64,000 bases of DNA from Phaeobacter gallaeciensis (lineage in GTDB: Bacteria > Pseudomonadota > Alphaproteobacteria > Rhodobacterales > Rhodobacteraceae), in assembly GCF_001678945.1 (NCBI RefSeq), contig NZ_CP015124.1, positions 1,733,501-1,797,500 of the forward strand. Direction: 5' to 3'. The number at the start of each line of letters is the position of its first letter. Position 1 is the stretch's first letter. The position numbers and the translations under genes are program-made. This document shows, in pieces, positions 1-64,000 of the stretch. A model generated the notes under the pieces. The model did not search any database. It was not told the DNA's origin and saw nothing but the letters and a program-made list of their open reading frames with translations.

Positions 1-1
1 A

Positions 2-79
2 GACGCCAAGACCGCCCTGGACGAAGCTGTAGAGCGCGGCAATGCCCTGCTGCGCAAGTTTGAAAAAGCCAACGACTGA
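2..79 (+). CDS. ugpB: C-terminal end of glycerol-3-phosphate ABC transporter substrate-binding protein (partial)
   Basis: Only the last 25 codons are in the window. They encode a charged helical tail ending in RKFEKAND before TGA. This resembles the C-termini of UgpB-type periplasmic binding proteins, and the next genes are ugpA, ugpE and ugpC, so the assignment rests mainly on context. UgpB would capture glycerol-3-phosphate or glycerophosphodiesters in the periplasm for the UgpAE channel. A hairpin follows the stop. Confidence 0.7.
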   Translation, partial: DAKTALDEAVERGNALLRKFEKAND

Positions 80-101
80 TCATCCCCACATGTTGGCTAT
101 A

Positions 102-131
102 GGGAGGTCCCTGGCGGGGCCTCCCCTTTTT
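102..131 (+). terminator. Hairpin with T-tract between ugpB and ugpA (partial terminator)
   Basis: A ten-base arm at 102-111 (GGGAGGTCCC) pairs with 116-125 (GGGGCCTCCC) around a four-base loop. There is one mismatch or wobble in the stem. CTTTTT follows immediately. It lies between the ugpB stop and the ugpA start, so it more likely lowers expression of the membrane genes relative to the binding protein, or protects the ugpB 3' end, than ends the operon. Confidence 0.7.
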
Positions 132-160
132 GAAAAAGACCACCCCAAAGGTTCCTGCCC

Positions 161-1042
161 GTGCAAAAGCGTGTCGTCTTCCGCTCCCGGTTGCTGCCAT
201 ACCTGCTGGTACTGCCGCAAATCGCGATCACCATCGCCTTCTTCTTCTGGCCCTCCTATCAGGCGCTTGAAAGTTCATTCTTCATCGAAGACGCCTTTGG
301 GTTTTCCCGTGAATGGGTCTGGCTGGACAACTATTACGAACTGTTCAGCGATCCCGGCTACCTGAAGTCCTTCCGCACGACGCTGCTGTTCGGTTTCTCG
401 GTTGCCTTCCTCGCCATGGCCATCTCCCTGATCCTGGCGGTTGCCGCCAACCGCGTGATCAAGGCCGCGACCGGATACCGGACCCTGCTGATCTGGCCCT
501 ACGCCGTCGCGCCCGCCCTTGCCGGTGTGATCTGGTACTTCCTGATGAACCCCTCGCTTGGCATCGTTGCCTACTGGCTGAAAGGGATCGGGATCGAATG
601 GAACCACTATGTGAACGGTGATCAGGCCCTGTTGCTCGTCGTGGTGGCCGCCGCCTGGAAACAGGTCAGCTACAACTTCCTGTTCTTCCTTGCCGGGCTG
701 CAAAGCATTCCCAAGTCCCTGATCGAGGCAGCCGCCATCGACCGGGCCGGGCCGGTGCGCCGCTTCTGGTCGATCACCTTCCCGCTTTTGACGCCCACCA
801 CCTTCTTCCTGCTGGTCGTCAACCTCGTCTATGCCTTCTTTGACACCTTCGCCCTGATCCACGCCACCACCGAAGGTGGCCCCGCAGACGCCACCTCGAT
901 CCTGGTGTTCCGCGTCTACAACACTGGCTTTATTGGTCAGGACTACGGCTCCTCGGCTGCTCAGTCGGTGATCCTGATGGGCATGGTGATCCTGATGACC
1001 TTCATCCAATTCCGTTACGTCGAGCGCAAGGTGCAATACTGA
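161..1042 (+). CDS. ugpA: sn-glycerol-3-phosphate ABC transporter permease UgpA
   Basis: This 293-residue inner-membrane protein has about six hydrophobic segments, the first near residues 11-34. The cytoplasmic EAA loop, which contacts the ATPase, is at about 189-208 ([10 protein letters not shown] followed by FPLL). That is the MalF/UgpA pattern of the binding-protein-dependent permease family. The start is GTG at 161 with AAAGG about 10 bases upstream. The stop TGA overlaps the ugpE ATG by one base, so translation is probably coupled. With UgpE it should form the channel for glycerol-3-phosphate or glycerophosphodiesters. The gene order ugpB-A-E-C supports ugp over a generic sugar permease. 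Confidence 0.88.
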
Positions 1043-1890
1043 TGGTCGAAAATCGCCCCATTCTGACGTTCTTTACCCATGCCATCCTAATCGCCGGCGT
1101 CCTGTTCCTGTGCTTTCCTGTCTGGATGGCGCTGGTTGCCTCGACCCACGGTCCCGGCGCACTGTCGCAATCGCCGATCCCGCTGTGGTTCGGGGATCAG
1201 GCCTGGGAAAACTATTCCCAGCTTCTGGCCGGTGGCCTGCCCGAGGCCGGCGGTGTGCCAATCGGCATGATGATGTTCAACAGCCTGATCATGGCGCTGG
1301 TCATAACCTTCGGTAAGATCTTCATCTCGATCCTGTCGGCCTATGCCATCGTCTATTTCCGCTTCCCCTTCCGCATGGGCTTTTTCTGGATGATCTTCGT
1401 CACCCTGATGCTGCCCGTCGAAGTGCGGATCCTGCCCACATTCGATGTGGTGGTGAAGATGGGTCTTCTAAACACCTACGCGGGCCTCACCGTGCCGCTG
1501 ATTGCCTCGGCCACGGCAACCTTCCTGTTCCGCCAGTTCTTCCTGACCGTCCCGGATGAGCTGGTCGAGGCCGCCCGCATCGACCGCGCAGGTCCGATCC
1601 GTTTCTTCAAGGACATCCTGCTGCCGCTGTCGCGCACCAATATCGCGGCGCTCTTCATCATTCTCTTCATCTACGGCTGGAACCAGTATCTCTGGCCGCT
1701 TCTGATCACCACCGACGAAAGCCTCTACACCGTCGTCATGGGCATCCAGCGCATGGTCAACTCGGGCGAGTCGCTGCCGGTCTGGCACTACATCATGGGC
1801 ACCGCCGTCCTTGCCATGATCCCTCCGGTTCTGGTCGTCGTTCTAATGCAAAAGCTCTTTGTCAAAGGGCTGGTCGAAAGCGAGAAATAA
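1042..1890 (+). CDS. ugpE: sn-glycerol-3-phosphate ABC transporter permease UgpE
   Basis: This 282-residue partner permease has six predicted membrane segments. Its EAA loop is at about 176-197 (EAARIDRAGP, then LLPLSR), nearly the same motif as in UgpA, as expected for a heterodimeric channel. The length matches UgpE/MalG relatives. The ATG overlaps the ugpA stop and ugpC starts directly after the stop, so the three genes are one transcription and translation unit. Substrate is inferred from the following phosphodiesterase gene. Confidence 0.88.
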   Translation: MVENRPILTFFTHAILIAGVLFLCFPVWMALVASTHGPGALSQSPIPLWFGDQAWENYSQLLAGGLPEAGGVPIGMMMFNSLIMALVITFGKIFISILSAYAIVYFRFPFRMGFFWMIFVTLMLPVEVRILPTFDVVVKMGLLNTYAGLTVPLIASATATFLFRQFFLTVPDELVEAARIDRAGPIRFFKDILLPLSRTNIAALFIILFIYGWNQYLWPLLITTDESLYTVVMGIQRMVNSGESLPVWHYIMGTAVLAMIPPVLVVVLMQKLFVKGLVESEK

Positions 1891-2970
1891 ATGGCTACTC
1901 TCAACATCAAATCCCTGGGCAAGACCTATCCCGGCGGCGTTACTGCCGTATCCGATGTGAACGCGGATATTGCCGACGGAGAGTTCATCGTGCTGGTCGG
2001 CCCGTCGGGCTGCGGCAAGTCCACCATCCTGCGGATGATTGCGGGCCTGGAAAGCATCACCGCAGGTGATCTGAGCATCGGTGAGCGCCGTGTGAACGAT
2101 CTGGAACCGGGTGAGCGTGACATCGCGATGGTGTTCCAGAACTACGCGCTTTATCCGCATATGTCGGTGCGCGGCAACATGGAGTACGGCCTCAAGAACG
2201 AAGGCCTGCCGAAGGACCAGATCGCCGAACGCATCGCCGAGGCCGCCCGCACCCTGCGGCTTGAGGAATATCTCGACCGCAAACCGGCGCAGCTCTCGGG
2301 TGGTCAGCGCCAGCGGGTCGCCATGGGCCGCGCCATCGTGCGCGATCCCAAGGTGTTCCTGTTCGACGAACCGCTGTCGAACCTCGATGCCAAGCTGCGC
2401 ACCCAGCTGCGCGCCGAGCTGAAGGCCCTGCACCAGCGCCTTGGCGCCACCTTCATCTACGTGACCCACGATCAAGTCGAAGCCATGAGCCTTGCGGACC
2501 GGATCATCATCATGAACGCGGGCAAGGTGGAGCAGATCGGCACGCCGATGGATCTCTACCTGCGTCCTGCCAGCCGGTTTGTTGCCGATTTCATCGGCAG
2601 TCCCGCGATGAACGTGGTCGAAGGCACCGTCACCGAGGATCGCCGCAGCCTGCTGGTTGATGGCAGCCGCGACATCCGCTTTGCCGATGAGATCCCCACA
2701 ATGGCAGGCGCCAAGATCGCCATGGGCATCCGCCCCGAGCATCTGTCGCTTGATGCCTCGGGCGCAGCGCAGTTCCATCTGGAAGTCGATTTCGTCGAAC
2801 AGCTGGGCGCAGATACCGTGGTCCACGGCAAGGTCTCCGGCACCTCGGTCCCGCTGGCCGTGCGCCTGCCCGGCGTGCAGCAGCATGACAGCGGCGAGAC
2901 GCTGGAACTGGGCTGTGGCGCCGATCAGCTACACCTGTTCGATCTGGCCTCTGGCAAACGACTGGCCTGA
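1891..2970 (+). CDS. ugpC: sn-glycerol-3-phosphate ABC transporter ATP-binding protein UgpC
   Basis: This 359-residue ATPase of the MalK/UgpC subfamily sits at the inner face of the membrane and powers UgpAE. Visible motifs are Walker A GPSGCGKST at residues 37-45, the signature LSGGQRQR near 134-141, Walker B FLFDEP near 156-161 and a switch histidine in YVTHDQ near 190. The C-terminal third, from about 240, is the regulatory beta-barrel (TOBE/OB) typical of this subfamily. It abuts ugpE with no gap. In enteric bacteria the C-terminal domain of UgpC mediates phosphate inhibition; whether that holds here cannot be seen. Confidence 0.9.
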   Translation: MATLNIKSLGKTYPGGVTAVSDVNADIADGEFIVLVGPSGCGKSTILRMIAGLESITAGDLSIGERRVNDLEPGERDIAMVFQNYALYPHMSVRGNMEYGLKNEGLPKDQIAERIAEAARTLRLEEYLDRKPAQLSGGQRQRVAMGRAIVRDPKVFLFDEPLSNLDAKLRTQLRAELKALHQRLGATFIYVTHDQVEAMSLADRIIIMNAGKVEQIGTPMDLYLRPASRFVADFIGSPAMNVVEGTVTEDRRSLLVDGSRDIRFADEIPTMAGAKIAMGIRPEHLSLDASGAAQFHLEVDFVEQLGADTVVHGKVSGTSVPLAVRLPGVQQHDSGETLELGCGADQLHLFDLASGKRLA

Positions 2971-2979
2971 GGACGGATC

Positions 2980-3882
2980 ATGCAGTTGCCCAAGATATTC
3001 GGACATCGCGGCGCCCCGGATGTTCTCCCCGAGAACTCTCTGGACGGGTTCGCGCATACCATCGCCTCCGGCGCGGATGGGATCGAGCTGGATGTGCTGT
3101 TGACCAGCGACGGCGTGCCCGTCGTCACCCACAATCACCATCTTCTGGCCGACACCACCCGCGACAGCGCGGGTGTGTTCCTGTCAGAGGAAGGCCCGGC
3201 CATCGGCGCGCTGACCTACGAGGAGCTTTGCGCTTTTGACGTGGGCGGTATTCGTCCGGGTTCGGAGTACGCGAAGAAGCACCCGCAGCAGCAGGACCTG
3301 CCCGGCGCCCGTGTGCCCCGCCTGTCCGAGGTGCTGGATCTGGTGGCCAAGGCCGACCGTCCCGTCGATGTTCTGGTCGAGCTGAAGCACGACCCCGAAG
3401 ACGCCGCAGAACCCGCGCCCGAGGATTTCGTGCGCGCTGCGGTCGATGTCATCACCGCCACGGGAACCCAGGATCACTGCCTGATCCATGCGTTTGACTG
3501 GCAGATCCTGTCGGCGGCTAAACGCGTAGCACCGCAGTTCCGCCGCTCGCACCTGTCGATGAGCCGCGAAATCCACGCCTCTGGCAACCTCTACGACGGC
3601 TCGCCCTGGCTGGACGGCGCCCCTGCCGATCCAGAGGCGATGCTGCGCCATCTTGCCGACACCGGCGCGACTGTCTGGAGCCCGCTGTTCTGGGAATTGA
3701 CGCCTGCCCATCGGGAGCTGGCCCGGAGCCTTGGCCTGCAGGTCATGGTCTGGACCATGCGCGGCGCAGATGCGATCCGCAAAGGTCTGCTGGCGGATGT
3801 GGACGGGGTGATCACCGACGATCCTGCACTAGCCGTGCGCCTGCGCAAAGAGCTGTCGGAAGCCGGGGAATTGGCATCATGA
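2980..3882 (+). CDS. Glycerophosphodiester phosphodiesterase (UgpQ-like)
   Basis: This 300-residue cytosolic GDPD-family enzyme should hydrolyse glycerophosphodiesters to glycerol-3-phosphate and an alcohol. Catalytic features are visible: HRGA at residues 9-12, the EN pair at 19-20, the metal-binding ELD at 36-38, and a second histidine cluster HNHH at 51-54. No signal peptide is present, which fits hydrolysis after uptake by the Ugp transporter. GAGG lies upstream of the ATG. Its stop overlaps the next ATG by four bases. Compared with enteric UgpQ (about 247 residues) it has extra sequence around 85-110 and at the C-terminus. Confidence 0.88.
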   Translation: MQLPKIFGHRGAPDVLPENSLDGFAHTIASGADGIELDVLLTSDGVPVVTHNHHLLADTTRDSAGVFLSEEGPAIGALTYEELCAFDVGGIRPGSEYAKKHPQQQDLPGARVPRLSEVLDLVAKADRPVDVLVELKHDPEDAAEPAPEDFVRAAVDVITATGTQDHCLIHAFDWQILSAAKRVAPQFRRSHLSMSREIHASGNLYDGSPWLDGAPADPEAMLRHLADTGATVWSPLFWELTPAHRELARSLGLQVMVWTMRGADAIRKGLLADVDGVITDDPALAVRLRKELSEAGELAS

Positions 3883-4772
3883 CCCCCGAAATGGCTTTCG
3901 CCAGATACGAGGAAATCCGCGCCCACCTGCCCGTCAGCAGCCACAAGGGGCAGGCCAAGCCCGTCTCGGGCATTGACCAGGTGATGGATCAGACCGACGC
4001 CTTCGTCTTTGACGCCTATGGGGTGCTCAACGTTGGCGACAGCCCGATCCCCGGCGCCCATGAACGGGTGCAGCAGTTGCGCAATAGCGGGAAATCGCTG
4101 CTGGTTCTGACCAATGCAGCGAGCTTTACCCGCACCCAGACAACTGAGAAATTCGCCCGTCTCGGCTTTGACTTTGCCCCGGAAGAGATCATTTCCAGCC
4201 GCGAGGTCTGCGAGACCTGCCTGACCGACATCGCCCCGGACGGCACCTGGGGCGTGATGGCGCCAGCCGGGTTCGAAGCCGCCGAATTGCCGGTGGCCGC
4301 CGTGGCGCTGGAGGATACGCCCGACACCTATGACGCCGCCGATGCCTTCCTGCTGCTCAGCACCTCGGACTGGACCGACGTGCGGCAGGAGATGCTGCGC
4401 GCCAGCCTGGCGCGCAATCCGCGCCCGCTGGTGGTGGCCAACCCGGATCTGGTCGCCCCGCGCGAAACCGGGCTGACGCTGGAACCGGGGTTCTACGCCG
4501 TCGCCCTGCGGGATCAGCTGGGTATTGCGCCGGTGTTCCACGGCAAGCCCTTCCCCTCGGTCTATGCTGCAGCGCAGGCCCGACTTGGTGACATAGCGCC
4601 GCAGAGGATCACCATGGTTGGCGACACCCTGCACACCGATGTGTTAGGGGCGCAGGCGCAGGGCTGGAACACCGCCCTGATCACAGCGCACGGGCTGTTC
4701 GCCGGTCACGATGTCACCGGCTACATCGAGCGCAGCGGAATTGTCCCGGACTGGATCGCGCCGTCGATCTGA
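3879..4772 (+). CDS. HAD-superfamily subclass IIA phosphatase
   Basis: This 297-residue protein carries the HAD nucleophile motif at residues 45-49 (DAYGV), the motif II region LVLTNAA at about 75-81, a lysine in HGKP and a C-terminal metal motif VGDTLHTD. The order is that of NagD-like class IIA phosphatases. The second aspartate of motif I, usually the acid/base, is a tyrosine, as in a poorly characterised HAD-IIA subgroup. It overlaps the phosphodiesterase stop (ATGA), so it is co-translated with it. From context it may dephosphorylate glycerol-3-phosphate or a related ester made by the upstream enzyme; this is inference. Confidence 0.75.
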   Translation: MTPEMAFARYEEIRAHLPVSSHKGQAKPVSGIDQVMDQTDAFVFDAYGVLNVGDSPIPGAHERVQQLRNSGKSLLVLTNAASFTRTQTTEKFARLGFDFAPEEIISSREVCETCLTDIAPDGTWGVMAPAGFEAAELPVAAVALEDTPDTYDAADAFLLLSTSDWTDVRQEMLRASLARNPRPLVVANPDLVAPRETGLTLEPGFYAVALRDQLGIAPVFHGKPFPSVYAAAQARLGDIAPQRITMVGDTLHTDVLGAQAQGWNTALITAHGLFAGHDVTGYIERSGIVPDWIAPSI

Positions 4773-4820
4773 TCCAACAGTGGAAGACCTCGGACGGCGG
4801 CAACAGAAACGGAAGCCCGG

Positions 4821-5594
4821 ATGAGCGACCTCAACGACCGTCAACGCCAGATCATGGAACAGCTGCGCGCTTCGGGCCAGCAATCCATCAACGAACTGGC
4901 TGCTGAATTCGGTGTCGCCACCCAGACCATCCGCCGCGATATCAACGATCTGTGCGATCAGGGGCTGGCGCGGCGGGTGCATGGCGGCGTGGCGCCGCCG
5001 TCCAATCCGCTGAACCTCAACTTTCACGCCCGCGCCACGCTGAACGAGGACCGCAAACGCGCCATCGCCAATGCCGCAGCGGCGCTGATCCCCGAAGGCT
5101 CGACCGTTCTTCTGGGCATCGGCACAACGGTCCAATACGTCGCCGAGGCGCTGACCCAGACCCCCGACATCACCATCGTCACCAACAATCTGGAAGTTGC
5201 CCGGCTGATGTGCAACGCGCCCTCCTGCGATGTGCACGTGGTAGCAGGGCAGCTGCGCCCTGAGGACCGCGATCTGGTTGGAGCACAGGCGTTGGAAGGC
5301 TACCGGAAGTTCGTCGCGGATTTCGGCGTGATCGGCGCCGGGGCGCTGGATCCCGAATACGGTATCCTCGATTTCAAACACTTCGACGCCGAGGTCAGCA
5401 ACGCGATCCGCGCCAGCGCGCGGCGGATGCTGCTGGTGGCCGACCATACGAAATGGAGCCGCTCTGCCGCCCACCGCGTTGCGGGGTTCGATACGATGGA
5501 TCATTTCATCACCGACCGCCTGCCCGAGGACGTCGATTGGTCCGGGCCGCCCGTGACGCTGGCCAGCGGGACAGGTCACAGCCGCACAGGCTGA
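4821..5594 (+). CDS. DeoR/GlpR-family transcriptional regulator
   Basis: This 257-residue regulator has an N-terminal DeoR winged helix at about 5-57, including TIRRDINDL and RRVHGG, followed by the sugar-phosphate-sensing DeoR C-terminal domain with GTTVQYVAEAL near 100. The domain order and length match GlpR. It is the last gene of the ugp operon, 48 bases after the HAD gene. GlpR-type proteins respond to glycerol-3-phosphate, so it is a likely local regulator of the ugp genes. AACGGAAG precedes the ATG. It converges on the CDF-like gene with about 70 bases between them. Confidence 0.85.
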   Translation: MSDLNDRQRQIMEQLRASGQQSINELAAEFGVATQTIRRDINDLCDQGLARRVHGGVAPPSNPLNLNFHARATLNEDRKRAIANAAAALIPEGSTVLLGIGTTVQYVAEALTQTPDITIVTNNLEVARLMCNAPSCDVHVVAGQLRPEDRDLVGAQALEGYRKFVADFGVIGAGALDPEYGILDFKHFDAEVSNAIRASARRMLLVADHTKWSRSAAHRVAGFDTMDHFITDRLPEDVDWSGPPVTLASGTGHSRTG

Positions 5595-5667
5595 CGAAAA
5601 CGGACAGCAACAAGTCGGAGAGGCCTCCCGGCGAACATGCAGGGCCGTCCTACCGGGACCGCAGATT

Positions 5668-6627
5668 TCAGAACGGGTTCAGAGCATCGGGCCAGCGCCG
5701 GGGATGTTCGGTAATCAACAGCAGCACGTCCGCCCCCTTCAGCGTCTTGCGCGCATCCTCGATCATGCGCAGGTTCAGCTTGTCGATGTCTGATGCTGAC
5801 ATGGGACGGCGAGGATCGTAGTAGACAGTCACCAGGAACGTACGGCCCAGTTTGGTCACCGACATGTCCTGCAATTCGCCGCCATCCTCGGCGATCGCGG
5901 ACCGCAGGCTGCGCCGGGCGCTCGCGACATACTCCGGCCGCGCGCTCGCGCCGGCCAATTCGCCCAGCCCACCCCGGAATTCACGCACATAGGAACCGAT
6001 GGCCAGCAGACAGAGCAAGAGTACAATCACTGAATCGCCAACCGGCGCAACCGGTGCCAGCGGGCCATCCCGGAACATATAGATGGCGCCCAGACCGGCA
6101 CCCGCAGCAGCCGTGATCAGCCCGTCAAACATCGCGGCCTTTGCCTCAAGCCGCAGGATCGCGCTGCGCTTCCCCGTTCGACGCCAGGTAAAATGATGGA
6201 ACCCCCACAGGATCGCGCAGACCAGCCCGATCCCTGCAAAGTAGATGATCATGGGGGCAAAATTCAGCGGCTCAGGCGTCATGCCACTGAGGTAGTTGTA
6301 AACGTTCTTGATCGCATTCGTGATGGCGAACAGGACCAGTCCCAGAAGGGACAGCGACCGGAAGGTGGAGAAGATCGCTTCGTCCGCAGCATAGCCATAG
6401 GGGCGCGCCTTGTCGGGGCCTGCATCAATGCGGCGGCTGATCCGCCGTCCAAGAAGCGCGGAACCGAATCCGATCAGGGAGAACAGACCGTCCATCATGA
6501 TCGCGTTGGAGTTCGATAGCACACCCGCCACCAACCCTGCTGCGGCCATGAACAGGTTGCCCCACATGGCCACGCCCAGCGAACGGCTTTCAAGGCGCTT
6601 TGTGTTATCGCCGTTCTGCGTAGCCAT
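5668..6627 (-). CDS. Cation diffusion facilitator-like membrane protein
   Basis: This 319-residue protein has about six membrane segments and a soluble C-terminal domain of about 90 residues, the CDF layout. The usual paired aspartates and histidine of the transport site are only partly there: in the second membrane segment MMDGLFSLIG keeps one Asp, and the fifth has AAMFDGL with an Asp but no His four residues before it. ATG at 6627 is chosen over a TTG at 6642 because GGGAAA lies 9 bases upstream. It is therefore either a divergent CDF with a different ion or a non-zinc member; substrate unknown. It faces the ugp operon tail to tail. Confidence 0.7.
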   Translation of the reverse strand: MATQNGDNTKRLESRSLGVAMWGNLFMAAAGLVAGVLSNSNAIMMDGLFSLIGFGSALLGRRISRRIDAGPDKARPYGYAADEAIFSTFRSLSLLGLVLFAITNAIKNVYNYLSGMTPEPLNFAPMIIYFAGIGLVCAILWGFHHFTWRRTGKRSAILRLEAKAAMFDGLITAAAGAGLGAIYMFRDGPLAPVAPVGDSVIVLLLCLLAIGSYVREFRGGLGELAGASARPEYVASARRSLRSAIAEDGGELQDMSVTKLGRTFLVTVYYDPRRPMSASDIDKLNLRMIEDARKTLKGADVLLLITEHPRRWPDALNPF

Positions 6628-6734
6628 ATCGCGCTTTCCCAATGTGACACCCGTTTCGCTGCATCCCTATCCTGCCATCGAATGTCTGCCAACACCCGCA
6701 AGGCATGCCTGCCTTCCGCGCAACCATAGAAAAA

Positions 6735-6758
6735 GGCGGCCCCTCAGAGCCGCCTTTT
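6735..6758 (-). terminator. Bidirectional terminator after the polyamine ABC operon
   Basis: GGCGGC at 6735-6740 pairs with GCCGCC at 6749-6754. The stem is flanked by AAAAA on the left and TTTT on the right, so it can act in both directions. It lies 26 bases after the stop of the minus-strand permease gene, and would end that operon. Confidence 0.8.
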
Positions 6759-6779
6759 CATTTTCGCTTCAGACCAAGG

Positions 6780-8060
6780 TCAGTCGCCACTGCCCTCGCC
6801 GCTCAGCGTGCTCGGAGCAAAGACATTGCCAAAGCCGGAGTTGTTGCTGTCCTCCGTCGCGGGCGCCTTGCTTTCTTCCTCCTCGCCGCCGCCAGTCAGG
6901 GCATTGGGGCTGAAGACTCCGCCAAAGCCGGAGTTGTTACCAGAGGGCGCTGCCTGAGGTTTCGGCGCGGTTTCGGCCTCTTCCGCCGCCTTGCGGGCCG
7001 CTTCTTCGGCGCGGCGCTGGCGTAGTTCCTGGATGCGCAGCTCGGTCTCGATGCGCTTTTGCTCCTGCACATCGGCAATACATTGCGCGGGGCTGTAGAC
7101 CGTGGCGGTGCCGACAACGACAACCGTAGCGCAGGCCAGAACCACCAGGACCACCGCCGCCCAGTTCGAGCTGAGAAAACCCGGAACGCGGAACTTGCCG
7201 CTTTCCAGCTCTTCGACCGTAGCGCCCTTGCGGGCCGTGGCCACCAGTTCCTTGCGGCGGATGTTCGCCTCGTTGAACAGCGCGGCAAAGACGGTCAGCA
7301 CCACGATGATAAAGGCCAGGGCCGAGATCGCAGGCGTGATGCCATAACGGACCTTTTGGGCCAGTTCGATGGTCAGCGTCGGATATTCGCCAAAGGTGAA
7401 GGTGGTGGTGTTGTAGTTCTCGAAACTGGCGAGAAAGGCCAGAACCGCAGCCGAGGCAATCGCCGGCTTCATGAACGGGAGCAGCACCTTGCGGAAGGCC
7501 TGCGCATGGGTGGCGCCAAGGTCCAGCGCCGCCTCGGTCAGGGCCACGTCATAGCGTTGCAAGCGTGCCACCAGCACCAGCATACAATAGCTGGCGATAA
7601 AGGTCGACTGACCGATCACCGTCAGGAACAGCCCGTTTGACAGGAAGCTGTCGGCGCCAAGACCCACCATGCGGTTGATCCGGTCCCAGAACACCAGCGT
7701 CGAAATACCGATGACAACGCCGGGGATCAGGATCGGCGCGATGATGATGGTGTAGTATGTGGCGCGCAGCTTGGGCCAGATCTGGGTCAGCATCAGTGCC
7801 CCGGCAAGCCCCATCGCCACCGACAGTACCACCGTGCCCGCCCCTACCAGAATCGAGTTCTTGATCCCGTTGAGGATACGCTCGTCCTGAAACAAGGCCG
7901 AGAACCATTCGAAGGTCAGGCATTCCCAGGGCGTGGCCCGCGGGAATTCGGGGCTGTTGAAGGCGGTGACCGACATGATCACCAAGGGGCCCAGCAGATA
8001 AGCAAAGAAGATCGCCAGATAGATCCAGAGGCTGGCGCGCATCAAGGAGAAGGACTTCAT
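6780..8060 (-). CDS. Polyamine-type ABC transporter permease PotC/PotI with unusual C-terminal tail
   Basis: The N-terminal 270 residues form a typical PotC/PotI permease with six membrane segments and an EAA loop at about 176-201 (EAALDLGATHAQAF). The family is normally about 260-290 residues; this protein has 426. The extension adds a further hydrophobic segment at about 300-320, a charged Glu/Arg/Ala-rich helix at about 330-362 that looks like a coiled coil, and two copies of an 18-residue repeat starting NNSGFG at 375-392 and 406-423. It overlaps the upstream permease gene (ATGA). The permease part imports spermidine/putrescine-like substrates with PotB; the role of the tail is unknown. 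Confidence 0.85.
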   Translation of the reverse strand: MKSFSLMRASLWIYLAIFFAYLLGPLVIMSVTAFNSPEFPRATPWECLTFEWFSALFQDERILNGIKNSILVGAGTVVLSVAMGLAGALMLTQIWPKLRATYYTIIIAPILIPGVVIGISTLVFWDRINRMVGLGADSFLSNGLFLTVIGQSTFIASYCMLVLVARLQRYDVALTEAALDLGATHAQAFRKVLLPFMKPAIASAAVLAFLASFENYNTTTFTFGEYPTLTIELAQKVRYGITPAISALAFIIVVLTVFAALFNEANIRRKELVATARKGATVEELESGKFRVPGFLSSNWAAVVLVVLACATVVVVGTATVYSPAQCIADVQEQKRIETELRIQELRQRRAEEAARKAAEEAETAPKPQAAPSGNNSGFGGVFSPNALTGGGEEEESKAPATEDSNNSGFGNVFAPSTLSGEGSGD

Positions 8061-8980
8061 TTGCCGATATCCCCCATGTTGACCTTGAACAGGCGCATGA
8101 TCGCCAACACCAGCAGGATACAGGTCACCAGCAGCACCACCGCATAGGCCGCGCCCTGTGGCCAGTCACTGTTGTCATTGAACTGTTGATAGATCAGCTG
8201 CGTAAACCAGAGCGACGATGGGCCACCCAGGATTTGCGGCGCCGCCAGCGCCCCTGCCGACAGCATAAAGACCATGGTGCAGCCCGAGGAAATGCCCGGT
8301 TTGGCATAGGGGATGACCACGCGGCGGTGGATCATCGGCCAGCTGGCCCCCATGTCCCGCGCCGCCTCGATCTGGTTGCGGTCAAGGCTTTCGATCACGT
8401 TGTAGATCGGAAAGATCATCAACAGGATGTAGGCATAGCCAAGCCCGGCATAGAGCGCGATATCGTTGCGAATGAAATCAAAGGGTGTGTCGAAAATCCC
8501 CAGCCCCACCAATGCGTTGTTCAGTACCCCGGTTTCGCCAAAGATGATGCGCAGGGCAAAGGCGCGCAGGATCTCATTGATCCAGTACGGAATGATCAGC
8601 ATCAGCGCAAAGATGCGGATGTGATTGCCCTTGGTCTGCGCCAGATAATAGGCAATCGGATAGCACAGGATCAGGTTGAACAGGGTCACGAATACGGCTG
8701 CGATCAGGGTCCGGTAGAACACCCGCAGATCGACTGCGTTATAGTCCTGACTGCCGCCCTCGGGGCCGTAGATCAGGTATTTGTAGTTCTCGACAGTATA
8801 GACATCCTTAGGTCCGCCGATTTCCGGCGGTGGCAGGTTGGGCCGGAACGAGAAGTCGAGCATCGACAGCTGCGGCAGGATGATGAGGCCCACGGTCCAG
8901 AACAGGACCAGACCCAGCATCAAAGACCCCATGCCGACGCCGTTGCGGTTGAAGAATTCCCTCAGAAAACGAGGCATCAC
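8057..8980 (-). CDS. Polyamine-type ABC transporter permease PotB/PotH
   Basis: This 307-residue inner-membrane protein has six hydrophobic segments and an EAA loop of the form EAARDMGASWPMIHRRVVIP in the C-terminal half. Length and motif match PotB/PotH permeases. It overlaps the PotC-like gene downstream by four bases and follows the ATPase gene by nine bases, so all three are one operon. The large periplasmic stretch after the first membrane segment (about 45-95) is common in PotB-like proteins. Confidence 0.87.
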   Translation of the reverse strand: MMPRFLREFFNRNGVGMGSLMLGLVLFWTVGLIILPQLSMLDFSFRPNLPPPEIGGPKDVYTVENYKYLIYGPEGGSQDYNAVDLRVFYRTLIAAVFVTLFNLILCYPIAYYLAQTKGNHIRIFALMLIIPYWINEILRAFALRIIFGETGVLNNALVGLGIFDTPFDFIRNDIALYAGLGYAYILLMIFPIYNVIESLDRNQIEAARDMGASWPMIHRRVVIPYAKPGISSGCTMVFMLSAGALAAPQILGGPSSLWFTQLIYQQFNDNSDWPQGAAYAVVLLVTCILLVLAIMRLFKVNMGDIGK

Positions 8981-8989
8981 GATCGCCTC

Positions 8990-10102
8990 CTATTCCGTGG
9001 CCAGTTCGCCAGCAGGCAAAGCCACGGCGTTCTGGACATCATATTGCAGGGTCATTGCCTCGCCCTTGTGGCTGTCAAAGGACTGGCCAAGGTTGGGCAG
9101 GGAGACCTTCAACTCCTTGCCGCCGTCGCCTTCCATGAAGATGTTGAAGACGTTGCCTTCGAATTCCTCGTTGGTGACAGTGGCGGTGACAAAGTGATCA
9201 CCAGAGGCGCCCGCAGGCGCGAGGGCAAAGGCTTCGGGGCGGATGAACAGCATGGCATCGTCACCCGGCTGCATCTTGCCGTGATTGGCGGTGGAGATGC
9301 GGGCCAGCAGATCACCGGAGCGGTTGGTGCTGATCAGGGCCGTCTCGCCCGAGACCTGTTTCACCTTGCCGCGAAAGACATTGTTTTCCCCGACAAAGGA
9401 GGCGGCAAAGGCAGTGGCGGGGTCGTTGTAAACCGATTTCCCATCGCCGATCTGGTCGATAACGCCAGCGCGCATCACCGCGATATTGTCGGACATGGTC
9501 AGGGCCTCGCCCTGATCGTGGGTGATGTAGATGAAGGTGATGCCGACCCGCTTCTGGATCTCGCGCAGCTCGGTGCGCATGTGCTGGCGCAGTTTCAGGT
9601 CCAGAGCCGACAGCGGTTCATCGAGCAGCAGCACGTCCGGCTCGGCGCACAGGGCGCGGGCAATGGCAACCCGCTGGCGCTGGCCGCCGGACAGTTCCGA
9701 GGGCAGCTTATCCCCCTGCCCCGGCAGCGCGATCATGTCCAATAGCTCATCGGCGCGCTTGCGACGCTCGCGGGCGGAGGCGCCCTTGATCTCCATGGAG
9801 AAGGTGATGTTTTCCCAGACCTTCATCAGCGGAAACAGCGCCAGGTTCTGAAAGATCAGCGCGGTGGGGCGTTTGTTCGGGCCGATCCCCTTCATGTCCT
9901 TGCCACCGATCAGCACCCGGCCATCGCTGGGCTCCAAGAAGCCCGAGACCGCCCGCAGAATGGTGGTCTTACCGCATCCCGACGGTCCGAGGAAGGAGAA
10001 GAAATCGCCCCCGTTGATGTTCACATTCGCGTCGCGGACCGCGACGAAATCCCCAAATCGGATCCAGAGGTTCTCAAGATCTACACCGACCCCAGCACTC
10101 AT
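8990..10102 (-). CDS. Polyamine-type ABC transporter ATP-binding protein PotA/PotG
   Basis: This 370-residue ATPase has Walker A GPSGCGKTT at residues 39-47, signature LSGGQRQR near 138-145, Walker B LLLDEP and the switch motif YITHDQ. A C-terminal TOBE domain of about 100 residues follows, as in PotA and MalK. It energises the PotB/PotC channel. Family assignment comes from the adjacent permeases and the PotD/F-like binding protein upstream. The binding-protein gene is separated by about 150 bases containing a hairpin, so expression of the two parts may differ. Confidence 0.88.
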   Translation of the reverse strand: MSAGVGVDLENLWIRFGDFVAVRDANVNINGGDFFSFLGPSGCGKTTILRAVSGFLEPSDGRVLIGGKDMKGIGPNKRPTALIFQNLALFPLMKVWENITFSMEIKGASARERRKRADELLDMIALPGQGDKLPSELSGGQRQRVAIARALCAEPDVLLLDEPLSALDLKLRQHMRTELREIQKRVGITFIYITHDQGEALTMSDNIAVMRAGVIDQIGDGKSVYNDPATAFAASFVGENNVFRGKVKQVSGETALISTNRSGDLLARISTANHGKMQPGDDAMLFIRPEAFALAPAGASGDHFVTATVTNEEFEGNVFNIFMEGDGGKELKVSLPNLGQSFDSHKGEAMTLQYDVQNAVALPAGELATE

Positions 10103-10208
10103 ATGGCCTCTCCTCAGATTGCACCCCTCCGGTCCGGTGGCAGACCACCGGTCGGCGCAGGATGCACCCGTTCAATTGTCATTGCGTCTTGCGCCATCTG
10201 GCGCGCGG

Positions 10209-10237
10209 CTGGCCCTCCGGATGCACCGGAAGGCCAG
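10209..10237 (-). promoter_or_regulatory. Intercistronic hairpin between binding-protein and ATPase genes
   Basis: CTGGCC-TCCGG at 10209-10220 pairs with CCGGA-GGCCAG at 10226-10237, a long stem with one internal mismatch. Read on the minus strand, the direction of the operon, it has no T-tract after it. It therefore looks like a 3'-protecting or attenuating hairpin rather than a full terminator. Confidence 0.6.
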
Positions 10238-10253
10238 TTTTATCAGGCGCGGA

Positions 10254-11378
10254 TCAGGCGCTCTTGAACTTGTTGACGAACTCGGTGCGCACGTCGGCGT
10301 ACCAGGGCGCCTCGGCCGGCCAGGGGTTGAGATTGGCCAGGCTGTCGCCGGGATAGGCTTCGGCGAAGTTCTTCTTGTAGGTGTCGCCCGAGTAGGCATC
10401 TGCGCCCAGAACCGGCGAGTTGTAGCCATGGCTGTCGATGGCCACGCCCGCGGGCTCCTTGCGGTAGGCGAACTCGATGAAGGCATAGATCTGTTCGATG
10501 TTCTGCGCGCCAACCGGCATCGACATGCCATCGACCCATGCCATCGCACCTTCGACCGGCGCCTGGTAATGCACCGGTTCGCCCGCGGATTTCAGCGCCA
10601 GCGGCGGGCCATCCCAGGTCTGACCAACCACGACGCCTTCGTTCAGCAGACCGTTCTTCTGGGTATCGGCATCGTTCCAGATCAGCTTGATCCGGTCCTT
10701 TCGCGCCACACACCAGTCGGTGATCTGGCCCCAGACCTTGCGCATGGTCTCTTCGTCTTCGTAGGCGGCCCAGACAGAACCCGGCTCCATCTCACCCGAA
10801 GCTTCCATGTACAGACCGGCGCCCAGCATCATCGAATGCGCGCGGCCCATGGTCTTGCCGGCGTTCTCTTCGCTCCAGACATCGCCATAGGAGGGCGCAT
10901 CGCCCGCAGGCAGCCATTTGTCGGTACGGTAAGCGATACCTTCGGTGCCCCAGATATGCGGCAGCCAGTGCGAGCCCTTGCCGCCAAAGTTCCAGGCGTC
11001 GGTACCGATCTTGGCCATCGCCGGGTTCACCGCGTCGATGTTCACCTTGCTCATGTCAAAAGGTTGCAGCAACTCCAGCGGGCCCCACTGCAGCGAGCGG
11101 TTGTTGGTGGGCGATACGATGTCAAAGCCCTGCCCCTTGGTCGCCTTCATCTTGTTGATGATTTCCTCGTTCGAGCCGATACCGGTGTAATTCACCTTGA
11201 TACCGGTTTCCGCCTCAAAGGCTTCGAGGAAGGAAGGCGGCAGATAATCCGACCACATCAGAATGTTGACTTCACCCGAAGAGGCCAGCGCGCTCTTGGA
11301 ATAAAGCGGTGCGGCCAGCGCAGCTGCGCCTGCTGTCTTCAGCACGGAACGCCGGGTGACGGTGTGTTTTGCAGTCAT
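10254..11378 (-). CDS. Polyamine-type ABC transporter substrate-binding protein (PotD/PotF family)
   Basis: This 374-residue periplasmic protein starts with a Tat-type signal: TRRSVLK at about residues 8-14, an alanine-rich core and a cleavage region near ALAS at 30-33. The mature start, EVNILMWSDYLPPSFLEAFEAE, is typical of PotD/PotF-like family 1 binding proteins for spermidine, putrescine or related amines. It is the first gene of the pot operon. The exact ligand cannot be read from sequence; preQ, amino acid betaines or opines are alternatives in this large family. The 290 bases upstream should hold the operon promoter; no clear operator was recognised there. Confidence 0.85.
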   Translation of the reverse strand: MTAKHTVTRRSVLKTAGAAALAAPLYSKSALASSGEVNILMWSDYLPPSFLEAFEAETGIKVNYTGIGSNEEIINKMKATKGQGFDIVSPTNNRSLQWGPLELLQPFDMSKVNIDAVNPAMAKIGTDAWNFGGKGSHWLPHIWGTEGIAYRTDKWLPAGDAPSYGDVWSEENAGKTMGRAHSMMLGAGLYMEASGEMEPGSVWAAYEDEETMRKVWGQITDWCVARKDRIKLIWNDADTQKNGLLNEGVVVGQTWDGPPLALKSAGEPVHYQAPVEGAMAWVDGMSMPVGAQNIEQIYAFIEFAYRKEPAGVAIDSHGYNSPVLGADAYSGDTYKKNFAEAYPGDSLANLNPWPAEAPWYADVRTEFVNKFKSA

Positions 11379-11668
11379 TGTTTGGATACTCCCTATTGGA
11401 TTATTGGTCGTGTTTTTATTTTCGTTGTCTCAAGTAACAAAAGCTTGCGGTTGGCCTGTCTCAGTCGACAGTGACAGTTTCAAAAATTGATAAGGCCAGA
11501 ATGTCGCAGCGCGACGCCCAAATGGGTCCAGATTCGCCCAAAAGCCCCTGTTTATCTTGATCTTAATGCGCCGCATTGGAAATGTGGCCGCTAACACTTT
11601 GCGCGCCGCCCGGCGTTGCGTCAACGCCCATGCCCGAAGATTGAGCAGTCGGCGCGGCTTGATGCCCA

Positions 11669-12520
11669 TCACAAAGACGTTCCGATCAGTGCAACGCCCC
11701 CCGCCATCAGAACAGCCGCTCCCAGACGGCGGATCCAGTTGCCCTCTTTCAGGAAAACGAATCCGATCAGCGCGGCAAAGATGACCGAGGTTTCACGCAG
11801 CGCCGAGACCGCCCCGAGGGGGGCAAAATTCTTGGCATAAAGAACCAGACCATAGGCTGTCATCGACACCAGACCGCCGCCGATCCCGATGATCCAGGTG
11901 CGCGGGCGCAGGGCTGCCAGAGTGTTCCGCTTGCGCAGCCCGATGAAACCGGCAACGAAGAGATGCAGAAAGGCGCCCCAGGCCCAGTAGCTGAGCGTAT
12001 TGCCAGACAGGCGCACCCCCAGACCATCGGTCAGCGAATAGGCAGAAATGCAAAACCCGGTACCAACGGCATAGCCAAGCGCCGCCCTCCCCACGCCGCT
12101 TTCGACACCCGAGCGCAGCGCCTGCCAACTGCTGAGCTGGATGCCCAGGGCGATCAGCGCAATACCGCCCCAGGCCTGCAGCGGCAGCACCTCCCCAGCA
12201 AAAATCATCGCCCAAAGCGCCACCAGCGCCGGAACAATGCCCCGGGCGATGGGATAGACGACGCTCAGATCGCCATGGGCATAGGCCCGCCCAAGCATGT
12301 AGAAATAGCCAAAATGTATCAGCGTGGAGGCCAGCACGTAGGGCATGCTTTCCGGCGCGGGCAAGGGCAGGAGCACCACCATCGCCGCGCCGGGGATCAC
12401 ATGACCCAGCGCCACAAGCCCGAGCATTGTGGTGCGGTCGGCGGCGGTTTTCACGATTGCGTTCCAGACCGCGTGCAGCATGGCGGCAGACAGGATGATC
12501 GATACGACGAATAGGGTCAC
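11669..12520 (-). CDS. EamA/DMT-family transporter
   Basis: This 283-residue protein has about ten short hydrophobic segments arranged as two EamA repeats, the usual drug/metabolite transporter layout. It starts with GTG at 12520; AAAGG is present about 12 bases upstream. It lies 58 bases after the Na/phosphate symporter gene on the same strand and may be the last gene of the DeoR-symporter operon. EamA proteins export small metabolites; the substrate is unknown. Confidence 0.8.
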   Translation of the reverse strand: MTLFVVSIILSAAMLHAVWNAIVKTAADRTTMLGLVALGHVIPGAAMVVLLPLPAPESMPYVLASTLIHFGYFYMLGRAYAHGDLSVVYPIARGIVPALVALWAMIFAGEVLPLQAWGGIALIALGIQLSSWQALRSGVESGVGRAALGYAVGTGFCISAYSLTDGLGVRLSGNTLSYWAWGAFLHLFVAGFIGLRKRNTLAALRPRTWIIGIGGGLVSMTAYGLVLYAKNFAPLGAVSALRETSVIFAALIGFVFLKEGNWIRRLGAAVLMAGGVALIGTSL

Positions 12521-12578
12521 GGCCGCAGGGCACCTTTCATGACAGGAGAGTTCAGGGCATTTCCGGCGGCGATCACTG

Positions 12579-14255
12579 TCAGCCTGCCGGTTCCGGTGTC
12601 ATGTCCTCGATCAGACGCGTCTCCAGCAGCTGCCCGTTGCGATAGAGCACCGGATAGGACACCGCCGCGATATGACTGTTGAACTCCCGCAGCGCCCGCA
12701 GCGTCTCCAGATGGATGTCCGAGGATTCAAAACTATCAGCCACCCCGCGTTGCAGCCGTTTCAGGTGCCGTTTGCGGCTGTCGCGCTCCATCCGCTTGAC
12801 CTCGGTCTTTTCCAGGTTGAGCAGCCGCGCGCTTTCCAGATCGTCCGAGATCAGCACGTTCGAAGCCAGCCGCAGATTGGCCATGATGGCTTCATGCATG
12901 CGGGTGATTTCGCTCCAACCGTCGCTGGAGAACCGTAGGCCCTTACGGTTCAGATCCCCGGCCAGCGCCGCCAGCCGCGCGGCAGCAACATCGCCGGCGG
13001 TTTCCAGACGGATCGCATATTCGACCATCTCCCGTGCAGTTTTCAGCTCGGCCCTGTCAAAGCTGTCCTCGGGGATGCCCGCCACATAGGAACGGATCCC
13101 GGACAGGCAGGCGTTGACCTCATGATCGAGCGCCTGAACTGCCTTGATCTGCGCAGCGTCACCACTGCGGTAAAGTTCGGGCAGCGGGCGGAACATCGAC
13201 TCGATCAGGCCAGACATGCGCAGCAACTCGCGCTTGAGATCGGCCACCGCCTGCGCCGGGGAGGCATAATCGCCCGGCACCAGCGCGCTGACCGGACGGC
13301 CCGGCACCACATCCTCGGGGGCGGCTGGTTCAGGTAGCAGCCGGATCATCAGCCCCTGCATGGGACGGCACAGCGGCAGGGCCACGCACAGAAGCGATGC
13401 GTTGAAGGCGAGATGCGCATAAACCAGCGTCTGCCCGCCTTGCAGATCGCCCAACAGCCCCTCGCGCAGGGCTTCGTTCGCCGCCACAAGACAGATCACC
13501 GCCCAGCTGCCACGCAGCCCGAGATTGGCAAAGGGGATCCGCCGGGCCTTGATCGCCATGCCCCGGCTCAGCCAGATCGGAATGAAGGCCGAGCCGAAGT
13601 TCGCCCCCAGCACCAGCGACAGACCGGCAGCAAAGGGCAGCGCTCCGATCTGCACCAGCGTGACGCACATCAGGATGGCCGCGACCGAAGAATGCATCAC
13701 GAATGCCAGCGCCCCCCCCACAAGGAAGGCAGTGATGTAATCGCGCGCCAGATAGCCCGCGATGGCAGGCAGAAAGGCGCTGTCGCGGATCGGATCCATC
13801 GCCTCGCGCAGGAAACGCAGAGAGATCAAGATAAAGGCAACCCCCAGCAGGATCCGCCCCAACTGGCGGGGTTTCTTGGCTTCAGTCTTCACGAACAGAT
13901 AGCCACCGATGGCCAGCAAAACCGGCACCAGCCAATCCAGCCGGAACGACAAAATCTGAATGATCAGCGCCGAACCGAGATCGCCGCCCAATACGATGGC
14001 CAGACCTGCCGGAAAGGCGAGATAACCACTGGCGGCAAATCCCGTCACCAATAGCGCCACCGCAGCCGAGCTTTGCAGCACCAGCGCCAAACCGATCCCG
14101 GACAGCCCGGCCTGCACCTGACTGTCGGCGCCGGTCAGCAGCCGCTGGAAAGAAGCGCCATAGCTGCGCTCGATGCCGGTGCGCACCATGCGCACGGCAA
14201 ACAACAGCAGCATCGTCGCCCCGGCCAGGCTGATCAGAAAGGTCAGTATCGCCAT
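12579..14255 (-). CDS. Na/Pi cotransporter family protein with PhoU-like C-terminal domain
   Basis: This 558-residue protein has an N-terminal membrane half with the duplicated NptA/PNaS signature: VLQSSAAVALL near residues 59-69 and VMHSSVAAILM near 185-195. A cytoplasmic helical C-terminal half (about 330-550) resembles PhoU. The architecture matches bacterial PNaS-family proteins that move inorganic phosphate with sodium. It starts 15 bases after the stop of the DeoR-type regulator gene and is surely co-transcribed with it. Together with the phosphonate/phosphodiester hydrolase on the other side of the divergent promoter, it suggests a phosphorus-handling module. Confidence 0.85.
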   Translation of the reverse strand: MAILTFLISLAGATMLLLFAVRMVRTGIERSYGASFQRLLTGADSQVQAGLSGIGLALVLQSSAAVALLVTGFAASGYLAFPAGLAIVLGGDLGSALIIQILSFRLDWLVPVLLAIGGYLFVKTEAKKPRQLGRILLGVAFILISLRFLREAMDPIRDSAFLPAIAGYLARDYITAFLVGGALAFVMHSSVAAILMCVTLVQIGALPFAAGLSLVLGANFGSAFIPIWLSRGMAIKARRIPFANLGLRGSWAVICLVAANEALREGLLGDLQGGQTLVYAHLAFNASLLCVALPLCRPMQGLMIRLLPEPAAPEDVVPGRPVSALVPGDYASPAQAVADLKRELLRMSGLIESMFRPLPELYRSGDAAQIKAVQALDHEVNACLSGIRSYVAGIPEDSFDRAELKTAREMVEYAIRLETAGDVAAARLAALAGDLNRKGLRFSSDGWSEITRMHEAIMANLRLASNVLISDDLESARLLNLEKTEVKRMERDSRKRHLKRLQRGVADSFESSDIHLETLRALREFNSHIAAVSYPVLYRNGQLLETRLIEDMTPEPAG

Positions 14256-14270
14256 GTCTGTCTTCGTACC

Positions 14271-15071
14271 TCAGTCTTCTTTTTCATTATCTGCCTGCTC
14301 AGCGATGACGGCGCTGATCCCCCAATCCGCCAGCGCCTTTGTCAATTTCTTCCCAGGCGGCAGGTCGGTCACGAGAAGGTCCAGTTCCTCCGGCGCCGGG
14401 CCGCGATGGGGGGCCGTCTTGCCGAATTTGGGATGCGCCAGCACCACGATCACCCGTTCAGCACCCTCTGCGGCCACCTGAACCAGCCGTGCCTCGGGGG
14501 CGTTCTGGTACAAAACTCCGTGTTTGGCCGACAGCGCATCCGCCGACAGAACCGCCACATCGAACGCAAACCGACCGGCCTGCTGCTCTGTCACCGGTCC
14601 GAAGGTGCCCCGTTCATCGCCCTGCATTTCGCCGCCCAGAACATGCACCCGGTTGCCATTGTGGTTCGACAGGACCTGCGCCACGCCGATGGAATTGGTC
14701 ACCACCGTCAGCCCCACCTTCTGCCGCAACGCCTCCGCCACAAAGGCAGTGGTGGATCCGACATCCAGAAACACCGTCATGCCATCACCGATCTCCGCAG
14801 CCGCGGCCTCGGCGATGCGGAGCTTTTCTTCCGGGTTTTCACCGATGCGGCGAAAAAAACTGGCGCCTGCCTGCGCGCCTGTCAGATGCGCCCCGCCATG
14901 CACCCGTCCGATCAACCCCGCCTTGGCCAGCGCCTTAATCGTGCGACGCACGGTTTCTTCCGACACATCCAGCACCCGCGCCAGTTCAGCGTTACGCCCC
15001 GATCCGCCCAGATGGCGCAGGGCGTCCATCAGTTCGGCTTCGCGGCGTGATAAAGTCGGAGCAGTCGGCAT
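14271..15071 (-). CDS. DeoR-family transcriptional regulator
   Basis: This 266-residue protein has an N-terminal winged helix with SRREAELMDAL and ETVRRTIKALAKAGLIGRVHGG, then a DeoR effector domain with DVGSTTAFVAEAL. ATG at 15071 is preferred over a TTG at 15086 because GAGG lies 9 bases upstream. It heads a minus-strand operon with the phosphate symporter and is divergent from the hydrolase-glycerate kinase pair. It is the likely regulator of both, through the inverted repeats in the shared promoter region. The effector is expected to be a phosphorylated small metabolite. Confidence 0.85.
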   Translation of the reverse strand: MPTAPTLSRREAELMDALRHLGGSGRNAELARVLDVSEETVRRTIKALAKAGLIGRVHGGAHLTGAQAGASFFRRIGENPEEKLRIAEAAAAEIGDGMTVFLDVGSTTAFVAEALRQKVGLTVVTNSIGVAQVLSNHNGNRVHVLGGEMQGDERGTFGPVTEQQAGRFAFDVAVLSADALSAKHGVLYQNAPEARLVQVAAEGAERVIVVLAHPKFGKTAPHRGPAPEELDLLVTDLPPGKKLTKALADWGISAVIAEQADNEKED

Positions 15072-15141
15072 GCTGGTCGGCCTCAATACCCAAGATGGAG
15101 CGCGTTTTAGACCTTAAAATGGCCAAAACCACAAGTTAAAT

Positions 15142-15187
15142 CCACACAAATACACAAATATCGGTCAATAATCACATAATTGTGTGG
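15142..15187. promoter_or_regulatory. Operator candidate between DeoR regulator and hydrolase gene
   Basis: In this AT-rich divergent promoter region CCACACAA at 15142-15149 is exactly inverted as TTGTGTGG at 15180-15187. The right half overlaps a near-perfect 14-base palindrome CACATAATTGTGTG at 15173-15186. A further ACACAAAT copy lies at about 15152-15159. Spaced inverted repeats of this kind are typical binding sites of DeoR-family regulators. Confidence 0.55.
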
Positions 15188-15258
15188 TGCAGAAAAGGCT
15201 TTCCAAACCCCGAAGGGCGGGATTATCTGGCAAAAGACAGCCTGAAAAGAGACGCGCC

Positions 15259-16809
15259 ATGGCCCAACCGGATCAACCCCGGAAGAATGTTCTGTTCATC
15301 CTCATCGACCAGCTGCGGGCCGATTGCCTGACCGGCGCCCTGGCCGAGCATGTGGAACTGCCGAATCTGCGCGCCTTCATGGAAACCGCCGTCACCTTCG
15401 AGCGCAATTACACGGTGGTGAACCCCTGCGGCCCTTCGCGCGCCTCGATCCTGACCGGGCAATACGCGATGAACCACCGCTCGGTCCGCAATGGCACGCC
15501 GCTGCGCCACGATGCGCCGACGCTGGCCGGAGAAATGCGCAAGGCAGGCTATCTGCCGATGCTGTTCGGCTATACCGACACCTCCCGCGATCCGCGTGTG
15601 CATCACCCGAACGACCCGGCGGTGCAGACCTATGAATACCACATGGCCGATTTCCACGAGATGTTGGAGATGCGGCTCGAAATGTCCTACCCGTGGCGCT
15701 CCCACCTGATGAACAAGGGCTACACCTTTGACGACTACTGGGATCTCTACAAACCCGTCTCGCCCACTGGTGGTGCGCCCCGCCTCAACGATCCGGCCCC
15801 CTACCGCGCCGAAGACAGCGACACTGCCTTTCTGACCGACCGGTTTCTGGCCACCATGCCCGCCTATGGCGATCAAAGCTGGTTCGCGCATCTGACCTAT
15901 ATCCGTCCGCACCCGCCGCTGGTGGCGCCTGCGCCCTATAACGATATGTACGATCCCGCTGCGCTGCCCCTGCCCAGCCGGCTGGCCGATGCAGAGGCCG
16001 AGCGCGCCTTGCATCCGTTTTTCGGCCCGGCCATCGATGCGGTGACGCCCGCCTCCACCGTGCTGGGCTTTCCCGATCTGGGCGCCGATGACGACGTGGT
16101 ACAGACACTGCGCGCGATCTACCTGGGGCTGGCAAGCGAGGTGGACGCCCATATCGGACGGGTCCTGCAGTTCCTGAAGGACAGCGGCCAGGAGGACAAC
16201 ACCCTTGTCATCATAAGCGCCGACCATGGCGAGATGCTGGGAGACCGGCACAGTTGGGGCAAGTTCTCGGTCTATGACGCAGCCTATCAGACGCCCCTGA
16301 TCGTGCGCCTGCCGGGCAATGGCGCGCGCGCTGGGAGCGGGGTGCAGGAGATCACCGAGTCGATCGACCTGACGCCCACCATTCTGGACTGGGTCGGACA
16401 GGAGATCCCAAATGCGATGGACGGCACCTCCCTGTTGCCGCTGCTGCGGGGTGAGGCACCTGCGGACTGGCGCCGTTACTCCTATTCCGAACTGGACTTC
16501 GCAGACCCCGCCACCACCGGCGCAGGCGCCTTTGGCATCCGGCCATCGGAGGCCTCTCTCGCGATCCTGCGCGATGAGCGGTTCACCCTGGTCGAGTTTG
16601 CGGCCGACCTGCCGCCCATCCTGTTTGATCACCAGGGCGCGGGGGAAATGGCGAATGTGGCCAGGGATCCCGCCCTGCAGGCGGATCTGGCGCGGCTGAC
16701 CCGCACCATGCTGCGCCACCGGATGAAGAACGCCGACCACACGCTATCGCTGCACGAGATCACCACCGACGGGCCGCGCGCGCACCGGCGCCAGCGCCCC
16801 GGCGGTTGA
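15259..16809 (+). CDS. Phosphonate monoester hydrolase / phosphodiesterase (sulfatase superfamily)
   Basis: This 516-residue alkaline-phosphatase-superfamily enzyme has the formylglycine motif C57-G-P-S-R61, in which the cysteine is oxidised to the catalytic formylglycine. The metal-binding LIDQLRAD at 15-22 and SADHGEMLGD in the second half complete the active site. Sequence features such as TYIRPHPPLVAPAPY and the LSLHEI-type C-terminus resemble rhizobial and Burkholderia phosphonate monoester hydrolases, which have the same length. They cleave phosphonate monoesters and phosphodiesters. ATG 15259 with AAAAGAGA upstream is chosen over GTG 15184. Glycerate 2-kinase follows. A true sulfatase is less likely. 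Confidence 0.82.
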   Translation: MAQPDQPRKNVLFILIDQLRADCLTGALAEHVELPNLRAFMETAVTFERNYTVVNPCGPSRASILTGQYAMNHRSVRNGTPLRHDAPTLAGEMRKAGYLPMLFGYTDTSRDPRVHHPNDPAVQTYEYHMADFHEMLEMRLEMSYPWRSHLMNKGYTFDDYWDLYKPVSPTGGAPRLNDPAPYRAEDSDTAFLTDRFLATMPAYGDQSWFAHLTYIRPHPPLVAPAPYNDMYDPAALPLPSRLADAEAERALHPFFGPAIDAVTPASTVLGFPDLGADDDVVQTLRAIYLGLASEVDAHIGRVLQFLKDSGQEDNTLVIISADHGEMLGDRHSWGKFSVYDAAYQTPLIVRLPGNGARAGSGVQEITESIDLTPTILDWVGQEIPNAMDGTSLLPLLRGEAPADWRRYSYSELDFADPATTGAGAFGIRPSEASLAILRDERFTLVEFAADLPPILFDHQGAGEMANVARDPALQADLARLTRTMLRHRMKNADHTLSLHEITTDGPRAHRRQRPGG

Positions 16810-16902
16810 CGCTGCACGCCTCTATCGGGCAGAAGATTTTGCGAATTTAGCGATAACATCCCGGCGCCGCCCGGATGCCGCGATCTGACAGGGATGATGC
16901 CC

Positions 16903-18159
16903 ATGACCGACCTCCGTGACACCGCCCTGAAACTGTTCTCTGCCGCCGTGGAACGCGCCGATCCAGCGCTCGCCCTGCGTCGCCAGATCACCGCGCATCC
17001 GCTGCCGCCCTGCCCCGAGGGCGGGCGCACCCTGATCCTCGCCGTGGGCAAGGCCGCTATCCCGATGATGCGCGAGGCGCTGGAGCATATTCCGCAGCCC
17101 CGGGCGGCCCTTGTGGTGACCAACCCGGAAAACATCTGCGATCTGCCCGGGGCGCGCGTGCTGGCGGGCAGCCATCCCGTCCCGGATGAGGCCAGCGCCG
17201 CAGCGGGCGCCGCGGTGATCGACTTTCTTGCGGACACCAGCCCGCAGGATCGGGTGATTGCCCTCATGTCGGGCGGAGGATCTGCCCTGATGGTGGCGCC
17301 TGCACCGGGTCTGACCCTCGCGGACAAGGCAGAGGTCGGGCGTCTGCTGCTCGCCTCGGGGCTTGAGATCAACGAGATGAACCTGGTCCGCCAGCAGCTG
17401 TCAGACCTGAAGGGCGGCGGGCTATTGCGCCATGCGGCACCCGCCCCGGTGACGGCCTATCTTCTGTCGGATGTCATCGGCGACGACCTGCGCGCCATCG
17501 CCTCGGGGCCGACGGTGTCCCCCATCGGCACCCGGAGTGACGCTCGCGCGGTGCTGGAGCGGGCGGGCATCTGGGAGGATTGCCCTGCAGCGGTACAGGC
17601 GCATCTGTCAGCCCCCGAAACGCCTGCCAATCTGCCAGAGGCTGAGAATATCCTGATCGGATCGAACCGGCATAGCCTAGCTGCCATGAAACAGGCGGCA
17701 GAGGGGTGGCAGGCAGAGATCGTCAGCGATCATCTGACCGGAGATGTGGCGGAAGCCGCCGAAACCGTGATCGCGGTCGCGCGCAACGCCGCAACTGACC
17801 TGCCCGTCGCGCTGATCCTTGGCGGGGAAACCACAGTGCGGCTGGCCGGTGACGGCTTGGGCGGGCGCAACCAAGAACTCGCGCTGCGGGTGGCGCAGTT
17901 GGGCGCCGCGCAGCTCACTGGCAACTGGCTGTTCCTCTCGGGCGGCACCGATGGGCGCGATGGACCGACCGATGCAGCAGGCGGCCTTGTCGGCCCCGGC
18001 ACCTGGCAGGCCATCCGGGACGCCGGGCAGGACCCCGAGGCGCTTCTGGCCAATAACGACAGCTACGCCGCGCTCAAGTCCGCAGATGCATTGCTGATGA
18101 CCGGCGGCACCGGCACCAATGTCGCCGATGTCCAGGTCTTCCTGCGCCTGCCCGATTAA
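16903..18159 (+). CDS. Glycerate 2-kinase (MOFRL family)
   Basis: This 418-residue protein has the GckA/TtuD-type N-terminal domain (ILAVGKAA near 42-49, LMSGGGSALMVAP near 126-138) and the C-terminal MOFRL domain (GGTDGRDGPTDAAGG). Such proteins phosphorylate D-glycerate to 2-phosphoglycerate; older annotation calls them hydroxypyruvate reductases. ATG 16903 fits ACAGGG nine bases upstream better than ATG 16894. It lies about 90 bases after the hydrolase gene and is probably co-transcribed. This suggests the hydrolase substrate yields a three-carbon glyceryl or glycerate unit. Confidence 0.85.
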   Translation: MTDLRDTALKLFSAAVERADPALALRRQITAHPLPPCPEGGRTLILAVGKAAIPMMREALEHIPQPRAALVVTNPENICDLPGARVLAGSHPVPDEASAAAGAAVIDFLADTSPQDRVIALMSGGGSALMVAPAPGLTLADKAEVGRLLLASGLEINEMNLVRQQLSDLKGGGLLRHAAPAPVTAYLLSDVIGDDLRAIASGPTVSPIGTRSDARAVLERAGIWEDCPAAVQAHLSAPETPANLPEAENILIGSNRHSLAAMKQAAEGWQAEIVSDHLTGDVAEAAETVIAVARNAATDLPVALILGGETTVRLAGDGLGGRNQELALRVAQLGAAQLTGNWLFLSGGTDGRDGPTDAAGGLVGPGTWQAIRDAGQDPEALLANNDSYAALKSADALLMTGGTGTNVADVQVFLRLPD

Positions 18160-18186
18160 GCCTCGGCCCAAAGGCCTAACGACGCC

Positions 18187-18621
18187 CTAGAGGTCGATCT
18201 TGTCCAGATCGTTCAGCAAGTCGAGCAGTGCCTCATAACGCTCCTCACCCATCTTGTTCCGGGTCCGGGCGGCCAGTTCCATGCTGGCACCGATATTGTC
18301 ATCGATGATCTGCTCTCCTGCTGCGGTGATCGTGATCACCTGACGGCGCCGGTCGCTCTCGTCGCGGCTGCGGCTGATCAGCTGTTTTTCCTCAAGCTTT
18401 TGCAGAATGCGGGTCAGGCTAGGCAGCAGCAGGCAGGCCTCTTCCGAAATCTGGGTCGGGTCTGTAGGCCCGCTTTCCTGCACCACGCGCAGCACCCGCC
18501 ACTGCTGTTCAGTGAGGTTCACGTCGCTCAGGAGCGCTCGAATCGGGCCCATGACCCGCTCACGCGCCCGCAACAAGGCAATCGGCAGCGAACGGTCGGT
18601 GGATGGCAGTGCTTTTGTCAT
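18187..18621 (-). CDS. hpaR: Homoprotocatechuate operon repressor HpaR (MarR family)
   Basis: This 144-residue MarR-type winged-helix protein has the DNA-binding region LTRILQKLEEKQLISRSRDESDRR and the length of HpaR/HpcR. It is divergent from hpaF, the usual place of hpaR in homoprotocatechuate clusters. HpaR represses the meta-cleavage genes and is released by 4-hydroxy- or 3,4-dihydroxyphenylacetate-type ligands. The gene converges on glycerate kinase with only 27 bases between stops. Confidence 0.85.
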   Translation of the reverse strand: MTKALPSTDRSLPIALLRARERVMGPIRALLSDVNLTEQQWRVLRVVQESGPTDPTQISEEACLLLPSLTRILQKLEEKQLISRSRDESDRRRQVITITAAGEQIIDDNIGASMELAARTRNKMGEERYEALLDLLNDLDKIDL

Positions 18622-18681
18622 GTGCGTTTATCACCTCAAAATCAGGCAAAACGCAATTGGAATGGACGATATCCCACACAG

Positions 18682-18716
18682 TTGACCACCGGCGCGGATT
18701 TTGTTACACATGTTAA
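18682..18716 (+). promoter_or_regulatory. Candidate hpaF promoter with overlapping HpaR operator
   Basis: TTGACC at 18682-18687 is a good -35 element. Sixteen bases later TTACACATGTTAA at 18704-18716 gives a weak -10 and an imperfect palindrome around ACATGT. This placement, in the 119 bases between hpaR and hpaF, suits a MarR-type repressor site. GGGAGGAG, a strong ribosome site, follows before the hpaF ATG. Confidence 0.4.
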
Positions 18717-18740
18717 TGATCTAGGGAGGAGCACGGATCA

Positions 18741-19133
18741 ATGCCTCATATCACGGTGGACTATTCCCCGAATGTCGCAGGCTATGCGGATATTGCCGGT
18801 CTGTGCAACCGGCTGCGCCTTGCGGCGGCGGACACCGGCGTGCTGCCCCTGGCCGGGATCCGGGTGCGCGCCTTTGCCGCGACCCATTTCTCGATTGCCG
18901 ATGGCGATCCGCAGCACGGGTATGTGGACATTGCAGTCCGCCTGCGCGGCGGCCGCGATCTGGACACCCGCAAACGCGCCACGACGGAGATTTTTGAGGC
19001 CGCGCGGCGTTATCTGGAACCCGCCATGCAGGCCCACTCCCTCGCGCTGTCGTTTGAGATGCGCGACATCGACCCCGATCTTTCCCCCAAATGCGGCACC
19101 ATCCGCGACCATATGAAGAAGGCAGAGCAGTGA
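18741..19133 (+). CDS. hpaF: 5-carboxymethyl-2-hydroxymuconate isomerase
   Basis: This 130-residue protein is the length of HpaF/HpcD. It begins MPH, so removal of Met exposes the N-terminal proline that acts as general base in the tautomerase superfamily. Charged residues around RVRAF and the C-terminal SFEMRDIDP match the family. It isomerises 5-carboxymethyl-2-hydroxymuconate to the 2-oxo form, the third step of homoprotocatechuate meta-cleavage. A strong GGGAGGAG lies upstream. Its stop overlaps the hpaE start by one base. Confidence 0.87.
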   Translation: MPHITVDYSPNVAGYADIAGLCNRLRLAAADTGVLPLAGIRVRAFAATHFSIADGDPQHGYVDIAVRLRGGRDLDTRKRATTEIFEAARRYLEPAMQAHSLALSFEMRDIDPDLSPKCGTIRDHMKKAEQ

Positions 19134-20641
19134 TGAGCGATCTGGCCAGCAATATCGAGAAACTCAGTGGCTATCTGGCGCGTTTCAAGGACACCGGTAT
19201 CCAGAACCGCATCGACGGGCAGGACGTGACCGGATCCGGCGGTGTGTTCCAGTCGACCTCCCCGGTGGACAAGAGCGTGATCTGCGATGTGGCGCGCGGC
19301 TCTGAGGCCGACGTTGACCAAGCCGCTGCCGCTGCCAAGGCGGCTTTCCCCATCTGGCGCGACACGCCCGCCACCGAGCGGCGCAATATCCTCCTGCGCA
19401 TTGCCGATGCAATCGAGGCCCGCGCCGAGGAAATCGCGCTCTGCGAATGCTGGGACACCGGCCAGGCCCTGCGGTTCATGTCCAAGGCCGCCCTGCGCGG
19501 GGCTGAGAACTTTCGCTATTTCGCCGATCAGGTGGTGCAGGCCCGCGATGGCCAGCACCTGAAATCACCGACCCTGATGAATATCACCACCCGCGTGCCG
19601 ATTGGCCCGGTGGGGGTGATCACGCCTTGGAACACGCCCTTCATGCTGTCCACATGGAAGATCGCGCCGGCCTTGGCGGCGGGCTGCACCGTGGTCCACA
19701 AACCGGCCGAGGATTCGCCGCTGACCGCGCGCCTTCTGGTCGAGATCGCCGAGGAGGCAGGCCTGCCGCCGGGTGTCCTTAACACCGTCAACGGCTATGG
19801 CGAGGACGCGGGCAAGCGCCTGACCGAACATCCCGATATTAAGGCCATCGCCTTTGTTGGCGAAAGCCGCACCGGGAGCCTCATCACCAAACAGGGTGCC
19901 GACACGCTGAAGCGGGTGCATCTGGAGCTGGGCGGCAAGAACCCGGTCATCGTCTTTGACGACGCCGATCTGGACCGCGCGCTGGATGCGGTGATCTTCA
20001 TGATCTATTCGATCAACGGCGAACGCTGCACCTCTTCCTCGCGTCTGTTGGTGCAGGACAGCATCCGCGACGAATTCGAGGCCAAGCTGGTGGAGCGCGT
20101 CAATCGCATCAAGGTGGGCCATCCGCTCGACCCCACCACCGAAATCGGTCCGCTGATCAGCAAGGAGCATTTCGACAAGGTGACCTCTTATTTTGACATC
20201 GCTCGCGCAGATGGCGCAACCGTCGCTGCGGGGGGTGAGACGGTGGGGGATGAGGGTTATTTCGTGCGCCCCACCCTGTTCACCGGCGCCGACAACCAGA
20301 TGCGCATCGCGCGCGAGGAGATCTTTGGCCCGGTGCTGACCTCGATCCCGTTCAGCACCGAGGAAGAGGCGCTGGAGATCGCCAATGACACGCCCTACGG
20401 GCTGACCGGCTATGTCTGGACCAATGACCTGACGCGCGCGCTGCGCTTTACCGACCGGCTCGAAGCTGGGATGATCTGGGTGAACAGCGAAAACGTGCGC
20501 CACCTGCCGACGCCCTTTGGCGGGGTCAAGGCATCCGGCATCGGGCGCGATGGCGGCGACTGGAGTTTCGAGTTCTACATGGAGCAGAAACACATCGGCT
20601 TCGCCACTGGCCAGCACAAGATCGCGCGCCTCGGCGCCTGA
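19133..20641 (+). CDS. hpaE: 5-carboxymethyl-2-hydroxymuconate semialdehyde dehydrogenase
   Basis: This 502-residue NAD-dependent aldehyde dehydrogenase has the catalytic N167 (TPWNTPF), E265 (LELGGKNP) and nucleophile C299 (NGERCTSSSR). Length and motifs match HpaE/HpcC, which oxidises the ring-cleavage product semialdehyde to the dicarboxylate. The start ATG 19133 overlaps the hpaF stop by one base; an upstream in-frame ATG at 19091 lies inside hpaF and is not used. The next gene, hpaD, follows after 42 bases. Confidence 0.9.
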   Translation: MSDLASNIEKLSGYLARFKDTGIQNRIDGQDVTGSGGVFQSTSPVDKSVICDVARGSEADVDQAAAAAKAAFPIWRDTPATERRNILLRIADAIEARAEEIALCECWDTGQALRFMSKAALRGAENFRYFADQVVQARDGQHLKSPTLMNITTRVPIGPVGVITPWNTPFMLSTWKIAPALAAGCTVVHKPAEDSPLTARLLVEIAEEAGLPPGVLNTVNGYGEDAGKRLTEHPDIKAIAFVGESRTGSLITKQGADTLKRVHLELGGKNPVIVFDDADLDRALDAVIFMIYSINGERCTSSSRLLVQDSIRDEFEAKLVERVNRIKVGHPLDPTTEIGPLISKEHFDKVTSYFDIARADGATVAAGGETVGDEGYFVRPTLFTGADNQMRIAREEIFGPVLTSIPFSTEEEALEIANDTPYGLTGYVWTNDLTRALRFTDRLEAGMIWVNSENVRHLPTPFGGVKASGIGRDGGDWSFEFYMEQKHIGFATGQHKIARLGA

Positions 20642-20683
20642 TCGCCCCTTCGGAAACGCGCGCAACCTTTCGGGAGGAGACCC

Positions 20684-21535
20684 ATGGGAGAGATCGTTCT
20701 TGCCGCCAAGATGACCCACGTGCCCACCATGCTCATGTCCGAGCAGGAGGGCCCCATCAAAGGCACCCGCCAGCCCGCCATCGACGGGCACCGTGAGATC
20801 GCCCGCCGGGCCAAGGCGCTTGGCGCTGATACGGTGGTGATCTGCGACACCCATTGGGTGATCAACGCGGGCTTTCACATCAATGCCAACACACGGTTTG
20901 AGGGGCTTTTTACCTCGAACGAGTTCCCGCAGTTCATCCAGGATCTGCCTTACGGCTATGACGGCAACCCCGAGCTGGGTGATGCCATCGCGAAAGAAGC
21001 CTCGGACCGGGGCGCCTATACGCTGGCGCATCATCTGGACAGTCTGGAGCTGGAATACGGAACCCTTGTCCCGATGCGGTTCATGAGCCGCGAGCACGAC
21101 ATGAAAGTCGTCTCGGTCGCGGCCTGGGCCACGGTACATGGCCATGACGAAAGCCGTATTGTAGGTGAGGCGATCCGCGCCGCGGTCGAGGCCTCGGACA
21201 GCAAGGTGCTGCTGGTCGCCTCCGGGTCCTTGTCCCACAAGATCTGGGCCAACAAGGATTACGCCGCCAACAATGGCACCTTCACCATCAGTTCGGAGTT
21301 CAACCGACAGATGGACCTGCATGTGCTGGAGATGTGGAAGAATGGCGATCACGCGACCTTCCTGAAAATGCTCAGCGAATATGCGCAATTCTGCTGCGGC
21401 GAAGGCTCGATGCATGACACGGCGATGCTCTATGGCGCGCTGGGATGGGATGCCTATGATGGCAAATGCGAGGTGGTGACGCCCTATTTCCCCAGCTCCG
21501 GCACTGGCCAGACAAACGTGATTTTCCCGGTTTGA
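20684..21535 (+). CDS. hpaD: 3,4-dihydroxyphenylacetate 2,3-dioxygenase, LigB-type (class III extradiol)
   Basis: This 283-residue enzyme aligns by eye along its whole length with enteric HpaD/HpcB: AAKMTHVPTM at 7-16, ICDTHWVINAGFHIN near 50-64, LEYGTLVPMRF near 123-133, VASGSLSHKIW and EGSMHDTAMLYGALGWD near the end. These contain the histidines and acid that bind the ferrous ion in LigB-type enzymes. It cleaves the ring of homoprotocatechuate next to the hydroxyls. GGGAGGAG precedes the ATG. It is followed 25 bases later by a second, unrelated dioxygenase gene for what looks like the same reaction. Confidence 0.9.
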   Translation: MGEIVLAAKMTHVPTMLMSEQEGPIKGTRQPAIDGHREIARRAKALGADTVVICDTHWVINAGFHINANTRFEGLFTSNEFPQFIQDLPYGYDGNPELGDAIAKEASDRGAYTLAHHLDSLELEYGTLVPMRFMSREHDMKVVSVAAWATVHGHDESRIVGEAIRAAVEASDSKVLLVASGSLSHKIWANKDYAANNGTFTISSEFNRQMDLHVLEMWKNGDHATFLKMLSEYAQFCCGEGSMHDTAMLYGALGWDAYDGKCEVVTPYFPSSGTGQTNVIFPV

Positions 21536-21560
21536 ACGCCGGATCAACAAGGAGGCACAG

Positions 21561-22541
21561 ATGCCCGTTCCCGCCCCCGTTCTATACCCGCCCTTCAACA
21601 TCGTCCGCCTCAGCCATGTGGAATATGCGGTGACGGACCTTGCCGCCAGCCGCGCCTTTTACGTGGACACGCTGGGCCTTCAGGTGACGCATGAGGACGA
21701 CACCCGTATCTATCTGCGCGCGATGGAGGAACGCGGCCACCACTGCATCGTTCTGGTGCAGGCAGACAGCGCATCAGTGGCGGTTCTGGGGTTCAAGCTG
21801 TTTGACGAGCCGGATCTGGACAAGGCTGCGGATTTCTTTGCCGCCAAGGGGCTGCCAGTCGAATGGGTGGAGCGCCCGCATATGGGCCGCACATTGCGCA
21901 CCCGCGATCCCTGGGGCATCCCGCTGGAGTTCTACGTCAAGATGGACCGGCTGGAGCCGATCCACCAGAAATACAGGCTCTATAACGGGGTAAAACCGCT
22001 CCGCATCGACCATTTCAACATGTTCTCGGCCGACGTGGACACCAGCGTTGCCTTCTACAACGAGATCGGTTTCCGCGTCACCGAATACACCGAGGATGAC
22101 GACAGCGGGAAGGTCTGGGCCGCCTGGATGCACCGCAAGGGCGGCGTGCATGACGTGGCCTTTACCAACGGACTGGGACCGCGCCTGCACCACACGGCCT
22201 TTTGGGTGCCGAACCCGCTGGCCATCATCGATCTGTTGGATCTGATGGCGACCACCGGTTACGTGGACAATATCGAGCGCGGCCCCGGACGGCACGGGAT
22301 CTCCAACGCGTTTTTCCTGTATGTGCGCGACCCGGACGGGCACCGGATCGAGATTTACTGCTCGGATTACCAGACTTGCGATCCCGACCTTGAGCCGATC
22401 AAATGGTTGCTCACGGATCCGCAGCGCCAGACCCTTTGGGGGGCGCCAGCGCCGCGCAGCTGGTTCGAGGAAGGGTCAAGTTTTGAAGGGGTAGAGCCAC
22501 AGCCCAGCGCCCTGACCGCGCAGCCGATCATTGCACCGTAG
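21561..22541 (+). CDS. Homoprotocatechuate 2,3-dioxygenase, VOC-type (type I extradiol)
   Basis: This 326-residue protein has two vicinal-oxygen-chelate domains, about 15-125 and 147-270. It resembles the Brevibacterium and Arthrobacter homoprotocatechuate 2,3-dioxygenases. Predicted metal ligands are H151 (RIDHFN), H211 (RLHHTAF) and E264 (HRIEIY); the second-sphere H197 (VHDVAF) and Y254 (FFLYVRDPDGH) are also present. It should perform the same ring cleavage as HpaD by a protein of a different fold. AAGGAGG precedes the ATG. It lacks about 40 C-terminal residues of the Brevibacterium enzyme. Metal preference (Fe or Mn) cannot be told. Confidence 0.85.
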   Translation: MPVPAPVLYPPFNIVRLSHVEYAVTDLAASRAFYVDTLGLQVTHEDDTRIYLRAMEERGHHCIVLVQADSASVAVLGFKLFDEPDLDKAADFFAAKGLPVEWVERPHMGRTLRTRDPWGIPLEFYVKMDRLEPIHQKYRLYNGVKPLRIDHFNMFSADVDTSVAFYNEIGFRVTEYTEDDDSGKVWAAWMHRKGGVHDVAFTNGLGPRLHHTAFWVPNPLAIIDLLDLMATTGYVDNIERGPGRHGISNAFFLYVRDPDGHRIEIYCSDYQTCDPDLEPIKWLLTDPQRQTLWGAPAPRSWFEEGSSFEGVEPQPSALTAQPIIAP

Positions 22542-22560
22542 AACAACATCAGGACAGCGA

Positions 22561-22627
22561 CTGACCTTGGGGAGGCGAGAAGCGCCTTCCCAGGGGGAAG
22601 GTCAGGCGCGGTCCGGGCCAAGGCCCG
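22561..22627 (+). promoter_or_regulatory. Double hairpin between VOC dioxygenase and decarboxylase genes
   Basis: CTGACCTT at 22561-22568 pairs with AAGGTCAG at 22598-22605, with a second stem inside (GGGA-GGCG with CGCC-T-TCCC, 22570-22577 with 22583-22591). A second hairpin follows, CGGGCC at 22614-22619 with GGCCCG at 22622-22627. There is no T-tract. It sits in a 104-base gap inside the operon and may set relative expression of the two halves or protect mRNA ends. Confidence 0.55.
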
Positions 22628-22645
22628 TACATTGGAGCTTAACTT

Positions 22646-24070
22646 ATGAAATGGGATGAATTCTCAGACTGGGGCCGCAAGGTCGCCGACTGGGCACAGG
22701 ACTATCACCTGACCGTGGGCGAAAAACCCGTGCGCGCCCGCACCGAGCCGGGCGACGTTCTGAACGCCCTGCCAAGCCGCCCGCCCGAAAGCGGCGAAGG
22801 TATGGAAGAGATATTTGCCGATTTCGAAGAGATCGTGATGCCCGGCATCACCCATTGGCAGCACCCGCGCTTCTTTGCCTATTTCACCTCGAATGCCGCG
22901 GCGCCCTCGGTGCTGGCGGAATTCCTGGTCTCGGCCATCGCACCGCAATGCATGCTGTGGCAGACCTCTCCGGCGGCGACCGAGATGGAAACCCGGATGA
23001 TGGATTGGCTGCGTCAGGCGCTGGACCTGCCCGAGCCGTATCAAGGCGTCATTCAGGACAGCGCCTCTTCGGCCACCCTGGCGGCGGTGCTAACCATGCG
23101 GGAAAAGGCGCTGAATTGGAAAGGCAACGAAGAAGGCCTGTTCAGCCAGAAGCCTCTGCGCGTCTATTGCTCCTCCGAAGTGCATACCTCGATCGACCGC
23201 GCGATTTGGGTCGCGGGCATCGGCCAGCAGAACCTAGTGCGGGTGCCGATCAAGGGTGATTGGCGCGGTATGGATCCCGCAGCGCTGGAGGCGGCGATCA
23301 AGGCCGACATCGCCGCAGGATTGCAGCCGACAGGGGTGATCCTCTGCGTCGGCGGCACCGGCACCGGCGCCACCGATCCCGTCGACAAGGTAATGGATGT
23401 GGCCGAGAAATACGGCCTATATACCCATGTGGATGCGGCCTGGGCGGGATCAGCGATGATCTGCCCCGAATATCGCCACTACTGGCCCGGCATTGATCGC
23501 GCCGACAGCATCGTCTTCAACCCGCACAAATGGCTCGGGGCGCAGTTCGATTGCTCGGCCCATTTCCTGAAGAACCCCGACGATCTGGTGCAGACGCTGG
23601 CGATCAGCCCCGAGTATCTGAAGACCCACGGCAAGGACGGCATCATCAACTATTCCGAATGGTCGGTACCACTGGGCCGCCGCTTCCGGGCGCTGAAGAT
23701 CTGGTTCCTGATCCGCACCTATGGCCTTGAGGGGCTTCGGGAGAGACTTCGCAACCATGTGAACTGGTCGGTGCAACTGCATGACAAGCTCGCCGCGACG
23801 CCGGATTTCGAGATCGTGACCCCGCCCATGTGGTCGCTCTGGACCTTCCGCTATGCACCCAAGGGAGCCAAGGATCTTGATGCGCTGAACCTTTCGCTGG
23901 TCAATGCCATCAATGACGACGGGCGGATCTACCTGACGCAGACCCGCGTCGATGGCGATCTGGTGATCCGCTTCCAGGCGGGTCAGTTCGAAACCACGGA
24001 AAGCGACGTGATGATGGCCCATGATGTCATCACCGAAATCGCCGCCAGCCTGATGAGAGGAGCCGATTGA
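22646..24070 (+). CDS. Aromatic L-amino acid decarboxylase (PLP-dependent group II)
   Basis: This 474-residue PLP enzyme matches DOPA/tyrosine/tryptophan decarboxylases in length and motifs: HPRFFAYF near 73-80, H180 (SEVHTS) stacking on the cofactor, HVDAAWAG at 261-268 with Asp263, and the Schiff-base lysine K295 in NPHKW. A tyrosine (Y324, SPEYLK) stands at the mobile-loop position that marks decarboxylases rather than aldehyde synthases. It should turn an aromatic amino acid into an amine and CO2. Its stop overlaps the hpaG ATG, so it is translationally tied to the meta-cleavage pathway. Substrate (DOPA, tyrosine, phenylalanine or tryptophan) is not determined. Confidence 0.85.
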   Translation: MKWDEFSDWGRKVADWAQDYHLTVGEKPVRARTEPGDVLNALPSRPPESGEGMEEIFADFEEIVMPGITHWQHPRFFAYFTSNAAAPSVLAEFLVSAIAPQCMLWQTSPAATEMETRMMDWLRQALDLPEPYQGVIQDSASSATLAAVLTMREKALNWKGNEEGLFSQKPLRVYCSSEVHTSIDRAIWVAGIGQQNLVRVPIKGDWRGMDPAALEAAIKADIAAGLQPTGVILCVGGTGTGATDPVDKVMDVAEKYGLYTHVDAAWAGSAMICPEYRHYWPGIDRADSIVFNPHKWLGAQFDCSAHFLKNPDDLVQTLAISPEYLKTHGKDGIINYSEWSVPLGRRFRALKIWFLIRTYGLEGLRERLRNHVNWSVQLHDKLAATPDFEIVTPPMWSLWTFRYAPKGAKDLDALNLSLVNAINDDGRIYLTQTRVDGDLVIRFQAGQFETTESDVMMAHDVITEIAASLMRGAD

Positions 24071-24927
24071 TGCGATTTGCCACCTATAGCGCCAATGGCG
24101 AGACTTATTACGGCGCTGTCACGGACGAGGGCATGGCTGCCCTGTCGCCCGGGTTCCCACATTGGCCGACCCTGCGCGATGTGATCGCCGCCGATGGGCT
24201 GCATGATCTGGCAGTGGCTGCCAAAGGTCACCCGGTGACCCACCCGAATGGCACATTCACCTACCAGATCCCCGTGCCCAACCCGGAGAAAATCATCTGC
24301 GTCGGGGTGAACTTCCCTGACCGCAATGCCGAATACAAGGACGGCCAGGAAGCGCCGCCGAACATGTCCCTGTTCATCCGCTTCCCGCGCTCTTTCAGCG
24401 GGCAAGGCCAGCCGCTGATCCGTCCGCCGGAAACACCGCAGCTGGACTATGAAGGCGAGATCGCGATTGTCATCGGCAAGGGTGGGCGCCGCATCAAGGC
24501 CGAGAACGCCTATGACCATATCGCCGCCGTGACCCTTTGCAACGAGGGCACCCTGCGCGACTGGGTGCGCCATGCAAAATTCAACGTGACCCAAGGCAAG
24601 AACTGGGACAACTCCGGCGCCATGGGGCCGTGGCTGGTGCCGTTCACCTCCGCGGCGCAGCTGGATGATGTACGTCTCACAACTCATGTGAATGGAGAGC
24701 TGCGCCAGGACGACCGTACCAGCCGGATGCTGTTCCCGATCCGCCGCCAGATCGAATATATCTCGACCTTCACCACGCTGGTGCCCGGCGATGTGATCGT
24801 GACCGGCACCCCCACCGGCGCGGGCGCGCGGTACGATCCGCCCCGGTTCCTCAAACCCGGTGACGTGATCGAAGTGGAGGCCGAAGGTATCGGCACGCTC
24901 ACCAACACGGTAGAGGACGAAGCATGA
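24070..24927 (+). CDS. hpaG: 5-oxopent-3-ene-1,2,5-tricarboxylate decarboxylase (fumarylacetoacetate hydrolase family)
   Basis: This 285-residue FAH-family protein has the metal-site pattern DYEGEIAIVIGKGG near 130-143, with N-terminal KIICVGVNFPDR and a C-terminal GDVIVTGTPTGAG. It should decarboxylate the tricarboxylate to 2-hydroxyhepta-2,4-dienedioate. Enteric HpaG/HpcE is a fusion of two such domains of about 430 residues (decarboxylase and isomerase); here a single domain is present. The ATG at 24070 overlaps the decarboxylase stop, and its own stop overlaps hpaH by four bases. Confidence 0.8.
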   Translation: MRFATYSANGETYYGAVTDEGMAALSPGFPHWPTLRDVIAADGLHDLAVAAKGHPVTHPNGTFTYQIPVPNPEKIICVGVNFPDRNAEYKDGQEAPPNMSLFIRFPRSFSGQGQPLIRPPETPQLDYEGEIAIVIGKGGRRIKAENAYDHIAAVTLCNEGTLRDWVRHAKFNVTQGKNWDNSGAMGPWLVPFTSAAQLDDVRLTTHVNGELRQDDRTSRMLFPIRRQIEYISTFTTLVPGDVIVTGTPTGAGARYDPPRFLKPGDVIEVEAEGIGTLTNTVEDEA

Positions 24928-25724
24928 CCCCCGACCAGCACGCAGAGGCCGCCGCGCGCCTGCTGACAGCCGAAGAAACCGGCCAGCAATGCGGGCTACT
25001 GTCCCTCGCCTATCCCGGCATGACGCTGGAAGATGCCTACGCCGTGCAAAAGGCGCTGGTAGCGCAAAAGCTGGCGCAGGGGCGCAAGAAGATCGGCTGG
25101 AAGATCGGCCTCACCAGCCGCGCCATGCAGCAGGCGCTGAACATCACCACCCCCGACAGCGGCGTACTGCTGGATGACATGGCCTTTGAGACAGGCAGCA
25201 CCGTGCCCGCCGGACGGTTCATCCAGCCGCGCGTCGAGGCCGAGATCGCCTTTGTAATGAAAGCGCCCCTTGCAGGTGCTGACTGCACGCATGAGGACGT
25301 GATTGCCGCAACGGACTATGTGGCGCCCTCGCTTGAGATCCTCGACACGCGCATCCTGCGCGCCGATCCCGCCACCGGGCAGGCGCGTATCATCACCGAC
25401 ACCATCAGCGACAATGCCGCCAATGCGGGCGTGGTTCTGGGCGAGACGCGTCACGACATCGACGCGCATGATCTGCGCTGGGTCGGTGCCATCGCCACCC
25501 GCAACGGCACGGTCGAGGAAACCGGCCTTGGTGCCGGGGTGCTGAACGATCCCGTCACCTCGGTCCTGTGGCTGGCGCGCCGCATGGCGGAATATGGACA
25601 ACAGATCGAAGCCGGGGATATCGTCCTCTCGGGGTCGTTCATCCGGCCCATCGAATGCCCGCCGGGCAGCGAGATCACCGCCGATTTTGGCCCCTTTGGC
25701 CAAGTCGCCATTTCATTCGCCTGA
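24924..25724 (+). CDS. hpaH: 2-oxo-hept-4-ene-1,7-dioate hydratase
   Basis: This 266-residue protein belongs to the 2-keto-4-pentenoate hydratase family and matches HpaH/HpcG in length. Visible landmarks are KIGWKIGLTSRAMQ near 52-65, QPRVEAEIAFVM near 94-105 with the acidic metal ligands, and the C-terminal GDIVLSGSFIRPI. It hydrates the dienoate intermediate to 4-hydroxy-2-oxoheptanedioate. It overlaps hpaG (ATGA) and is followed after 29 bases by the aldolase gene. Confidence 0.9.
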   Translation: MTPDQHAEAAARLLTAEETGQQCGLLSLAYPGMTLEDAYAVQKALVAQKLAQGRKKIGWKIGLTSRAMQQALNITTPDSGVLLDDMAFETGSTVPAGRFIQPRVEAEIAFVMKAPLAGADCTHEDVIAATDYVAPSLEILDTRILRADPATGQARIITDTISDNAANAGVVLGETRHDIDAHDLRWVGAIATRNGTVEETGLGAGVLNDPVTSVLWLARRMAEYGQQIEAGDIVLSGSFIRPIECPPGSEITADFGPFGQVAISFA

Positions 25725-25753
25725 CCGCCCCAATTTGACCAAAGAGGTTTTCC

Positions 25754-26524
25754 ATGCCCGCACCCAAGAACAGCTTCAAACAGGCCCTCGCCGAGGGCAA
25801 ACGCCAGATCGGTTGCTGGATGAGCTTTGCCGAACCCTCCGTGGCCGAGATCATGGGCACCTGCGGCTTTGACTGGCTGGTGGTGGATGGCGAACACGCG
25901 CCCAACGACATCCGCTCGATCCGGGACCAGCTGATGGCGCTTGAAGCCTCGGACAGCCATCCGGTGGTGCGCGTCCCGATTGGCGAAACTTGGATCATCA
26001 AACAGGTGTTGGATGCGGGCGCCCAAACCGTTCTGGTGCCCATCGTCGAAAGCGCCGAACAGGCCGAGGAATTGGTGCGCGCTTGCAAGTACCCGCCCCA
26101 TGGCACACGCGGTGTCGGCGCTGCAGGGGCGCGGGCCAGCCGGTTCGGATCGGTCAGCGAATACATCCAGACCGCAGATCAGGAGATATGCCTGCTGGTG
26201 CAGGTGGAAAACCGCGCTGGGATCGCCGCGCTGGATGACATCCTACAGGTCGAAGGCATCGACGGTGTCTTTATCGGCCCGGCAGATCTGTCGACCGACA
26301 TGGGCCACCAGGGCAATGCCGCCCACCCCGAAGTGCGCGCGGTGATCGCGGGCGCGCTGGAACATATCCGCGCTGCAGGCAAGGCGCCCGGCATCCTTGG
26401 CGTCACCGAAGAGGCGACACAGGCCTATTTCGACATGGGCGCACAGTTCCTTGCGGTGGGTCTGGATGTGCTGATCCTGGCCCAGAACGCCCGCAAGCTG
26501 GCCGCCGACTGGAAGGCGCGCTAA
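25754..26524 (+). CDS. hpaI: 4-hydroxy-2-oxoheptanedioate aldolase
   Basis: This 256-residue class II pyruvate aldolase has VVDGEHAPND near 43-52 with the catalytic histidine (H48), RVPIGE with the active-site arginine near 73, and the metal-binding VQVENRAG segment. Length and motifs match HpaI/HpcH. It splits 4-hydroxy-2-oxoheptanedioate into pyruvate and succinic semialdehyde, the last step of the pathway. AAAGAGG precedes the ATG. A stable hairpin follows the gene and separates it from the transporter operon. Confidence 0.9.
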   Translation: MPAPKNSFKQALAEGKRQIGCWMSFAEPSVAEIMGTCGFDWLVVDGEHAPNDIRSIRDQLMALEASDSHPVVRVPIGETWIIKQVLDAGAQTVLVPIVESAEQAEELVRACKYPPHGTRGVGAAGARASRFGSVSEYIQTADQEICLLVQVENRAGIAALDDILQVEGIDGVFIGPADLSTDMGHQGNAAHPEVRAVIAGALEHIRAAGKAPGILGVTEEATQAYFDMGAQFLAVGLDVLILAQNARKLAADWKAR

Positions 26525-26573
26525 GCCTCAATTGCCTCCCTATCAGTCCCATTGGCGCAGAGGTTCTTCATTC

Positions 26574-26608
26574 GCAGGCCCGCAGTGGTTTCCCCGCTGC
26601 GGGCCTGC
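26574..26608 (+). terminator. Hairpin after hpaI
   Basis: GCAGGCCCGCAG at 26574-26585 pairs perfectly with CTGCGGGCCTGC at 26597-26608 around an 11-base loop. Only a weak TATTT follows at about 26612-26616, so it may be a leaky or factor-assisted terminator at the end of the catabolic operon. Confidence 0.6.
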
Positions 26609-26733
26609 TACGTATTTCCCTGCAATTGACCGGTTTTACCTTCCGCCAGTAGCCTGCAATCACAGGAGCGAGAGCGCGCCAGGACCAAGGGAAAACCCCG
26701 AAAGAGACCGGCGCGACATCAGGGAGGACAACT

Positions 26734-27909
26734 ATGAAACGCGCTATTCTTGCGGGTATGGTGTCGGCGCTTGCCTTGGCTTCGGCCGCAGCAGCAGACA
26801 TCAAGATCGCCCATATCTACGGCAAAACCGGCCCTTATGAGGCCTACGCCAAACAGTCCCATGACGGGCTGATGCTGGGGCTGGAATACGCCACCGGCGG
26901 CACCATGGAGATCAACGGCGAAAAGATCGTCGTGATCGAAAAGGACACCCAGCTGAAGCCGGAAAACGGCAAGGCCCTCCTGGAAGAGGCCTACGGCGAT
27001 GACGAAGTCGATCTGGCCATCGGTCCGGTCAGCTCGGGCGTGGCATTGGCCATGCTGCCGGTTGCCGAGGAATACGAAAAGCTGCTGATCGTGGAACCCG
27101 CCGTGGCCGACAGCATCACCGGCGCCAACTGGAACCGCTATATCTTCCGCACCGGGCGCAACTCGTCGCAGGACGCGGTCTCCAACGCCATCGCACTGGC
27201 CGGTGAAGACACCCATATCGCCACGCTGGCGCAGGACTATGCCTTTGGCCGCGATGGCATCGCCGCCTTCAAGGAAGCGCTGGAAAGCGTCGGAAGCGAC
27301 GTTGCGCACGAAGAATACGTGCCCACCGACACCACCGACTTCACTGCAGCCGCCGAGCGGATCTTCAACGCGATGAAGGATCTGGACGGCAAGAAAAAGC
27401 TGTTCGTGATCTGGGCCGGTGGCGGCAACCCGATGAGCAAGATCAACGCCATGGACCCCAGCCGGTTCGGCATTGAAATGGCAACGGGCGGCAACATCCT
27501 GGCGGCGATGAAGGCCTACAAGGAATTCCCCGGCATGGAAGGCGCGACCTACTACTACTATGAGATCCCGCAGAACCCGGTGAACGACTGGCTGGTGAAA
27601 GAGCACGAAGCCCGCTTTGGCGCACCACCGGATTTCTTCACCGCAGGTGGCATGACCGCCGGTATCGCCGCGGTCGAGGCCATCAAGAAGGCCGGTTCGA
27701 CCGACACCGAAGAGTTGATCACCGCGATGGAAGGCATGGAATGGGAAACCCCCAAGGGCACCATGATGTTCCGCGCCGAAGATCACCAGGCTCTGCAGCC
27801 CATGTATCACTTCAAGATCAAGGTCGAAGACGGCGTTGAATGGGCGGTCCCGGAACTGGTGCGCGCGCTGAGCATCGACGAGCTGCCGATCCCAATCCGC
27901 AACCAGTAA
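26734..27909 (+). CDS. ABC transporter substrate-binding protein, LIV type (aromatic compound candidate)
   Basis: This 391-residue periplasmic binding protein has a Sec signal peptide of about 21 residues ending at ASAAA-ADIK. The rest is a type I fold (Peripla_BP_6) opening IKIAHIYGKTGPYEAYAKQS. GGGAGGAC precedes the ATG. Relatives bind branched-chain amino acids, short amides or aromatic acids; position directly behind the hpa operon suggests an aromatic acid or aromatic amino acid. It is the first gene of a five-gene LIV-type importer and is followed by a strong hairpin. Confidence 0.8.
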   Translation: MKRAILAGMVSALALASAAAADIKIAHIYGKTGPYEAYAKQSHDGLMLGLEYATGGTMEINGEKIVVIEKDTQLKPENGKALLEEAYGDDEVDLAIGPVSSGVALAMLPVAEEYEKLLIVEPAVADSITGANWNRYIFRTGRNSSQDAVSNAIALAGEDTHIATLAQDYAFGRDGIAAFKEALESVGSDVAHEEYVPTDTTDFTAAAERIFNAMKDLDGKKKLFVIWAGGGNPMSKINAMDPSRFGIEMATGGNILAAMKAYKEFPGMEGATYYYYEIPQNPVNDWLVKEHEARFGAPPDFFTAGGMTAGIAAVEAIKKAGSTDTEELITAMEGMEWETPKGTMMFRAEDHQALQPMYHFKIKVEDGVEWAVPELVRALSIDELPIPIRNQ

Positions 27910-27922
27910 CCCTTCAGAACCA

Positions 27923-27956
27923 GCGGTCCGGGGCGCCATGCCCCGGACCGCCTTTT
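27923..27956 (+). terminator. Hairpin with T-tract after the LIV binding-protein gene
   Basis: GCGGTCCGGGGC at 27923-27934 pairs perfectly with GCCCCGGACCGC at 27940-27951 around a five-base loop. CTTTTG follows. It is 14 bases after the stop codon and before the ATPase and permease genes. A partial terminator that makes binding protein in excess is the simplest reading. Confidence 0.7.
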
Positions 27957-28042
27957 GTCCGGCCTGGCCATCCATGGCCCATTTCCGCAGCCCCGGTGCC
28001 CGTTGTTTCAGGCCCCCCGGCGCGGGCAGACCAGAGACTGAC

Positions 28043-28822
28043 ATGACTTCCTCTCCCATATTGAGTACCCGTGATCTGACGGTCCGATTTGGCGGCCACG
28101 TGGCTGTCGATGCGGTGACCTGCGATTTTCATCCCGGGCAGCTGACTGCGATTGTCGGCCCCAACGGCGCGGGCAAGACGACCTATTTCAACCTGATTTC
28201 AGGCCAGATCCCTGCCAGCGCCGGGCGCGTCTTCCTGCATGACCGCGATATCAGCGGCCAGTCGGTCTCTGCCCGCACCCGCGCCGGGATCGGCCGGGCC
28301 TTTCAGCTGACCAATCTGTTTCCCAACCTGTCGGTTCTGGAAAACGTGCGTCTGGTGGTGCAGGCCAAATCGGGCCGCAGCTTCAACCTCTGGTCCATGG
28401 TCTCGCGCCACGGCGATCTAACCGCCGAGGCCGAGGCGATCCTGCAGCGCGTGCGCCTGCTGGAACAGCGCGAACAGGTGGTTTCAGAGCTGTCCCACGG
28501 CAATCAGCGTAAACTGGAAGTCGCGCTGCTGATCGCGCTCGATCCCGCTGTCTATATGTTCGATGAACCCACCGCAGGCATGAGCGTTGATGAGGCTCCG
28601 GTGGTGCTGGACCTGATCGAGGAACTGAAAGACCAACGGAACCGCACGATCTTGCTGGTCGAACACAAGATGGACGTGATCCGCACCCTCGCCGACCGCA
28701 TCATCGTTTTGCACAACGGCGCCCTCGCCGCTGATGGTCCCCCGGCCGAGGTTATGGCCTCGGATGTGGTGCAGGAGGCCTATATGGGCCGGGGCCTCGA
28801 AGGAGTACTGGCCGATGTCTGA
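28043..28822 (+). CDS. LIV-type ABC transporter ATP-binding protein LivG
   Basis: This 259-residue ATPase has Walker A GPNGAGKTT near residues 37-45, signature LSHGNQRKLE (a LIV-type variant of LSGGQ), Walker B YMFDEPTAGM and switch LVEHKMDV, all hallmarks of LivG. ATG 28043 is chosen; the open frame extends back to 27938 but that part crosses the hairpin and lacks family features. Its stop overlaps the livF start by eight bases. It pairs with LivF to power the LivHM channel. Confidence 0.87.
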   Translation: MTSSPILSTRDLTVRFGGHVAVDAVTCDFHPGQLTAIVGPNGAGKTTYFNLISGQIPASAGRVFLHDRDISGQSVSARTRAGIGRAFQLTNLFPNLSVLENVRLVVQAKSGRSFNLWSMVSRHGDLTAEAEAILQRVRLLEQREQVVSELSHGNQRKLEVALLIALDPAVYMFDEPTAGMSVDEAPVVLDLIEELKDQRNRTILLVEHKMDVIRTLADRIIVLHNGALAADGPPAEVMASDVVQEAYMGRGLEGVLADV

Positions 28823-29537
28823 TCCTATCCTGAAACTCGAAGGCGTCTATACCAACATCGCGCAATATCACATCCTGCAAGGGGTGGATCTGCAGGTGCC
28901 GCGCGCTGCCGTGACCATGCTTCTGGGCCGCAACGGGGTCGGTAAGACCACCACCCTGCGCACCATCATCGGCCACTGGCGCGCCCATAAGGGCCGCATC
29001 CTGTTCGATGGCGAGGACATCACCAAACTGCCCACCCCGGCAATTGCCCGCTTGGGGCTGGGCTTCGTGCCTGAGGACATGGGAATCTTCGCTGATCTCA
29101 CGGTCGAGGAAAACATGGTGCTGGCCGCCGTCTCCGGCCCGATCAACTCGGCCCGGCTCGACTGGATCTTTGCCGCCTTCCCGCCGCTCAAGACCTTCTG
29201 GAAATCCGAGGCCGGGAACCTGTCGGGCGGGCAAAAACAGATGCTGTCGATTGCCCGCGCCATGGTCGAGGAACGCAAGCTTTACCTCATCGACGAGCCG
29301 ACCAAGGGTCTGGCGCCCGCCATCATCTCGACCATGGCACGCGCCCTCAAGGATCTGAAGGATCAAGGCGCCTCGGTGCTGTTGGTGGAACAGAACTTTG
29401 CCGTCGCCAAGGCGCTGGGAGACAGTGCCAATGTGATGGACGACGGGCGGATGACCTGGTCCGGCGAAATGCAGGAGCTGGCAACCGATGCGGCCCTGCA
29501 GGAACGCCTGATGGGCCTCAGTCTGGAGGCACATTGA
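28815..29537 (+). CDS. LIV-type ABC transporter ATP-binding protein LivF
   Basis: This 240-residue ATPase has Walker A GRNGVGKTT near 38-46, signature LSGGQKQM, Walker B YLIDEPTKGLAP and switch LLVEQNF, typical of LivF. ATG 28815 overlaps the end of livG by eight bases, indicating coupled translation. The frame is open upstream to 28734, but that stretch codes for the LivG C-terminus in another frame. Confidence 0.87.
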   Translation: MSDPILKLEGVYTNIAQYHILQGVDLQVPRAAVTMLLGRNGVGKTTTLRTIIGHWRAHKGRILFDGEDITKLPTPAIARLGLGFVPEDMGIFADLTVEENMVLAAVSGPINSARLDWIFAAFPPLKTFWKSEAGNLSGGQKQMLSIARAMVEERKLYLIDEPTKGLAPAIISTMARALKDLKDQGASVLLVEQNFAVAKALGDSANVMDDGRMTWSGEMQELATDAALQERLMGLSLEAH

Positions 29538-29595
29538 TGACTGTCCTGACGCCAATCCGCCCTGCACAGCAGATAAACCTATCGGGAGGCCAGCC

Positions 29596-30627
29596 ATGAG
29601 CGCCGCACCTGAACACGCCCCCAAGATGGCCGACGTTTCACTGCGCGACCGTATCGCACCGCATATGCCAGTCCTGCTGGTGCCGCTGATCGCCATCGCC
29701 GGGTTCCTCGCCATCCAGAACCCCTCAAGCTGGCTGACACTGACGGTGTCGGGTCTGGCCATGGGGATGATGATTTTCATCATGGCCTCGGGCCTGACGC
29801 TGGTCTTTGGCCTGATGGATGTGATCAATTTCGGCCATGGTGCCTTTGTCTCGGTCGGGGCCTTTGTCGGCATTTCGGTGCTGCTGCTCCTTGGGCATAT
29901 GACCGAGGCGCCCTCGCTGCTATTGAACCTTACGGCGCTGCTGGTGGCGGTGCTGGGCGCCATGATTGCCACTGGCATCATGGGCTGGGCCTTTGAAAAG
30001 GTGATCGTGGAGCCGGTCTACGGCCACCACCTGAAACAGATCCTTGTCACCATGGGCGGGCTGATCGTTGTGGAACAGCTGATCGTCGTGCTCTGGGGCC
30101 CCGAGGAAATCTACATCCTGCGTCCCGAGGCGCTGAAAGGCGCGATCACCTTTGCCGGGGCCGCGATCGAGAAATACCGTCTGGTCGCCGTTGGTGTGGG
30201 CCTTGCGGTGTTCCTCGCCATGCGCTGGGTGCTGCGACGGACCAAGATCGGCCTGATCGTGCGGGCCGGGGTCGAGAATGGCGAGATGGTACAGGCGCTC
30301 GGCTACCGGCTGCGGCTGGTCTTTGTCGGCGTCTTCATCGCCGGGTCCGCGCTCGCGGGTCTGGGCGGCGTGATGTGGGGCCTCTACCAAGAGGTCGTCA
30401 CCGCCCATATGGGCAATCAGGCGATGATCCTGATCTTCATCGTGGTGATCATCGGTGGGCTTGGCTCGGTCGAGGGCTGTTTCATCGGCGCCCTGCTGGT
30501 CGGGCTTTTGCAGAATTACATCGCCTTCATCGAACCCAAGGCGGCGCTGATTTCCAATATCGCCCTGATGGTCACCATCCTGATGTGGCGCCCGATGGGC
30601 ATGATCCCGGTGGTAAAAGCAAAATGA
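29596..30627 (+). CDS. LIV-type ABC transporter permease LivH
   Basis: This 343-residue permease of the branched-chain amino acid family has eight or so hydrophobic segments and the motif GHGAFVSVGAFVG near 77-89 that marks LivH proteins. The N-terminus carries about 25 extra cytoplasmic residues compared with enteric LivH. TCGGGAGG precedes the ATG. Its stop overlaps the livM ATG (ATGA). With LivM it forms the import channel. Confidence 0.87.
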   Translation: MSAAPEHAPKMADVSLRDRIAPHMPVLLVPLIAIAGFLAIQNPSSWLTLTVSGLAMGMMIFIMASGLTLVFGLMDVINFGHGAFVSVGAFVGISVLLLLGHMTEAPSLLLNLTALLVAVLGAMIATGIMGWAFEKVIVEPVYGHHLKQILVTMGGLIVVEQLIVVLWGPEEIYILRPEALKGAITFAGAAIEKYRLVAVGVGLAVFLAMRWVLRRTKIGLIVRAGVENGEMVQALGYRLRLVFVGVFIAGSALAGLGGVMWGLYQEVVTAHMGNQAMILIFIVVIIGGLGSVEGCFIGALLVGLLQNYIAFIEPKAALISNIALMVTILMWRPMGMIPVVKAK

Positions 30628-31694
30628 TACGTACCCTTCTTTCGGGCGATATGCCCCGCTCCGTGCCGCTGGCGCTTATTCTTGGTGTGATCCTTGTCTG
30701 CCTGGCGCTGGCGCCCTTCCTCTTTCCCGGCGTGCGCACGGTGGATACGGCAGCACGCATCTGCATCTTCATTGTGTTGGTCGCCAGCTACGACCTGCTG
30801 CTCGGCTATGGCGGTATCGTCAGCTTCGCCCATACGATGTTCTTTGGTATCGGCGCCTACGGGGTAGCGCTGGCCTCGACCCATCTGGGGCGCGGCTTTG
30901 ACTCCATCGCCATCGGCGCCATCGCCGGAGCAGGCGTTGCAGCGCTTCTGGCGCTGGTGATCGGCCTGTTCTCCCTGCGGGTGCGGGCGATCTTCTTTGC
31001 CATGATCACGCTGGCGGTGGCTTCGGCTGTCGCGGTGCTGGTCAGCCAGCTCTCGGGCCTGACCGGCGGCGAAGACGGGCTGACCTTCAAGACCCCGCGC
31101 GAACTTGGTCCGGCCTTCAAATTCGGCAAGGAAGCCTTCGACGGCCAGCTGTTCGGAGTAAAGCTGAACGGCAAGCTCCTGGCCTATTACTTCGTTTTCA
31201 TTGGCGCGCTGGTGCTGTTCCTCGGCCTGTTGCGGGTGGTGAACTCACCCTTTGGCCGTGTCCTGCAGGCAATCCGCGAAAACGATTTCCGGGCCGAGGC
31301 AATCGGCTACAAGGTGGTTTACTACCGGGTAGCGGCCACCTGCCTCTCGGCAGCAGCAGCTGCCCTCGCTGGCGCGCTCTATGCCGTCTGGCTGCGCTAC
31401 GTGGGGCCGGACACCTCACTGTCGATGGAGATCATGATCGATATCCTGCTGATGGTAGTGATCGGCGGCATGGGAACCATGTATGGCGCAGTCGTTGGCG
31501 CAACGCTCTTCGTGCTGGCACAGAACTATCTGCAAAACCTGATGGGCGCCGCGTCCGAGCTGACCAGCGCTCTGCCTCTGCTACCGGACCTGCTCAATGC
31601 GGACCGCTGGCTGTTGTGGCTGGGCGTCCTGTTCATCCTCAGCGTCTATTTCTTCCCGACCGGTATCGTAGGCCGCCTGCGCAACAGCGGATAG
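30624..31694 (+). CDS. LIV-type ABC transporter permease LivM
   Basis: This 356-residue permease has the LivM pattern: GYGGIVSFAHTMFFGIGAYG near 55-74, many hydrophobic segments, and IRENDFRAEAIGY in the cytoplasmic loop. ATG 30624 overlaps the livH stop by four bases; the frame is open further upstream only as a shadow of livH. It ends the importer operon and is followed by about 700 non-coding bases rich in inverted repeats. Confidence 0.87.
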   Translation: MIRTLLSGDMPRSVPLALILGVILVCLALAPFLFPGVRTVDTAARICIFIVLVASYDLLLGYGGIVSFAHTMFFGIGAYGVALASTHLGRGFDSIAIGAIAGAGVAALLALVIGLFSLRVRAIFFAMITLAVASAVAVLVSQLSGLTGGEDGLTFKTPRELGPAFKFGKEAFDGQLFGVKLNGKLLAYYFVFIGALVLFLGLLRVVNSPFGRVLQAIRENDFRAEAIGYKVVYYRVAATCLSAAAAALAGALYAVWLRYVGPDTSLSMEIMIDILLMVVIGGMGTMYGAVVGATLFVLAQNYLQNLMGAASELTSALPLLPDLLNADRWLLWLGVLFILSVYFFPTGIVGRLRNSG

Positions 31695-32398
31695 GGTCCC
31701 CGGGTCAAGGGCGGCGCAGCCGCCGCACCACAGGTGCGGTTCACCCTTGACGCGGATACATACCCAATAATCGATCTGGCGTCTTGAGAGGCAGAATAGC
31801 CCCTCAAGGCGCCTCTCAGCAAATCCCTGCGCCGCGCAAGCGGCGCCAGACCCAACCAACAGAGAAGGATCTTCGATCCGGCGATGGTGGGCGGGAGCCC
31901 ACGGCTCGCCCGCCTGACCTCAGGCACCGCTATCGAGACATTCGGGGCTAGACAGACAAACAGGGCGCCAAGAGAGAGCGGCACCCTGTTCAAAAAACTG
32001 CGCAAATATCAGCCCGGCACCGTCAACGCCGCCAACCACCAATCCCAAGGTAGGGATGCAATGTCCGACCTCTGCCAAAGGGGGGGCAGGATGGCGGGCC
32101 GGACGGGACTGGTTGTCAGCGACGTCAGGGACAGTGCAGGATCTCAAGACCCCGCGGGAATAAGTAAACCTTACCGTATTTCGGAGGCTGCGCCTATCTG
32201 CCCGAAGGGGCAAACAGCCGGGCCATTTTTGCGTTAACCTAGCCAAAAGGATAGATGTTGCTGCTGGTACGCGGCAACGCGCTGTGGACCGGGGGCTGGG
32301 GGCTGATACGTTGCGGGCCGGTCCGCCTCTCACCACAGCCACCACAGGAGGTGCCCCCCTCCGGACAGCCGCTCTCTCTCGGCGCCGCTCAGAATGCG
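31695..32398. other. 704-base non-coding stretch with stacked inverted repeats
   Basis: No convincing gene was found here. Right after livM, GTCAAGGG at 31704-31711 is inverted at 31744-31751. Two small hairpins lie inside (31711-31723 and GCACC/GGTGC at 31725-31737), giving a three-way-junction shape. Next, GAGAGGC at 31786-31792 inverts at 31811-31817, and overlaps a competing pair CTTGAG 31783-31788 with CTCAAG 31803-31808. Copy 1 of a dispersed repeat follows. From about 31915 to 32398 nothing further was recognised. The structures could terminate livM mRNA or form a small RNA. Confidence 0.5.
31829..31914 (+). repeat. Dispersed GC-rich repeat, copy 1
   Basis: The unit starts with the hairpin GCCGCGCAAGCGGCGCC, runs through a GCCCAAC-like core (here ACCCAACC) and ends with GGGCGGGAGCCCACGGCTCGCCCGCC. 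Related units lie at 58981-59057 in the same orientation and at 46024-46107 inverted. All three lie just behind gene ends. Confidence 0.65.
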
Positions 32399-32758
32399 CT
32401 AGTTGCGCACCGGCAGTTTGCGCACTGCGCGGGTCGGGGCGGTTTTCTTGAAACGCTGCTCCAGCTCTTCGACAGGGTAGCCGAGGAAGCTGCAGGTGCA
32501 GATCTGCACGTGACTGTGACCATCATAAAGATGCATGTGGCCTTTGGCACGCTTCATGTAGAATCCCTTGGCCTGCAGGGCGCTGCGCAGCTCGGACCAG
32601 CTGGTCGCATCATCGAAAATCGGACACAGCGATATACGCAGCTGGATCATCATCTCGGTGTCCAGGCGGCTTTGATCGCAGGCGCTGGACCAGGCAGTCT
32701 GGGCCATGGCTGCATCGCCGGTCGTCACGGTTTCACGTTCAAAATCATGGGAGTACAT
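32399..32758 (-). CDS. Conserved-looking hypothetical protein, 119 residues
   Basis: The product is not firmly recognised. The last 75 residues (SWSELRSALQAKGFYMKRAKGHMHLYDG, then CSFLGYPVEELEQRF) loosely resemble a small alpha/beta domain found at the end of some plasmid relaxases and in stand-alone proteins. No signal peptide or membrane segment is seen. The gene has ordinary base composition and stands alone behind asd on the same strand, after a terminator-like hairpin. The relaxase-domain resemblance is from memory of family patterns and is weak. Confidence 0.5.
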   Translation of the reverse strand: MYSHDFERETVTTGDAAMAQTAWSSACDQSRLDTEMMIQLRISLCPIFDDATSWSELRSALQAKGFYMKRAKGHMHLYDGHSHVQICTCSFLGYPVEELEQRFKKTAPTRAVRKLPVRN

Positions 32759-32837
32759 GGCAGCGTTCCTCGTTTTCTCTGGCCCTTACCAGCATGGTCT
32801 TGTTTGTGACCACAATGGGGCGGCTGCCGGATGCAAA

Positions 32838-32865
32838 TGGGGCCACTTCTTGCGAAATGGCCCCA
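32838..32865 (-). terminator. Hairpin after asd
   Basis: TGGGGCCA at 32838-32845 pairs perfectly with TGGCCCCA at 32858-32865 around a 12-base loop. T-rich DNA follows on the plus strand (GTTTTATTTGGTTTTT) and a short TTTG on the minus strand. It lies 36 bases behind the asd stop, so on the minus strand it would end asd transcription. Confidence 0.6.
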
Positions 32866-32901
32866 GTTTTATTTGGTTTTTAGAGCAAGTTGAGCTGCAA
32901 C

Positions 32902-33924
32902 TCAGCCCTTTTTCAGAACCTCACGGCCCAGGAGTTCGGCAATCTGCACCGCGTTCAGCGCTGCGCCTTTGCGCAGGTTGTCACTGACGCACCACAGGTT
33001 CAGACCATTGTCGATGGTGCTGTCCTGACGGATCCGGCTGATGAAGGTGGCATAGTCGCCAACACATTCGACCGGGGTCACGTAGCCACCGTCTTCGCGC
33101 TTGTCGATCACCATGATGCCCGGCGCTTCGCGCAGGATGTCGCGCGCTTCGTCTTCGTCCAGATGGTCTTCGAACTCGACGTTCAGCGCTTCGGAGTGCC
33201 CAACAAAGACCGGCACGCGCACACAGGTCGCGGTGACCTTGATGGCGGGATCGACGATCTTCTTGGTCTCGGCGACCATCTTCCACTCTTCCTTGGTCGA
33301 CCCGTCTTCCATGAAGACGTCGATATGCGGAATGACGTTGAAGGCGATCTGCTTGGGGTAAACCTTCGGCGGCACATCCTGAGTCGGATTGTAGACGGCC
33401 TTGGTCTGGTCCCACAGCTCATCAATCGCTTCCTTGCCCGAACCGGACACCGACTGATAGGTGCTGACGATCACGCGCTTGATCTTGGCGCGGTCGTGCA
33501 GCGGCTTCAGCGCGACGACCATCTGCGCGGTCGAACAGTTCGGGTTGGCGATGATGTTTTTCTTGGAATAGCCGTGCACCGCCTCGGGATTCACCTCGGG
33601 CACGATCAGCGGGATGTCCGGATCGTAACGGTACAACGAGGAGTTATCGATCACCACGCAACCCGCAGCCGCCGCCTTGGGCGCATACTTCTTGGTCGCG
33701 TCCGAGCCGATGGCGAACAGCGCCATGTCCCAGCCGGTGAAATCGAAGGTGTCCAGATCCTGGGTAGTGAGGGTTTTGTCGCCAAATGTCACTTCGGTTC
33801 CCAGGGATTTGCGGCTTGCCAGAACGGCAACCTCATCCACCGGAAACTGGCGCTCGGCCAGAATGTTCAGCATTTCGCGGCCCACGTTACCCGTGGCGCC
33901 CGCGATAACGACGCGATAACCCAT
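32902..33924 (-). CDS. asd: Aspartate-semialdehyde dehydrogenase
   Basis: This 340-residue enzyme reduces aspartyl phosphate to aspartate semialdehyde in the lysine, threonine, methionine and diaminopimelate pathways. The N-terminal NADP site (VVIAGATGNVGREML at 5-19) and the nucleophile C130 in ANPNCSTAQM are present, followed by VSTYQSVSGSGK. ATG 33924 is chosen because GGAG lies 8 bases upstream and the family begins here; the frame is open 16 codons further. Length matches the shorter Gram-positive/alphaproteobacterial Asd type. Confidence 0.93.
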   Translation of the reverse strand: MGYRVVIAGATGNVGREMLNILAERQFPVDEVAVLASRKSLGTEVTFGDKTLTTQDLDTFDFTGWDMALFAIGSDATKKYAPKAAAAGCVVIDNSSLYRYDPDIPLIVPEVNPEAVHGYSKKNIIANPNCSTAQMVVALKPLHDRAKIKRVIVSTYQSVSGSGKEAIDELWDQTKAVYNPTQDVPPKVYPKQIAFNVIPHIDVFMEDGSTKEEWKMVAETKKIVDPAIKVTATCVRVPVFVGHSEALNVEFEDHLDEDEARDILREAPGIMVIDKREDGGYVTPVECVGDYATFISRIRQDSTIDNGLNLWCVSDNLRKGAALNAVQIAELLGREVLKKG

Positions 33925-34019
33925 ATTAGTTTCTCCAGTTTTGCCCGGCCTCGTGGCCGGCTGCGGTGTCATATAGGGATTGCGCCAGAATTTAAAGGGC
34001 CACCATCACACCATCACCA

Positions 34020-35195
34020 TCAATCCAGGCTATCACGGCTGAACAGATAGATCACACAGCCAAGGAGCAGGGAGGCCGCGAAAAACCCAAACAGGGCAAT
34101 GTACGGCGCTGCAGGATCGCTCCCTTGCGCCATCTCTGCGTGAATGCGGCCGCTGGCAAATTGCATCAGCCCAACGCCACCGATGCCGAAAAAGTTCAAG
34201 AGCGTGACTCCGCGCCCCACCAGATGCGCAGGCACGAAGGCCCGGCCATGGGCGATCACCACCGGGAAGGAGGCCCCGAAGAAGCCGATCCCCGCCATCA
34301 GTGCGACTGGCACCCAGACCGGCGCGCCGGTCAGCACAATCAGGGCCACAAGGCCAAGAACCACCGCCATGCTGCCGCCCCAGATCACCCATTTGCGCGT
34401 GCTCAGCATCCGGTCCAATGGCCCGTAGACAAAGGTGCCGAGGATCATCGCCACACCCATGATCAGGGTGATCAGCCCGATCTGACCGGTCTCCATCCCG
34501 TAGACATCGGAAAAATAGGGACCGATCCACAATCCCCGGATCGCAGCTACCGGTGCGTAACTGACCAGCATGATGGGAAAAATCGTCCAGAGCACCGGCA
34601 TTTTCAAAAGGTCGAGCACCGAGCCTTTGACCTCTGTATGGCTCTTTGGCGGGTCCTTGACCGTCAGCCAGATCCCCGCCGCCACGCTGGCAGAAACGGC
34701 GGCCAGCCCGACCAGCGTCGCGCGCCAGCCGACCAGCTCTACTGCCAGCGCCGTGGGATAAGAGGCCACCAGATTGCCAACTGATCCAACCCCAAGCATC
34801 AGCGCCGCCAGAGTCGCAAACCGCACCGGCGGATAGGTCTGTGCAAAGATGAAATAGGAGGCCATCAGAACTGGCGAACAGCCGATCCCGATCAGGAACA
34901 TCGCGACCGCAATGTGAAACGGCCCGCTTGCCAGGGCGAACACAAGCGCGCCGCCCCCACCACCCAGCAACAGCAAAACCGCTGCGCTACGTCTGGGGCC
35001 GATATGGTCCAGCGCCCAGCCGACGGGCAACTGCATCGCCGCGAAGGCCAGGAACCACATCCCCGATGCAAAGGCGAGATCGTCCGGTTTCACCCCAAGA
35101 TCAGTGCCCAGTACCCCTGTGAGAACCGCCAGAAAAGCTCGGAAAAACTGGCTCAGCACATAGGCCAGGCACAGCAGAATCAATCCCGCCTGCAT
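34020..35195 (-). CDS. MFS transporter
   Basis: This 391-residue membrane protein has about twelve hydrophobic segments, with GWALDHIGPRRS near 56-67 as the loop 2-3 signature of the major facilitator superfamily and a second-half counterpart PLDRMLSTRKW. The N-terminal segments start at residue 2, so there is almost no cytoplasmic lead. It is divergent from the DUF3095 gene with 150 bases between. Substrate cannot be inferred. Confidence 0.8.
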   Translation of the reverse strand: MQAGLILLCLAYVLSQFFRAFLAVLTGVLGTDLGVKPDDLAFASGMWFLAFAAMQLPVGWALDHIGPRRSAAVLLLLGGGGGALVFALASGPFHIAVAMFLIGIGCSPVLMASYFIFAQTYPPVRFATLAALMLGVGSVGNLVASYPTALAVELVGWRATLVGLAAVSASVAAGIWLTVKDPPKSHTEVKGSVLDLLKMPVLWTIFPIMLVSYAPVAAIRGLWIGPYFSDVYGMETGQIGLITLIMGVAMILGTFVYGPLDRMLSTRKWVIWGGSMAVVLGLVALIVLTGAPVWVPVALMAGIGFFGASFPVVIAHGRAFVPAHLVGRGVTLLNFFGIGGVGLMQFASGRIHAEMAQGSDPAAPYIALFGFFAASLLLGCVIYLFSRDSLD

Positions 35196-35345
35196 TCATA
35201 TCCCCCCGATGCTTCTGTTGCGCGGCTCATGCCCGTCGCAAGAGGAGCATTAAATTACGCTGGTGTAACTTGCATGTTTGCCAGATCACTACAATTCCTT
35301 TGGAGACCGATATCCCTCGGAACGATTGGAACGGCCAAGGATGCG

Positions 35346-36497
35346 ATGACACGGCAGGACAGGTTTTATGAACAGCTCCCCAAACACGGAGCCTTCTCGG
35401 CCCTGGCCCGTCCAGAGGTCTTTGTCCCGCTACCGCAGCACTGGGTGGTATGCTGCACCGACATCGTAGCCTCTACCGACCTGATTGCCGCCGGGGAATA
35501 CAAGACCGTCAACATGGTGGGCGCCTCGGTCATTGCCGCCATGATGAACACACTCGGCGATACCGCCTTTCCCTATAGTTTCGGTGGCGACGGGGCATCC
35601 TTTGCGGTCGCTCCTGAGCACGCGGGCACCGCGCGCGAAACTCTGGCGCGGCTGCGGGATTGGGTCAGAGATGAATTCGGCATCACCCTGCGGGCGGCAC
35701 AGATGCCGATCGAACGGATCCGCGCCGAGGGGTTGAACGTGACCGTTGCCCGCTATGCAGTGTCCGAGGATGCAGATTACGCGATGTTCTCGGGCGGGGG
35801 TCTGGCCTGGGCCGAACAGCAGATGAAGGCGGGTGCCTACAGCATCGGCGCGGCAGAGACGGAGGAACCTCCGGACCTGACCGGCCTTTCCTGCCGCTGG
35901 AGCAATACGCCCGCCCGCAACGGGCTGATTATGTCGCTGGTTGTCCTGCCCGTTGCAGGCACCGGACCGCATCAGTTTTCACAGATTGCATCCGAACTGC
36001 TGGAGCTGACGGCACAACTGGACCGCAGCGGACACCCGGTCCCGGTCAGCGGCCCCGCTCTGAAGTTTCCGCCGCCCGGGCTGATGATCGAAGCGCGTCT
36101 TTCGCGGGGCTATATCCCGCTGTCCTTGCGCGCCCTGTGGCTGACCGCAGGGTCCGCCATTGCAAGGTTTCTGTTCGGGCGTGGCAAACCAACCGGCAGT
36201 TTTGATCCCGATCACTATCTGTCCGTGCTCAGCGCCAACTCTGACTTCCGAAAATTCGATGACGGGCTGAAGATGACCGTCGATTGTAGCCCTGCCGTGC
36301 GGGACCGGGTTCTGGACCTGTTGGAGAGAACACAACAGGCCGGGCAGATTCGCTTCGGCCTGCACGAACAGGACGCAGCCATGGTGACCTGTATCGTGCC
36401 CTCTGCCATGCGGGATGATCATGTGCATTTCGTCGATGGGGCTTCGGGCGGCTACACCCAAGCCGCCGCTGACCTGCAACGCCGGACCCAGTCCTGA
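35346..36497 (+). CDS. DUF3095 family protein, cyclase-like
   Basis: This 383-residue protein matches the DUF3095 pattern. The first 100 residues resemble a divergent class III nucleotidyl cyclase: a metal-binding-type aspartate at D39 in CTDIVASTDL and FGGDGASF at 79-86. The second half (about 200-370), including GLSCRWSNTPARNG, is specific to DUF3095. No membrane segment is seen. ATG 35346 is chosen for AAGG eight bases upstream; the frame stays open to 34914, mostly across the divergent MFS gene. Whether it makes a cyclic nucleotide is unknown. Confidence 0.75.
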   Translation: MTRQDRFYEQLPKHGAFSALARPEVFVPLPQHWVVCCTDIVASTDLIAAGEYKTVNMVGASVIAAMMNTLGDTAFPYSFGGDGASFAVAPEHAGTARETLARLRDWVRDEFGITLRAAQMPIERIRAEGLNVTVARYAVSEDADYAMFSGGGLAWAEQQMKAGAYSIGAAETEEPPDLTGLSCRWSNTPARNGLIMSLVVLPVAGTGPHQFSQIASELLELTAQLDRSGHPVPVSGPALKFPPPGLMIEARLSRGYIPLSLRALWLTAGSAIARFLFGRGKPTGSFDPDHYLSVLSANSDFRKFDDGLKMTVDCSPAVRDRVLDLLERTQQAGQIRFGLHEQDAAMVTCIVPSAMRDDHVHFVDGASGGYTQAAADLQRRTQS

Positions 36498-36537
36498 ACC
36501 GGCTCTGGCCTGAGCTTACCCCCCATGTGAGTCCCGT

Positions 36538-37188
36538 TCAGACCTGTTGGAATGCTCCAGTTTTGGGATCATAGCATTCCAGACCACCTTCACCGATGTC
36601 CGTCCACAGACCATGCAGGCTGAGCGAGCCTTCGGAGACCGCCTCTTCGATGAAGGGAAAGGTCATCAGATTCTCAAGCGATGCGACAACCGCCTGACGC
36701 TCGAACTGGCGCGCCTGATTCTCTGCATCGTCGATGTCTTCGACCAAAGTGAACTTCGGCTTCAGGATGTCCATCCAGCGACCGACGAAACTTTCCTTCG
36801 CCTCCAACCCGGGCGCGTGGCCCTTACACATATCGATACAGCCTTGCACGCCTCCGCATTGGGAATGACCCAGCACGATCAGATGCGCCACCTTCAGTAC
36901 CGTAACCGCGTATTCGATCGTGGCACTGGTGCCGTGGTGGTCGCCATCGGGTGCATAGGGCGGCACCAGATTCGCGATATTGCGATGAATAAAGAACTCA
37001 CCCTGGTCCGCGCCAAAGATCGAGGTGACGTGAACGCGGCTGTCGCAGCAGGAAATCACCATCGCGCGCGGGCGCTGCCCTTCGGAAGCCAGACGCCGGT
37101 ACCAGCCCTGGTTTTCCTGATAAGCCGTCGCTTTCCAGCCGTGGTAACGCGTCACGAGATAGCTCGGCAGAGGCTTGGCGTATTGCAT
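36538..37188 (-). CDS. Beta-class carbonic anhydrase
   Basis: This 216-residue zinc enzyme interconverts CO2 and bicarbonate. Zinc ligands and the Asp/Arg dyad are visible: C47-x-D49-S-R51 (ISCCDSRV), H108 and C111 (GHSQCGG). Length and motifs match the plant-type beta class. ATG 37188 is preferred: AGGGA lies nine bases upstream, whereas ATG 37197 abuts it. The frame is open to 37371 but lacks family sequence there. It is divergent from a small Hpt-like gene. Confidence 0.9.
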   Translation of the reverse strand: MQYAKPLPSYLVTRYHGWKATAYQENQGWYRRLASEGQRPRAMVISCCDSRVHVTSIFGADQGEFFIHRNIANLVPPYAPDGDHHGTSATIEYAVTVLKVAHLIVLGHSQCGGVQGCIDMCKGHAPGLEAKESFVGRWMDILKPKFTLVEDIDDAENQARQFERQAVVASLENLMTFPFIEEAVSEGSLSLHGLWTDIGEGGLECYDPKTGAFQQV

Positions 37189-37335
37189 ATGGTGCATTCC
37201 CTGATTTGAACCCTGACAGGGGTGATAGCCTGCATTGTCAGCAAATTCGAGAGATTCCAGCATCAGCCTGGAAACCTTTTGACAACTCTTGAGGGTCAAA
37301 TTGGTCATCGTGCCGTGGGGGCATAGTGAACTGGG

Positions 37336-37725
37336 GTGAATGTGGTGACCAATATACTCACTGTCATGCATAAGGAAAACGTGCGTCTGGATCCGGGAAA
37401 ACTTTCCGAGCTGTATTCACAGCTGGGCGAAACCGGAGCCGAGGACGTTGTTTGCCGTGCAATTGAAGAACTGGCGGTCCGCCTTTCGCATTGCGAACGC
37501 TTGTGGCGTCAGAATGATATGGAAAATCTGCGCAAGAACGCGCGCTCACTGATCGCGATTTCGGATCAGATCGGCATGACCGCGATGGCGGCCATCGCCG
37601 GCGATGTGACCGACGCCGTCGACAGCAAGGATTCGCCGGCCATTGCGGCAACGGTGTTCCGCCTGCTGCGCGTTGGCGAAAGATCCCTGACCGCAGTCTG
37701 GGAACAGCAGGACCTCTCTATCTGA
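37336..37725 (+). CDS. Small Hpt-like helical protein without the phospho-accepting histidine
   Basis: The 129-residue product is all-helical. The segment RKNARSLIAISDQIGMTAMAA follows the spacing of histidine phosphotransfer domains (aHxLKGxxxxxG), but arginine stands where the histidine should be (R70 from GTG 37336, R60 from ATG 37366). Neither start has a clear ribosome site, so the N-terminus is uncertain. It is divergent from carbonic anhydrase and precedes leucyl aminopeptidase by 124 bases. It could be a pseudo-Hpt that binds a response regulator; this is inference from pattern only. Confidence 0.55.
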   Translation: MNVVTNILTVMHKENVRLDPGKLSELYSQLGETGAEDVVCRAIEELAVRLSHCERLWRQNDMENLRKNARSLIAISDQIGMTAMAAIAGDVTDAVDSKDSPAIAATVFRLLRVGERSLTAVWEQQDLSI

Positions 37726-37849
37726 ATCCGACACGACCAGAACCCAAATCCGAAATCCTACCCACAGGCTGTATTCACGCAGGGCTTGCAGGCAACGCGG
37801 TGACGGATACTCTGACGGCTGAATAAGCCCCCATGACCGGAGTATCCCG

Positions 37850-39249
<1,400 letters not shown>

Positions 39250-39253
<4 letters not shown>

Positions 39254-40020
39254 GCGGCCCCGTGATGGACACCGCTGCGCAGGAGCGCGCGCGAATCGCC
39301 CTTCCGGTTGTCGATGTTCTGCGACGTCCCGATGGCCCGCGCGACCGGCAGTTTCTTTATGGGGCGCCGGTCTTGATTCTCAGCTCACAGGATGGCTGGG
39401 CGCAGATCCGGGCCGAGAAGGATGGATATACCGGCTATGTCCCGGTGGCGGCCCTGACCGCTCCGCTGGAAGCAACCCATTGGGTCAGCGCCCCGGCGAC
39501 CCATGCCTATGCGCAAGGTGATTTCAAATCGGCGGACCAATGCAGCCTCAGCTTTGGCAGCCTGCTGCGGGTCAGCGAGACCTCCGGGCGTTTCGCGGCA
39601 ACTGAACTGGGGCATGTCCCCGCCACGCATCTGATGCCCATCGGCAGCCTGATGCAGGATCCGGTCACGGTGGCCGAAGGGTTCCTTGGCACGCCCTACC
39701 TCTGGGGCGGCGACAGCCGCTTTGGCATCGACTGTTCCGGGCTGGTGCAAGCCGCGCTGATGGCCTGCGGCATTGCGTGCCCCGGCGACAGCGGCCCGCA
39801 AGAGCGGGATCTGGGCCGCGCCCTGCCCGAAGGCAGCACCTATATGCGCGGTGATCTGTTGTTCTGGAAAGGCCATGTTGCCCTGGTGCGCGACGGCGAG
39901 AGCATCATCCACGCCAATGCCCATGACATGGCCGTGGCGATCGAACCCCTGCAGGCCGCGATCACCCGGATCGCCGAACAGGGCGATGGCCCCGTCACTG
40001 CGCACAAACGTTTATCCTGA
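39250..40020 (+). CDS. NlpC/P60 family peptidase with N-terminal SH3-like domains
   Basis: This 256-residue protein has two bacterial SH3-like segments (about 20-75 and 80-130) and a C-terminal NlpC/P60 domain with the triad C162 (IDCSGLVQ), H209 (KGHVAL) and H221 (IIHANAH). It matches dipeptidyl-peptidase VI-type gamma-D-glutamyl-diamino acid endopeptidases that cut murein peptides. No signal peptide is seen, so it probably acts in the cytosol on recycled peptides. It overlaps the aminopeptidase gene by four bases. Confidence 0.85.
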
Positions 40021-40056
40021 AAAGGAGCCTCCTGGTTTGGGGGGCCGGTAAAAGGC

Positions 40057-40401
40057 TCAGTCGACGGCGCGGATCAGCTTGCGCTCCAGCACCCGCAGCA
40101 CGGTTTTCAGATCGTGCCCGCGCTTCAGGATCTGGCCGTCGATGCCCACCACCGAATACTGCCCTTGACGGTTGCGCAGCTTGGGGCGTTTTTCGATCCG
40201 GTAGAGCGGGTGTTCAGCGGTGCGCCGGAACACCGAAAAGACGGCGCATTCCCGCAGCGAGGAAATCCCGTAGTCCCGCCACTCCCCCGCAGCGACCATG
40301 CGACCGTAAAGGGAAAGGATCACCGACAGTTCCTTGCGGTCGAATGAAACCTGTTCTGGGATGCCAGCCCCGGGGAATGACGCCGTGTTTTGAAAGCTCA
40401 T
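40057..40401 (-). CDS. DUF2794 family protein
   Basis: This 114-residue protein matches DUF2794, a family of unknown function common in alphaproteobacteria: FDRKELSVILSLYGRMVAAGEWRDY near 20-44, then RRTAEHPLYRIEKRP. No signal or membrane segment. It is the last gene of a minus-strand group and starts 31 bases after the frameshifted YqfO-like gene. It faces the NlpC/P60 gene tail to tail. Confidence 0.82.
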   Translation of the reverse strand: MSFQNTASFPGAGIPEQVSFDRKELSVILSLYGRMVAAGEWRDYGISSLRECAVFSVFRRTAEHPLYRIEKRPKLRNRQGQYSVVGIDGQILKRGHDLKTVLRVLERKLIRAVD

Positions 40402-40432
40402 GATATCAGGTTCGCGTCAATCCGGGCGGGAA

Positions 40433-40916
40433 TCAAGCGGTTTCGGCGCGCACGCCCCCATCGCTGCGATGCACATCGGGCACCCAATCCGCATCCGCCC
40501 GGTTCCAGAACCGGTTGGGATTGCCTTCGTCCTGTCCGCGGATATGCAGGGTGCGGCTGGCCGCAAGCAGCTGGATCACCGGCTCTTCATAAGGGTGAAC
40601 GTCATAGATCGCCCGCAGCAGCGGATCGAGATCAGCACCAGTCTGCGGCACAAAGACCTGCACTTCGACGCAAGGCACCTCGACCGCCGCTCCGCTGGCT
40701 GGCCCGGTTGACCCCGCCCGGACGCGAGCGGAACTGCTGCACCCCCGTCGCGGTGGTGAACCCCACCTGATCATAATCGCCCCAGCGCAGCGGATCGCAG
40801 GAGATAATCGCATCCATCACCTTTGCGGCGTCACCCTTTGGCACCTGCACCAGCAGCCGGGTGCCGGTCTGAACGGTGTAGCGTTGATCCTGCCTGTCAG
40901 ATCTGGTTTCAGACAT
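40433..40916 (-). pseudogene. Frameshifted YqfO/NIF3-C-terminal-like (RtxA-type) gene
   Basis: Two overlapping frames together give one family member. The N-terminal part, from ATG 40916, runs through TGTRLLVQVP and GDYDQVGFTTATGVQQFR. The rest, in the next frame, holds VEVPCVEVQVFVP and YDVHPYEEPVIQL. Deleting one G from the GGGG run (plus-strand CCCC at 40712-40715) joins them as one continuous protein of about 160 residues. The ATG overlaps the ArsR stop by eight bases (ATGTCTGA), as for a live gene, so either a recent mutation or a sequence error is possible. Function of the family is unclear. Confidence 0.75.
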
Positions 40917-41655
40917 GGGGTCCTCCCCCACTCAGTTCCGTCGCGCTTCCGGACAACTCCAGCCCCAGGATCTGCTGCAGCGCCCTGCGGCCCGGCGCGG
41001 TGAGGGTCAGCCCCCGTTTGTGGTGGCGGCGCAGCATCCAGCCGCGCTCCAGCGCATGAGACAGCAGTTGCCGCCCCAGCGGTCCCGCCACATGCAGCCG
41101 CCGTTCGGTCCAGTCGAGACAGGGCCGGGCAAAGGGCTGGCGCATGCTGCGTTGCGGATCCGGCAGGGTGACCCCAAGCGGCGCCCACAGATCGGATGGG
41201 ACGGTATCGAACCCGCCATCCCGCTCCACCAGCATCCCCCGGCGCAATAAGGCCTGCGTCATCGCCACCGCCAGCGGCCCGGCCAGATGATCATAGCAGC
41301 TGCGCACCTCGGCCAGTCCACCCGCCTTGCGGCGCTGCGCCAGATACAGACTGTCGGCAGGGGCGATTGCGGCCAGCTGTTCCAGCGCCTGGGCAACCTC
41401 GACCCCGGACAGCCGGTGATAAACACAGCGGCCCCGTTTCTCCGCCACCACCAGCCCGGCCTCCTGCAACATCCGCAAATGCGCGGTCGCCGTCTGCGGC
41501 ATGATCCCGGCGGCTGCGGCAAGCTCTTTGTTGGTATAGGCCCGCCCCTCCATCAGCTCACACAGCATCCGGGTGCGGCTGGCATCGCCAATGGCCTGCC
41601 CCAGAATGTCAAAGCGCGGGGTCTGCGGGGGCTTATGCGGGTCTGGTTTGTTCAT
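40909..41655 (-). CDS. ArsR-family transcriptional regulator with long C-terminal domain
   Basis: This 248-residue regulator has an ArsR-type winged helix at about 15-100 (YTNKELAAAAGIMPQTATAHLRML) and a longer C-terminal part of about 140 residues including RGWMLRRHHKRGLTLTAPGRRAL. It lacks the classic CxCxxC metal site. It lies between imuB and the frameshifted gene on the same strand, with an eight-base overlap to the latter, and may regulate it. Effector unknown. Confidence 0.8.
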   Translation of the reverse strand: MNKPDPHKPPQTPRFDILGQAIGDASRTRMLCELMEGRAYTNKELAAAAGIMPQTATAHLRMLQEAGLVVAEKRGRCVYHRLSGVEVAQALEQLAAIAPADSLYLAQRRKAGGLAEVRSCYDHLAGPLAVAMTQALLRRGMLVERDGGFDTVPSDLWAPLGVTLPDPQRSMRQPFARPCLDWTERRLHVAGPLGRQLLSHALERGWMLRRHHKRGLTLTAPGRRALQQILGLELSGSATELSGGGPHV

Positions 41656-41742
41656 GTCATAACCCTAGGCGCTGCTGCCCCCGGCCCCAAGGACAAAGAC
41701 TTCGGCGCAGAGCGAAGGATCACCCCTGCAGGCCGGGCGCGT

Positions 41743-43464
41743 TCAGGCAAAGCTGCCTTGGCAGAACCAGCCCCGCGACAGCGCCGCGCCATGGGCAAAG
41801 AACACCCACAACCGGGCCCCGCAGGTGGTCACCACCACCCAGTAATCGCGCACTCCGCTGCGCCAGTTCGGATCCTCCAACCACCATTCCGGGGCGATGC
41901 GCTCGGGGCCTTCGGCGGTGGCCAGCTCCCAGTCGCGCCCGCGCCAACGGAACCGTTCGGGCACCTGGGGCACATCCGGGGCCATCACCAGTTCCGGGCG
42001 CCACAGCAACAAGGGGCGCGCATGGGGCGCCGCAGGCCAGTCCTGCGCAGGCTCTGACCAGGCGGCAGCCAGCACCTTGGCGGTTTTTTCCGGGATATGC
42101 GTCTCGACCGGGTGGCGCCGGGTGATCGCCTCCAGCCCGACCCGCGCGCCGATACGTCCGATCAGATCTTCCAGCGCCACGGTCTGCCCGCCCGCCTGCC
42201 GGGTTCTGGCGGCGGCAGTGGCCTCCAGATGACCGGCCTGGGTGCGGGCATGGATGGGTTCGGCCTGCATGGCCTCAAGACGCAGCATCTCGATGCCGAA
42301 CCCCGCGTCGATCTGCTCCAGCTTCATCGCCAGCAGCGGCCGGATGCGGTCCGGGTCCCGGCTGGGTCGCGCCAGACCGACGGTCACGATCTGGGCTGCC
42401 TGATCGACCCGGTGCGCCTCAAGCCGCAGCAGACGCGCGCCCTTGCCGCGTTCCTCAAGCAAGGCGCAAAGCCGGGGCAGCATTCGGTCGATCCCCGCCT
42501 GAAGATCCTCCACCAGGCCGATCGGCTCGGGCAGGGTCAGGCGCACCGCAAAACTGTCAGGCACCCCCGCCGGGGAGACCGGTTCCGGGGTACTGCCCAT
42601 GGCCTGATCAAGCCGCAGCACCAGCCCCCGGCCAAAGCGCCGCGCCAGACTGGCCCGGGGCTGATCCAGAAGATCGCCGATCTGCCGCAAGCCAAGTCGG
42701 CCCAGCTGCGCCACGGCTGATGCCTCCAGCCGCAGGGCCGCCACCGGCAGGGGCGCCAGCACCCGGTGCGCCTGCCCCACCGGCGCGATCCGTTCGGGCT
42801 GCTGCGACAGCTCGACCGCCTGCGGTGCCGCACCACCCCGGGTCCAGTGCCTGCGCCCCGCCTTGCCCGAAGGCGCCCCTTGCCCCGGCGCCGCCGGGCG
42901 TACAGATATGCGGGCTGCGCGGGCGCGGGTGGCGCGGGCCTCCTGATCGATGGCATCGCCGGACCGGTCCACCGGCAGCCCGGCCGCCTGCCCTGCATAG
43001 CGCGCCAGCGCCCAGGCCGCGCCCAGTGTATCGGCCAGCCCCATCCGCACCGTGATCCCCATGTCCGCGCAGTCCGCATCGATCTGCGTCAGCAGGGCCG
43101 CCTCGCCATCAAAAAGATGTGAACAGCCGGTCATGTCGAGATTGATTTCATCCGGGACCTGCGGCGCAACCCAGGGGCTGAACTTGCCCGCCCAGCGCCC
43201 AAGAGCCATCAAAAATGCCGTTTCCGCCGGAATATTGCGCTTACGAGTCAAGAGCGTAGCGCAAATGGCATGGGCATCACGCAGCGGCTGCCCAACAAAA
43301 AGCCCCTCGGCCTCGGCCGCCTCATTTAACGCAGAAATAACCTGTGTGTTGGAAAGTTCCTCCACAATGGCCAGAGGCCCGGCAAGACTGCCACGCCCCG
43401 CGCGCATCACACGCTCTGCTCCGAGACGCGGAAACCAGAGCGACAATATGCGGCGATGGGACAT
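41743..43464 (-). CDS. imuB: ImuB, Y-family DNA polymerase-like mutagenesis protein
   Basis: This 573-residue protein has a Y-family polymerase-like core (LWFPRLGAERV near 8-18, LIGQ-type palm segment EINLDMTGCSHLF near 120-132) and a long C-terminal tail, as in ImuB. ImuB proteins lack full catalytic acids and act as a scaffold that bridges the beta clamp, ImuA and DnaE2 in SOS mutagenesis. ATG 43464 (MSHRRIL) is chosen; the frame opens further but runs into the promoter. An exact LexA box lies 59 bases upstream. Neither imuA nor dnaE2 is next to it. Confidence 0.85.
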   Translation of the reverse strand: MSHRRILSLWFPRLGAERVMRAGRGSLAGPLAIVEELSNTQVISALNEAAEAEGLFVGQPLRDAHAICATLLTRKRNIPAETAFLMALGRWAGKFSPWVAPQVPDEINLDMTGCSHLFDGEAALLTQIDADCADMGITVRMGLADTLGAAWALARYAGQAAGLPVDRSGDAIDQEARATRARAARISVRPAAPGQGAPSGKAGRRHWTRGGAAPQAVELSQQPERIAPVGQAHRVLAPLPVAALRLEASAVAQLGRLGLRQIGDLLDQPRASLARRFGRGLVLRLDQAMGSTPEPVSPAGVPDSFAVRLTLPEPIGLVEDLQAGIDRMLPRLCALLEERGKGARLLRLEAHRVDQAAQIVTVGLARPSRDPDRIRPLLAMKLEQIDAGFGIEMLRLEAMQAEPIHARTQAGHLEATAAARTRQAGGQTVALEDLIGRIGARVGLEAITRRHPVETHIPEKTAKVLAAAWSEPAQDWPAAPHARPLLLWRPELVMAPDVPQVPERFRWRGRDWELATAEGPERIAPEWWLEDPNWRSGVRDYWVVVTTCGARLWVFFAHGAALSRGWFCQGSFA

Positions 43465-43522
43465 GACACGATCCGGTTTGATGGTCCAAAATTTTCGAAA
43501 ACAAGCAGTCGGCACCGCCTAT

Positions 43523-43537
43523 GTTCTACATTTGTTC
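43523..43537. promoter_or_regulatory. LexA (SOS) box
   Basis: GTTC at 43523-43526 and GTTC at 43534-43537 are separated by exactly seven bases (TACATTT). This is the direct-repeat SOS operator GTTC-N7-GTTC known for LexA of alphaproteobacteria. It lies between imuB and the divergent cytochrome gene, 59 bases from the imuB ATG, so imuB is predicted to be DNA-damage inducible. Confidence 0.85.
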
Positions 43538-43585
43538 CAATCATTCGATTCGGTCAATCCACCCCCACACACAGGAGCCGCGCTC

Positions 43586-44083
43586 ATGACGCATCCGCTC
43601 ATGCCCTCTGTCTCGCCGCGCGGCTTGCGCAGTATTCCTGTCCTTCTGGTGCTGGGTCTGGCCCTGGCAGGTGCGCAACTGGATGCAGCCGCACCGATCG
43701 CAGACAAGCACGTCAAGCGGCGGGTCGAGCTGATGGCTACCCAGAAAGCGGCCATTACCACGCTGGCTGACATGATGGCCGGGCGCACCAGCTTTAACGC
43801 CTCCAAGGCCAAGGCCGCCCGGCGCACGCTGGTGAAAACAACAGGCGACATCCGCAAACGGTTCAAGAAACCGCGCATGGATCCCAATTCACACGCCAAC
43901 CCGCTGATCTGGCAACAATGGGATGATTTCGAAACCCGGGCAGAGACCGCCAAGGATGCCGCCAAACAGCTGAACGCATATACCCTGAACGGACTGCTGC
44001 GGACGGTGCCGAGCATGGTGCAGGCTTGCCTCAGCTGCCACGAAACCTACCGGAATGCGCCCAACGATTTCATCACCCACTGA
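43586..44083 (+). CDS. Cytochrome c'/c556-type haem protein
   Basis: This 165-residue periplasmic protein has a signal peptide (about 1-35, hydrophobic VLLVLGLALAGA) and a single haem site C148-L-S-C151-H152 close to the C-terminus, the layout of cytochrome c'. A methionine in RRVELM near residue 50 could be the sixth ligand as in c556. It would be a four-helix bundle in the periplasm. ATG 43586 has AGGAG upstream. The shared promoter with imuB raises the question whether the SOS box affects it. A hairpin follows the stop. Confidence 0.85.
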   Translation: MTHPLMPSVSPRGLRSIPVLLVLGLALAGAQLDAAAPIADKHVKRRVELMATQKAAITTLADMMAGRTSFNASKAKAARRTLVKTTGDIRKRFKKPRMDPNSHANPLIWQQWDDFETRAETAKDAAKQLNAYTLNGLLRTVPSMVQACLSCHETYRNAPNDFITH

Positions 44084-44098
44084 GGGAGACGTGACACA

Positions 44099-44125
44099 GG
44101 AGGGCCGCCCAGAGGGCGGGCCTCC
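44099..44125 (+). terminator. Hairpin after the cytochrome gene
   Basis: GGAGGGCCGCCC at 44099-44110 pairs with GGGCGGGCCTCC at 44114-44125 with one mismatch and a three-base loop. No T-tract follows on either strand. It separates the cytochrome gene from the convergent TetR gene. Confidence 0.5.
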
Positions 44126-44185
44126 ATCAACGGCACTGCGCTGCGCCGGAGCAGGCGACACAGACTAAGGACAGGCTCGTCCTGG

Positions 44186-44803
44186 TCAGCCACCATAACG
44201 GGCCAAGAACAGCTCCACCGCCCCTGCGATCACCCGCTCGCGCTCTTCGGCCGAAAACTCGGTATCGATGTTGAAGATCAGACGCGGCACCAGATCGGCC
44301 CGGCACAATTCGGCAAACTGATCCGCGGCAAGGTCGAAATCCTCGATCTGCAATTCCCCCCGTGCAGCCGCGCCTTTCAGGTAATCGCGCAGCCGGGCCC
44401 TGACCACCATCGGCCCACTTTCATAGAACTGGCGCCCAAGATCCGGGAAGCGATCTGCCTCGGCCACGCAGATCCGGAACATGCGCAGGCCGAATTCCGA
44501 CAGGCTGACCGACAGGATGTGGCGCCCGGCAGCGCAAAGCACATCACGCGGTGTGCAGCAGGCCCCAGCCAGATCCATCGGCGCATCCGCCTGACGGGCG
44601 CATTCGTTGCGGGCAACTTCCATGAACAGCAGGCGCTTGTCGGGGAAATAGCTATAGAGCGTTGCCTTGGACACACCCGCAGCACGGGCGATATCGTCGA
44701 CGCTGGCGCCTTCAAAGCCATCGGCCATGAACACCTCGCGCGCGCCTTCCAGAACCTGGTCAAACTTGCGTCCGGTCCTGACAATGCTGGCTTGCTCATT
44801 CAT
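44186..44803 (-). CDS. TetR-family transcriptional regulator
   Basis: This 205-residue regulator has a TetR helix-turn-helix at about 15-60 (ASVDDIARAAGVSKATLYSYFPDKRLLF) and a C-terminal TetR_C domain of the AcrR kind. No adjacent target gene on the same strand is present; mbfA is divergent with about 230 bases between. The ligand is not predictable. Confidence 0.85.
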   Translation of the reverse strand: MNEQASIVRTGRKFDQVLEGAREVFMADGFEGASVDDIARAAGVSKATLYSYFPDKRLLFMEVARNECARQADAPMDLAGACCTPRDVLCAAGRHILSVSLSEFGLRMFRICVAEADRFPDLGRQFYESGPMVVRARLRDYLKGAAARGELQIEDFDLAADQFAELCRADLVPRLIFNIDTEFSAEERERVIAGAVELFLARYGG

Positions 44804-44920
44804 GACCGGTCCTCGTGGCGCTGGCGGGATGACCGGATCACTTTAGCCTACCCATCCGCTGTTCAACAACTCCCCAGTCATCAACACTCCAGCAGCACCC
44901 GGAACACCCGACGTCAAAGC

Positions 44921-45007
44921 ATGAGCAACAACGACAAATGCTGCACTCTGCCGCAGCGCGCCTCTGCCGATGGGTCTTGCGCTTTGTCCTCATGCCCATA
45001 TGGTTAG
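44921..45007 (+). CDS. Possible 28-residue cysteine-rich peptide
   Basis: ATG 44921 opens a short frame ending at TAG 45005-45007. The product has four cysteines (CC at 7-8, one at 20, one at 25) among 28 residues. The ribosome site is poor. Its last codons overlap the predicted mbfA promoter and Irr box, so it may be chance. It is listed because a metal-binding peptide would fit the iron context. Confidence 0.2.
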   Translation: MSNNDKCCTLPQRASADGSCALSSCPYG

Positions 45008-45018
45008 AACCATTCTAA
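45004..45018. promoter_or_regulatory. Irr-type iron control box upstream of mbfA
   Basis: TTAGAA at 45004-45009 and its exact inverse TTCTAA at 45013-45018 are separated by CCA. This is the palindrome described for Irr-binding iron control elements in alphaproteobacteria. TTGCGC at 44977-44982 and TATGGT at 44999-45004 form a plausible promoter, so the box covers the -10/start region. Irr bound there under low iron would block mbfA. Confidence 0.75.
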
Positions 45019-45033
45019 AAAGATGAGGCCCAA

Positions 45034-46008
45034 ATGCGCTTTCTTCCACAGCGAAAACGGTTTTCGGACCTGACCGGCCAGGAGATCCTGGCGCTGGCCA
45101 TTTCATCCGAAGAAGACGACGCCCGGATCTATCGCGGCTATGCCGCGCGGCTGCGGGAGGATTTTCCTGCCACCGCGAAGATGTTCGATGGCATGGCCGC
45201 CGAAGAGGATGAGCACCGCACCCGGCTGATCGCCTTGCATGAACAGCGGTTTGGCCCGGCGATCCCGCTGATCCGGCGGGAACACGTGGCCGGTTATTAC
45301 AACCGTCGCCCAATCTGGCTGATGGAGAACCTCAGCCTTGAGCGGATCCGCGAAGAAGCCAAGGCGATGGAGGCGGAGGCCGAACGCTTCTACCTCGCCG
45401 CAGCAGCCCGCACCCAAGATGCCGCCACCCGCAAATTGCTGGGCGATCTGGCGGCCGCCGAAGCGGGTCACCGCGACACCGCCGCCGAGCTGGAAGAGGC
45501 GCATCTGACGGGCGATGCGCGATCTGAGGAAGACCGCACCGCGCACCGGCAGTTCGTGCTGACCTGGGTGCAGCCGGGGCTGGCCGGGCTGATGGACGGT
45601 TCGGTCTCCACCCTGGCGCCGATCTTTGCTACCGCCTTTGCCACGCAGGACACCTGGACAACCTTCCTGGTCGGCGTTGCTGCCTCTGTGGGGGCGGGCA
45701 TTTCCATGGGCTTTACCGAGGCAGCCTCGGACGATGGCGAGCTGTCGGGGCGCGGATCGCCGATGAAACGGGGCATTGCCTCGGGGGTGATGACAACGCT
45801 CGGCGGGCTTGGCCATGCCCTGCCCTATCTGATCCCCGAGTTCTGGACCGCGACGACCATCGCCTTTGTCATCGTGTTCGTGGAACTCTGGGCAATTGCC
45901 TGGATCCAGAACAAATACATGGAGACACCGTTCTGGCGCGCCACGCTGCAGGTGGTTCTGGGGGGAGCACTGGTTCTGGGCGCGGGCGCCCTGATCGGCA
46001 GCGGCTGA
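45034..46008 (+). CDS. mbfA: Membrane-bound ferritin-like iron exporter MbfA
   Basis: This 324-residue protein has an N-terminal ferritin/rubrerythrin-like domain (about 15-165) with di-iron-type acids: SSEEDDARIYRGY at 24-36 and AAEEDEHR at 55-62, and a second set in EAEAERFY and AAAEAGHRD. A C-terminal VIT1-like membrane domain (about 175-324) with several hydrophobic segments and GFTEAASDDGE follows. This fusion is MbfA, which exports iron and protects against iron and peroxide stress in Agrobacterium and Bradyrhizobium. GATGAGG precedes the ATG, and an Irr box lies at 45004-45018. Confidence 0.9.
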   Translation: MRFLPQRKRFSDLTGQEILALAISSEEDDARIYRGYAARLREDFPATAKMFDGMAAEEDEHRTRLIALHEQRFGPAIPLIRREHVAGYYNRRPIWLMENLSLERIREEAKAMEAEAERFYLAAAARTQDAATRKLLGDLAAAEAGHRDTAAELEEAHLTGDARSEEDRTAHRQFVLTWVQPGLAGLMDGSVSTLAPIFATAFATQDTWTTFLVGVAASVGAGISMGFTEAASDDGELSGRGSPMKRGIASGVMTTLGGLGHALPYLIPEFWTATTIAFVIVFVELWAIAWIQNKYMETPFWRATLQVVLGGALVLGAGALIGSG

Positions 46009-46023
46009 CCGTCCGGAGCTACA

Positions 46024-46107
46024 GCGGCGGAATGCTCCCGCCCGTCGGCAACAGGCCCAAGGCCTGCCCCCTCCCGTTGGGCATAGCGCCGCGCCGACGC
46101 GCGGCGG
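46024..46107 (-). repeat. Dispersed GC-rich repeat, copy 3 (inverted)
   Basis: Read on the minus strand it has CCGCCGCGCGTCGGCGCGGCG, then GCCCAACGGGAGG, a central palindrome GGCAGGCCTTGGGCCTGTTGCC, and GACGGGCGGGAGC. The order of blocks is the same as in the copies at 31829-31914 and 58981-59057. It begins 15 bases behind the mbfA stop. Confidence 0.6.
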
Positions 46108-46564
46108 GTTGCGCACCATCACCACCGGGGCACAGGCCGAAGCAGGAAAAACCATAGCCAAAGCATATCCCTGCCGTGCGCCAGCGCGGCGCGGTCCAAC
46201 GGGAGCCCTGCATGTTTCATGAAGAGGCGACGGGCGGGAGGGGCGCGCCTTACCCTAATCGCAGTCACTGCTGCGGCGGGCTTGAAAGCCGCGAGGTTTC
46301 GCCAGACATATCCTGACAACACCCCGGCGATCCAACGTACCGCTACTTGTTTCCCAATGTCAGACAGGCAGTTCGATTTTGCAGAAATCAAAAAAACATA
46401 TAGTTTTAAAGTAGTTTCAATTCACTACACGACGTACAGCACGTCGCCTGTTGTGCGTCTACTGCCTCAGTACCCCCAAGGGACGAAAGCCCGTTTTCCA
46501 CAGGCTATCCACGAATTAGCCCACAGGGATTTCCAGATGGCTTTGTGATCCGGGAACACGGTAT

Positions 46565-46603
46565 TTTCTGTCACGGGCCGACGCAGGAAGCATCTGACAG
46601 AAA
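46565..46603 (+). promoter_or_regulatory. Nine-base inverted repeat before the small ORF
   Basis: TTTCTGTCA at 46565-46573 is exactly inverted as TGACAGAAA at 46595-46603, with a 21-base loop. It ends 43 bases before the ATG of the 53-codon ORF. It could be a leader hairpin, a terminator of an unseen RNA, or a protein-binding site. Confidence 0.4.
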
Positions 46604-46646
46604 CCAGCGTTTGGCCCCTTGAGAACTGTCAACAATAGGATGACTA

Positions 46647-46808
46647 ATGAACAAATCTTCCTGCAAACAACAGAAATCCAACCTCCTAGGCATCAAAAGT
46701 AAGACGCGTATTGGAGAGGTGAGCATTCTAATGCGCACCAGCAGCCCTGCATTGATCGGCTTCACCGTCGCAGCCGGTTTGGCGTTCTGGTGGATGATCC
46801 TCGGCTAA
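46647..46808 (+). CDS. Small single-pass membrane protein candidate, 53 residues
   Basis: The frame from ATG 46647 has AGGA six bases upstream, a near-ideal ribosome site. The product has a basic N-terminal half (MNKSSCKQQKSN, then KSKTRIGEV) and a C-terminal hydrophobic segment of about 17 residues (PALIGFTVAAGLAFWWMILG) at the very end, the layout of a tail-anchored or small single-pass membrane protein. A second ATG at 46731 would give only the membrane part (25 residues). No family is recognised. It stands alone between mbfA and the AEC gene. Confidence 0.5.
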   Translation: MNKSSCKQQKSNLLGIKSKTRIGEVSILMRTSSPALIGFTVAAGLAFWWMILG

Positions 46809-46986
46809 AACATATTGGTCAGGCGCCTTTGAGGGGGGCCTCTATCTCCTCCCTCACCGCCTGTTTGATGGTCCCGAATGCCGTTACGGCCAGTACATCC
46901 ACCAGCCTACTGCAAACCCGGGCCGAAAATGCCAGCCGACGCAATCAGGCTTTTCGTTTTGGTAAAATCAGGTTACCAGTTCAGCG

Positions 46987-47916
46987 ATGGCTGACATATT
47001 CTTCAGAACCCTGCCCTTCTTTGCGATCATCGGCCTTGGCTACTGGGCCGGGCGCACGCGGTTCTTCACCGAAGAGGCCACGGCCTATCTGACGAAATTT
47101 GTCTTCTTCTTCCCACTTTCGGCGATGATTTTCCGCTTTGCCGCCAACCTGTCCTTTGCCGAGGTCTTCGATCCCAACCTGATCCTCGGCTATCTGGCAG
47201 GCACCGTCGCGGTCTACCTTATCGCCACGGCGGTGGCGGCCCTCAGGGGTCTGGATGTGCCCACCGCAGCGGTCGAGGCGCAATGCGCCGCCATCGGCAA
47301 CGTCGGCTTCCTCGGGTTGCCGATGATGGCGATCCTGTTCGGCGAAGCCTCCATCGGGCCGATGATGGTGGTGCTGAGCGTCGATCTGGTGGTGTTCTCC
47401 TCGCTCATCGTCATCCTGATCAATGCCGGGCGCGGATCAGGTCTGGGGCCGCGCACCCTGAAACTGGTCGCAATGGGACTAGTGCGAAATCCGATGATCG
47501 TGGCCATCGTCGCCGGGCTGGCCTGGTCCGCCTCGGCGCAGCCGATCCCGGCGCCGGTCAATGATTTCCTGTCGATCCTCGGCGGCGCCGCCACCCCCGG
47601 CGCGCTTTTTGCCATCGGCGCCTCGCTGGCCTCGAAATCGGCCGAGCGCATGCAGGTTGCCGTCTGGCTCAGCTTTGCCAAGCTGGTGCTGCATCCGCTC
47701 TGCGTTGCCATTGGCGTGTTGTGGCTGGTGCCCGTCGCCAGCTTTCCGGCCTCGGTGGCCATCGCGGCAGCCTCGCTGCCGGTGGCGGGCAATGTCTACA
47801 TGCTGGCGCAGCATTACAACGTCGCGCCGCACCGGGTTTCAGCGGCGATTCTGATTTCGACCGCGCTGTCGATCCTGACCGTACCGCTGGCTATCGCCTG
47901 GGCGTCTGGACTTTAA
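46987..47916 (+). CDS. AEC-family transporter (auxin efflux carrier-like)
   Basis: This 309-residue membrane protein has about ten hydrophobic segments in two halves, with the conserved GYWAGR near 17-22 and QCAAIGNVGFLGLPMM near 98-113 that mark AEC carriers (malonate, malate and other organic acid transporters). It is the normal length. The ribosome site is weak. It is not clearly in an operon: the next gene is 134 bases downstream. Substrate unknown. Confidence 0.83.
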   Translation: MADIFFRTLPFFAIIGLGYWAGRTRFFTEEATAYLTKFVFFFPLSAMIFRFAANLSFAEVFDPNLILGYLAGTVAVYLIATAVAALRGLDVPTAAVEAQCAAIGNVGFLGLPMMAILFGEASIGPMMVVLSVDLVVFSSLIVILINAGRGSGLGPRTLKLVAMGLVRNPMIVAIVAGLAWSASAQPIPAPVNDFLSILGGAATPGALFAIGASLASKSAERMQVAVWLSFAKLVLHPLCVAIGVLWLVPVASFPASVAIAAASLPVAGNVYMLAQHYNVAPHRVSAAILISTALSILTVPLAIAWASGL

Positions 47917-48050
47917 TCTCCACCAACCGGCCAGCATTCAGTCTTTTGCAAAGCTTCTGACGCAAAAAGGCTGCGACAGGGCGCCGCGACACTGGACCCG
48001 GCCCCCGTCGGCGGGTAGCTGATAGGCACTCATTTGCAAGGAGCCTCACC

Positions 48051-48884
48051 ATGGAAACCGTATCGGAAAACAAATGCTTTGGCGGCGTGCAGGGCGTCTA
48101 CCGGCACAAGAGCACGGTCACCAACTGCGATATGACCTTTGGCCTGTTCCTGCCGGAAGAGGCAAAGGATGGTCCGGTGCCGCTCCTGTGGTTCCTGTCC
48201 GGGCTGACCTGCACCCATGAAAACGCCATGACCAAGGCGGGCGCGCAGGCCTGGTGCGCCGAGCAGGGCATCGCCATTGTTTTCCCCGACACCTCGCCGC
48301 GCGGCGATGATGTGGCTGACGATGAAAACTACGACCTGGGCAAGGGCGCGGGGTTCTACGTGAATGCAACCCAGGATCCCTGGGCGCCGCATTACCAGAT
48401 GTGGGACTATATCGCCGAAGAACTGCCCGCCTTTCTGGGCGCAAACTTCTCGGTCGATCTGGAGCGGCAAGCGATCTCCGGCCACTCCATGGGCGGCCAT
48501 GGCGCGCTGACGCTGGCGATGAACCTGCCGGGCCGGTTCCGCTCGGTCTCGGCCTTTGCGCCGATCTGCAACCCGACCGCCAGCGACTGGGGCCGCAAGC
48601 AGCTGACCGCCTATCTGGGCGCGGATGAGGCGGCATGGGCGAAACATGACGCCAGCCTGATGATGCGCGACACCGGTTTTGACGGACCGGTTCTTGTCGA
48701 CACTGGCACCGCCGACCAGTTCTATGAGCTGCTGCGCCCCGAAGCCCTGTCACAGGCTGTCGCCGAACGCCGCCAGCAGGCCACGCTGCGGCTGCAACCG
48801 GGCTATGACCACAGCTATTTCTTCATCTCCACCTTCATGGAAGAGCATGTCTCGTTTCACGCCGAGGCGCTGTACCGGGACTGA
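48051..48884 (+). CDS. fghA: S-formylglutathione hydrolase
   Basis: This 277-residue esterase hydrolyses S-formylglutathione to formate and glutathione in formaldehyde detoxification. The nucleophile S146 lies in GHSMGGHG, and the family motifs GLTCTHENAM, FPDTSPRG and GYDHSYFFI, which carries the catalytic histidine, are all present. Length matches FrmB/esterase D. CAAGGAG precedes the ATG. The usual partner, glutathione-dependent formaldehyde dehydrogenase, is not next to it. The transhydrogenase gene follows after 21 bases. Confidence 0.92.
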   Translation: METVSENKCFGGVQGVYRHKSTVTNCDMTFGLFLPEEAKDGPVPLLWFLSGLTCTHENAMTKAGAQAWCAEQGIAIVFPDTSPRGDDVADDENYDLGKGAGFYVNATQDPWAPHYQMWDYIAEELPAFLGANFSVDLERQAISGHSMGGHGALTLAMNLPGRFRSVSAFAPICNPTASDWGRKQLTAYLGADEAAWAKHDASLMMRDTGFDGPVLVDTGTADQFYELLRPEALSQAVAERRQQATLRLQPGYDHSYFFISTFMEEHVSFHAEALYRD

Positions 48885-48905
48885 TCCGCAAAAGGACCGA
48901 ACCAC

Positions 48906-50369
48906 ATGAGCCAGTACGACTACGATCTTGTCATCATCGGCTCTGGCCCCTCGGGCCGGACTGCCGCCATTCAGGCCGGGAAACTCAAACGGCGGGTGCT
49001 GGTCATCGACCGCAAGGACCGGCTGGGGGGCGTTTCGGTGCACACCGGCACGGTGCCGTCGAAAACCCTGCGGGAAACGGTGCTGAACCTCACCGGCTGG
49101 CGCGAGCGCAGTTTCTACGGCCGCGCCTACCGGGTGAAGGATCAGATCGACGCCGAGGACCTGAAGGCGCGCCTCCACATGACGCTGGACCACGAGGTAG
49201 ACGTGCTGGAGCACCAGTTCAACCGCAACCACGTGGACTGGCTGGCAGGGCTTGCGCGCTTTACCGGTCCAAACGAGATTGAAGTGGCGACAGAGGCCGG
49301 CGACACCACTCGGATCACCGGCGAGAAATTCCTGATCGCCACCGGCACCCGCACCTATCGCCCCGATGACGTGCCCTTTAACGGCAAGACCGTGGTCGAT
49401 GGCGACGAGTTCCTGGAAATGGAGGAAATCCCGCGCTCGCTGATCGTGGTCGGTGCCGGGGTCATCGGCGTGGAATATGCCACCATGTTCTCGGCGCTTG
49501 ATGTGCGAGTGACCCTGATCGAGCCGCGCGAGACCTTCCTGGATTTCATCGACCGCACCATCATCGAGGATTTCACCCATCAGATCCGCGAAAACGGTGT
49601 CGACCTACGGCTTGGCTCGGCCATCGAGAAGATCGAGGACGAAGGCAGCCATATCGAGGTCAGCATGGCCAATGGCCGCCATGTGCGCGGTGAAATGCTG
49701 CTGTTCGCGGCCGGACGCATGGGCAATACCGACAATCTTAACCTCAAGGCCGTGGGGCTGGAGACCGACCACCGAGGCCGCATCAGCGTCGAGCGCAAGA
49801 CCTACCAGACCTCGGTGCCGCATGTGTATGCCACCGGCGATGTGATCGGGCACCCCTCGCTCGCCTCCACATCCCTGCAGCAGGGCCGCGTCGCCGCCTG
49901 TCACGCGCTGGAGACGCCCACCGTACCCGAAAGCCCCTGGTTCCCCTATGGCATCTACTCGGTGCCGGAAATCTCCACCTGCGGCATGTCCGAGGAAGAG
50001 CTACAGGAGCGCGGTGTGCCCTATGAGGTCGGAATCGCGCGGTTCCGCGAAACCTCCCGCGGGCATATCATGGGGCTGGAACACGGCATGCTGAAGATGC
50101 TGTTCTCCCTCAAAACCCGCCGGGTGCTGGGCGTGCAGATCGTCGGCGAAGGCGCGACCGAGCTTATTCACATTGCCCAGGCGGTGCTGAACCTTCAGGG
50201 CACGGTGGAATACTTCGTCCAGAACACCTTCAACTACCCGACCCTGGCCGAAGCCTACAAGATCGCGGGTCTGGATGCCTTCAACCGGATGCCCATCCCG
50301 GATGAGTTCAAGGTGAAGCAGCCGACCAAAGCGCCCGAGAAATCAGAGCCTAAAAAGGCGAAAGAGTGA
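48906..50369 (+). CDS. sthA: Soluble pyridine nucleotide transhydrogenase
   Basis: This 487-residue flavoprotein has the FAD site [14 protein letters not shown] near 12-25, the second nucleotide site [12 protein letters not shown] near 180-191, and YATGDVIG near 310. Where dihydrolipoamide dehydrogenases carry two redox cysteines, here the segment is [13 protein letters not shown], with neither, as in SthA. It balances NADPH and NADH. It ends with a Lys/Pro/Glu-rich tail of about 20 residues. Its stop overlaps the next start (GTGA). Confidence 0.9.
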
Positions 50370-50821
50370 GCGCGCTTTTCATCGATGCCGACGCCTGCCC
50401 GGTCAAGGCAGAGGCCGAGCGGGTCGCCACCCGTCACGGGCTGAAGATGTTCGTGGTCTCCAACGGCGGCTTGCGCCCCTCGGCCAATCCGCTGGTGGAA
50501 ACCGTGATCGTCTCCGAAGGCGCCGATGTGGCCGATATGTGGATCGCCGAACGCTGCGGACCGGGCGATGTGGTGGTGACCGGCGATATCCCTCTCGCCG
50601 CCAAATGCATCGAGACCGGCGCCCGGGTACTGCGCCACAATGGCGAACGCTTCACCGAGGCCAACATTGGCCAGCAGCTGGCGATGCGCGACCTGATGGC
50701 CGATCTGCGCGCCGCCAACCCGCTTGGCGCGGGGGGCAGCGGCAAGGGCTTCACCAAAGCGGACCGCTCGCGGTTTCTGGACAGTCTGGAGCGCGAGATC
50801 CGGGCCGCCAAAAAGTCCTGA
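50366..50821 (+). CDS. YaiI/YqxD family protein (DUF188)
   Basis: This 151-residue protein matches UPF0178: it opens with [18 protein letters not shown], with FVVSNGG and later [17 protein letters not shown]. These acidic clusters resemble a PIN-like nuclease fold, but function is unproven. The GTG start at 50366 overlaps the sthA stop. The next gene lies 94 bases further. Confidence 0.87.
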
Positions 50822-50915
50822 ACGAAAACAATTTTCCGGCAACAAAGTCTCACCCAGAGCCTTGCGGCGGAGAGGCAACTCCGTCACTGATCAGGCAAGC
50901 GTGCAGGGGGGGCCC

Positions 50916-51878
50916 ATGAGTCAGGAAATCAAAGTCAGCGTTCTGGGGCTTCTGGCCGCCGCCGGATCGGCCATCAGTTTCTCCGTCATCGACGTGATCT
51001 TCAAATTCCTGTCCGGGGACTACCCCCTTTATCAGGTGGTCATGGTCCGCTCTGTGGTGGCGCTTCTGGTGCTGGCGGCGGTGATTATTCCCCTCGAAGG
51101 GGGATTTAACATCCTGCGCACCCGGCAGCCGAAACTGCACCTGATGCGCTGCTGCGCGGTGCTGTTTGCCAACATCTGCTTCTTCACCGGGCTGGCCATC
51201 ATGCCCATCGCCGAGGCCGTCGCCATCGCCTTTGCCACGCCGCTGATCGTGACTGCCCTGTCGGTCGTTGTGCTGAAGGAACGCGTCGGTCCCTGGCGCT
51301 GGGGTGCAGTGGCTGTGGGGTTCCTTGGCATTCTGATCATCATGCGGCCCGGCCCCGGCAGTTTCCAGGCCGCCGCGATCCTGCCATTCCTGGGCGCCTG
51401 CGGCTATGCCACGCTGCACGTGCTGACCCGCCGGGCGGGCGGCGCCGACAAGGCGGCGACCCTGTCGTTCTACCCCACCTTCGGCTTTCTTGTGGTCAGC
51501 GCGCTGGTCGGCCTTTTCACCGGTGACGGGCGGTTTGCCACCGGCGACAACGCCGCAGTGGATTACATCCTGCGCGCCTGGGTCTGGCCCGCGCCCCAGG
51601 ACTGGTGGCTGTTCATCGGGGTCGGACTGGCCGGATCCGTTGGAGGCTATCTGGTCAGCCAGGCCTACCGGCTGAACGAAGCAGGACTGGCCGCGCCGTT
51701 TGAGTATATCGCCATGCCGATGGCCGTGCTCTGGGGCGTTCTGGTGTTCGATGAATGGCCCGATCTGCCGGTCTGGGCCGGTTCGGCCTTGATCATCGGC
51801 GCCGGCCTTGTTTCAGTCTGGCGGGAAACCCGGCGCAGCCGCCCGGTGGCCCGCCCGCGCCCACGCTCGGCCGGGTAA
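50916..51878 (+). CDS. EamA/DMT-family transporter
   Basis: This 320-residue membrane protein has about ten hydrophobic segments in two EamA repeats, opening LGLLAAAGSAISFSVIDVIFK and with EAVAIAFATPLIV near 104-116 typical of the RarD/YdcZ-like DMT exporters. ATG 50916 is chosen; the frame is open upstream to 50724 within the previous gene. GGGGGG lies before the ATG. The Arg/Pro-rich tail is cytoplasmic. The HAD gene follows after 23 bases. Confidence 0.82.
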   Translation: MSQEIKVSVLGLLAAAGSAISFSVIDVIFKFLSGDYPLYQVVMVRSVVALLVLAAVIIPLEGGFNILRTRQPKLHLMRCCAVLFANICFFTGLAIMPIAEAVAIAFATPLIVTALSVVVLKERVGPWRWGAVAVGFLGILIIMRPGPGSFQAAAILPFLGACGYATLHVLTRRAGGADKAATLSFYPTFGFLVVSALVGLFTGDGRFATGDNAAVDYILRAWVWPAPQDWWLFIGVGLAGSVGGYLVSQAYRLNEAGLAAPFEYIAMPMAVLWGVLVFDEWPDLPVWAGSALIIGAGLVSVWRETRRSRPVARPRPRSAG

Positions 51879-51901
51879 TGTAACGGAACAGGAAGCAGCA
51901 G

Positions 51902-52522
51902 ATGCCCATCGACGCCGTCGTTTTCGACATTGGCCGCGTGCTGATCGAATGGAACCCCGAGGCCTTCTTTGACGCCCGCCTCGGCCCAGAGCGCCGCAAG
52001 AGGCTGTTTGCCGAGGTCGATCTGCACGGGATGAATCTGGGCGTGGACCGCGGCGATGATTTCCGCGCCTCGGTCTACGGGCTGGCCGAGCGTCACCCGG
52101 AGTGGTCCGAGGAAATCCGCCACTGGCACGACAGCTGGATCGAAATGGCTTCTCCCGAGATCCCGCACTCGGTGCGACTGATGCGAGCGCTACAGGCCCG
52201 CGACATCCCAGTGTTTGCCCTGACCAATTTCGGCGTCGGCACCTTTGCCGTGGCGCGCCAGACCTATCCGTTTTTCGATGAATTCGATCGGGCCTTCGTG
52301 TCGGGCGATCTGCGCACCATCAAGCCCGAGCCCGAGATCTACGCGCATCTGGAACGCGACACAGGCATTGCGCCGGAGCGCCTGCTGTTCACCGATGACC
52401 GCCCCGAAAACATTGACGCCGCCGCGCAACGCGGCTGGCATACCCATCTATTCACCACACCCGACACCTGGGCCGCGCGCCTGGTGGCAGAGGGGCTGTT
52501 GACCCCAGAGGAGGCAAAATGA
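51902..52522 (+). CDS. HAD-IA family phosphatase (YihX-like)
   Basis: This 206-residue hydrolase has motif I DIGRVLIEW near 9-17, motif II FALTNFG, the motif III lysine in TIKPEPEIY, and motif IV FTDDRPENIDAA. The DxG form of motif I resembles YihX-type sugar phosphatases, and length agrees. The substrate is unknown. Its stop overlaps the next gene (ATGA), so the two proteins are probably made together. Confidence 0.85.
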   Translation: MPIDAVVFDIGRVLIEWNPEAFFDARLGPERRKRLFAEVDLHGMNLGVDRGDDFRASVYGLAERHPEWSEEIRHWHDSWIEMASPEIPHSVRLMRALQARDIPVFALTNFGVGTFAVARQTYPFFDEFDRAFVSGDLRTIKPEPEIYAHLERDTGIAPERLLFTDDRPENIDAAAQRGWHTHLFTTPDTWAARLVAEGLLTPEEAK

Positions 52523-53436
52523 GCATTCCATCCATCGGTTTCAAAGAGGGCGAGGCCCTGCTGGACTGGGTCGGCTTCACCGAGGCGCTGGCCAAGGGGC
52601 ATGATCTGCCCAAGGCGGAAATCGGCGATACTTTTCTGTACCGCGATCCCGACACGCTGCTCAGCCGCTCCGCCTGGATCGATGGCATGGGGCTGGCCGT
52701 AAAGACGGCGACGATCTTTCCCGGCAACCCCAAGGCGGGCAAGCCGATGGTCAATGGCGCGGTCTGTCTTTACTCCGATCAGGACGGTACCCTGGACGCG
52801 CTGGTGGATTTCCACCTGGTGACCAAGTGGAAGACCGCGGGCGACAGCCTGCTTGGCGCCATGCGTCTGGCCAACCCCGACAGCCGCGACATCCTGATCG
52901 TCGGAGCGGGTACCGTCGCCGGATCGCTGGTCGAGGCCTTTGGTGCCGCCTACCCCCGCGCCCAGATCCGGGTCTGGAACCGCACCCAGTCCAAGGCCGA
53001 AGAGATGAAGGCCAGCTATCCGCAGATCGAGGTCGCCGCCGATCTTGAAGCCGCCGTGCGCTCGGCCGATATCATCGTCACCTCCACCATGTCATCGACC
53101 CCGGTGGTTCAGGGCGCATGGCTGAAACCCGGCCAGCACCTGAACCTGATCGGTGCCTATCGCCCCGACATGCGCGAGACCGATGACGAGGCGCTTTGCC
53201 GCGCGCGCATCTATTGCGACAGCTTCGACACCACGCTGGATCACATCGGTGAGTTCAAGATCCCGCTGGCCGAAGGCGTCATCCAGCGCGGCGATGTGCT
53301 GGCGGATTTCTATTCCCTCGACAGTTTCCCTGCCTATGATCCGGAGGCGATCACCCTGTTCAAGAACGGCGGCGGCGCCCATCTGGACCTGATGACGAGC
53401 CGCCACATTCTGGAGAAATGGCGCGCGAAGGGCTGA
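52519..53436 (+). CDS. Ornithine cyclodeaminase / mu-crystallin family protein
   Basis: This 305-residue NAD(P)-dependent enzyme of the OCD/mu-crystallin family has the substrate segment SRSAWIDGMGLAVKTATIFPGN near 49-70, the Rossmann motif VGAGTVAGSLVEA near 125-137, and YCDSF near 232. Members include ornithine cyclodeaminase, alanine dehydrogenase and ketimine reductases, so the substrate is open. It overlaps the HAD phosphatase gene by four bases. Confidence 0.82.
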   Translation: MSIPSIGFKEGEALLDWVGFTEALAKGHDLPKAEIGDTFLYRDPDTLLSRSAWIDGMGLAVKTATIFPGNPKAGKPMVNGAVCLYSDQDGTLDALVDFHLVTKWKTAGDSLLGAMRLANPDSRDILIVGAGTVAGSLVEAFGAAYPRAQIRVWNRTQSKAEEMKASYPQIEVAADLEAAVRSADIIVTSTMSSTPVVQGAWLKPGQHLNLIGAYRPDMRETDDEALCRARIYCDSFDTTLDHIGEFKIPLAEGVIQRGDVLADFYSLDSFPAYDPEAITLFKNGGGAHLDLMTSRHILEKWRAKG

Positions 53437-53605
53437 CGTGCGGCCAATAATCAAAGCCTATGAAATATTGAAGGGACAAGGAGTAAGCCTGATCAATTCT
53501 CGATCTCGCCAGAGGAGCTGCGGTTTTCTGACGTCCTGTCGATGCAAGTGACCTTTGAGCCCGAAGATCGAACAGCATCAGGGTTGGAGGCCAAGGCGCG
53601 CGACA

Positions 53606-54628
53606 TCACGCACGCGCGTCTCGCAGGTACTCCAACCCAATCTCACCAGATTTTTCAAGGAAGCTCAGGACACTAAGAGTGAAACGGTTCTCCTTGCTTG
53701 GATCGAGGACGGGTTCACCATCGACCACCGTGATGCCATCAAACATCCGAGTGAATTGGCTTTGCCTTGCCTCTGACATGGTCCAGTCAGCATCAAAGGC
53801 AACGCCGTTTTCCGGCTGAACGACCAGCCCTTCTCCAGCAGTATCCAGTGTCGCATAGCCTTTATCATAGTTGGCGGCATGTACGCTGGAGAAGACGTCA
53901 ACCTGGAGTCTCAACTCGCCACGCTGGAATTCGTCCCGCCGTTTGGCCAGAAGATCGGCGCGTATTGCCGCCAAATCATCCTCTTGTAGCGGCTCGCCAA
54001 GCTCCGTCCGTTCCGTGGCATCCCCCGCGAATTGCCCGAACTCATCACTGCGCGCCATCTCAAACGTGGTTTTGATTGCATTCATTTGCATATCGACCAT
54101 CGCGTTGATCTGATGATCGATGAGCTCTTCTTCGGTCATGCCTACGTACTGCTCACCAAACAAGATCGACCGGGCATTACTGAGCATCTCTGCGCCCTGC
54201 GACGCAAGGGATGACTGCAGGCTGAATTTCATCTGCAACAGACCGGCTGCTTTTGTCTCATCGGACAGCTTCTGAGATTGCTCAAGCTCCAAATCGGACA
54301 GTATCGTGTCCTCCGGCAGGCCTTCTCCTGGTTCAAGTTCAAGATCCTGATTTGCCAGCCCGCGGAAAACCGCGCCAATAGTCTCCAACTCATTCCTGAC
54401 GAGAGATTGGATCTTTTCGAGAACATCCTGCGTCTTTCGCGACAGCGAGGCCGAGCCAACCGACGTAACCCTTGGATCAGAATAGACGCCAGTCATGTCT
54501 GTGCTGACACCACGGCTAAAAACACTGGCCGGGCCGGGCGATGCAGCAGGTTGTCCAGCCGGATCAGCCGCCTTGGGCTCTTGAAATAGCGAAGTCGTGT
54601 AAGTGCTAAAAGTATTATTGATTTGCAT
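53606..54628 (-). CDS. Unrecognised 340-residue protein
   Basis: No family is recognised. The product is acidic and mostly helical. The first 45 residues are Ser/Thr/Pro-rich and look disordered (opening MQINNTFSTYTT); the middle (about 60-200) is rich in Gln, Glu, Met and Leu, for instance EEELIDHQINAMVDMQMNAIK. No signal peptide or membrane segment is seen. GAGGT lies five bases before the ATG, and a perfect palindrome lies 49 bases upstream. Base composition is lower in GC than the neighbours, suggesting transfer. The N-terminus loosely recalls flagellar or secreted proteins, but this is not evidence of function. Confidence 0.65.
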   Translation of the reverse strand: MQINNTFSTYTTSLFQEPKAADPAGQPAASPGPASVFSRGVSTDMTGVYSDPRVTSVGSASLSRKTQDVLEKIQSLVRNELETIGAVFRGLANQDLELEPGEGLPEDTILSDLELEQSQKLSDETKAAGLLQMKFSLQSSLASQGAEMLSNARSILFGEQYVGMTEEELIDHQINAMVDMQMNAIKTTFEMARSDEFGQFAGDATERTELGEPLQEDDLAAIRADLLAKRRDEFQRGELRLQVDVFSSVHAANYDKGYATLDTAGEGLVVQPENGVAFDADWTMSEARQSQFTRMFDGITVVDGEPVLDPSKENRFTLSVLSFLEKSGEIGLEYLRDARA

Positions 54629-54676
54629 GGTTTACCTCACGATACGGCGGCCGAGCCTCGAATTGACCCATCCACT

Positions 54677-54691
54677 GTATCACAGTGATAC
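54677..54691. promoter_or_regulatory. Perfect palindrome upstream of the unrecognised gene
   Basis: GTATCAC at 54677-54683 and GTGATAC at 54685-54691 are exact inverted copies around a single A. The site is 49 bases before the ATG at 54628, a normal place for a repressor operator. No regulator gene lies next to it. Confidence 0.5.
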
Positions 54692-54892
54692 CCATAAAAA
54701 CGGGTAAACGATGCAGGATACAATCGTTAAAGTTGTCTTGGGCGACATGCCAGCACGGCTGCTTCCGTCACACGACGTGATGCTCAAGGCTAGCACCCAG
54801 GTTCAAAAATCATCGCGGAGCTAAGAAGCATTCTTGGACGTTACGCCGCGAAGCCGACACTGCTGCGGCATTCGGCACCGGCTGAATTCACC

Positions 54893-56143
54893 TCACGCCG
54901 CCACGCTCCCCAGCGGGCGTTCCCGCACCGGCAAATGCACGATGGCGCTGAAGGCCCCGACGGCGACACCGATCCACCACACGAAGGTGTAATCGCCATA
55001 GGCATCATACATCCGCCCCCCCAGCCAGACGCCCAGGAAGCTGCCCAGTTGGTGGCTGAAGAAGACGATCCCGTAAAGCGTCCCCATATAGCGCAGCCCG
55101 TAAATATGCGCGACAAGGCCCGACGTCAGCGGCACCGTCGCCAGCCACAGGGAGCCCATGACGATGGAAAAGACAATCACCGACGTCGGCGTAATCGGCA
55201 CCAGGATGAAGGCCGCCGCCGCGATGGTCCGCCCGGTATAGATCGCCGCCAGCAGGTATTTCTTGGAGTAGCGGTTGCCCAGATATCCCGCCAGCAGGGT
55301 GCCCCCCACATTGGCCGCCCCGATCAGCGAGATCGCAACCGCCCCCAGCGCCGAGGTCGAAGTGATCCCGAGGCTGTAGAGCGCGCCGCCCGGCATGATC
55401 GGCCCGCACATCTCGGTCACGAAGGCCGGGAAATGCGCGGTCACGAACGCCAGCTGATAGCCACAGCTAAAGAATCCGAGGAAGATCAGCGTATAGGACG
55501 GATCCTTGAAGGCCTTGATCAGGATGGTGCCCATGCTCTCTTCAAGCTCAGATTTGCTCGCCATCTGCGGCGCGCGCATAAGCGGCAGCGTCAGGATCAG
55601 CGCCAGCACCACGCCTGCAAAGATCAGGAACACGGTCTGCCACGTCAGGAAGGACAGCATCCATTCCGCCCAGGGCGCGCCAAAGATTTGCCCGGCAGAG
55701 CCTGCCGCCGTGACAATCGCCAGCGACATCGAGCGGTTTTCATCCGAGCTGGCCCGCCCCACGACCGCCAGAACCACGCCAAAGCCGGTGCCCGCAATGC
55801 CAAAGCCCACCAGCCATTCATAGGCCTGCATCTGGAACGGCGTCACCGCGCCTGCGCTCAGCACCAGCCCCGCCGCATAAGTAAGCGCGCCAAGGATGAT
55901 GGCCTTTCTGTCACCGATCTTCTCGGCCACCGCGCCAAAGATCGGCTGCCCGATCCCCCAGGCCAGGTTCTGGATCGCGATCGCCAGCGAGAACTCCGCG
56001 CGCAGCCAGCCGAACTCTTCGGCGATGGGGATCTGGAACACCCCGAACGAGGCGCGCACCGCAAAGCTGACCATGATGATCACGCAGCCCACGATCAAAA
56101 CGGGGGTAAACAAGGGTGTTTTCTGTGCCGCTGCGCTGCTCAT
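54893..56143 (-). CDS. MFS transporter (OFA/monocarboxylate-like)
   Basis: This 416-residue protein has about twelve hydrophobic segments. It contains FGAVAEKIGDRKAI near 68-81 (the loop 2-3 signature) and GYLGNRYSKKYLL in the second half. The start FAVRASFGVFQIPIAEEFGW resembles the oxalate/formate antiporter and monocarboxylate branch of the MFS. GGAGG lies seven bases before the ATG. It sits between two lower-GC genes. Substrate unknown. Confidence 0.82.
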   Translation of the reverse strand: MSSAAAQKTPLFTPVLIVGCVIIMVSFAVRASFGVFQIPIAEEFGWLRAEFSLAIAIQNLAWGIGQPIFGAVAEKIGDRKAIILGALTYAAGLVLSAGAVTPFQMQAYEWLVGFGIAGTGFGVVLAVVGRASSDENRSMSLAIVTAAGSAGQIFGAPWAEWMLSFLTWQTVFLIFAGVVLALILTLPLMRAPQMASKSELEESMGTILIKAFKDPSYTLIFLGFFSCGYQLAFVTAHFPAFVTEMCGPIMPGGALYSLGITSTSALGAVAISLIGAANVGGTLLAGYLGNRYSKKYLLAAIYTGRTIAAAAFILVPITPTSVIVFSIVMGSLWLATVPLTSGLVAHIYGLRYMGTLYGIVFFSHQLGSFLGVWLGGRMYDAYGDYTFVWWIGVAVGAFSAIVHLPVRERPLGSVAA

Positions 56144-56254
56144 TCCGGGTCCTCCAAGTCAGAGCTGCGACGGTAGGCATTGCGGCCCCGGGGTCAATTC
56201 AAGAAATCTGCGCACTCACATAAGGAAAATTGATGTGAGGGTTTGGATGTTGCG

Positions 56255-57772
56255 TCAACCTTGCCCCAGCAGAGCCTTGGCTCCAGCCCAAGCCTCCTTA
56301 GCCCTCATCATGATTGGAGTGACCCATGCTTCGAACCCCGTACCATAATGCGCGGCGAGAGTCAGAATGGTGTCGGAGTTGGCCAAGAACCATCCCACTA
56401 GGGCAGATCCAGCTTCCCCCAGTGGCGCCGTAGCCATCTGGCTGAGAACAAACCCACCGACAACGATTATGGCATTCCGGTTCTGATCCCTCTGCCCCGA
56501 CTGCAACCGCTCCAAATGACGCGCGTGGTCGTGGAACAGCTGCGACAGCTCGCGAATACCTTCGCCAAAGGCCTCGGGCGTTCCTGCAATCGCACCGGAC
56601 AGCGCATCCTGCGCAGGCTGAATCTCAGGCTGCGGCGCGGCTGCATATCGGGCAGCGCGTGCCTCTGCCGCCTCCACATCCGGGTTATCCAGAAACAGCG
56701 ATGGACCAAGTTGCAGGACTCGCTCCAAGGCGTCCACCAGATCGGGGCCAAAGGCCTCTTCCCCTTCCCGCTCGCCCCGACGATCACAAACACCCCGCAG
56801 GGCTTCATGTTCAAAGTAGAGATCCAGCATATCCAGTTCATCAAAGTCCCGATCCGCGTGGACGCGATATTGGCGGACCTGTTCGGCAAGGCGATAATGC
56901 TGGTTTCCCGCCAGTTGCCAAAGCGTCGTCAGGGCTGTGATCAGCCGATCATGCGCTTTGCGTTTGACCCGATCCTGCCGCTCCGCCTCGGTCGGGAAAG
57001 AAGCGACAAGATCGGCCCGGCCATCCTCGGCGATTTCAACGGCCATGCTGTCGGACTGATCGGGGTGTTCCGTCGGTAGCGGCGGCCAATTGTCCGCAAC
57101 CTCGTTCAGGTAGTCGAGGGTTTTCTGTGTTCGCTCCTGATCATCTTCGAGCACTGAAAGTTCTGCCAGCCTTGGGTCAAGATGAGTGGCAGGAGTATCA
57201 AAATACGCGAGCCCTGTCGCAAGCTCACTATCCTGTATCAGCGACGATAAATGCCGAATTGGTCGCAAGTCCCGAATAGATGAATAAGTTACACTCAGCC
57301 ACTCAAGCCTTGTGCAGTCCGACAGTGGGCTAATATCCTCAACCGGTGTTTCATCCAGTGTTATTGACCTAAGGTTCGATAGGCCCTTGAGGACCCGAAC
57401 ATCCTTCACAGCTGTCTGGTCAAGAAACACGACACGCAGTCTATGTAAGTCGGTTAATGGATCAATATCAGATACTTGAGTATTAACAAACGAAATTAAT
57501 TCTAACGCGGTGAGATCGCGCAATGGCGCTAGATCCGACACTTCCGTTTCATCAATTTCAAGAATAGTGAGATGTCTCAACTTGCTAACAATACCAAGGT
57601 CAGACACTCTCGTATTCGAAAGCTTCAGCGTCTTGATACTTGTCAGCCGCCCCAGTTCGACAGGCAGTTCTTCAAGATCCTCTAAATCTGAAAGGTCGAG
57701 ATCTCTCTGACCGGCCTCCTCTGCCGCGATGATCATGCGACGGGCCTCTTCGAAATGCTCTTCTGCGCTCAT
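56255..57772 (-). CDS. Leucine-rich-repeat protein with helical and membrane-type C-terminal region
   Basis: This 505-residue protein has six to seven leucine-rich repeats of 22-23 residues at about 24-175, each of the form LxxLxxLxLxxTxVxDxxPL, the internalin type. A helical region (about 200-430) with acidic and arginine-rich stretches follows, then two hydrophobic segments at about 434-450 and 456-475, which may insert in the membrane. There is no signal peptide. The DNA for the repeats (about 57240-57640) is visibly richer in A+T than that for the C-terminal half, so the gene looks mosaic. Role unknown; internalin-like repeats bind proteins. Confidence 0.7.
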   Translation of the reverse strand: MSAEEHFEEARRMIIAAEEAGQRDLDLSDLEDLEELPVELGRLTSIKTLKLSNTRVSDLGIVSKLRHLTILEIDETEVSDLAPLRDLTALELISFVNTQVSDIDPLTDLHRLRVVFLDQTAVKDVRVLKGLSNLRSITLDETPVEDISPLSDCTRLEWLSVTYSSIRDLRPIRHLSSLIQDSELATGLAYFDTPATHLDPRLAELSVLEDDQERTQKTLDYLNEVADNWPPLPTEHPDQSDSMAVEIAEDGRADLVASFPTEAERQDRVKRKAHDRLITALTTLWQLAGNQHYRLAEQVRQYRVHADRDFDELDMLDLYFEHEALRGVCDRRGEREGEEAFGPDLVDALERVLQLGPSLFLDNPDVEAAEARAARYAAAPQPEIQPAQDALSGAIAGTPEAFGEGIRELSQLFHDHARHLERLQSGQRDQNRNAIIVVGGFVLSQMATAPLGEAGSALVGWFLANSDTILTLAAHYGTGFEAWVTPIMMRAKEAWAGAKALLGQG

Positions 57773-57889
57773 GGGCTGTACTGAAATCTTTTCACTTTCC
57801 TATGACGGGTCCACCTTTACACAGCGACACAGGCCCTGTCATGCTGCAAACCGCACCAGCGCGCCTTTTCAACCGCACGTCCCCGCGTT

Positions 57890-58972
57890 ATGGCTGACCC
57901 CATGACCCAGGTAAGCGCGCTTTATCAGTCCCGCAGCGAGGCAGGCCAGATCCGCCCGGATCCGGCGCAGCAGGCTGTTCTGCCGGAATTTGACCGTATT
58001 GCCCAAGGCCTCATGGCGCCGCCGGTGAAACGCGGCCTCTTCCGCAAGGCTACTCGGGAAGAGGTCAAGGGCCTCTACCTCTGGGGCGGCGTCGGGCGCG
58101 GTAAATCCATGTTGATGGATCTCTTTGTCGATAGTCTGGACGGGATCCCGGCGCGGCGGGTGCACTTCCATGCTTTCATGCAGGAGATCCACGCCAAGAT
58201 GCACGAGGCGCGCCAGAGCGGCGTGCAGGATACCCTCGCGCCGGTGGCAAAGGAGGTCGCCGAGTCGGTGCGCCTTCTGGCCTTTGATGAGATGCAGATT
58301 ACCGACATCACCGATGCGATGATCGTCGGGCGGCTGTTTGAATCCCTGTTTGAGGCAGGCGTCACCGTGGTCACCACCTCGAACCGGGTGCCGGATGATC
58401 TTTACAAAAACGGCCTCAACCGCCAGCTCTTCCTGCCCTTCATCGATCTGATCAAGGAGAAGATGCAGGTCTGGGAAATGGTCAGCCCGGTCGATTACCG
58501 GCAGGACCGGCTCAAGGGCTCACCGGTCTATTTCTCGCCTGTGAATGCCGACTCCCGCGCCCAGCTCCGCGCCATCTGGGAGGATCTGTCGGGCGGTGAT
58601 GCCCAGCCCCTGACGCTTGAGGTGAAGGGCCGCGAGGTCGTGCTGCCCGGTTTCAGGAATGGCGTGGCAAGGGCAAGTTTTTATGACCTTTGCGGCAAAA
58701 TGCTGGGGCCGGGCGATTATCTGGCCATCGCCGAAGAAGTGAAGGTGCTGGTGCTCGAGGATATCCCGCGCCTGTCCCGCAGCAACTTCAACGAGGCAAA
58801 GCGTTTCGTCACCCTGATCGATGCGCTCTACGAGGCGCAGGTGCGGCTGATCTGCACCGCCGCGGCCGAGCCGGAATATCTATACGTCGAAGGCGACGGT
58901 GCCTTCGAGTTCGAGCGCACCGCCTCGCGCCTGCGGGAAATGCAAGACAAGGATTGGGGACAGGACGGCTGA
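57890..58972 (+). CDS. zapE: Cell division ATPase ZapE (AFG1 family)
   Basis: This 360-residue AAA-type ATPase has Walker A GGVGRGKS at 66-73, Walker B LLAFDEMQITD, and the sensor region VTTSNRVPDDLYKNGLNR that marks the AFG1/ZapE family. In E. coli ZapE binds FtsZ and is needed for division under heat or low oxygen. ATG 57890 or 57902 could start it; no strong ribosome site separates them. It is followed by a copy of the dispersed repeat and then the convergent folC. Confidence 0.88.
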   Translation: MADPMTQVSALYQSRSEAGQIRPDPAQQAVLPEFDRIAQGLMAPPVKRGLFRKATREEVKGLYLWGGVGRGKSMLMDLFVDSLDGIPARRVHFHAFMQEIHAKMHEARQSGVQDTLAPVAKEVAESVRLLAFDEMQITDITDAMIVGRLFESLFEAGVTVVTTSNRVPDDLYKNGLNRQLFLPFIDLIKEKMQVWEMVSPVDYRQDRLKGSPVYFSPVNADSRAQLRAIWEDLSGGDAQPLTLEVKGREVVLPGFRNGVARASFYDLCGKMLGPGDYLAIAEEVKVLVLEDIPRLSRSNFNEAKRFVTLIDALYEAQVRLICTAAAEPEYLYVEGDGAFEFERTASRLREMQDKDWGQDG

Positions 58973-58980
58973 GCCTGCCC

Positions 58981-59057
58981 CGCGCCGCGCAAGCGGCGCC
59001 ACGCCCAACGGGATGAGATCGCAAGATCGAAGACGGGCGGGAGCGCCCCTGCCCGCC
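58981..59057 (+). repeat. Dispersed GC-rich repeat, copy 2
   Basis: It starts with CGCGCCGCGCAAGCGGCGCC, exactly shared over 16 bases with copy 1 (31829-31914). GCCCAACGGG, GATCGCAAGATCG and GACGGGCGGGAGC then a CCCGCC end follow. It fills the gap between the convergent zapE and folC genes, where it could serve as a two-way terminator. Confidence 0.65.
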
Positions 59058-59070
59058 TTTGCCTAATCCC

Positions 59071-60345
59071 TCAGCCGTTTTCGCGCAGGATATGGCCCGC
59101 CAGATAGAGCGATCCGCAGATCAGAACCCGCGCGGAGGGATCTTTGGCGATGATTGCCTGCAGCGCCGACAAGGCATCTTCGGCCCGGGTCGCGGTGATG
59201 CCGACGGATTGCGCCGCCGCCTCGGTTTCCTCAGCGCTCAGCGTCGCCGCCTCGCCGGGGATGGAGATGGCCGTTAGGCTCTCCACATGGGGCGCGAGCG
59301 GTGCCATGTAGCCAGTCACATCCTTGGTGTTCAGCATGCCGCAGATCAGATGCGTTGGCCGTTTCGGCAGCCCCGCCAGCACATCCGCCAGCGCATGACC
59401 AGCCGCCGCGTTATGCCCGCCGTCCAGCCAGAGTTCGGCGCCCGCGGCAGCCTCTACCAGAGGACCGGTCTTCAGCCGCTGCATCCGGGCAGGCCATTCA
59501 GCCCGCGCCATCGCCGCCTCACAAGCCACCTCATCCGCGCCGAGGTGGCGCAGGGCGGCCAGAGCCATTCCCGCGTTCTGCACCTGATGCGCGCCGATCA
59601 GCGCGGGCATCGGCAGGTCCAGCAGCCCGGTTTCATCCTGAAAGATCAGCCGCCCGCGTTCCTCATAGACATGCCAGTGCTGTCCATGGGCGATCAGCGG
59701 CGCGCCAAGGCGAGCGGCGACATCCTCGATCACCTCCATCGCCTCATCCTCCTGCGGACCGACGACCACCGGTACGCCGCGCTTGATGATGCCTGCCTTT
59801 TCGCCCGCGATCTTGGCCAGGGTATTGCCAAGGAACTGTTCGTGATCGATCGACACAGGCGTGATCACCGACAGGGCGGGTTTTTCAATCACGTTGGTGG
59901 CATCCAGCCGCCCGCCAAGTCCGACTTCGAGCAGCGTGTAATCCGCAGGAGTGCGGGCAAAGGCCAGCAGCGCAGCGCAGGTGGTGATCTCGAAATAGGT
60001 GATATTCTCACCGCCATTCTTGGCATAGCACTCGTCGAGCACCTCAGTCAGATGCGCCTCCGAGATCAGTTCTCCGGCCAGACGGATCCGTTCGTGAAAC
60101 CGCGCCAGATGCGGCGAGGTATAGGCATGCACCGATTTTCCGGCCCCTTCGAGGCCCGCACGGATCATCGCCTGGGTCGAACCCTTCCCATTGGTGCCTG
60201 CGATATGGATCACCGGCGGCAGCCTGTCCTGCGGGTTATCCAGCGCCGCCAGCAGCCGCCAGACCCGGTCCAGCGTCAGGTCGATGATCTTGGGGTGCAG
60301 CGCCATCATGCGATCGAGGATGGCGTCGGAACTCGCTTTGGTCAT
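59071..60345 (-). CDS. folC: Bifunctional folylpolyglutamate synthase / dihydrofolate synthase
   Basis: This 424-residue Mur-ligase-family enzyme adds glutamate to dihydropteroate and folates. The ATP loop GTNGKGST is at 50-57. The family segments TSPHLARFHERI near 77-88, LEVGLGGRLDATNVI and SIDHEQFLGNTLAKIAGEKAGI are present, and WLDGGHNAAAG is near 300. Length matches FolC. It follows accD on the same strand by about 100 bases, the common accD-folC order. Confidence 0.92.
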   Translation of the reverse strand: MTKASSDAILDRMMALHPKIIDLTLDRVWRLLAALDNPQDRLPPVIHIAGTNGKGSTQAMIRAGLEGAGKSVHAYTSPHLARFHERIRLAGELISEAHLTEVLDECYAKNGGENITYFEITTCAALLAFARTPADYTLLEVGLGGRLDATNVIEKPALSVITPVSIDHEQFLGNTLAKIAGEKAGIIKRGVPVVVGPQEDEAMEVIEDVAARLGAPLIAHGQHWHVYEERGRLIFQDETGLLDLPMPALIGAHQVQNAGMALAALRHLGADEVACEAAMARAEWPARMQRLKTGPLVEAAAGAELWLDGGHNAAAGHALADVLAGLPKRPTHLICGMLNTKDVTGYMAPLAPHVESLTAISIPGEAATLSAEETEAAAQSVGITATRAEDALSALQAIIAKDPSARVLICGSLYLAGHILRENG

Positions 60346-60446
60346 GGGTGGCTCCCGAACCGGATCTGATGAAAAAGCCCGCCCGCCGGATCAGGCAGAC
60401 GGGCGCGGCAAAGCACCCAGCGCGGGCGCTTCTTTCTATGACAGGG

Positions 60447-61409
60447 CTATTTGCTATCGGCCTCTGCGGCTGCGGCAGATCCCGCGTCGTTTTCGACCTC
60501 TGGCGCAGGCAACTCTTCGGCAACCGGTTCCGGCGCAGGCAGATCGCCGTGCACCTGCGGTGGCATGCTCATCAACATGCGGACGATGGTGATCAGTTCC
60601 TCACGCAGTTCGGTGCGCGGGGTCACCCGGTCCAGCATGCCGTGATCAAGCAGGTATTCCGCGCGCTGGAACCCTTCGGGCAGTTTTTCGCGGATGGTCT
60701 GCTCGATCACCCGGGGGCCTGCAAAACAAATCAGCGCATTGGGTTCGGAGATCTGCACATCGCCCAGCATCGCATAGGAGGCCGTCACACCGCCGGTGGT
60801 GGGATGGGTCAGAACGACGATATAGGGCAGGCCTGCCTCTTTCAGCATCTGCACCGCCACGGTGGTGCGCGGCATCTGCATCAGCGACAGGATGCCTTCC
60901 TGCATGCGGGCACCGCCTGCGGCAGAGAACAGGATAAGCGGCCGGTGCAGCTTTACCGCTTCTTCGGCGGCGGCAATGATCGCATTGCCCACATACATGC
61001 CCATGGAGCCGCCCATGAAGGAAAAGTCCTGCGCCACCGCCACGATGGGCGTACGGCCCATTTCACCAGCAGCGACCAGCATGGCTTCTTTTTCGCCGGT
61101 TTTCTTCTGCGCCGCCTTCATGCGGTCTGGGTATTTCTTCTGGTCGCGGAACTTTAGCGGGTCTGCCAGCGGCTCGGGCACCTCGACCTCGCTGAACACA
61201 CCACCGTCGAACAGGGCCGTGAACCGGTCCCGCGGGGTGATGTGCATGTGATGGCCGCAGTTGGTGCAGACGTTCAGATTGTCCTTCAACTCGCGGTGAA
61301 ACAGCATGGTGCCGCACTCATCGCACTTGGTCCACAGGTTCTCTGGGACTTCGCGGCGCGAGAAGATCGAGTTGATCCGCGGCCGGACGTAGTTGGTGAT
61401 CCAGTTCAT
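60447..61409 (-). CDS. accD: Acetyl-CoA carboxylase carboxyltransferase subunit beta
   Basis: This 320-residue subunit transfers carboxyl from biotin to acetyl-CoA in the first step of fatty acid synthesis. The N-terminal zinc ribbon has C29, C32, C48 and C51 (KCDECG and VCTNCGHH). The crotonase-like core holds GGSMGMYVG and [11 protein letters not shown]. The C-terminal 30 residues are Glu/Pro/Ala-rich and variable, as usual in this group. It precedes folC. Confidence 0.94.
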
Positions 61410-61469
61410 ATCGTGCCTCTGTAGGGGCTGTTTGGCCCCTCAGATAAGACTCATTGCGCACAAATGCAA

Positions 61470-62372
61470 TCAGCGGCGTATCGCAAGCCGCGCCGTGAGC
61501 CATGTCACCAGCATCATGGCAAAGTCGACCGCCAGCCAGGGGCGCAGCGCAGCGCCATCGGACATTTCATAGGGCATCAGGTAGAGCGACAGTCCATACA
61601 GACTGGTGGGAGAGGCAAAGACCAGAAGCGCGGTGACGTTGTTGAAGAAATGCACCGCGATGGCAGGTCCCAATGTGCCCGCCCGCGCGGTCAGATCCGC
61701 CATCATGCAGCCGAACACCCCGGCCCAGAGGGTGATCAAAAGCGCATTCTCTCCGGCCTCGGCCGGCAGGTAATGGCCCAGCGCGAACAGGGCCGACGGG
61801 CCAAGGATCCAGACCGCCGGGCTTTTGAAGCGCGCCGCAAGCCCCTGCTGGATATAGCCACGAAAGACGATTTCCTCGGCACTGGTCTGGATCAGCACCA
61901 CCAGCAGCGACACCGGCAACAGCGACAGCCACAACCCCGGTTCCAGATTGGGCTGCAGCGGTTCCCCCATATCATAGGGCGGCAGCAGCGACAGGGCGAT
62001 GCCCAGCGCCAGAAGGTACAGGCTAACCCGGATGAACTGCCGGACCAGCGGTCTCGGATGACCGACGACCGACAGGAAGGACCGATCCTGCAGCAGCCGC
62101 GCGCACAGCGCCACGCCCACGGTGATGAACAGGAACCCGCCCAGAAGCACCAGCATCGCCCCCGGCGTGCTGCCATCGCGCAGCCCCTGCAGCCAGACGC
62201 CGGGGAACAGCGCCGCCAGCAGCGGCAGCACTATCGAGGACAGGGCAAAGCTGATGAGGTAGATCAGAACCAGCCCAAGCCCCAGCCGCCACAGCTGCGG
62301 TTTCCTGCGGGCGCTGCGCACCAGCGCCTCATGGGCGGAATAATTCTGTCTATTCAGCATTCGGATCCGCAT
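61470..62372 (-). CDS. CPBP-family intramembrane glutamic endopeptidase
   Basis: This 300-residue membrane protein has seven or eight hydrophobic segments and the CPBP/Rce1 motifs: E166-E167-x3-R171 (SAEEIVFRG), H200 (FALGH) and H241 with N245 (VHFFNN). These form the glutamate-based protease site. The ATG at 62372 overlaps the end of the ABC/cyclic-nucleotide gene by 23 bases; a second ATG at 62360 overlaps by 11. Such overlap suggests a shared role with that membrane protein. Substrate unknown. Confidence 0.82.
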   Translation of the reverse strand: MRIRMLNRQNYSAHEALVRSARRKPQLWRLGLGLVLIYLISFALSSIVLPLLAALFPGVWLQGLRDGSTPGAMLVLLGGFLFITVGVALCARLLQDRSFLSVVGHPRPLVRQFIRVSLYLLALGIALSLLPPYDMGEPLQPNLEPGLWLSLLPVSLLVVLIQTSAEEIVFRGYIQQGLAARFKSPAVWILGPSALFALGHYLPAEAGENALLITLWAGVFGCMMADLTARAGTLGPAIAVHFFNNVTALLVFASPTSLYGLSLYLMPYEMSDGAALRPWLAVDFAMMLVTWLTARLAIRR

Positions 62373-64000
62373 CCTTCAGAGGTCTGTCTTCACTGATCGT
62401 ACCGCCCGTTTGGTGGGCAATGGACACCATTTTGTCCCGGGCAGTCGCCAGATTACCCGCCACCGTCTCTAACAAGCGCAGCGCGACGTTGATATCGCTT
62501 TCGATCACCGCGCGGTATTCCGCAGCACCGATGCGCAGGAAACGGCAATTCTCGGTAGCGCGCAGGTTCATGGTCCGCGGCTGATCCAGAATCACCGCTA
62601 GGTCCCCGATCAGCCGCCCCGGTTCGATCACCGTCACCGGCGGCGCCCCGGCGTGCGCATCGGGGAAGGTCAGATCGGCTCGGCCCGACAGGCACAGGTA
62701 CACTGCATCACCGCTGTCGCCGTGGGAAAAAACCATCTCCCCGGCCGGAACCTCGTGCCAGCCAGCCGAAAATGCCAGAAGACGCTGGTTGCGCGCATCT
62801 AACTGCGAGAACAGCTCGGTTGCGGCAATGATATCGAACTTGGCAGAGAAATCGGCCGCGGCGGCGCCTTCCGGGCTGCCCAGTGGGCGCCGCTCGACCC
62901 CGTCGATCCGGCCATCGCGGATTTCGACATAAAGATCGTAGCGCTCCGGATGCTGGATGGTGTCTTCCATGAAGATCATCGTGGTCTGGGGCATCAGATC
63001 GCGCAGCTTTTCGCGTGTACGCAGCCGGTTTTCCGCCGTGTGGCTGGCCAGCACCTTGTCCAGGATCAGAATGTCCGGCCGTTTGATCGCGGCCCGGGTA
63101 AAGGCGGCCCGTTCCTGAAACACCGGCTCCAGCAGCGATCCGCCCAGTCCGGTCGGCAGATCGTAAAGGATCAACGCCAGCCGTTTGCGCAGCCCGTGGG
63201 TATCCAGCACCTCGGCCACCAGCGATTCAACCTGCGCTGCCCGCGCCCCAGCCCGCAGCGAGATCTTGCCGAAGAGAGCATTTTCAAGAACCGTCAGCCG
63301 CGGAAAGTAGGATTTCGGATCCAGAGGTCGGAACAAGCCGCCGGTCTGGGCGATCAACTGCGCCGCATGACTCTGGCGGATTTTCAGGATACGCTCCTTG
63401 AACCCGGCCGGTAGCCCGCTGCCGATCTGCTCTTCGGTCAAAAGGAACGGCACCGTCATCAGCAGCGCCTGCTCTGCCTCGGGCAGATCATCAGCCCCCT
63501 GCGCGGCATAGCGTTCGGCAGCGCTGCAAATCCGGCGATAAAGATCTTCTTCAAGGCCAAGCCGCTGGAACAGCGGGTGATCGATATCTTCGCGTCCAAA
63601 GGTCTTGATCAGGGTTTCCACCACGCCAAGACCGATCCCCATGGTTTCCCCGGTCAACCCTTGCTCACGCACCAGTCGCAGCAACAGCCCGTCCGGTGCC
63701 AGCAATTCTTCGACCGGGATGTCGCGCGACGGCGCCGCAAACAAAAGGTTGCCCGCCAGTGGCATGGCAGGGTTGAACCGCTCGGGATCGAAATGGTGGA
63801 CGGCATCATCCAGACCTTCGGCCTCCAACCGTTCACGGATCAGCGGGCGCAGGCGGATGATATGCTGCACCAGCGCTGGGTGGGTGCCATCCTGGAACCG
63901 CGCGTGCAGGGTGCGCTGGAACAACTGCTCGTCGATGCCCATTGCCTCGATCAGTTGGAACCACCAATCGCGCACATCGCCTTCGGATCCCAGCCCTGCC
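62350..64000 (-). CDS. ABC-type ATPase with C-terminal cyclic-nucleotide-binding domain (5' partial)
   Basis: The frame stays open to the window edge, so the N-terminus, probably with membrane segments, is missing; about 550 residues are visible. Numbered from the GTG at 63975, a nucleotide-binding-domain-like region covers about 210-360, but its motifs are degenerate: PTGLGGSLLEP at the signature place, ILILDKV with lysine for the catalytic Glu (K307), and MEDTIQHPERYD without the switch histidine. A cyclic-nucleotide-binding domain follows at about 385-510 (GDAVYLCLSGRADL, IGDLAVILDQPRTMNLRA). It overlaps the CPBP protease gene. Confidence 0.75.
   Translation of the reverse strand, partial: AGLGSEGDVRDWWFQLIEAMGIDEQLFQRTLHARFQDGTHPALVQHIIRLRPLIRERLEAEGLDDAVHHFDPERFNPAMPLAGNLLFAAPSRDIPVEELLAPDGLLLRLVREQGLTGETMGIGLGVVETLIKTFGREDIDHPLFQRLGLEEDLYRRICSAAERYAAQGADDLPEAEQALLMTVPFLLTEEQIGSGLPAGFKERILKIRQSHAAQLIAQTGGLFRPLDPKSYFPRLTVLENALFGKISLRAGARAAQVESLVAEVLDTHGLRKRLALILYDLPTGLGGSLLEPVFQERAAFTRAAIKRPDILILDKVLASHTAENRLRTREKLRDLMPQTTMIFMEDTIQHPERYDLYVEIRDGRIDGVERRPLGSPEGAAAADFSAKFDIIAATELFSQLDARNQRLLAFSAGWHEVPAGEMVFSHGDSGDAVYLCLSGRADLTFPDAHAGAPPVTVIEPGRLIGDLAVILDQPRTMNLRATENCRFLRIGAAEYRAVIESDINVALRLLETVAGNLATARDKMVSIAHQTGGTISEDRPLKDADPNAE

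What the first reader, a model, noticed from the sequence alone, without database searches (positions are those of the whole stretch)
53606..54691. Unrecognised protein controlled by a perfect palindromic operator
The 340-residue protein matches no family known to me, is lower in GC than its surroundings and has a 15-base perfect palindrome (7-1-7) 49 bases upstream. This looks like a transferred, tightly regulated accessory gene.
Basis: partly seen in the sequence, partly recalled or inferred. Interest (0 to 1): 0.5.

Follow-up and report, generated by a model that had tools for sequence, protein, structure and literature searches.

The report
Patchy accessory gene in Roseobacter-type bacteria
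A real but function-unknown protein gene, found here and there among Roseobacter-type bacteria, carries a DNA inverted repeat upstream that one close relative preserves; it is a modest, lineage-restricted novelty rather than a new kind of system.

Summary
In detail: a 340-aa ORF (53606-54628, minus strand), GC 0.539 against 0.622 for the window, and a perfect 7-1-7 palindrome at 54677-54691, 48 bases from the ATG. The gene is real (dN/dS 0.12-0.36 in 13 of 15 pairs; two saturated) and belongs to a small, unnamed, fast-evolving family. Seven members were found: 2 of 4 genomes of the window's genus and 5 of 19 of a second genus. Its slot is variable: one sister genome carries hemerythrin/HupE-type genes there. 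The palindrome alone is weak evidence (about 5% chance in 120 nt). But in sister genome G296, GTATC-N5-GATAC recurs 48 nt upstream of the orthologue with both arms intact (10/10) and a changed centre (2/5), against 52-59% flank identity; it is missing upstream of the other five members. So the likely operator is 5-5-5 and genus-local; no regulator was identified. The predicted structure (pLDDT 81) is a helical core with an alpha/beta end and a low-confidence 58-residue N-tail whose first 16 residues are conserved. I read it as an accessory protein that docks, or is exported, through that tail (inferred). Function is untested.

The parts
53606..54628 (-). 340-aa protein gene of an unnamed, patchily distributed family seen in two Roseobacter-type genera
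   Evidence: ORF; seven homologues aligned, one of them truncated; dN/dS 0.12-0.36 in the 13 of 15 pairs with a finite estimate
54581..54628 (-). codons 1-16, conserved N-terminal motif M-Q-[IV]-[NS]-x5-Y-[TA]-x-S-L-F-Q (six full-length members) at the start of a low-confidence, probably disordered tail (residues 1-58)
   Evidence: mean majority-residue fraction 0.78 against 0.47 for residues 17-32; alignment; pLDDT under 50 for residues 1-58
53609..54454 (-). codons 59-340, confidently predicted folded part: helical bundle (about 64-235) and an alpha/beta end (about 240-340)
   Evidence: AlphaFold2 with 7 sequences, mean pLDDT 80.8, 280 of 340 residues at 70 or more
54677..54691 (.). perfect 7-1-7 palindrome GTATCACAGTGATAC; conserved core GTATC-N5-GATAC, likely operator
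   Evidence: only exact copy in the genome; arms 10/10 conserved in G296, 48 nt upstream of the ATG in both, centre 2/5
53437..54892 (.). low-GC variable segment between an ornithine-cyclodeaminase-family gene and an MFS transporter gene
   Evidence: GC 0.527-0.539; different content at the same place in G295, same gene in G296

Best explanation
This is an accessory gene of a small, fast-evolving protein family so far seen in two Roseobacter-type genera, sitting in a variable slot between two conserved metabolic genes. In the window's genus its transcription is probably controlled by a dimeric DNA-binding regulator encoded elsewhere, which would bind the inverted repeat GTATC-N5-GATAC 48 nt upstream of the start codon. 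The protein is acidic, with no membrane segment or Sec-type hydrophobic start. It most likely works by non-enzymatic binding: a conserved short motif at the start of a disordered N-terminal tail docks to a partner (perhaps an export apparatus), and the helical and alpha/beta body carries the effect. Shown: family, selection, patchiness, inverted-repeat arms kept in two species, motif conservation, low-confidence tail. Inferred: regulator, disorder, docking or export, and effect.
For: Identity to the window protein: G296 61%, L002 60%, G697 46%, G689 46%, G699 38%, G682 26%. Purifying selection. Patchy: 2 of 4 genus genomes, 2 of 394 family genomes, 5 of 19 in the second genus. Variable slot. 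Inverted-repeat arms 10/10 against 22/42 and 29/49 in the flanks. Tail: low confidence for 1-58; motif conservation; maximum 19-residue Kyte-Doolittle mean 0.57; K+R 29, D+E 57, no Cys.
Against: The site rests on one pairwise comparison and is missing upstream of the five members of the second genus. No sigma-70-like promoter was found in 53400-54900. The looser site has one other copy in the genome, inside an ORF, so no regulon and no autoregulated regulator gene points to its ligand. The G682 member lies beside an RTX-repeat gene, but that is one case and next to an IS66 transposase. No family match gives a function and the fold comparisons are inconclusive, so 'docking' is a guess from conservation and low-confidence structure.
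Confidence: 0.45

Rival explanations
1. The gene is a real lineage-restricted accessory gene, but the palindrome is a coincidence and no dedicated operator exists.
For: 10 perfect 7-1-7 palindromes in the window; about 5% of shuffled 120-nt stretches hold some 7-bp-arm repeat; the site is absent upstream of five of seven members.
Against: In G296 both 5-bp arms are fully kept at the same distance while the centre changed; 10 of 10 at 51/91 flank identity is about 0.3% by a simple product estimate of mine.
Confidence: 0.25
2. A secreted effector or exoprotein: the N-terminal motif is an export signal and the body acts outside the cell, perhaps on competitors or hosts.
For: Conserved 16-residue start in a low-confidence tail, fast divergence (61% identity between window and G296 where the neighbouring MFS and OCD proteins are 95% and 93%), patchiness, an RTX-repeat gene upstream of the G682 copy.
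Against: No known signal was identified; the three neighbouring proteins scanned are not secretion parts; the RTX neighbour was seen in 1 of 7 members.
Confidence: 0.2
3. A phage-derived or phage-defence gene parked in an insertion hotspot.
For: Variable slot with different content in a sister genome; low GC.
Against: No relative of P0001 in 50,697 phage records at E 0.1 or in two viral-contig scans; no PADLOC match for the 3 members scanned; PHROGs rows weak, one member each; no tRNA in the window; no integrase among the three neighbours scanned.
Confidence: 0.08
4. Recent horizontal import into this genome.
For: Low GC; synonymous divergence from the G296 copy (dS 0.86) is about twice that of the flanking genes (0.44, 0.43); absent from 2 of 4 genus genomes.
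Against: Same position and neighbours in G296; all seven members are low in GC, so the composition is a family trait; no donor found in plasmid, phage or viral collections.
Confidence: 0.2

Closest known systems
Taxonomically restricted (ORFan-type) accessory genes of bacteria
   Same: Narrow, patchy distribution, fast divergence, low GC, no database family, but purifying selection.
   Different: A confident structure model, a conserved N-terminal motif and an inverted repeat kept in one relative define this member more closely than usual (my judgement).
Single-operator control by a dimeric helix-turn-helix regulator (GntR, TetR, MarR and similar; recalled types, from no call)
   Same: Short inverted repeat tens of bases upstream of the start codon, arms kept and centre free in the one comparison available.
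   Different: No adjacent regulator among the three neighbours scanned and no second non-coding site found in the genome; the regulator is unknown. Four spellings of the site gave 0 papers in the held library.
PF23887 Phage_Gene47 (best Pfam row)
   Same: 21 residues (293-313) align weakly.
   Different: 14.4 bits against a cut-off of 27; 1 of 7 members matches.

Membership tests
PF23887 Phage_Gene47 | whole-protein score at or above the curated cut-off of 27 bits | tested here: not met
   14.4 bits, 21 residues, 1 of 7 members
Horizontally acquired accessory gene | patchy presence among close relatives | tested here: met
   2 of 4 genus genomes; 5 of 19 in the second genus
Horizontally acquired accessory gene | composition unlike the host genes | tested here: met
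   GC 0.539 against 0.622; GC3 0.584 against 0.82-0.84 for two neighbours; but shared by all seven members
Horizontally acquired accessory gene | mobility genes or tRNA beside it, or an identifiable donor | tested here: not met
   the three neighbours scanned are OCD, MFS and LRR proteins; no tRNA in the window; no plasmid or phage relative
Repressor/operator-controlled gene | inverted repeat upstream conserved in orthologues | tested here: inconclusive
   conserved in 1 of 6 other members, the only same-genus one
Repressor/operator-controlled gene | regulator gene next to the site or with its own copy of the site | tested here: not met
   no regulator family among the three neighbouring proteins scanned; the only other copy in the genome lies inside an ORF
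Repressor/operator-controlled gene | protein binds the site and changes transcription | not testable with these tools
   needs wet-lab work
Any solved fold | clear structural match of the model | tested here: inconclusive
   Foldseek PDB best E 0.072, viral best E 0.027; second look best Z 5.9, rmsd 7.9, 145 aligned, below the level the tool calls meaningful for helical models; residues beyond about 241 barely tested
Anti-phage defence protein | match to a known defence model | tested here: not met
   0 families for the 3 members of A1 scanned; the other 4 members were not scanned

The most novel reading that the evidence does not exclude
The conserved start M-Q-[IV]-[NS]-x5-Y-[TA]-x-S-L-F-Q followed by a disordered linker is an export or docking signal of an undescribed class in Roseobacter-type bacteria, carrying a rapidly evolving body whose fold is unassigned here, switched by a dedicated single-site regulator.
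Probability: 0.12. Interest if true: 0.55.

Novelty: new member of a known kind. Interest (0 to 1): 0.27.

Why it matters
Many lineage-restricted bacterial genes have neither a structure model nor a regulatory clue (general knowledge). This one has seven members, a confident model and an upstream site kept in one relative, which makes it a workable case for asking what such genes do. It does not by itself change what is known about gene regulation.

Tried and rejected
Weak profile hits in four further family genomes (E 0.001-0.006, 31-81 residues) and one class genome (E 0.003) were rejected: with the seven-member profile the family tally is 2 of 394, window and G296 alone; by my own reading the L012 frame is an EF-hand-like protein and the L013 match lies on the strand opposite an OmpA-like ORF. 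The class hit was not retested with the deeper profile. With the better model no Foldseek match reached E 0.001 in PDB or viral models; globin-like, talin-like and copper-storage-like rows were not used. A regulon search by the site gave nothing usable; the contexts of the second G296 copy and of the G297 copy were not checked. Rfam found nothing in 52400-58000, ARAGORN no tRNA in the window, the sigma-70 scan of 53400-54900 no promoter (0.6 expected) and one terminator-like site inside the gene (1.6 expected). The MAFFT upstream alignment put the two repeats one base apart, and the ungapped flank counts (12/40, 14/47) understate flank identity; the gapped pairwise alignment replaces both. A 37-codon ORF beside the palindrome (54711-54821) was left aside: I did not notice it on reading the G296 upstream, without a formal test. 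A DNA search of 52000-57900 against plasmids matched 38 records in part, none over 80% of the query; the ten rows shown name MFS, HAD or ornithine cyclodeaminase features where annotated, and the best-covering ones are Ruegeria at 73-78% identity. A paper search on taxonomically restricted genes listed 8 of 44 papers, of which I saw titles and abstract starts only; none of these concerns this family.

Full report
What is there. The minus-strand ORF 53606-54628 encodes 340 residues. The palindrome GTATCACAGTGATAC lies at 54677-54691 with 48 bases between it and the ATG. GC is 0.539 for the gene and 0.527/0.538 for its two gaps, against 0.622 for the window. Third-position GC is 0.584 against 0.837 and 0.817 for the two flanking genes. 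At lower coordinates lies an ornithine-cyclodeaminase-family gene (52519-53436 +) and at higher coordinates an MFS transporter gene (54893-56143 -).

Is it a gene? Yes. Six members align over their whole length and a seventh, truncated one over its N-terminal two thirds. Of 15 pairs among the six full-length members, 13 give a finite dN/dS, between 0.12 and 0.36; two pairs are saturated at synonymous sites. The estimate is a simple Nei-Gojobori count and most dS values are high.

Who has it? By single-sequence search, 1 of 295 family genomes, the window's own, and 2 of 4 genomes of the genus. By three-member profile, 6 of 394 family genomes at E 0.01, four of them weak and short; 2 of 389 relatives at E 1e-4; 2 of 289 class genomes, one of them the window's own and the other weak. 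With the seven-member profile, 2 of 394 family genomes, both of the window's genus. These sets overlap and mostly take one genome per genus, so other genera with rare copies can be missed, as the second genus was. A scan of the named genome collection gave one relative, in Uncultured Roseobacter sp. isolate 2-944-J, L002. Its genus, whose kinship to the window's is not told, holds the gene in 5 of 19 genomes. No relative was found in plasmids with four members as queries, in phages with P0001, or in viral contigs with P0001 and the three-member alignment.

Where it sits. In G296 the gene lies between the same two neighbours as in the window. In G295 the same interval holds a hemerythrin-domain gene, a HupE/UreJ-type gene and two unassigned ORFs. 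In G297 the MFS gene alone aligns in the stretch taken. In the second genus three members (L002, G697, G689) sit between an EamA-type transporter gene and a Fur-family regulator gene (Pfam was run on the G697 neighbours, the other two are my reading of similar ORFs). G699 sits elsewhere. G682 sits behind an RTX-repeat gene and beside an IS66 transposase, with its C-terminal third missing. So it is an accessory gene in a variable slot. Low GC is common to all seven copies (0.512-0.600), which weakens it as a sign of recent import. The synonymous divergence between window and G296 (0.86) is about twice that of the MFS and OCD neighbours (0.44, 0.43), and protein identity is 61% against 95% and 93%: faster evolution or allelic replacement, not separated here.

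The palindrome. Alone it is weak: ten perfect 7-1-7 palindromes occur in the window, and about 5% of simple shuffles of the 120-nt upstream stretch hold some perfect 7-bp-arm repeat with gap 0-9. Its exact form occurs once in the genome. The looser GTATC-N5-GATAC occurs twice in the window's genome, twice in G296, once in G297, never in G295. In G296 one of the two is upstream of the orthologue, also 48 nt from the ATG. Arms agree 10/10, centre 2/5, flanks 22/42 upstream and 29/49 downstream. The other copy in the window's genome lies inside an ORF; I did not check the context of the second G296 copy or the G297 copy. The five members of the other genus have best matches with 2-4 mismatches in 300 nt; shuffles reach 2 or fewer in 9% and 3 or fewer in 58%. 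So a genus-local operator of the form 5-5-5 is likely, not proven; the extra two base pairs per arm that make the window's copy a perfect 7-1-7 are not kept as pairs in G296. No regulator family was seen among the three neighbouring proteins scanned, no sigma-70-like promoter was found, and the literature library holds none of four spellings of the site.

The protein. It has no membrane segment or Sec-like hydrophobic start (maximum 19-residue hydropathy 0.57), is acidic (57 D+E, 29 K+R) and has no cysteine. With seven sequences AlphaFold2 gives mean pLDDT 80.8; residues 1-58 are below 50, which I take as disorder, and 280 of 340 residues reach 70. Within the tail the first 16 residues are conserved (0.78) and the next 16 are not (0.47); even the 26%-identical G682 copy keeps S-L-F. 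Other parts of the protein are also well conserved (up to 0.72), so the contrast is with the linker, not with the whole body. That pattern suits a short docking or export motif, which is inference. No sequence family reaches significance; solved-structure sequences give two rows at E above 1 for the single sequence and none for the profiles; fold comparisons are inconclusive, and the C-terminal third was barely tested by them.

Verdict. It is a genuine lineage-restricted accessory gene with a plausible but narrowly conserved operator. Function and regulator stay unknown; the docking/export reading is a guess that can be tested.

Noticed in passing
window 56255-57772 (-): A 505-aa leucine-rich-repeat protein gene, third-position GC 0.555, in a second low-GC stretch; the G295 and G296 loci have no blastn match there (65 bp and about 700 bp between the flanks), so it looks like another accessory insertion.
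   Followed up: partly
L010 9099-11579 (G295): At the slot where the window has this gene, the sister genome carries a hemerythrin-domain gene, a HupE/UreJ-type gene and two unassigned ORFs.
   Followed up: partly
L004 5094-5660 (G296): A 188-codon ORF with no Pfam match lies where the window carries the LRR gene, so that slot is variable too.
   Followed up: partly
L025 479-2112 (G682): The most distant member (start chosen by homology at 1381) begins 200 nt after an RTX-repeat gene and lacks its C-terminal third beside an IS66 transposase.
   Followed up: partly
window about 46101-47300: Another low-GC stretch (0.536-0.545) around a gap without a long ORF that stands out, before a transporter-like gene.
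   Followed up: no
window 54711-54821 (+): A 37-codon ORF starting 19 nt beyond the palindrome, divergent from the gene; conservation not tested.
   Followed up: no
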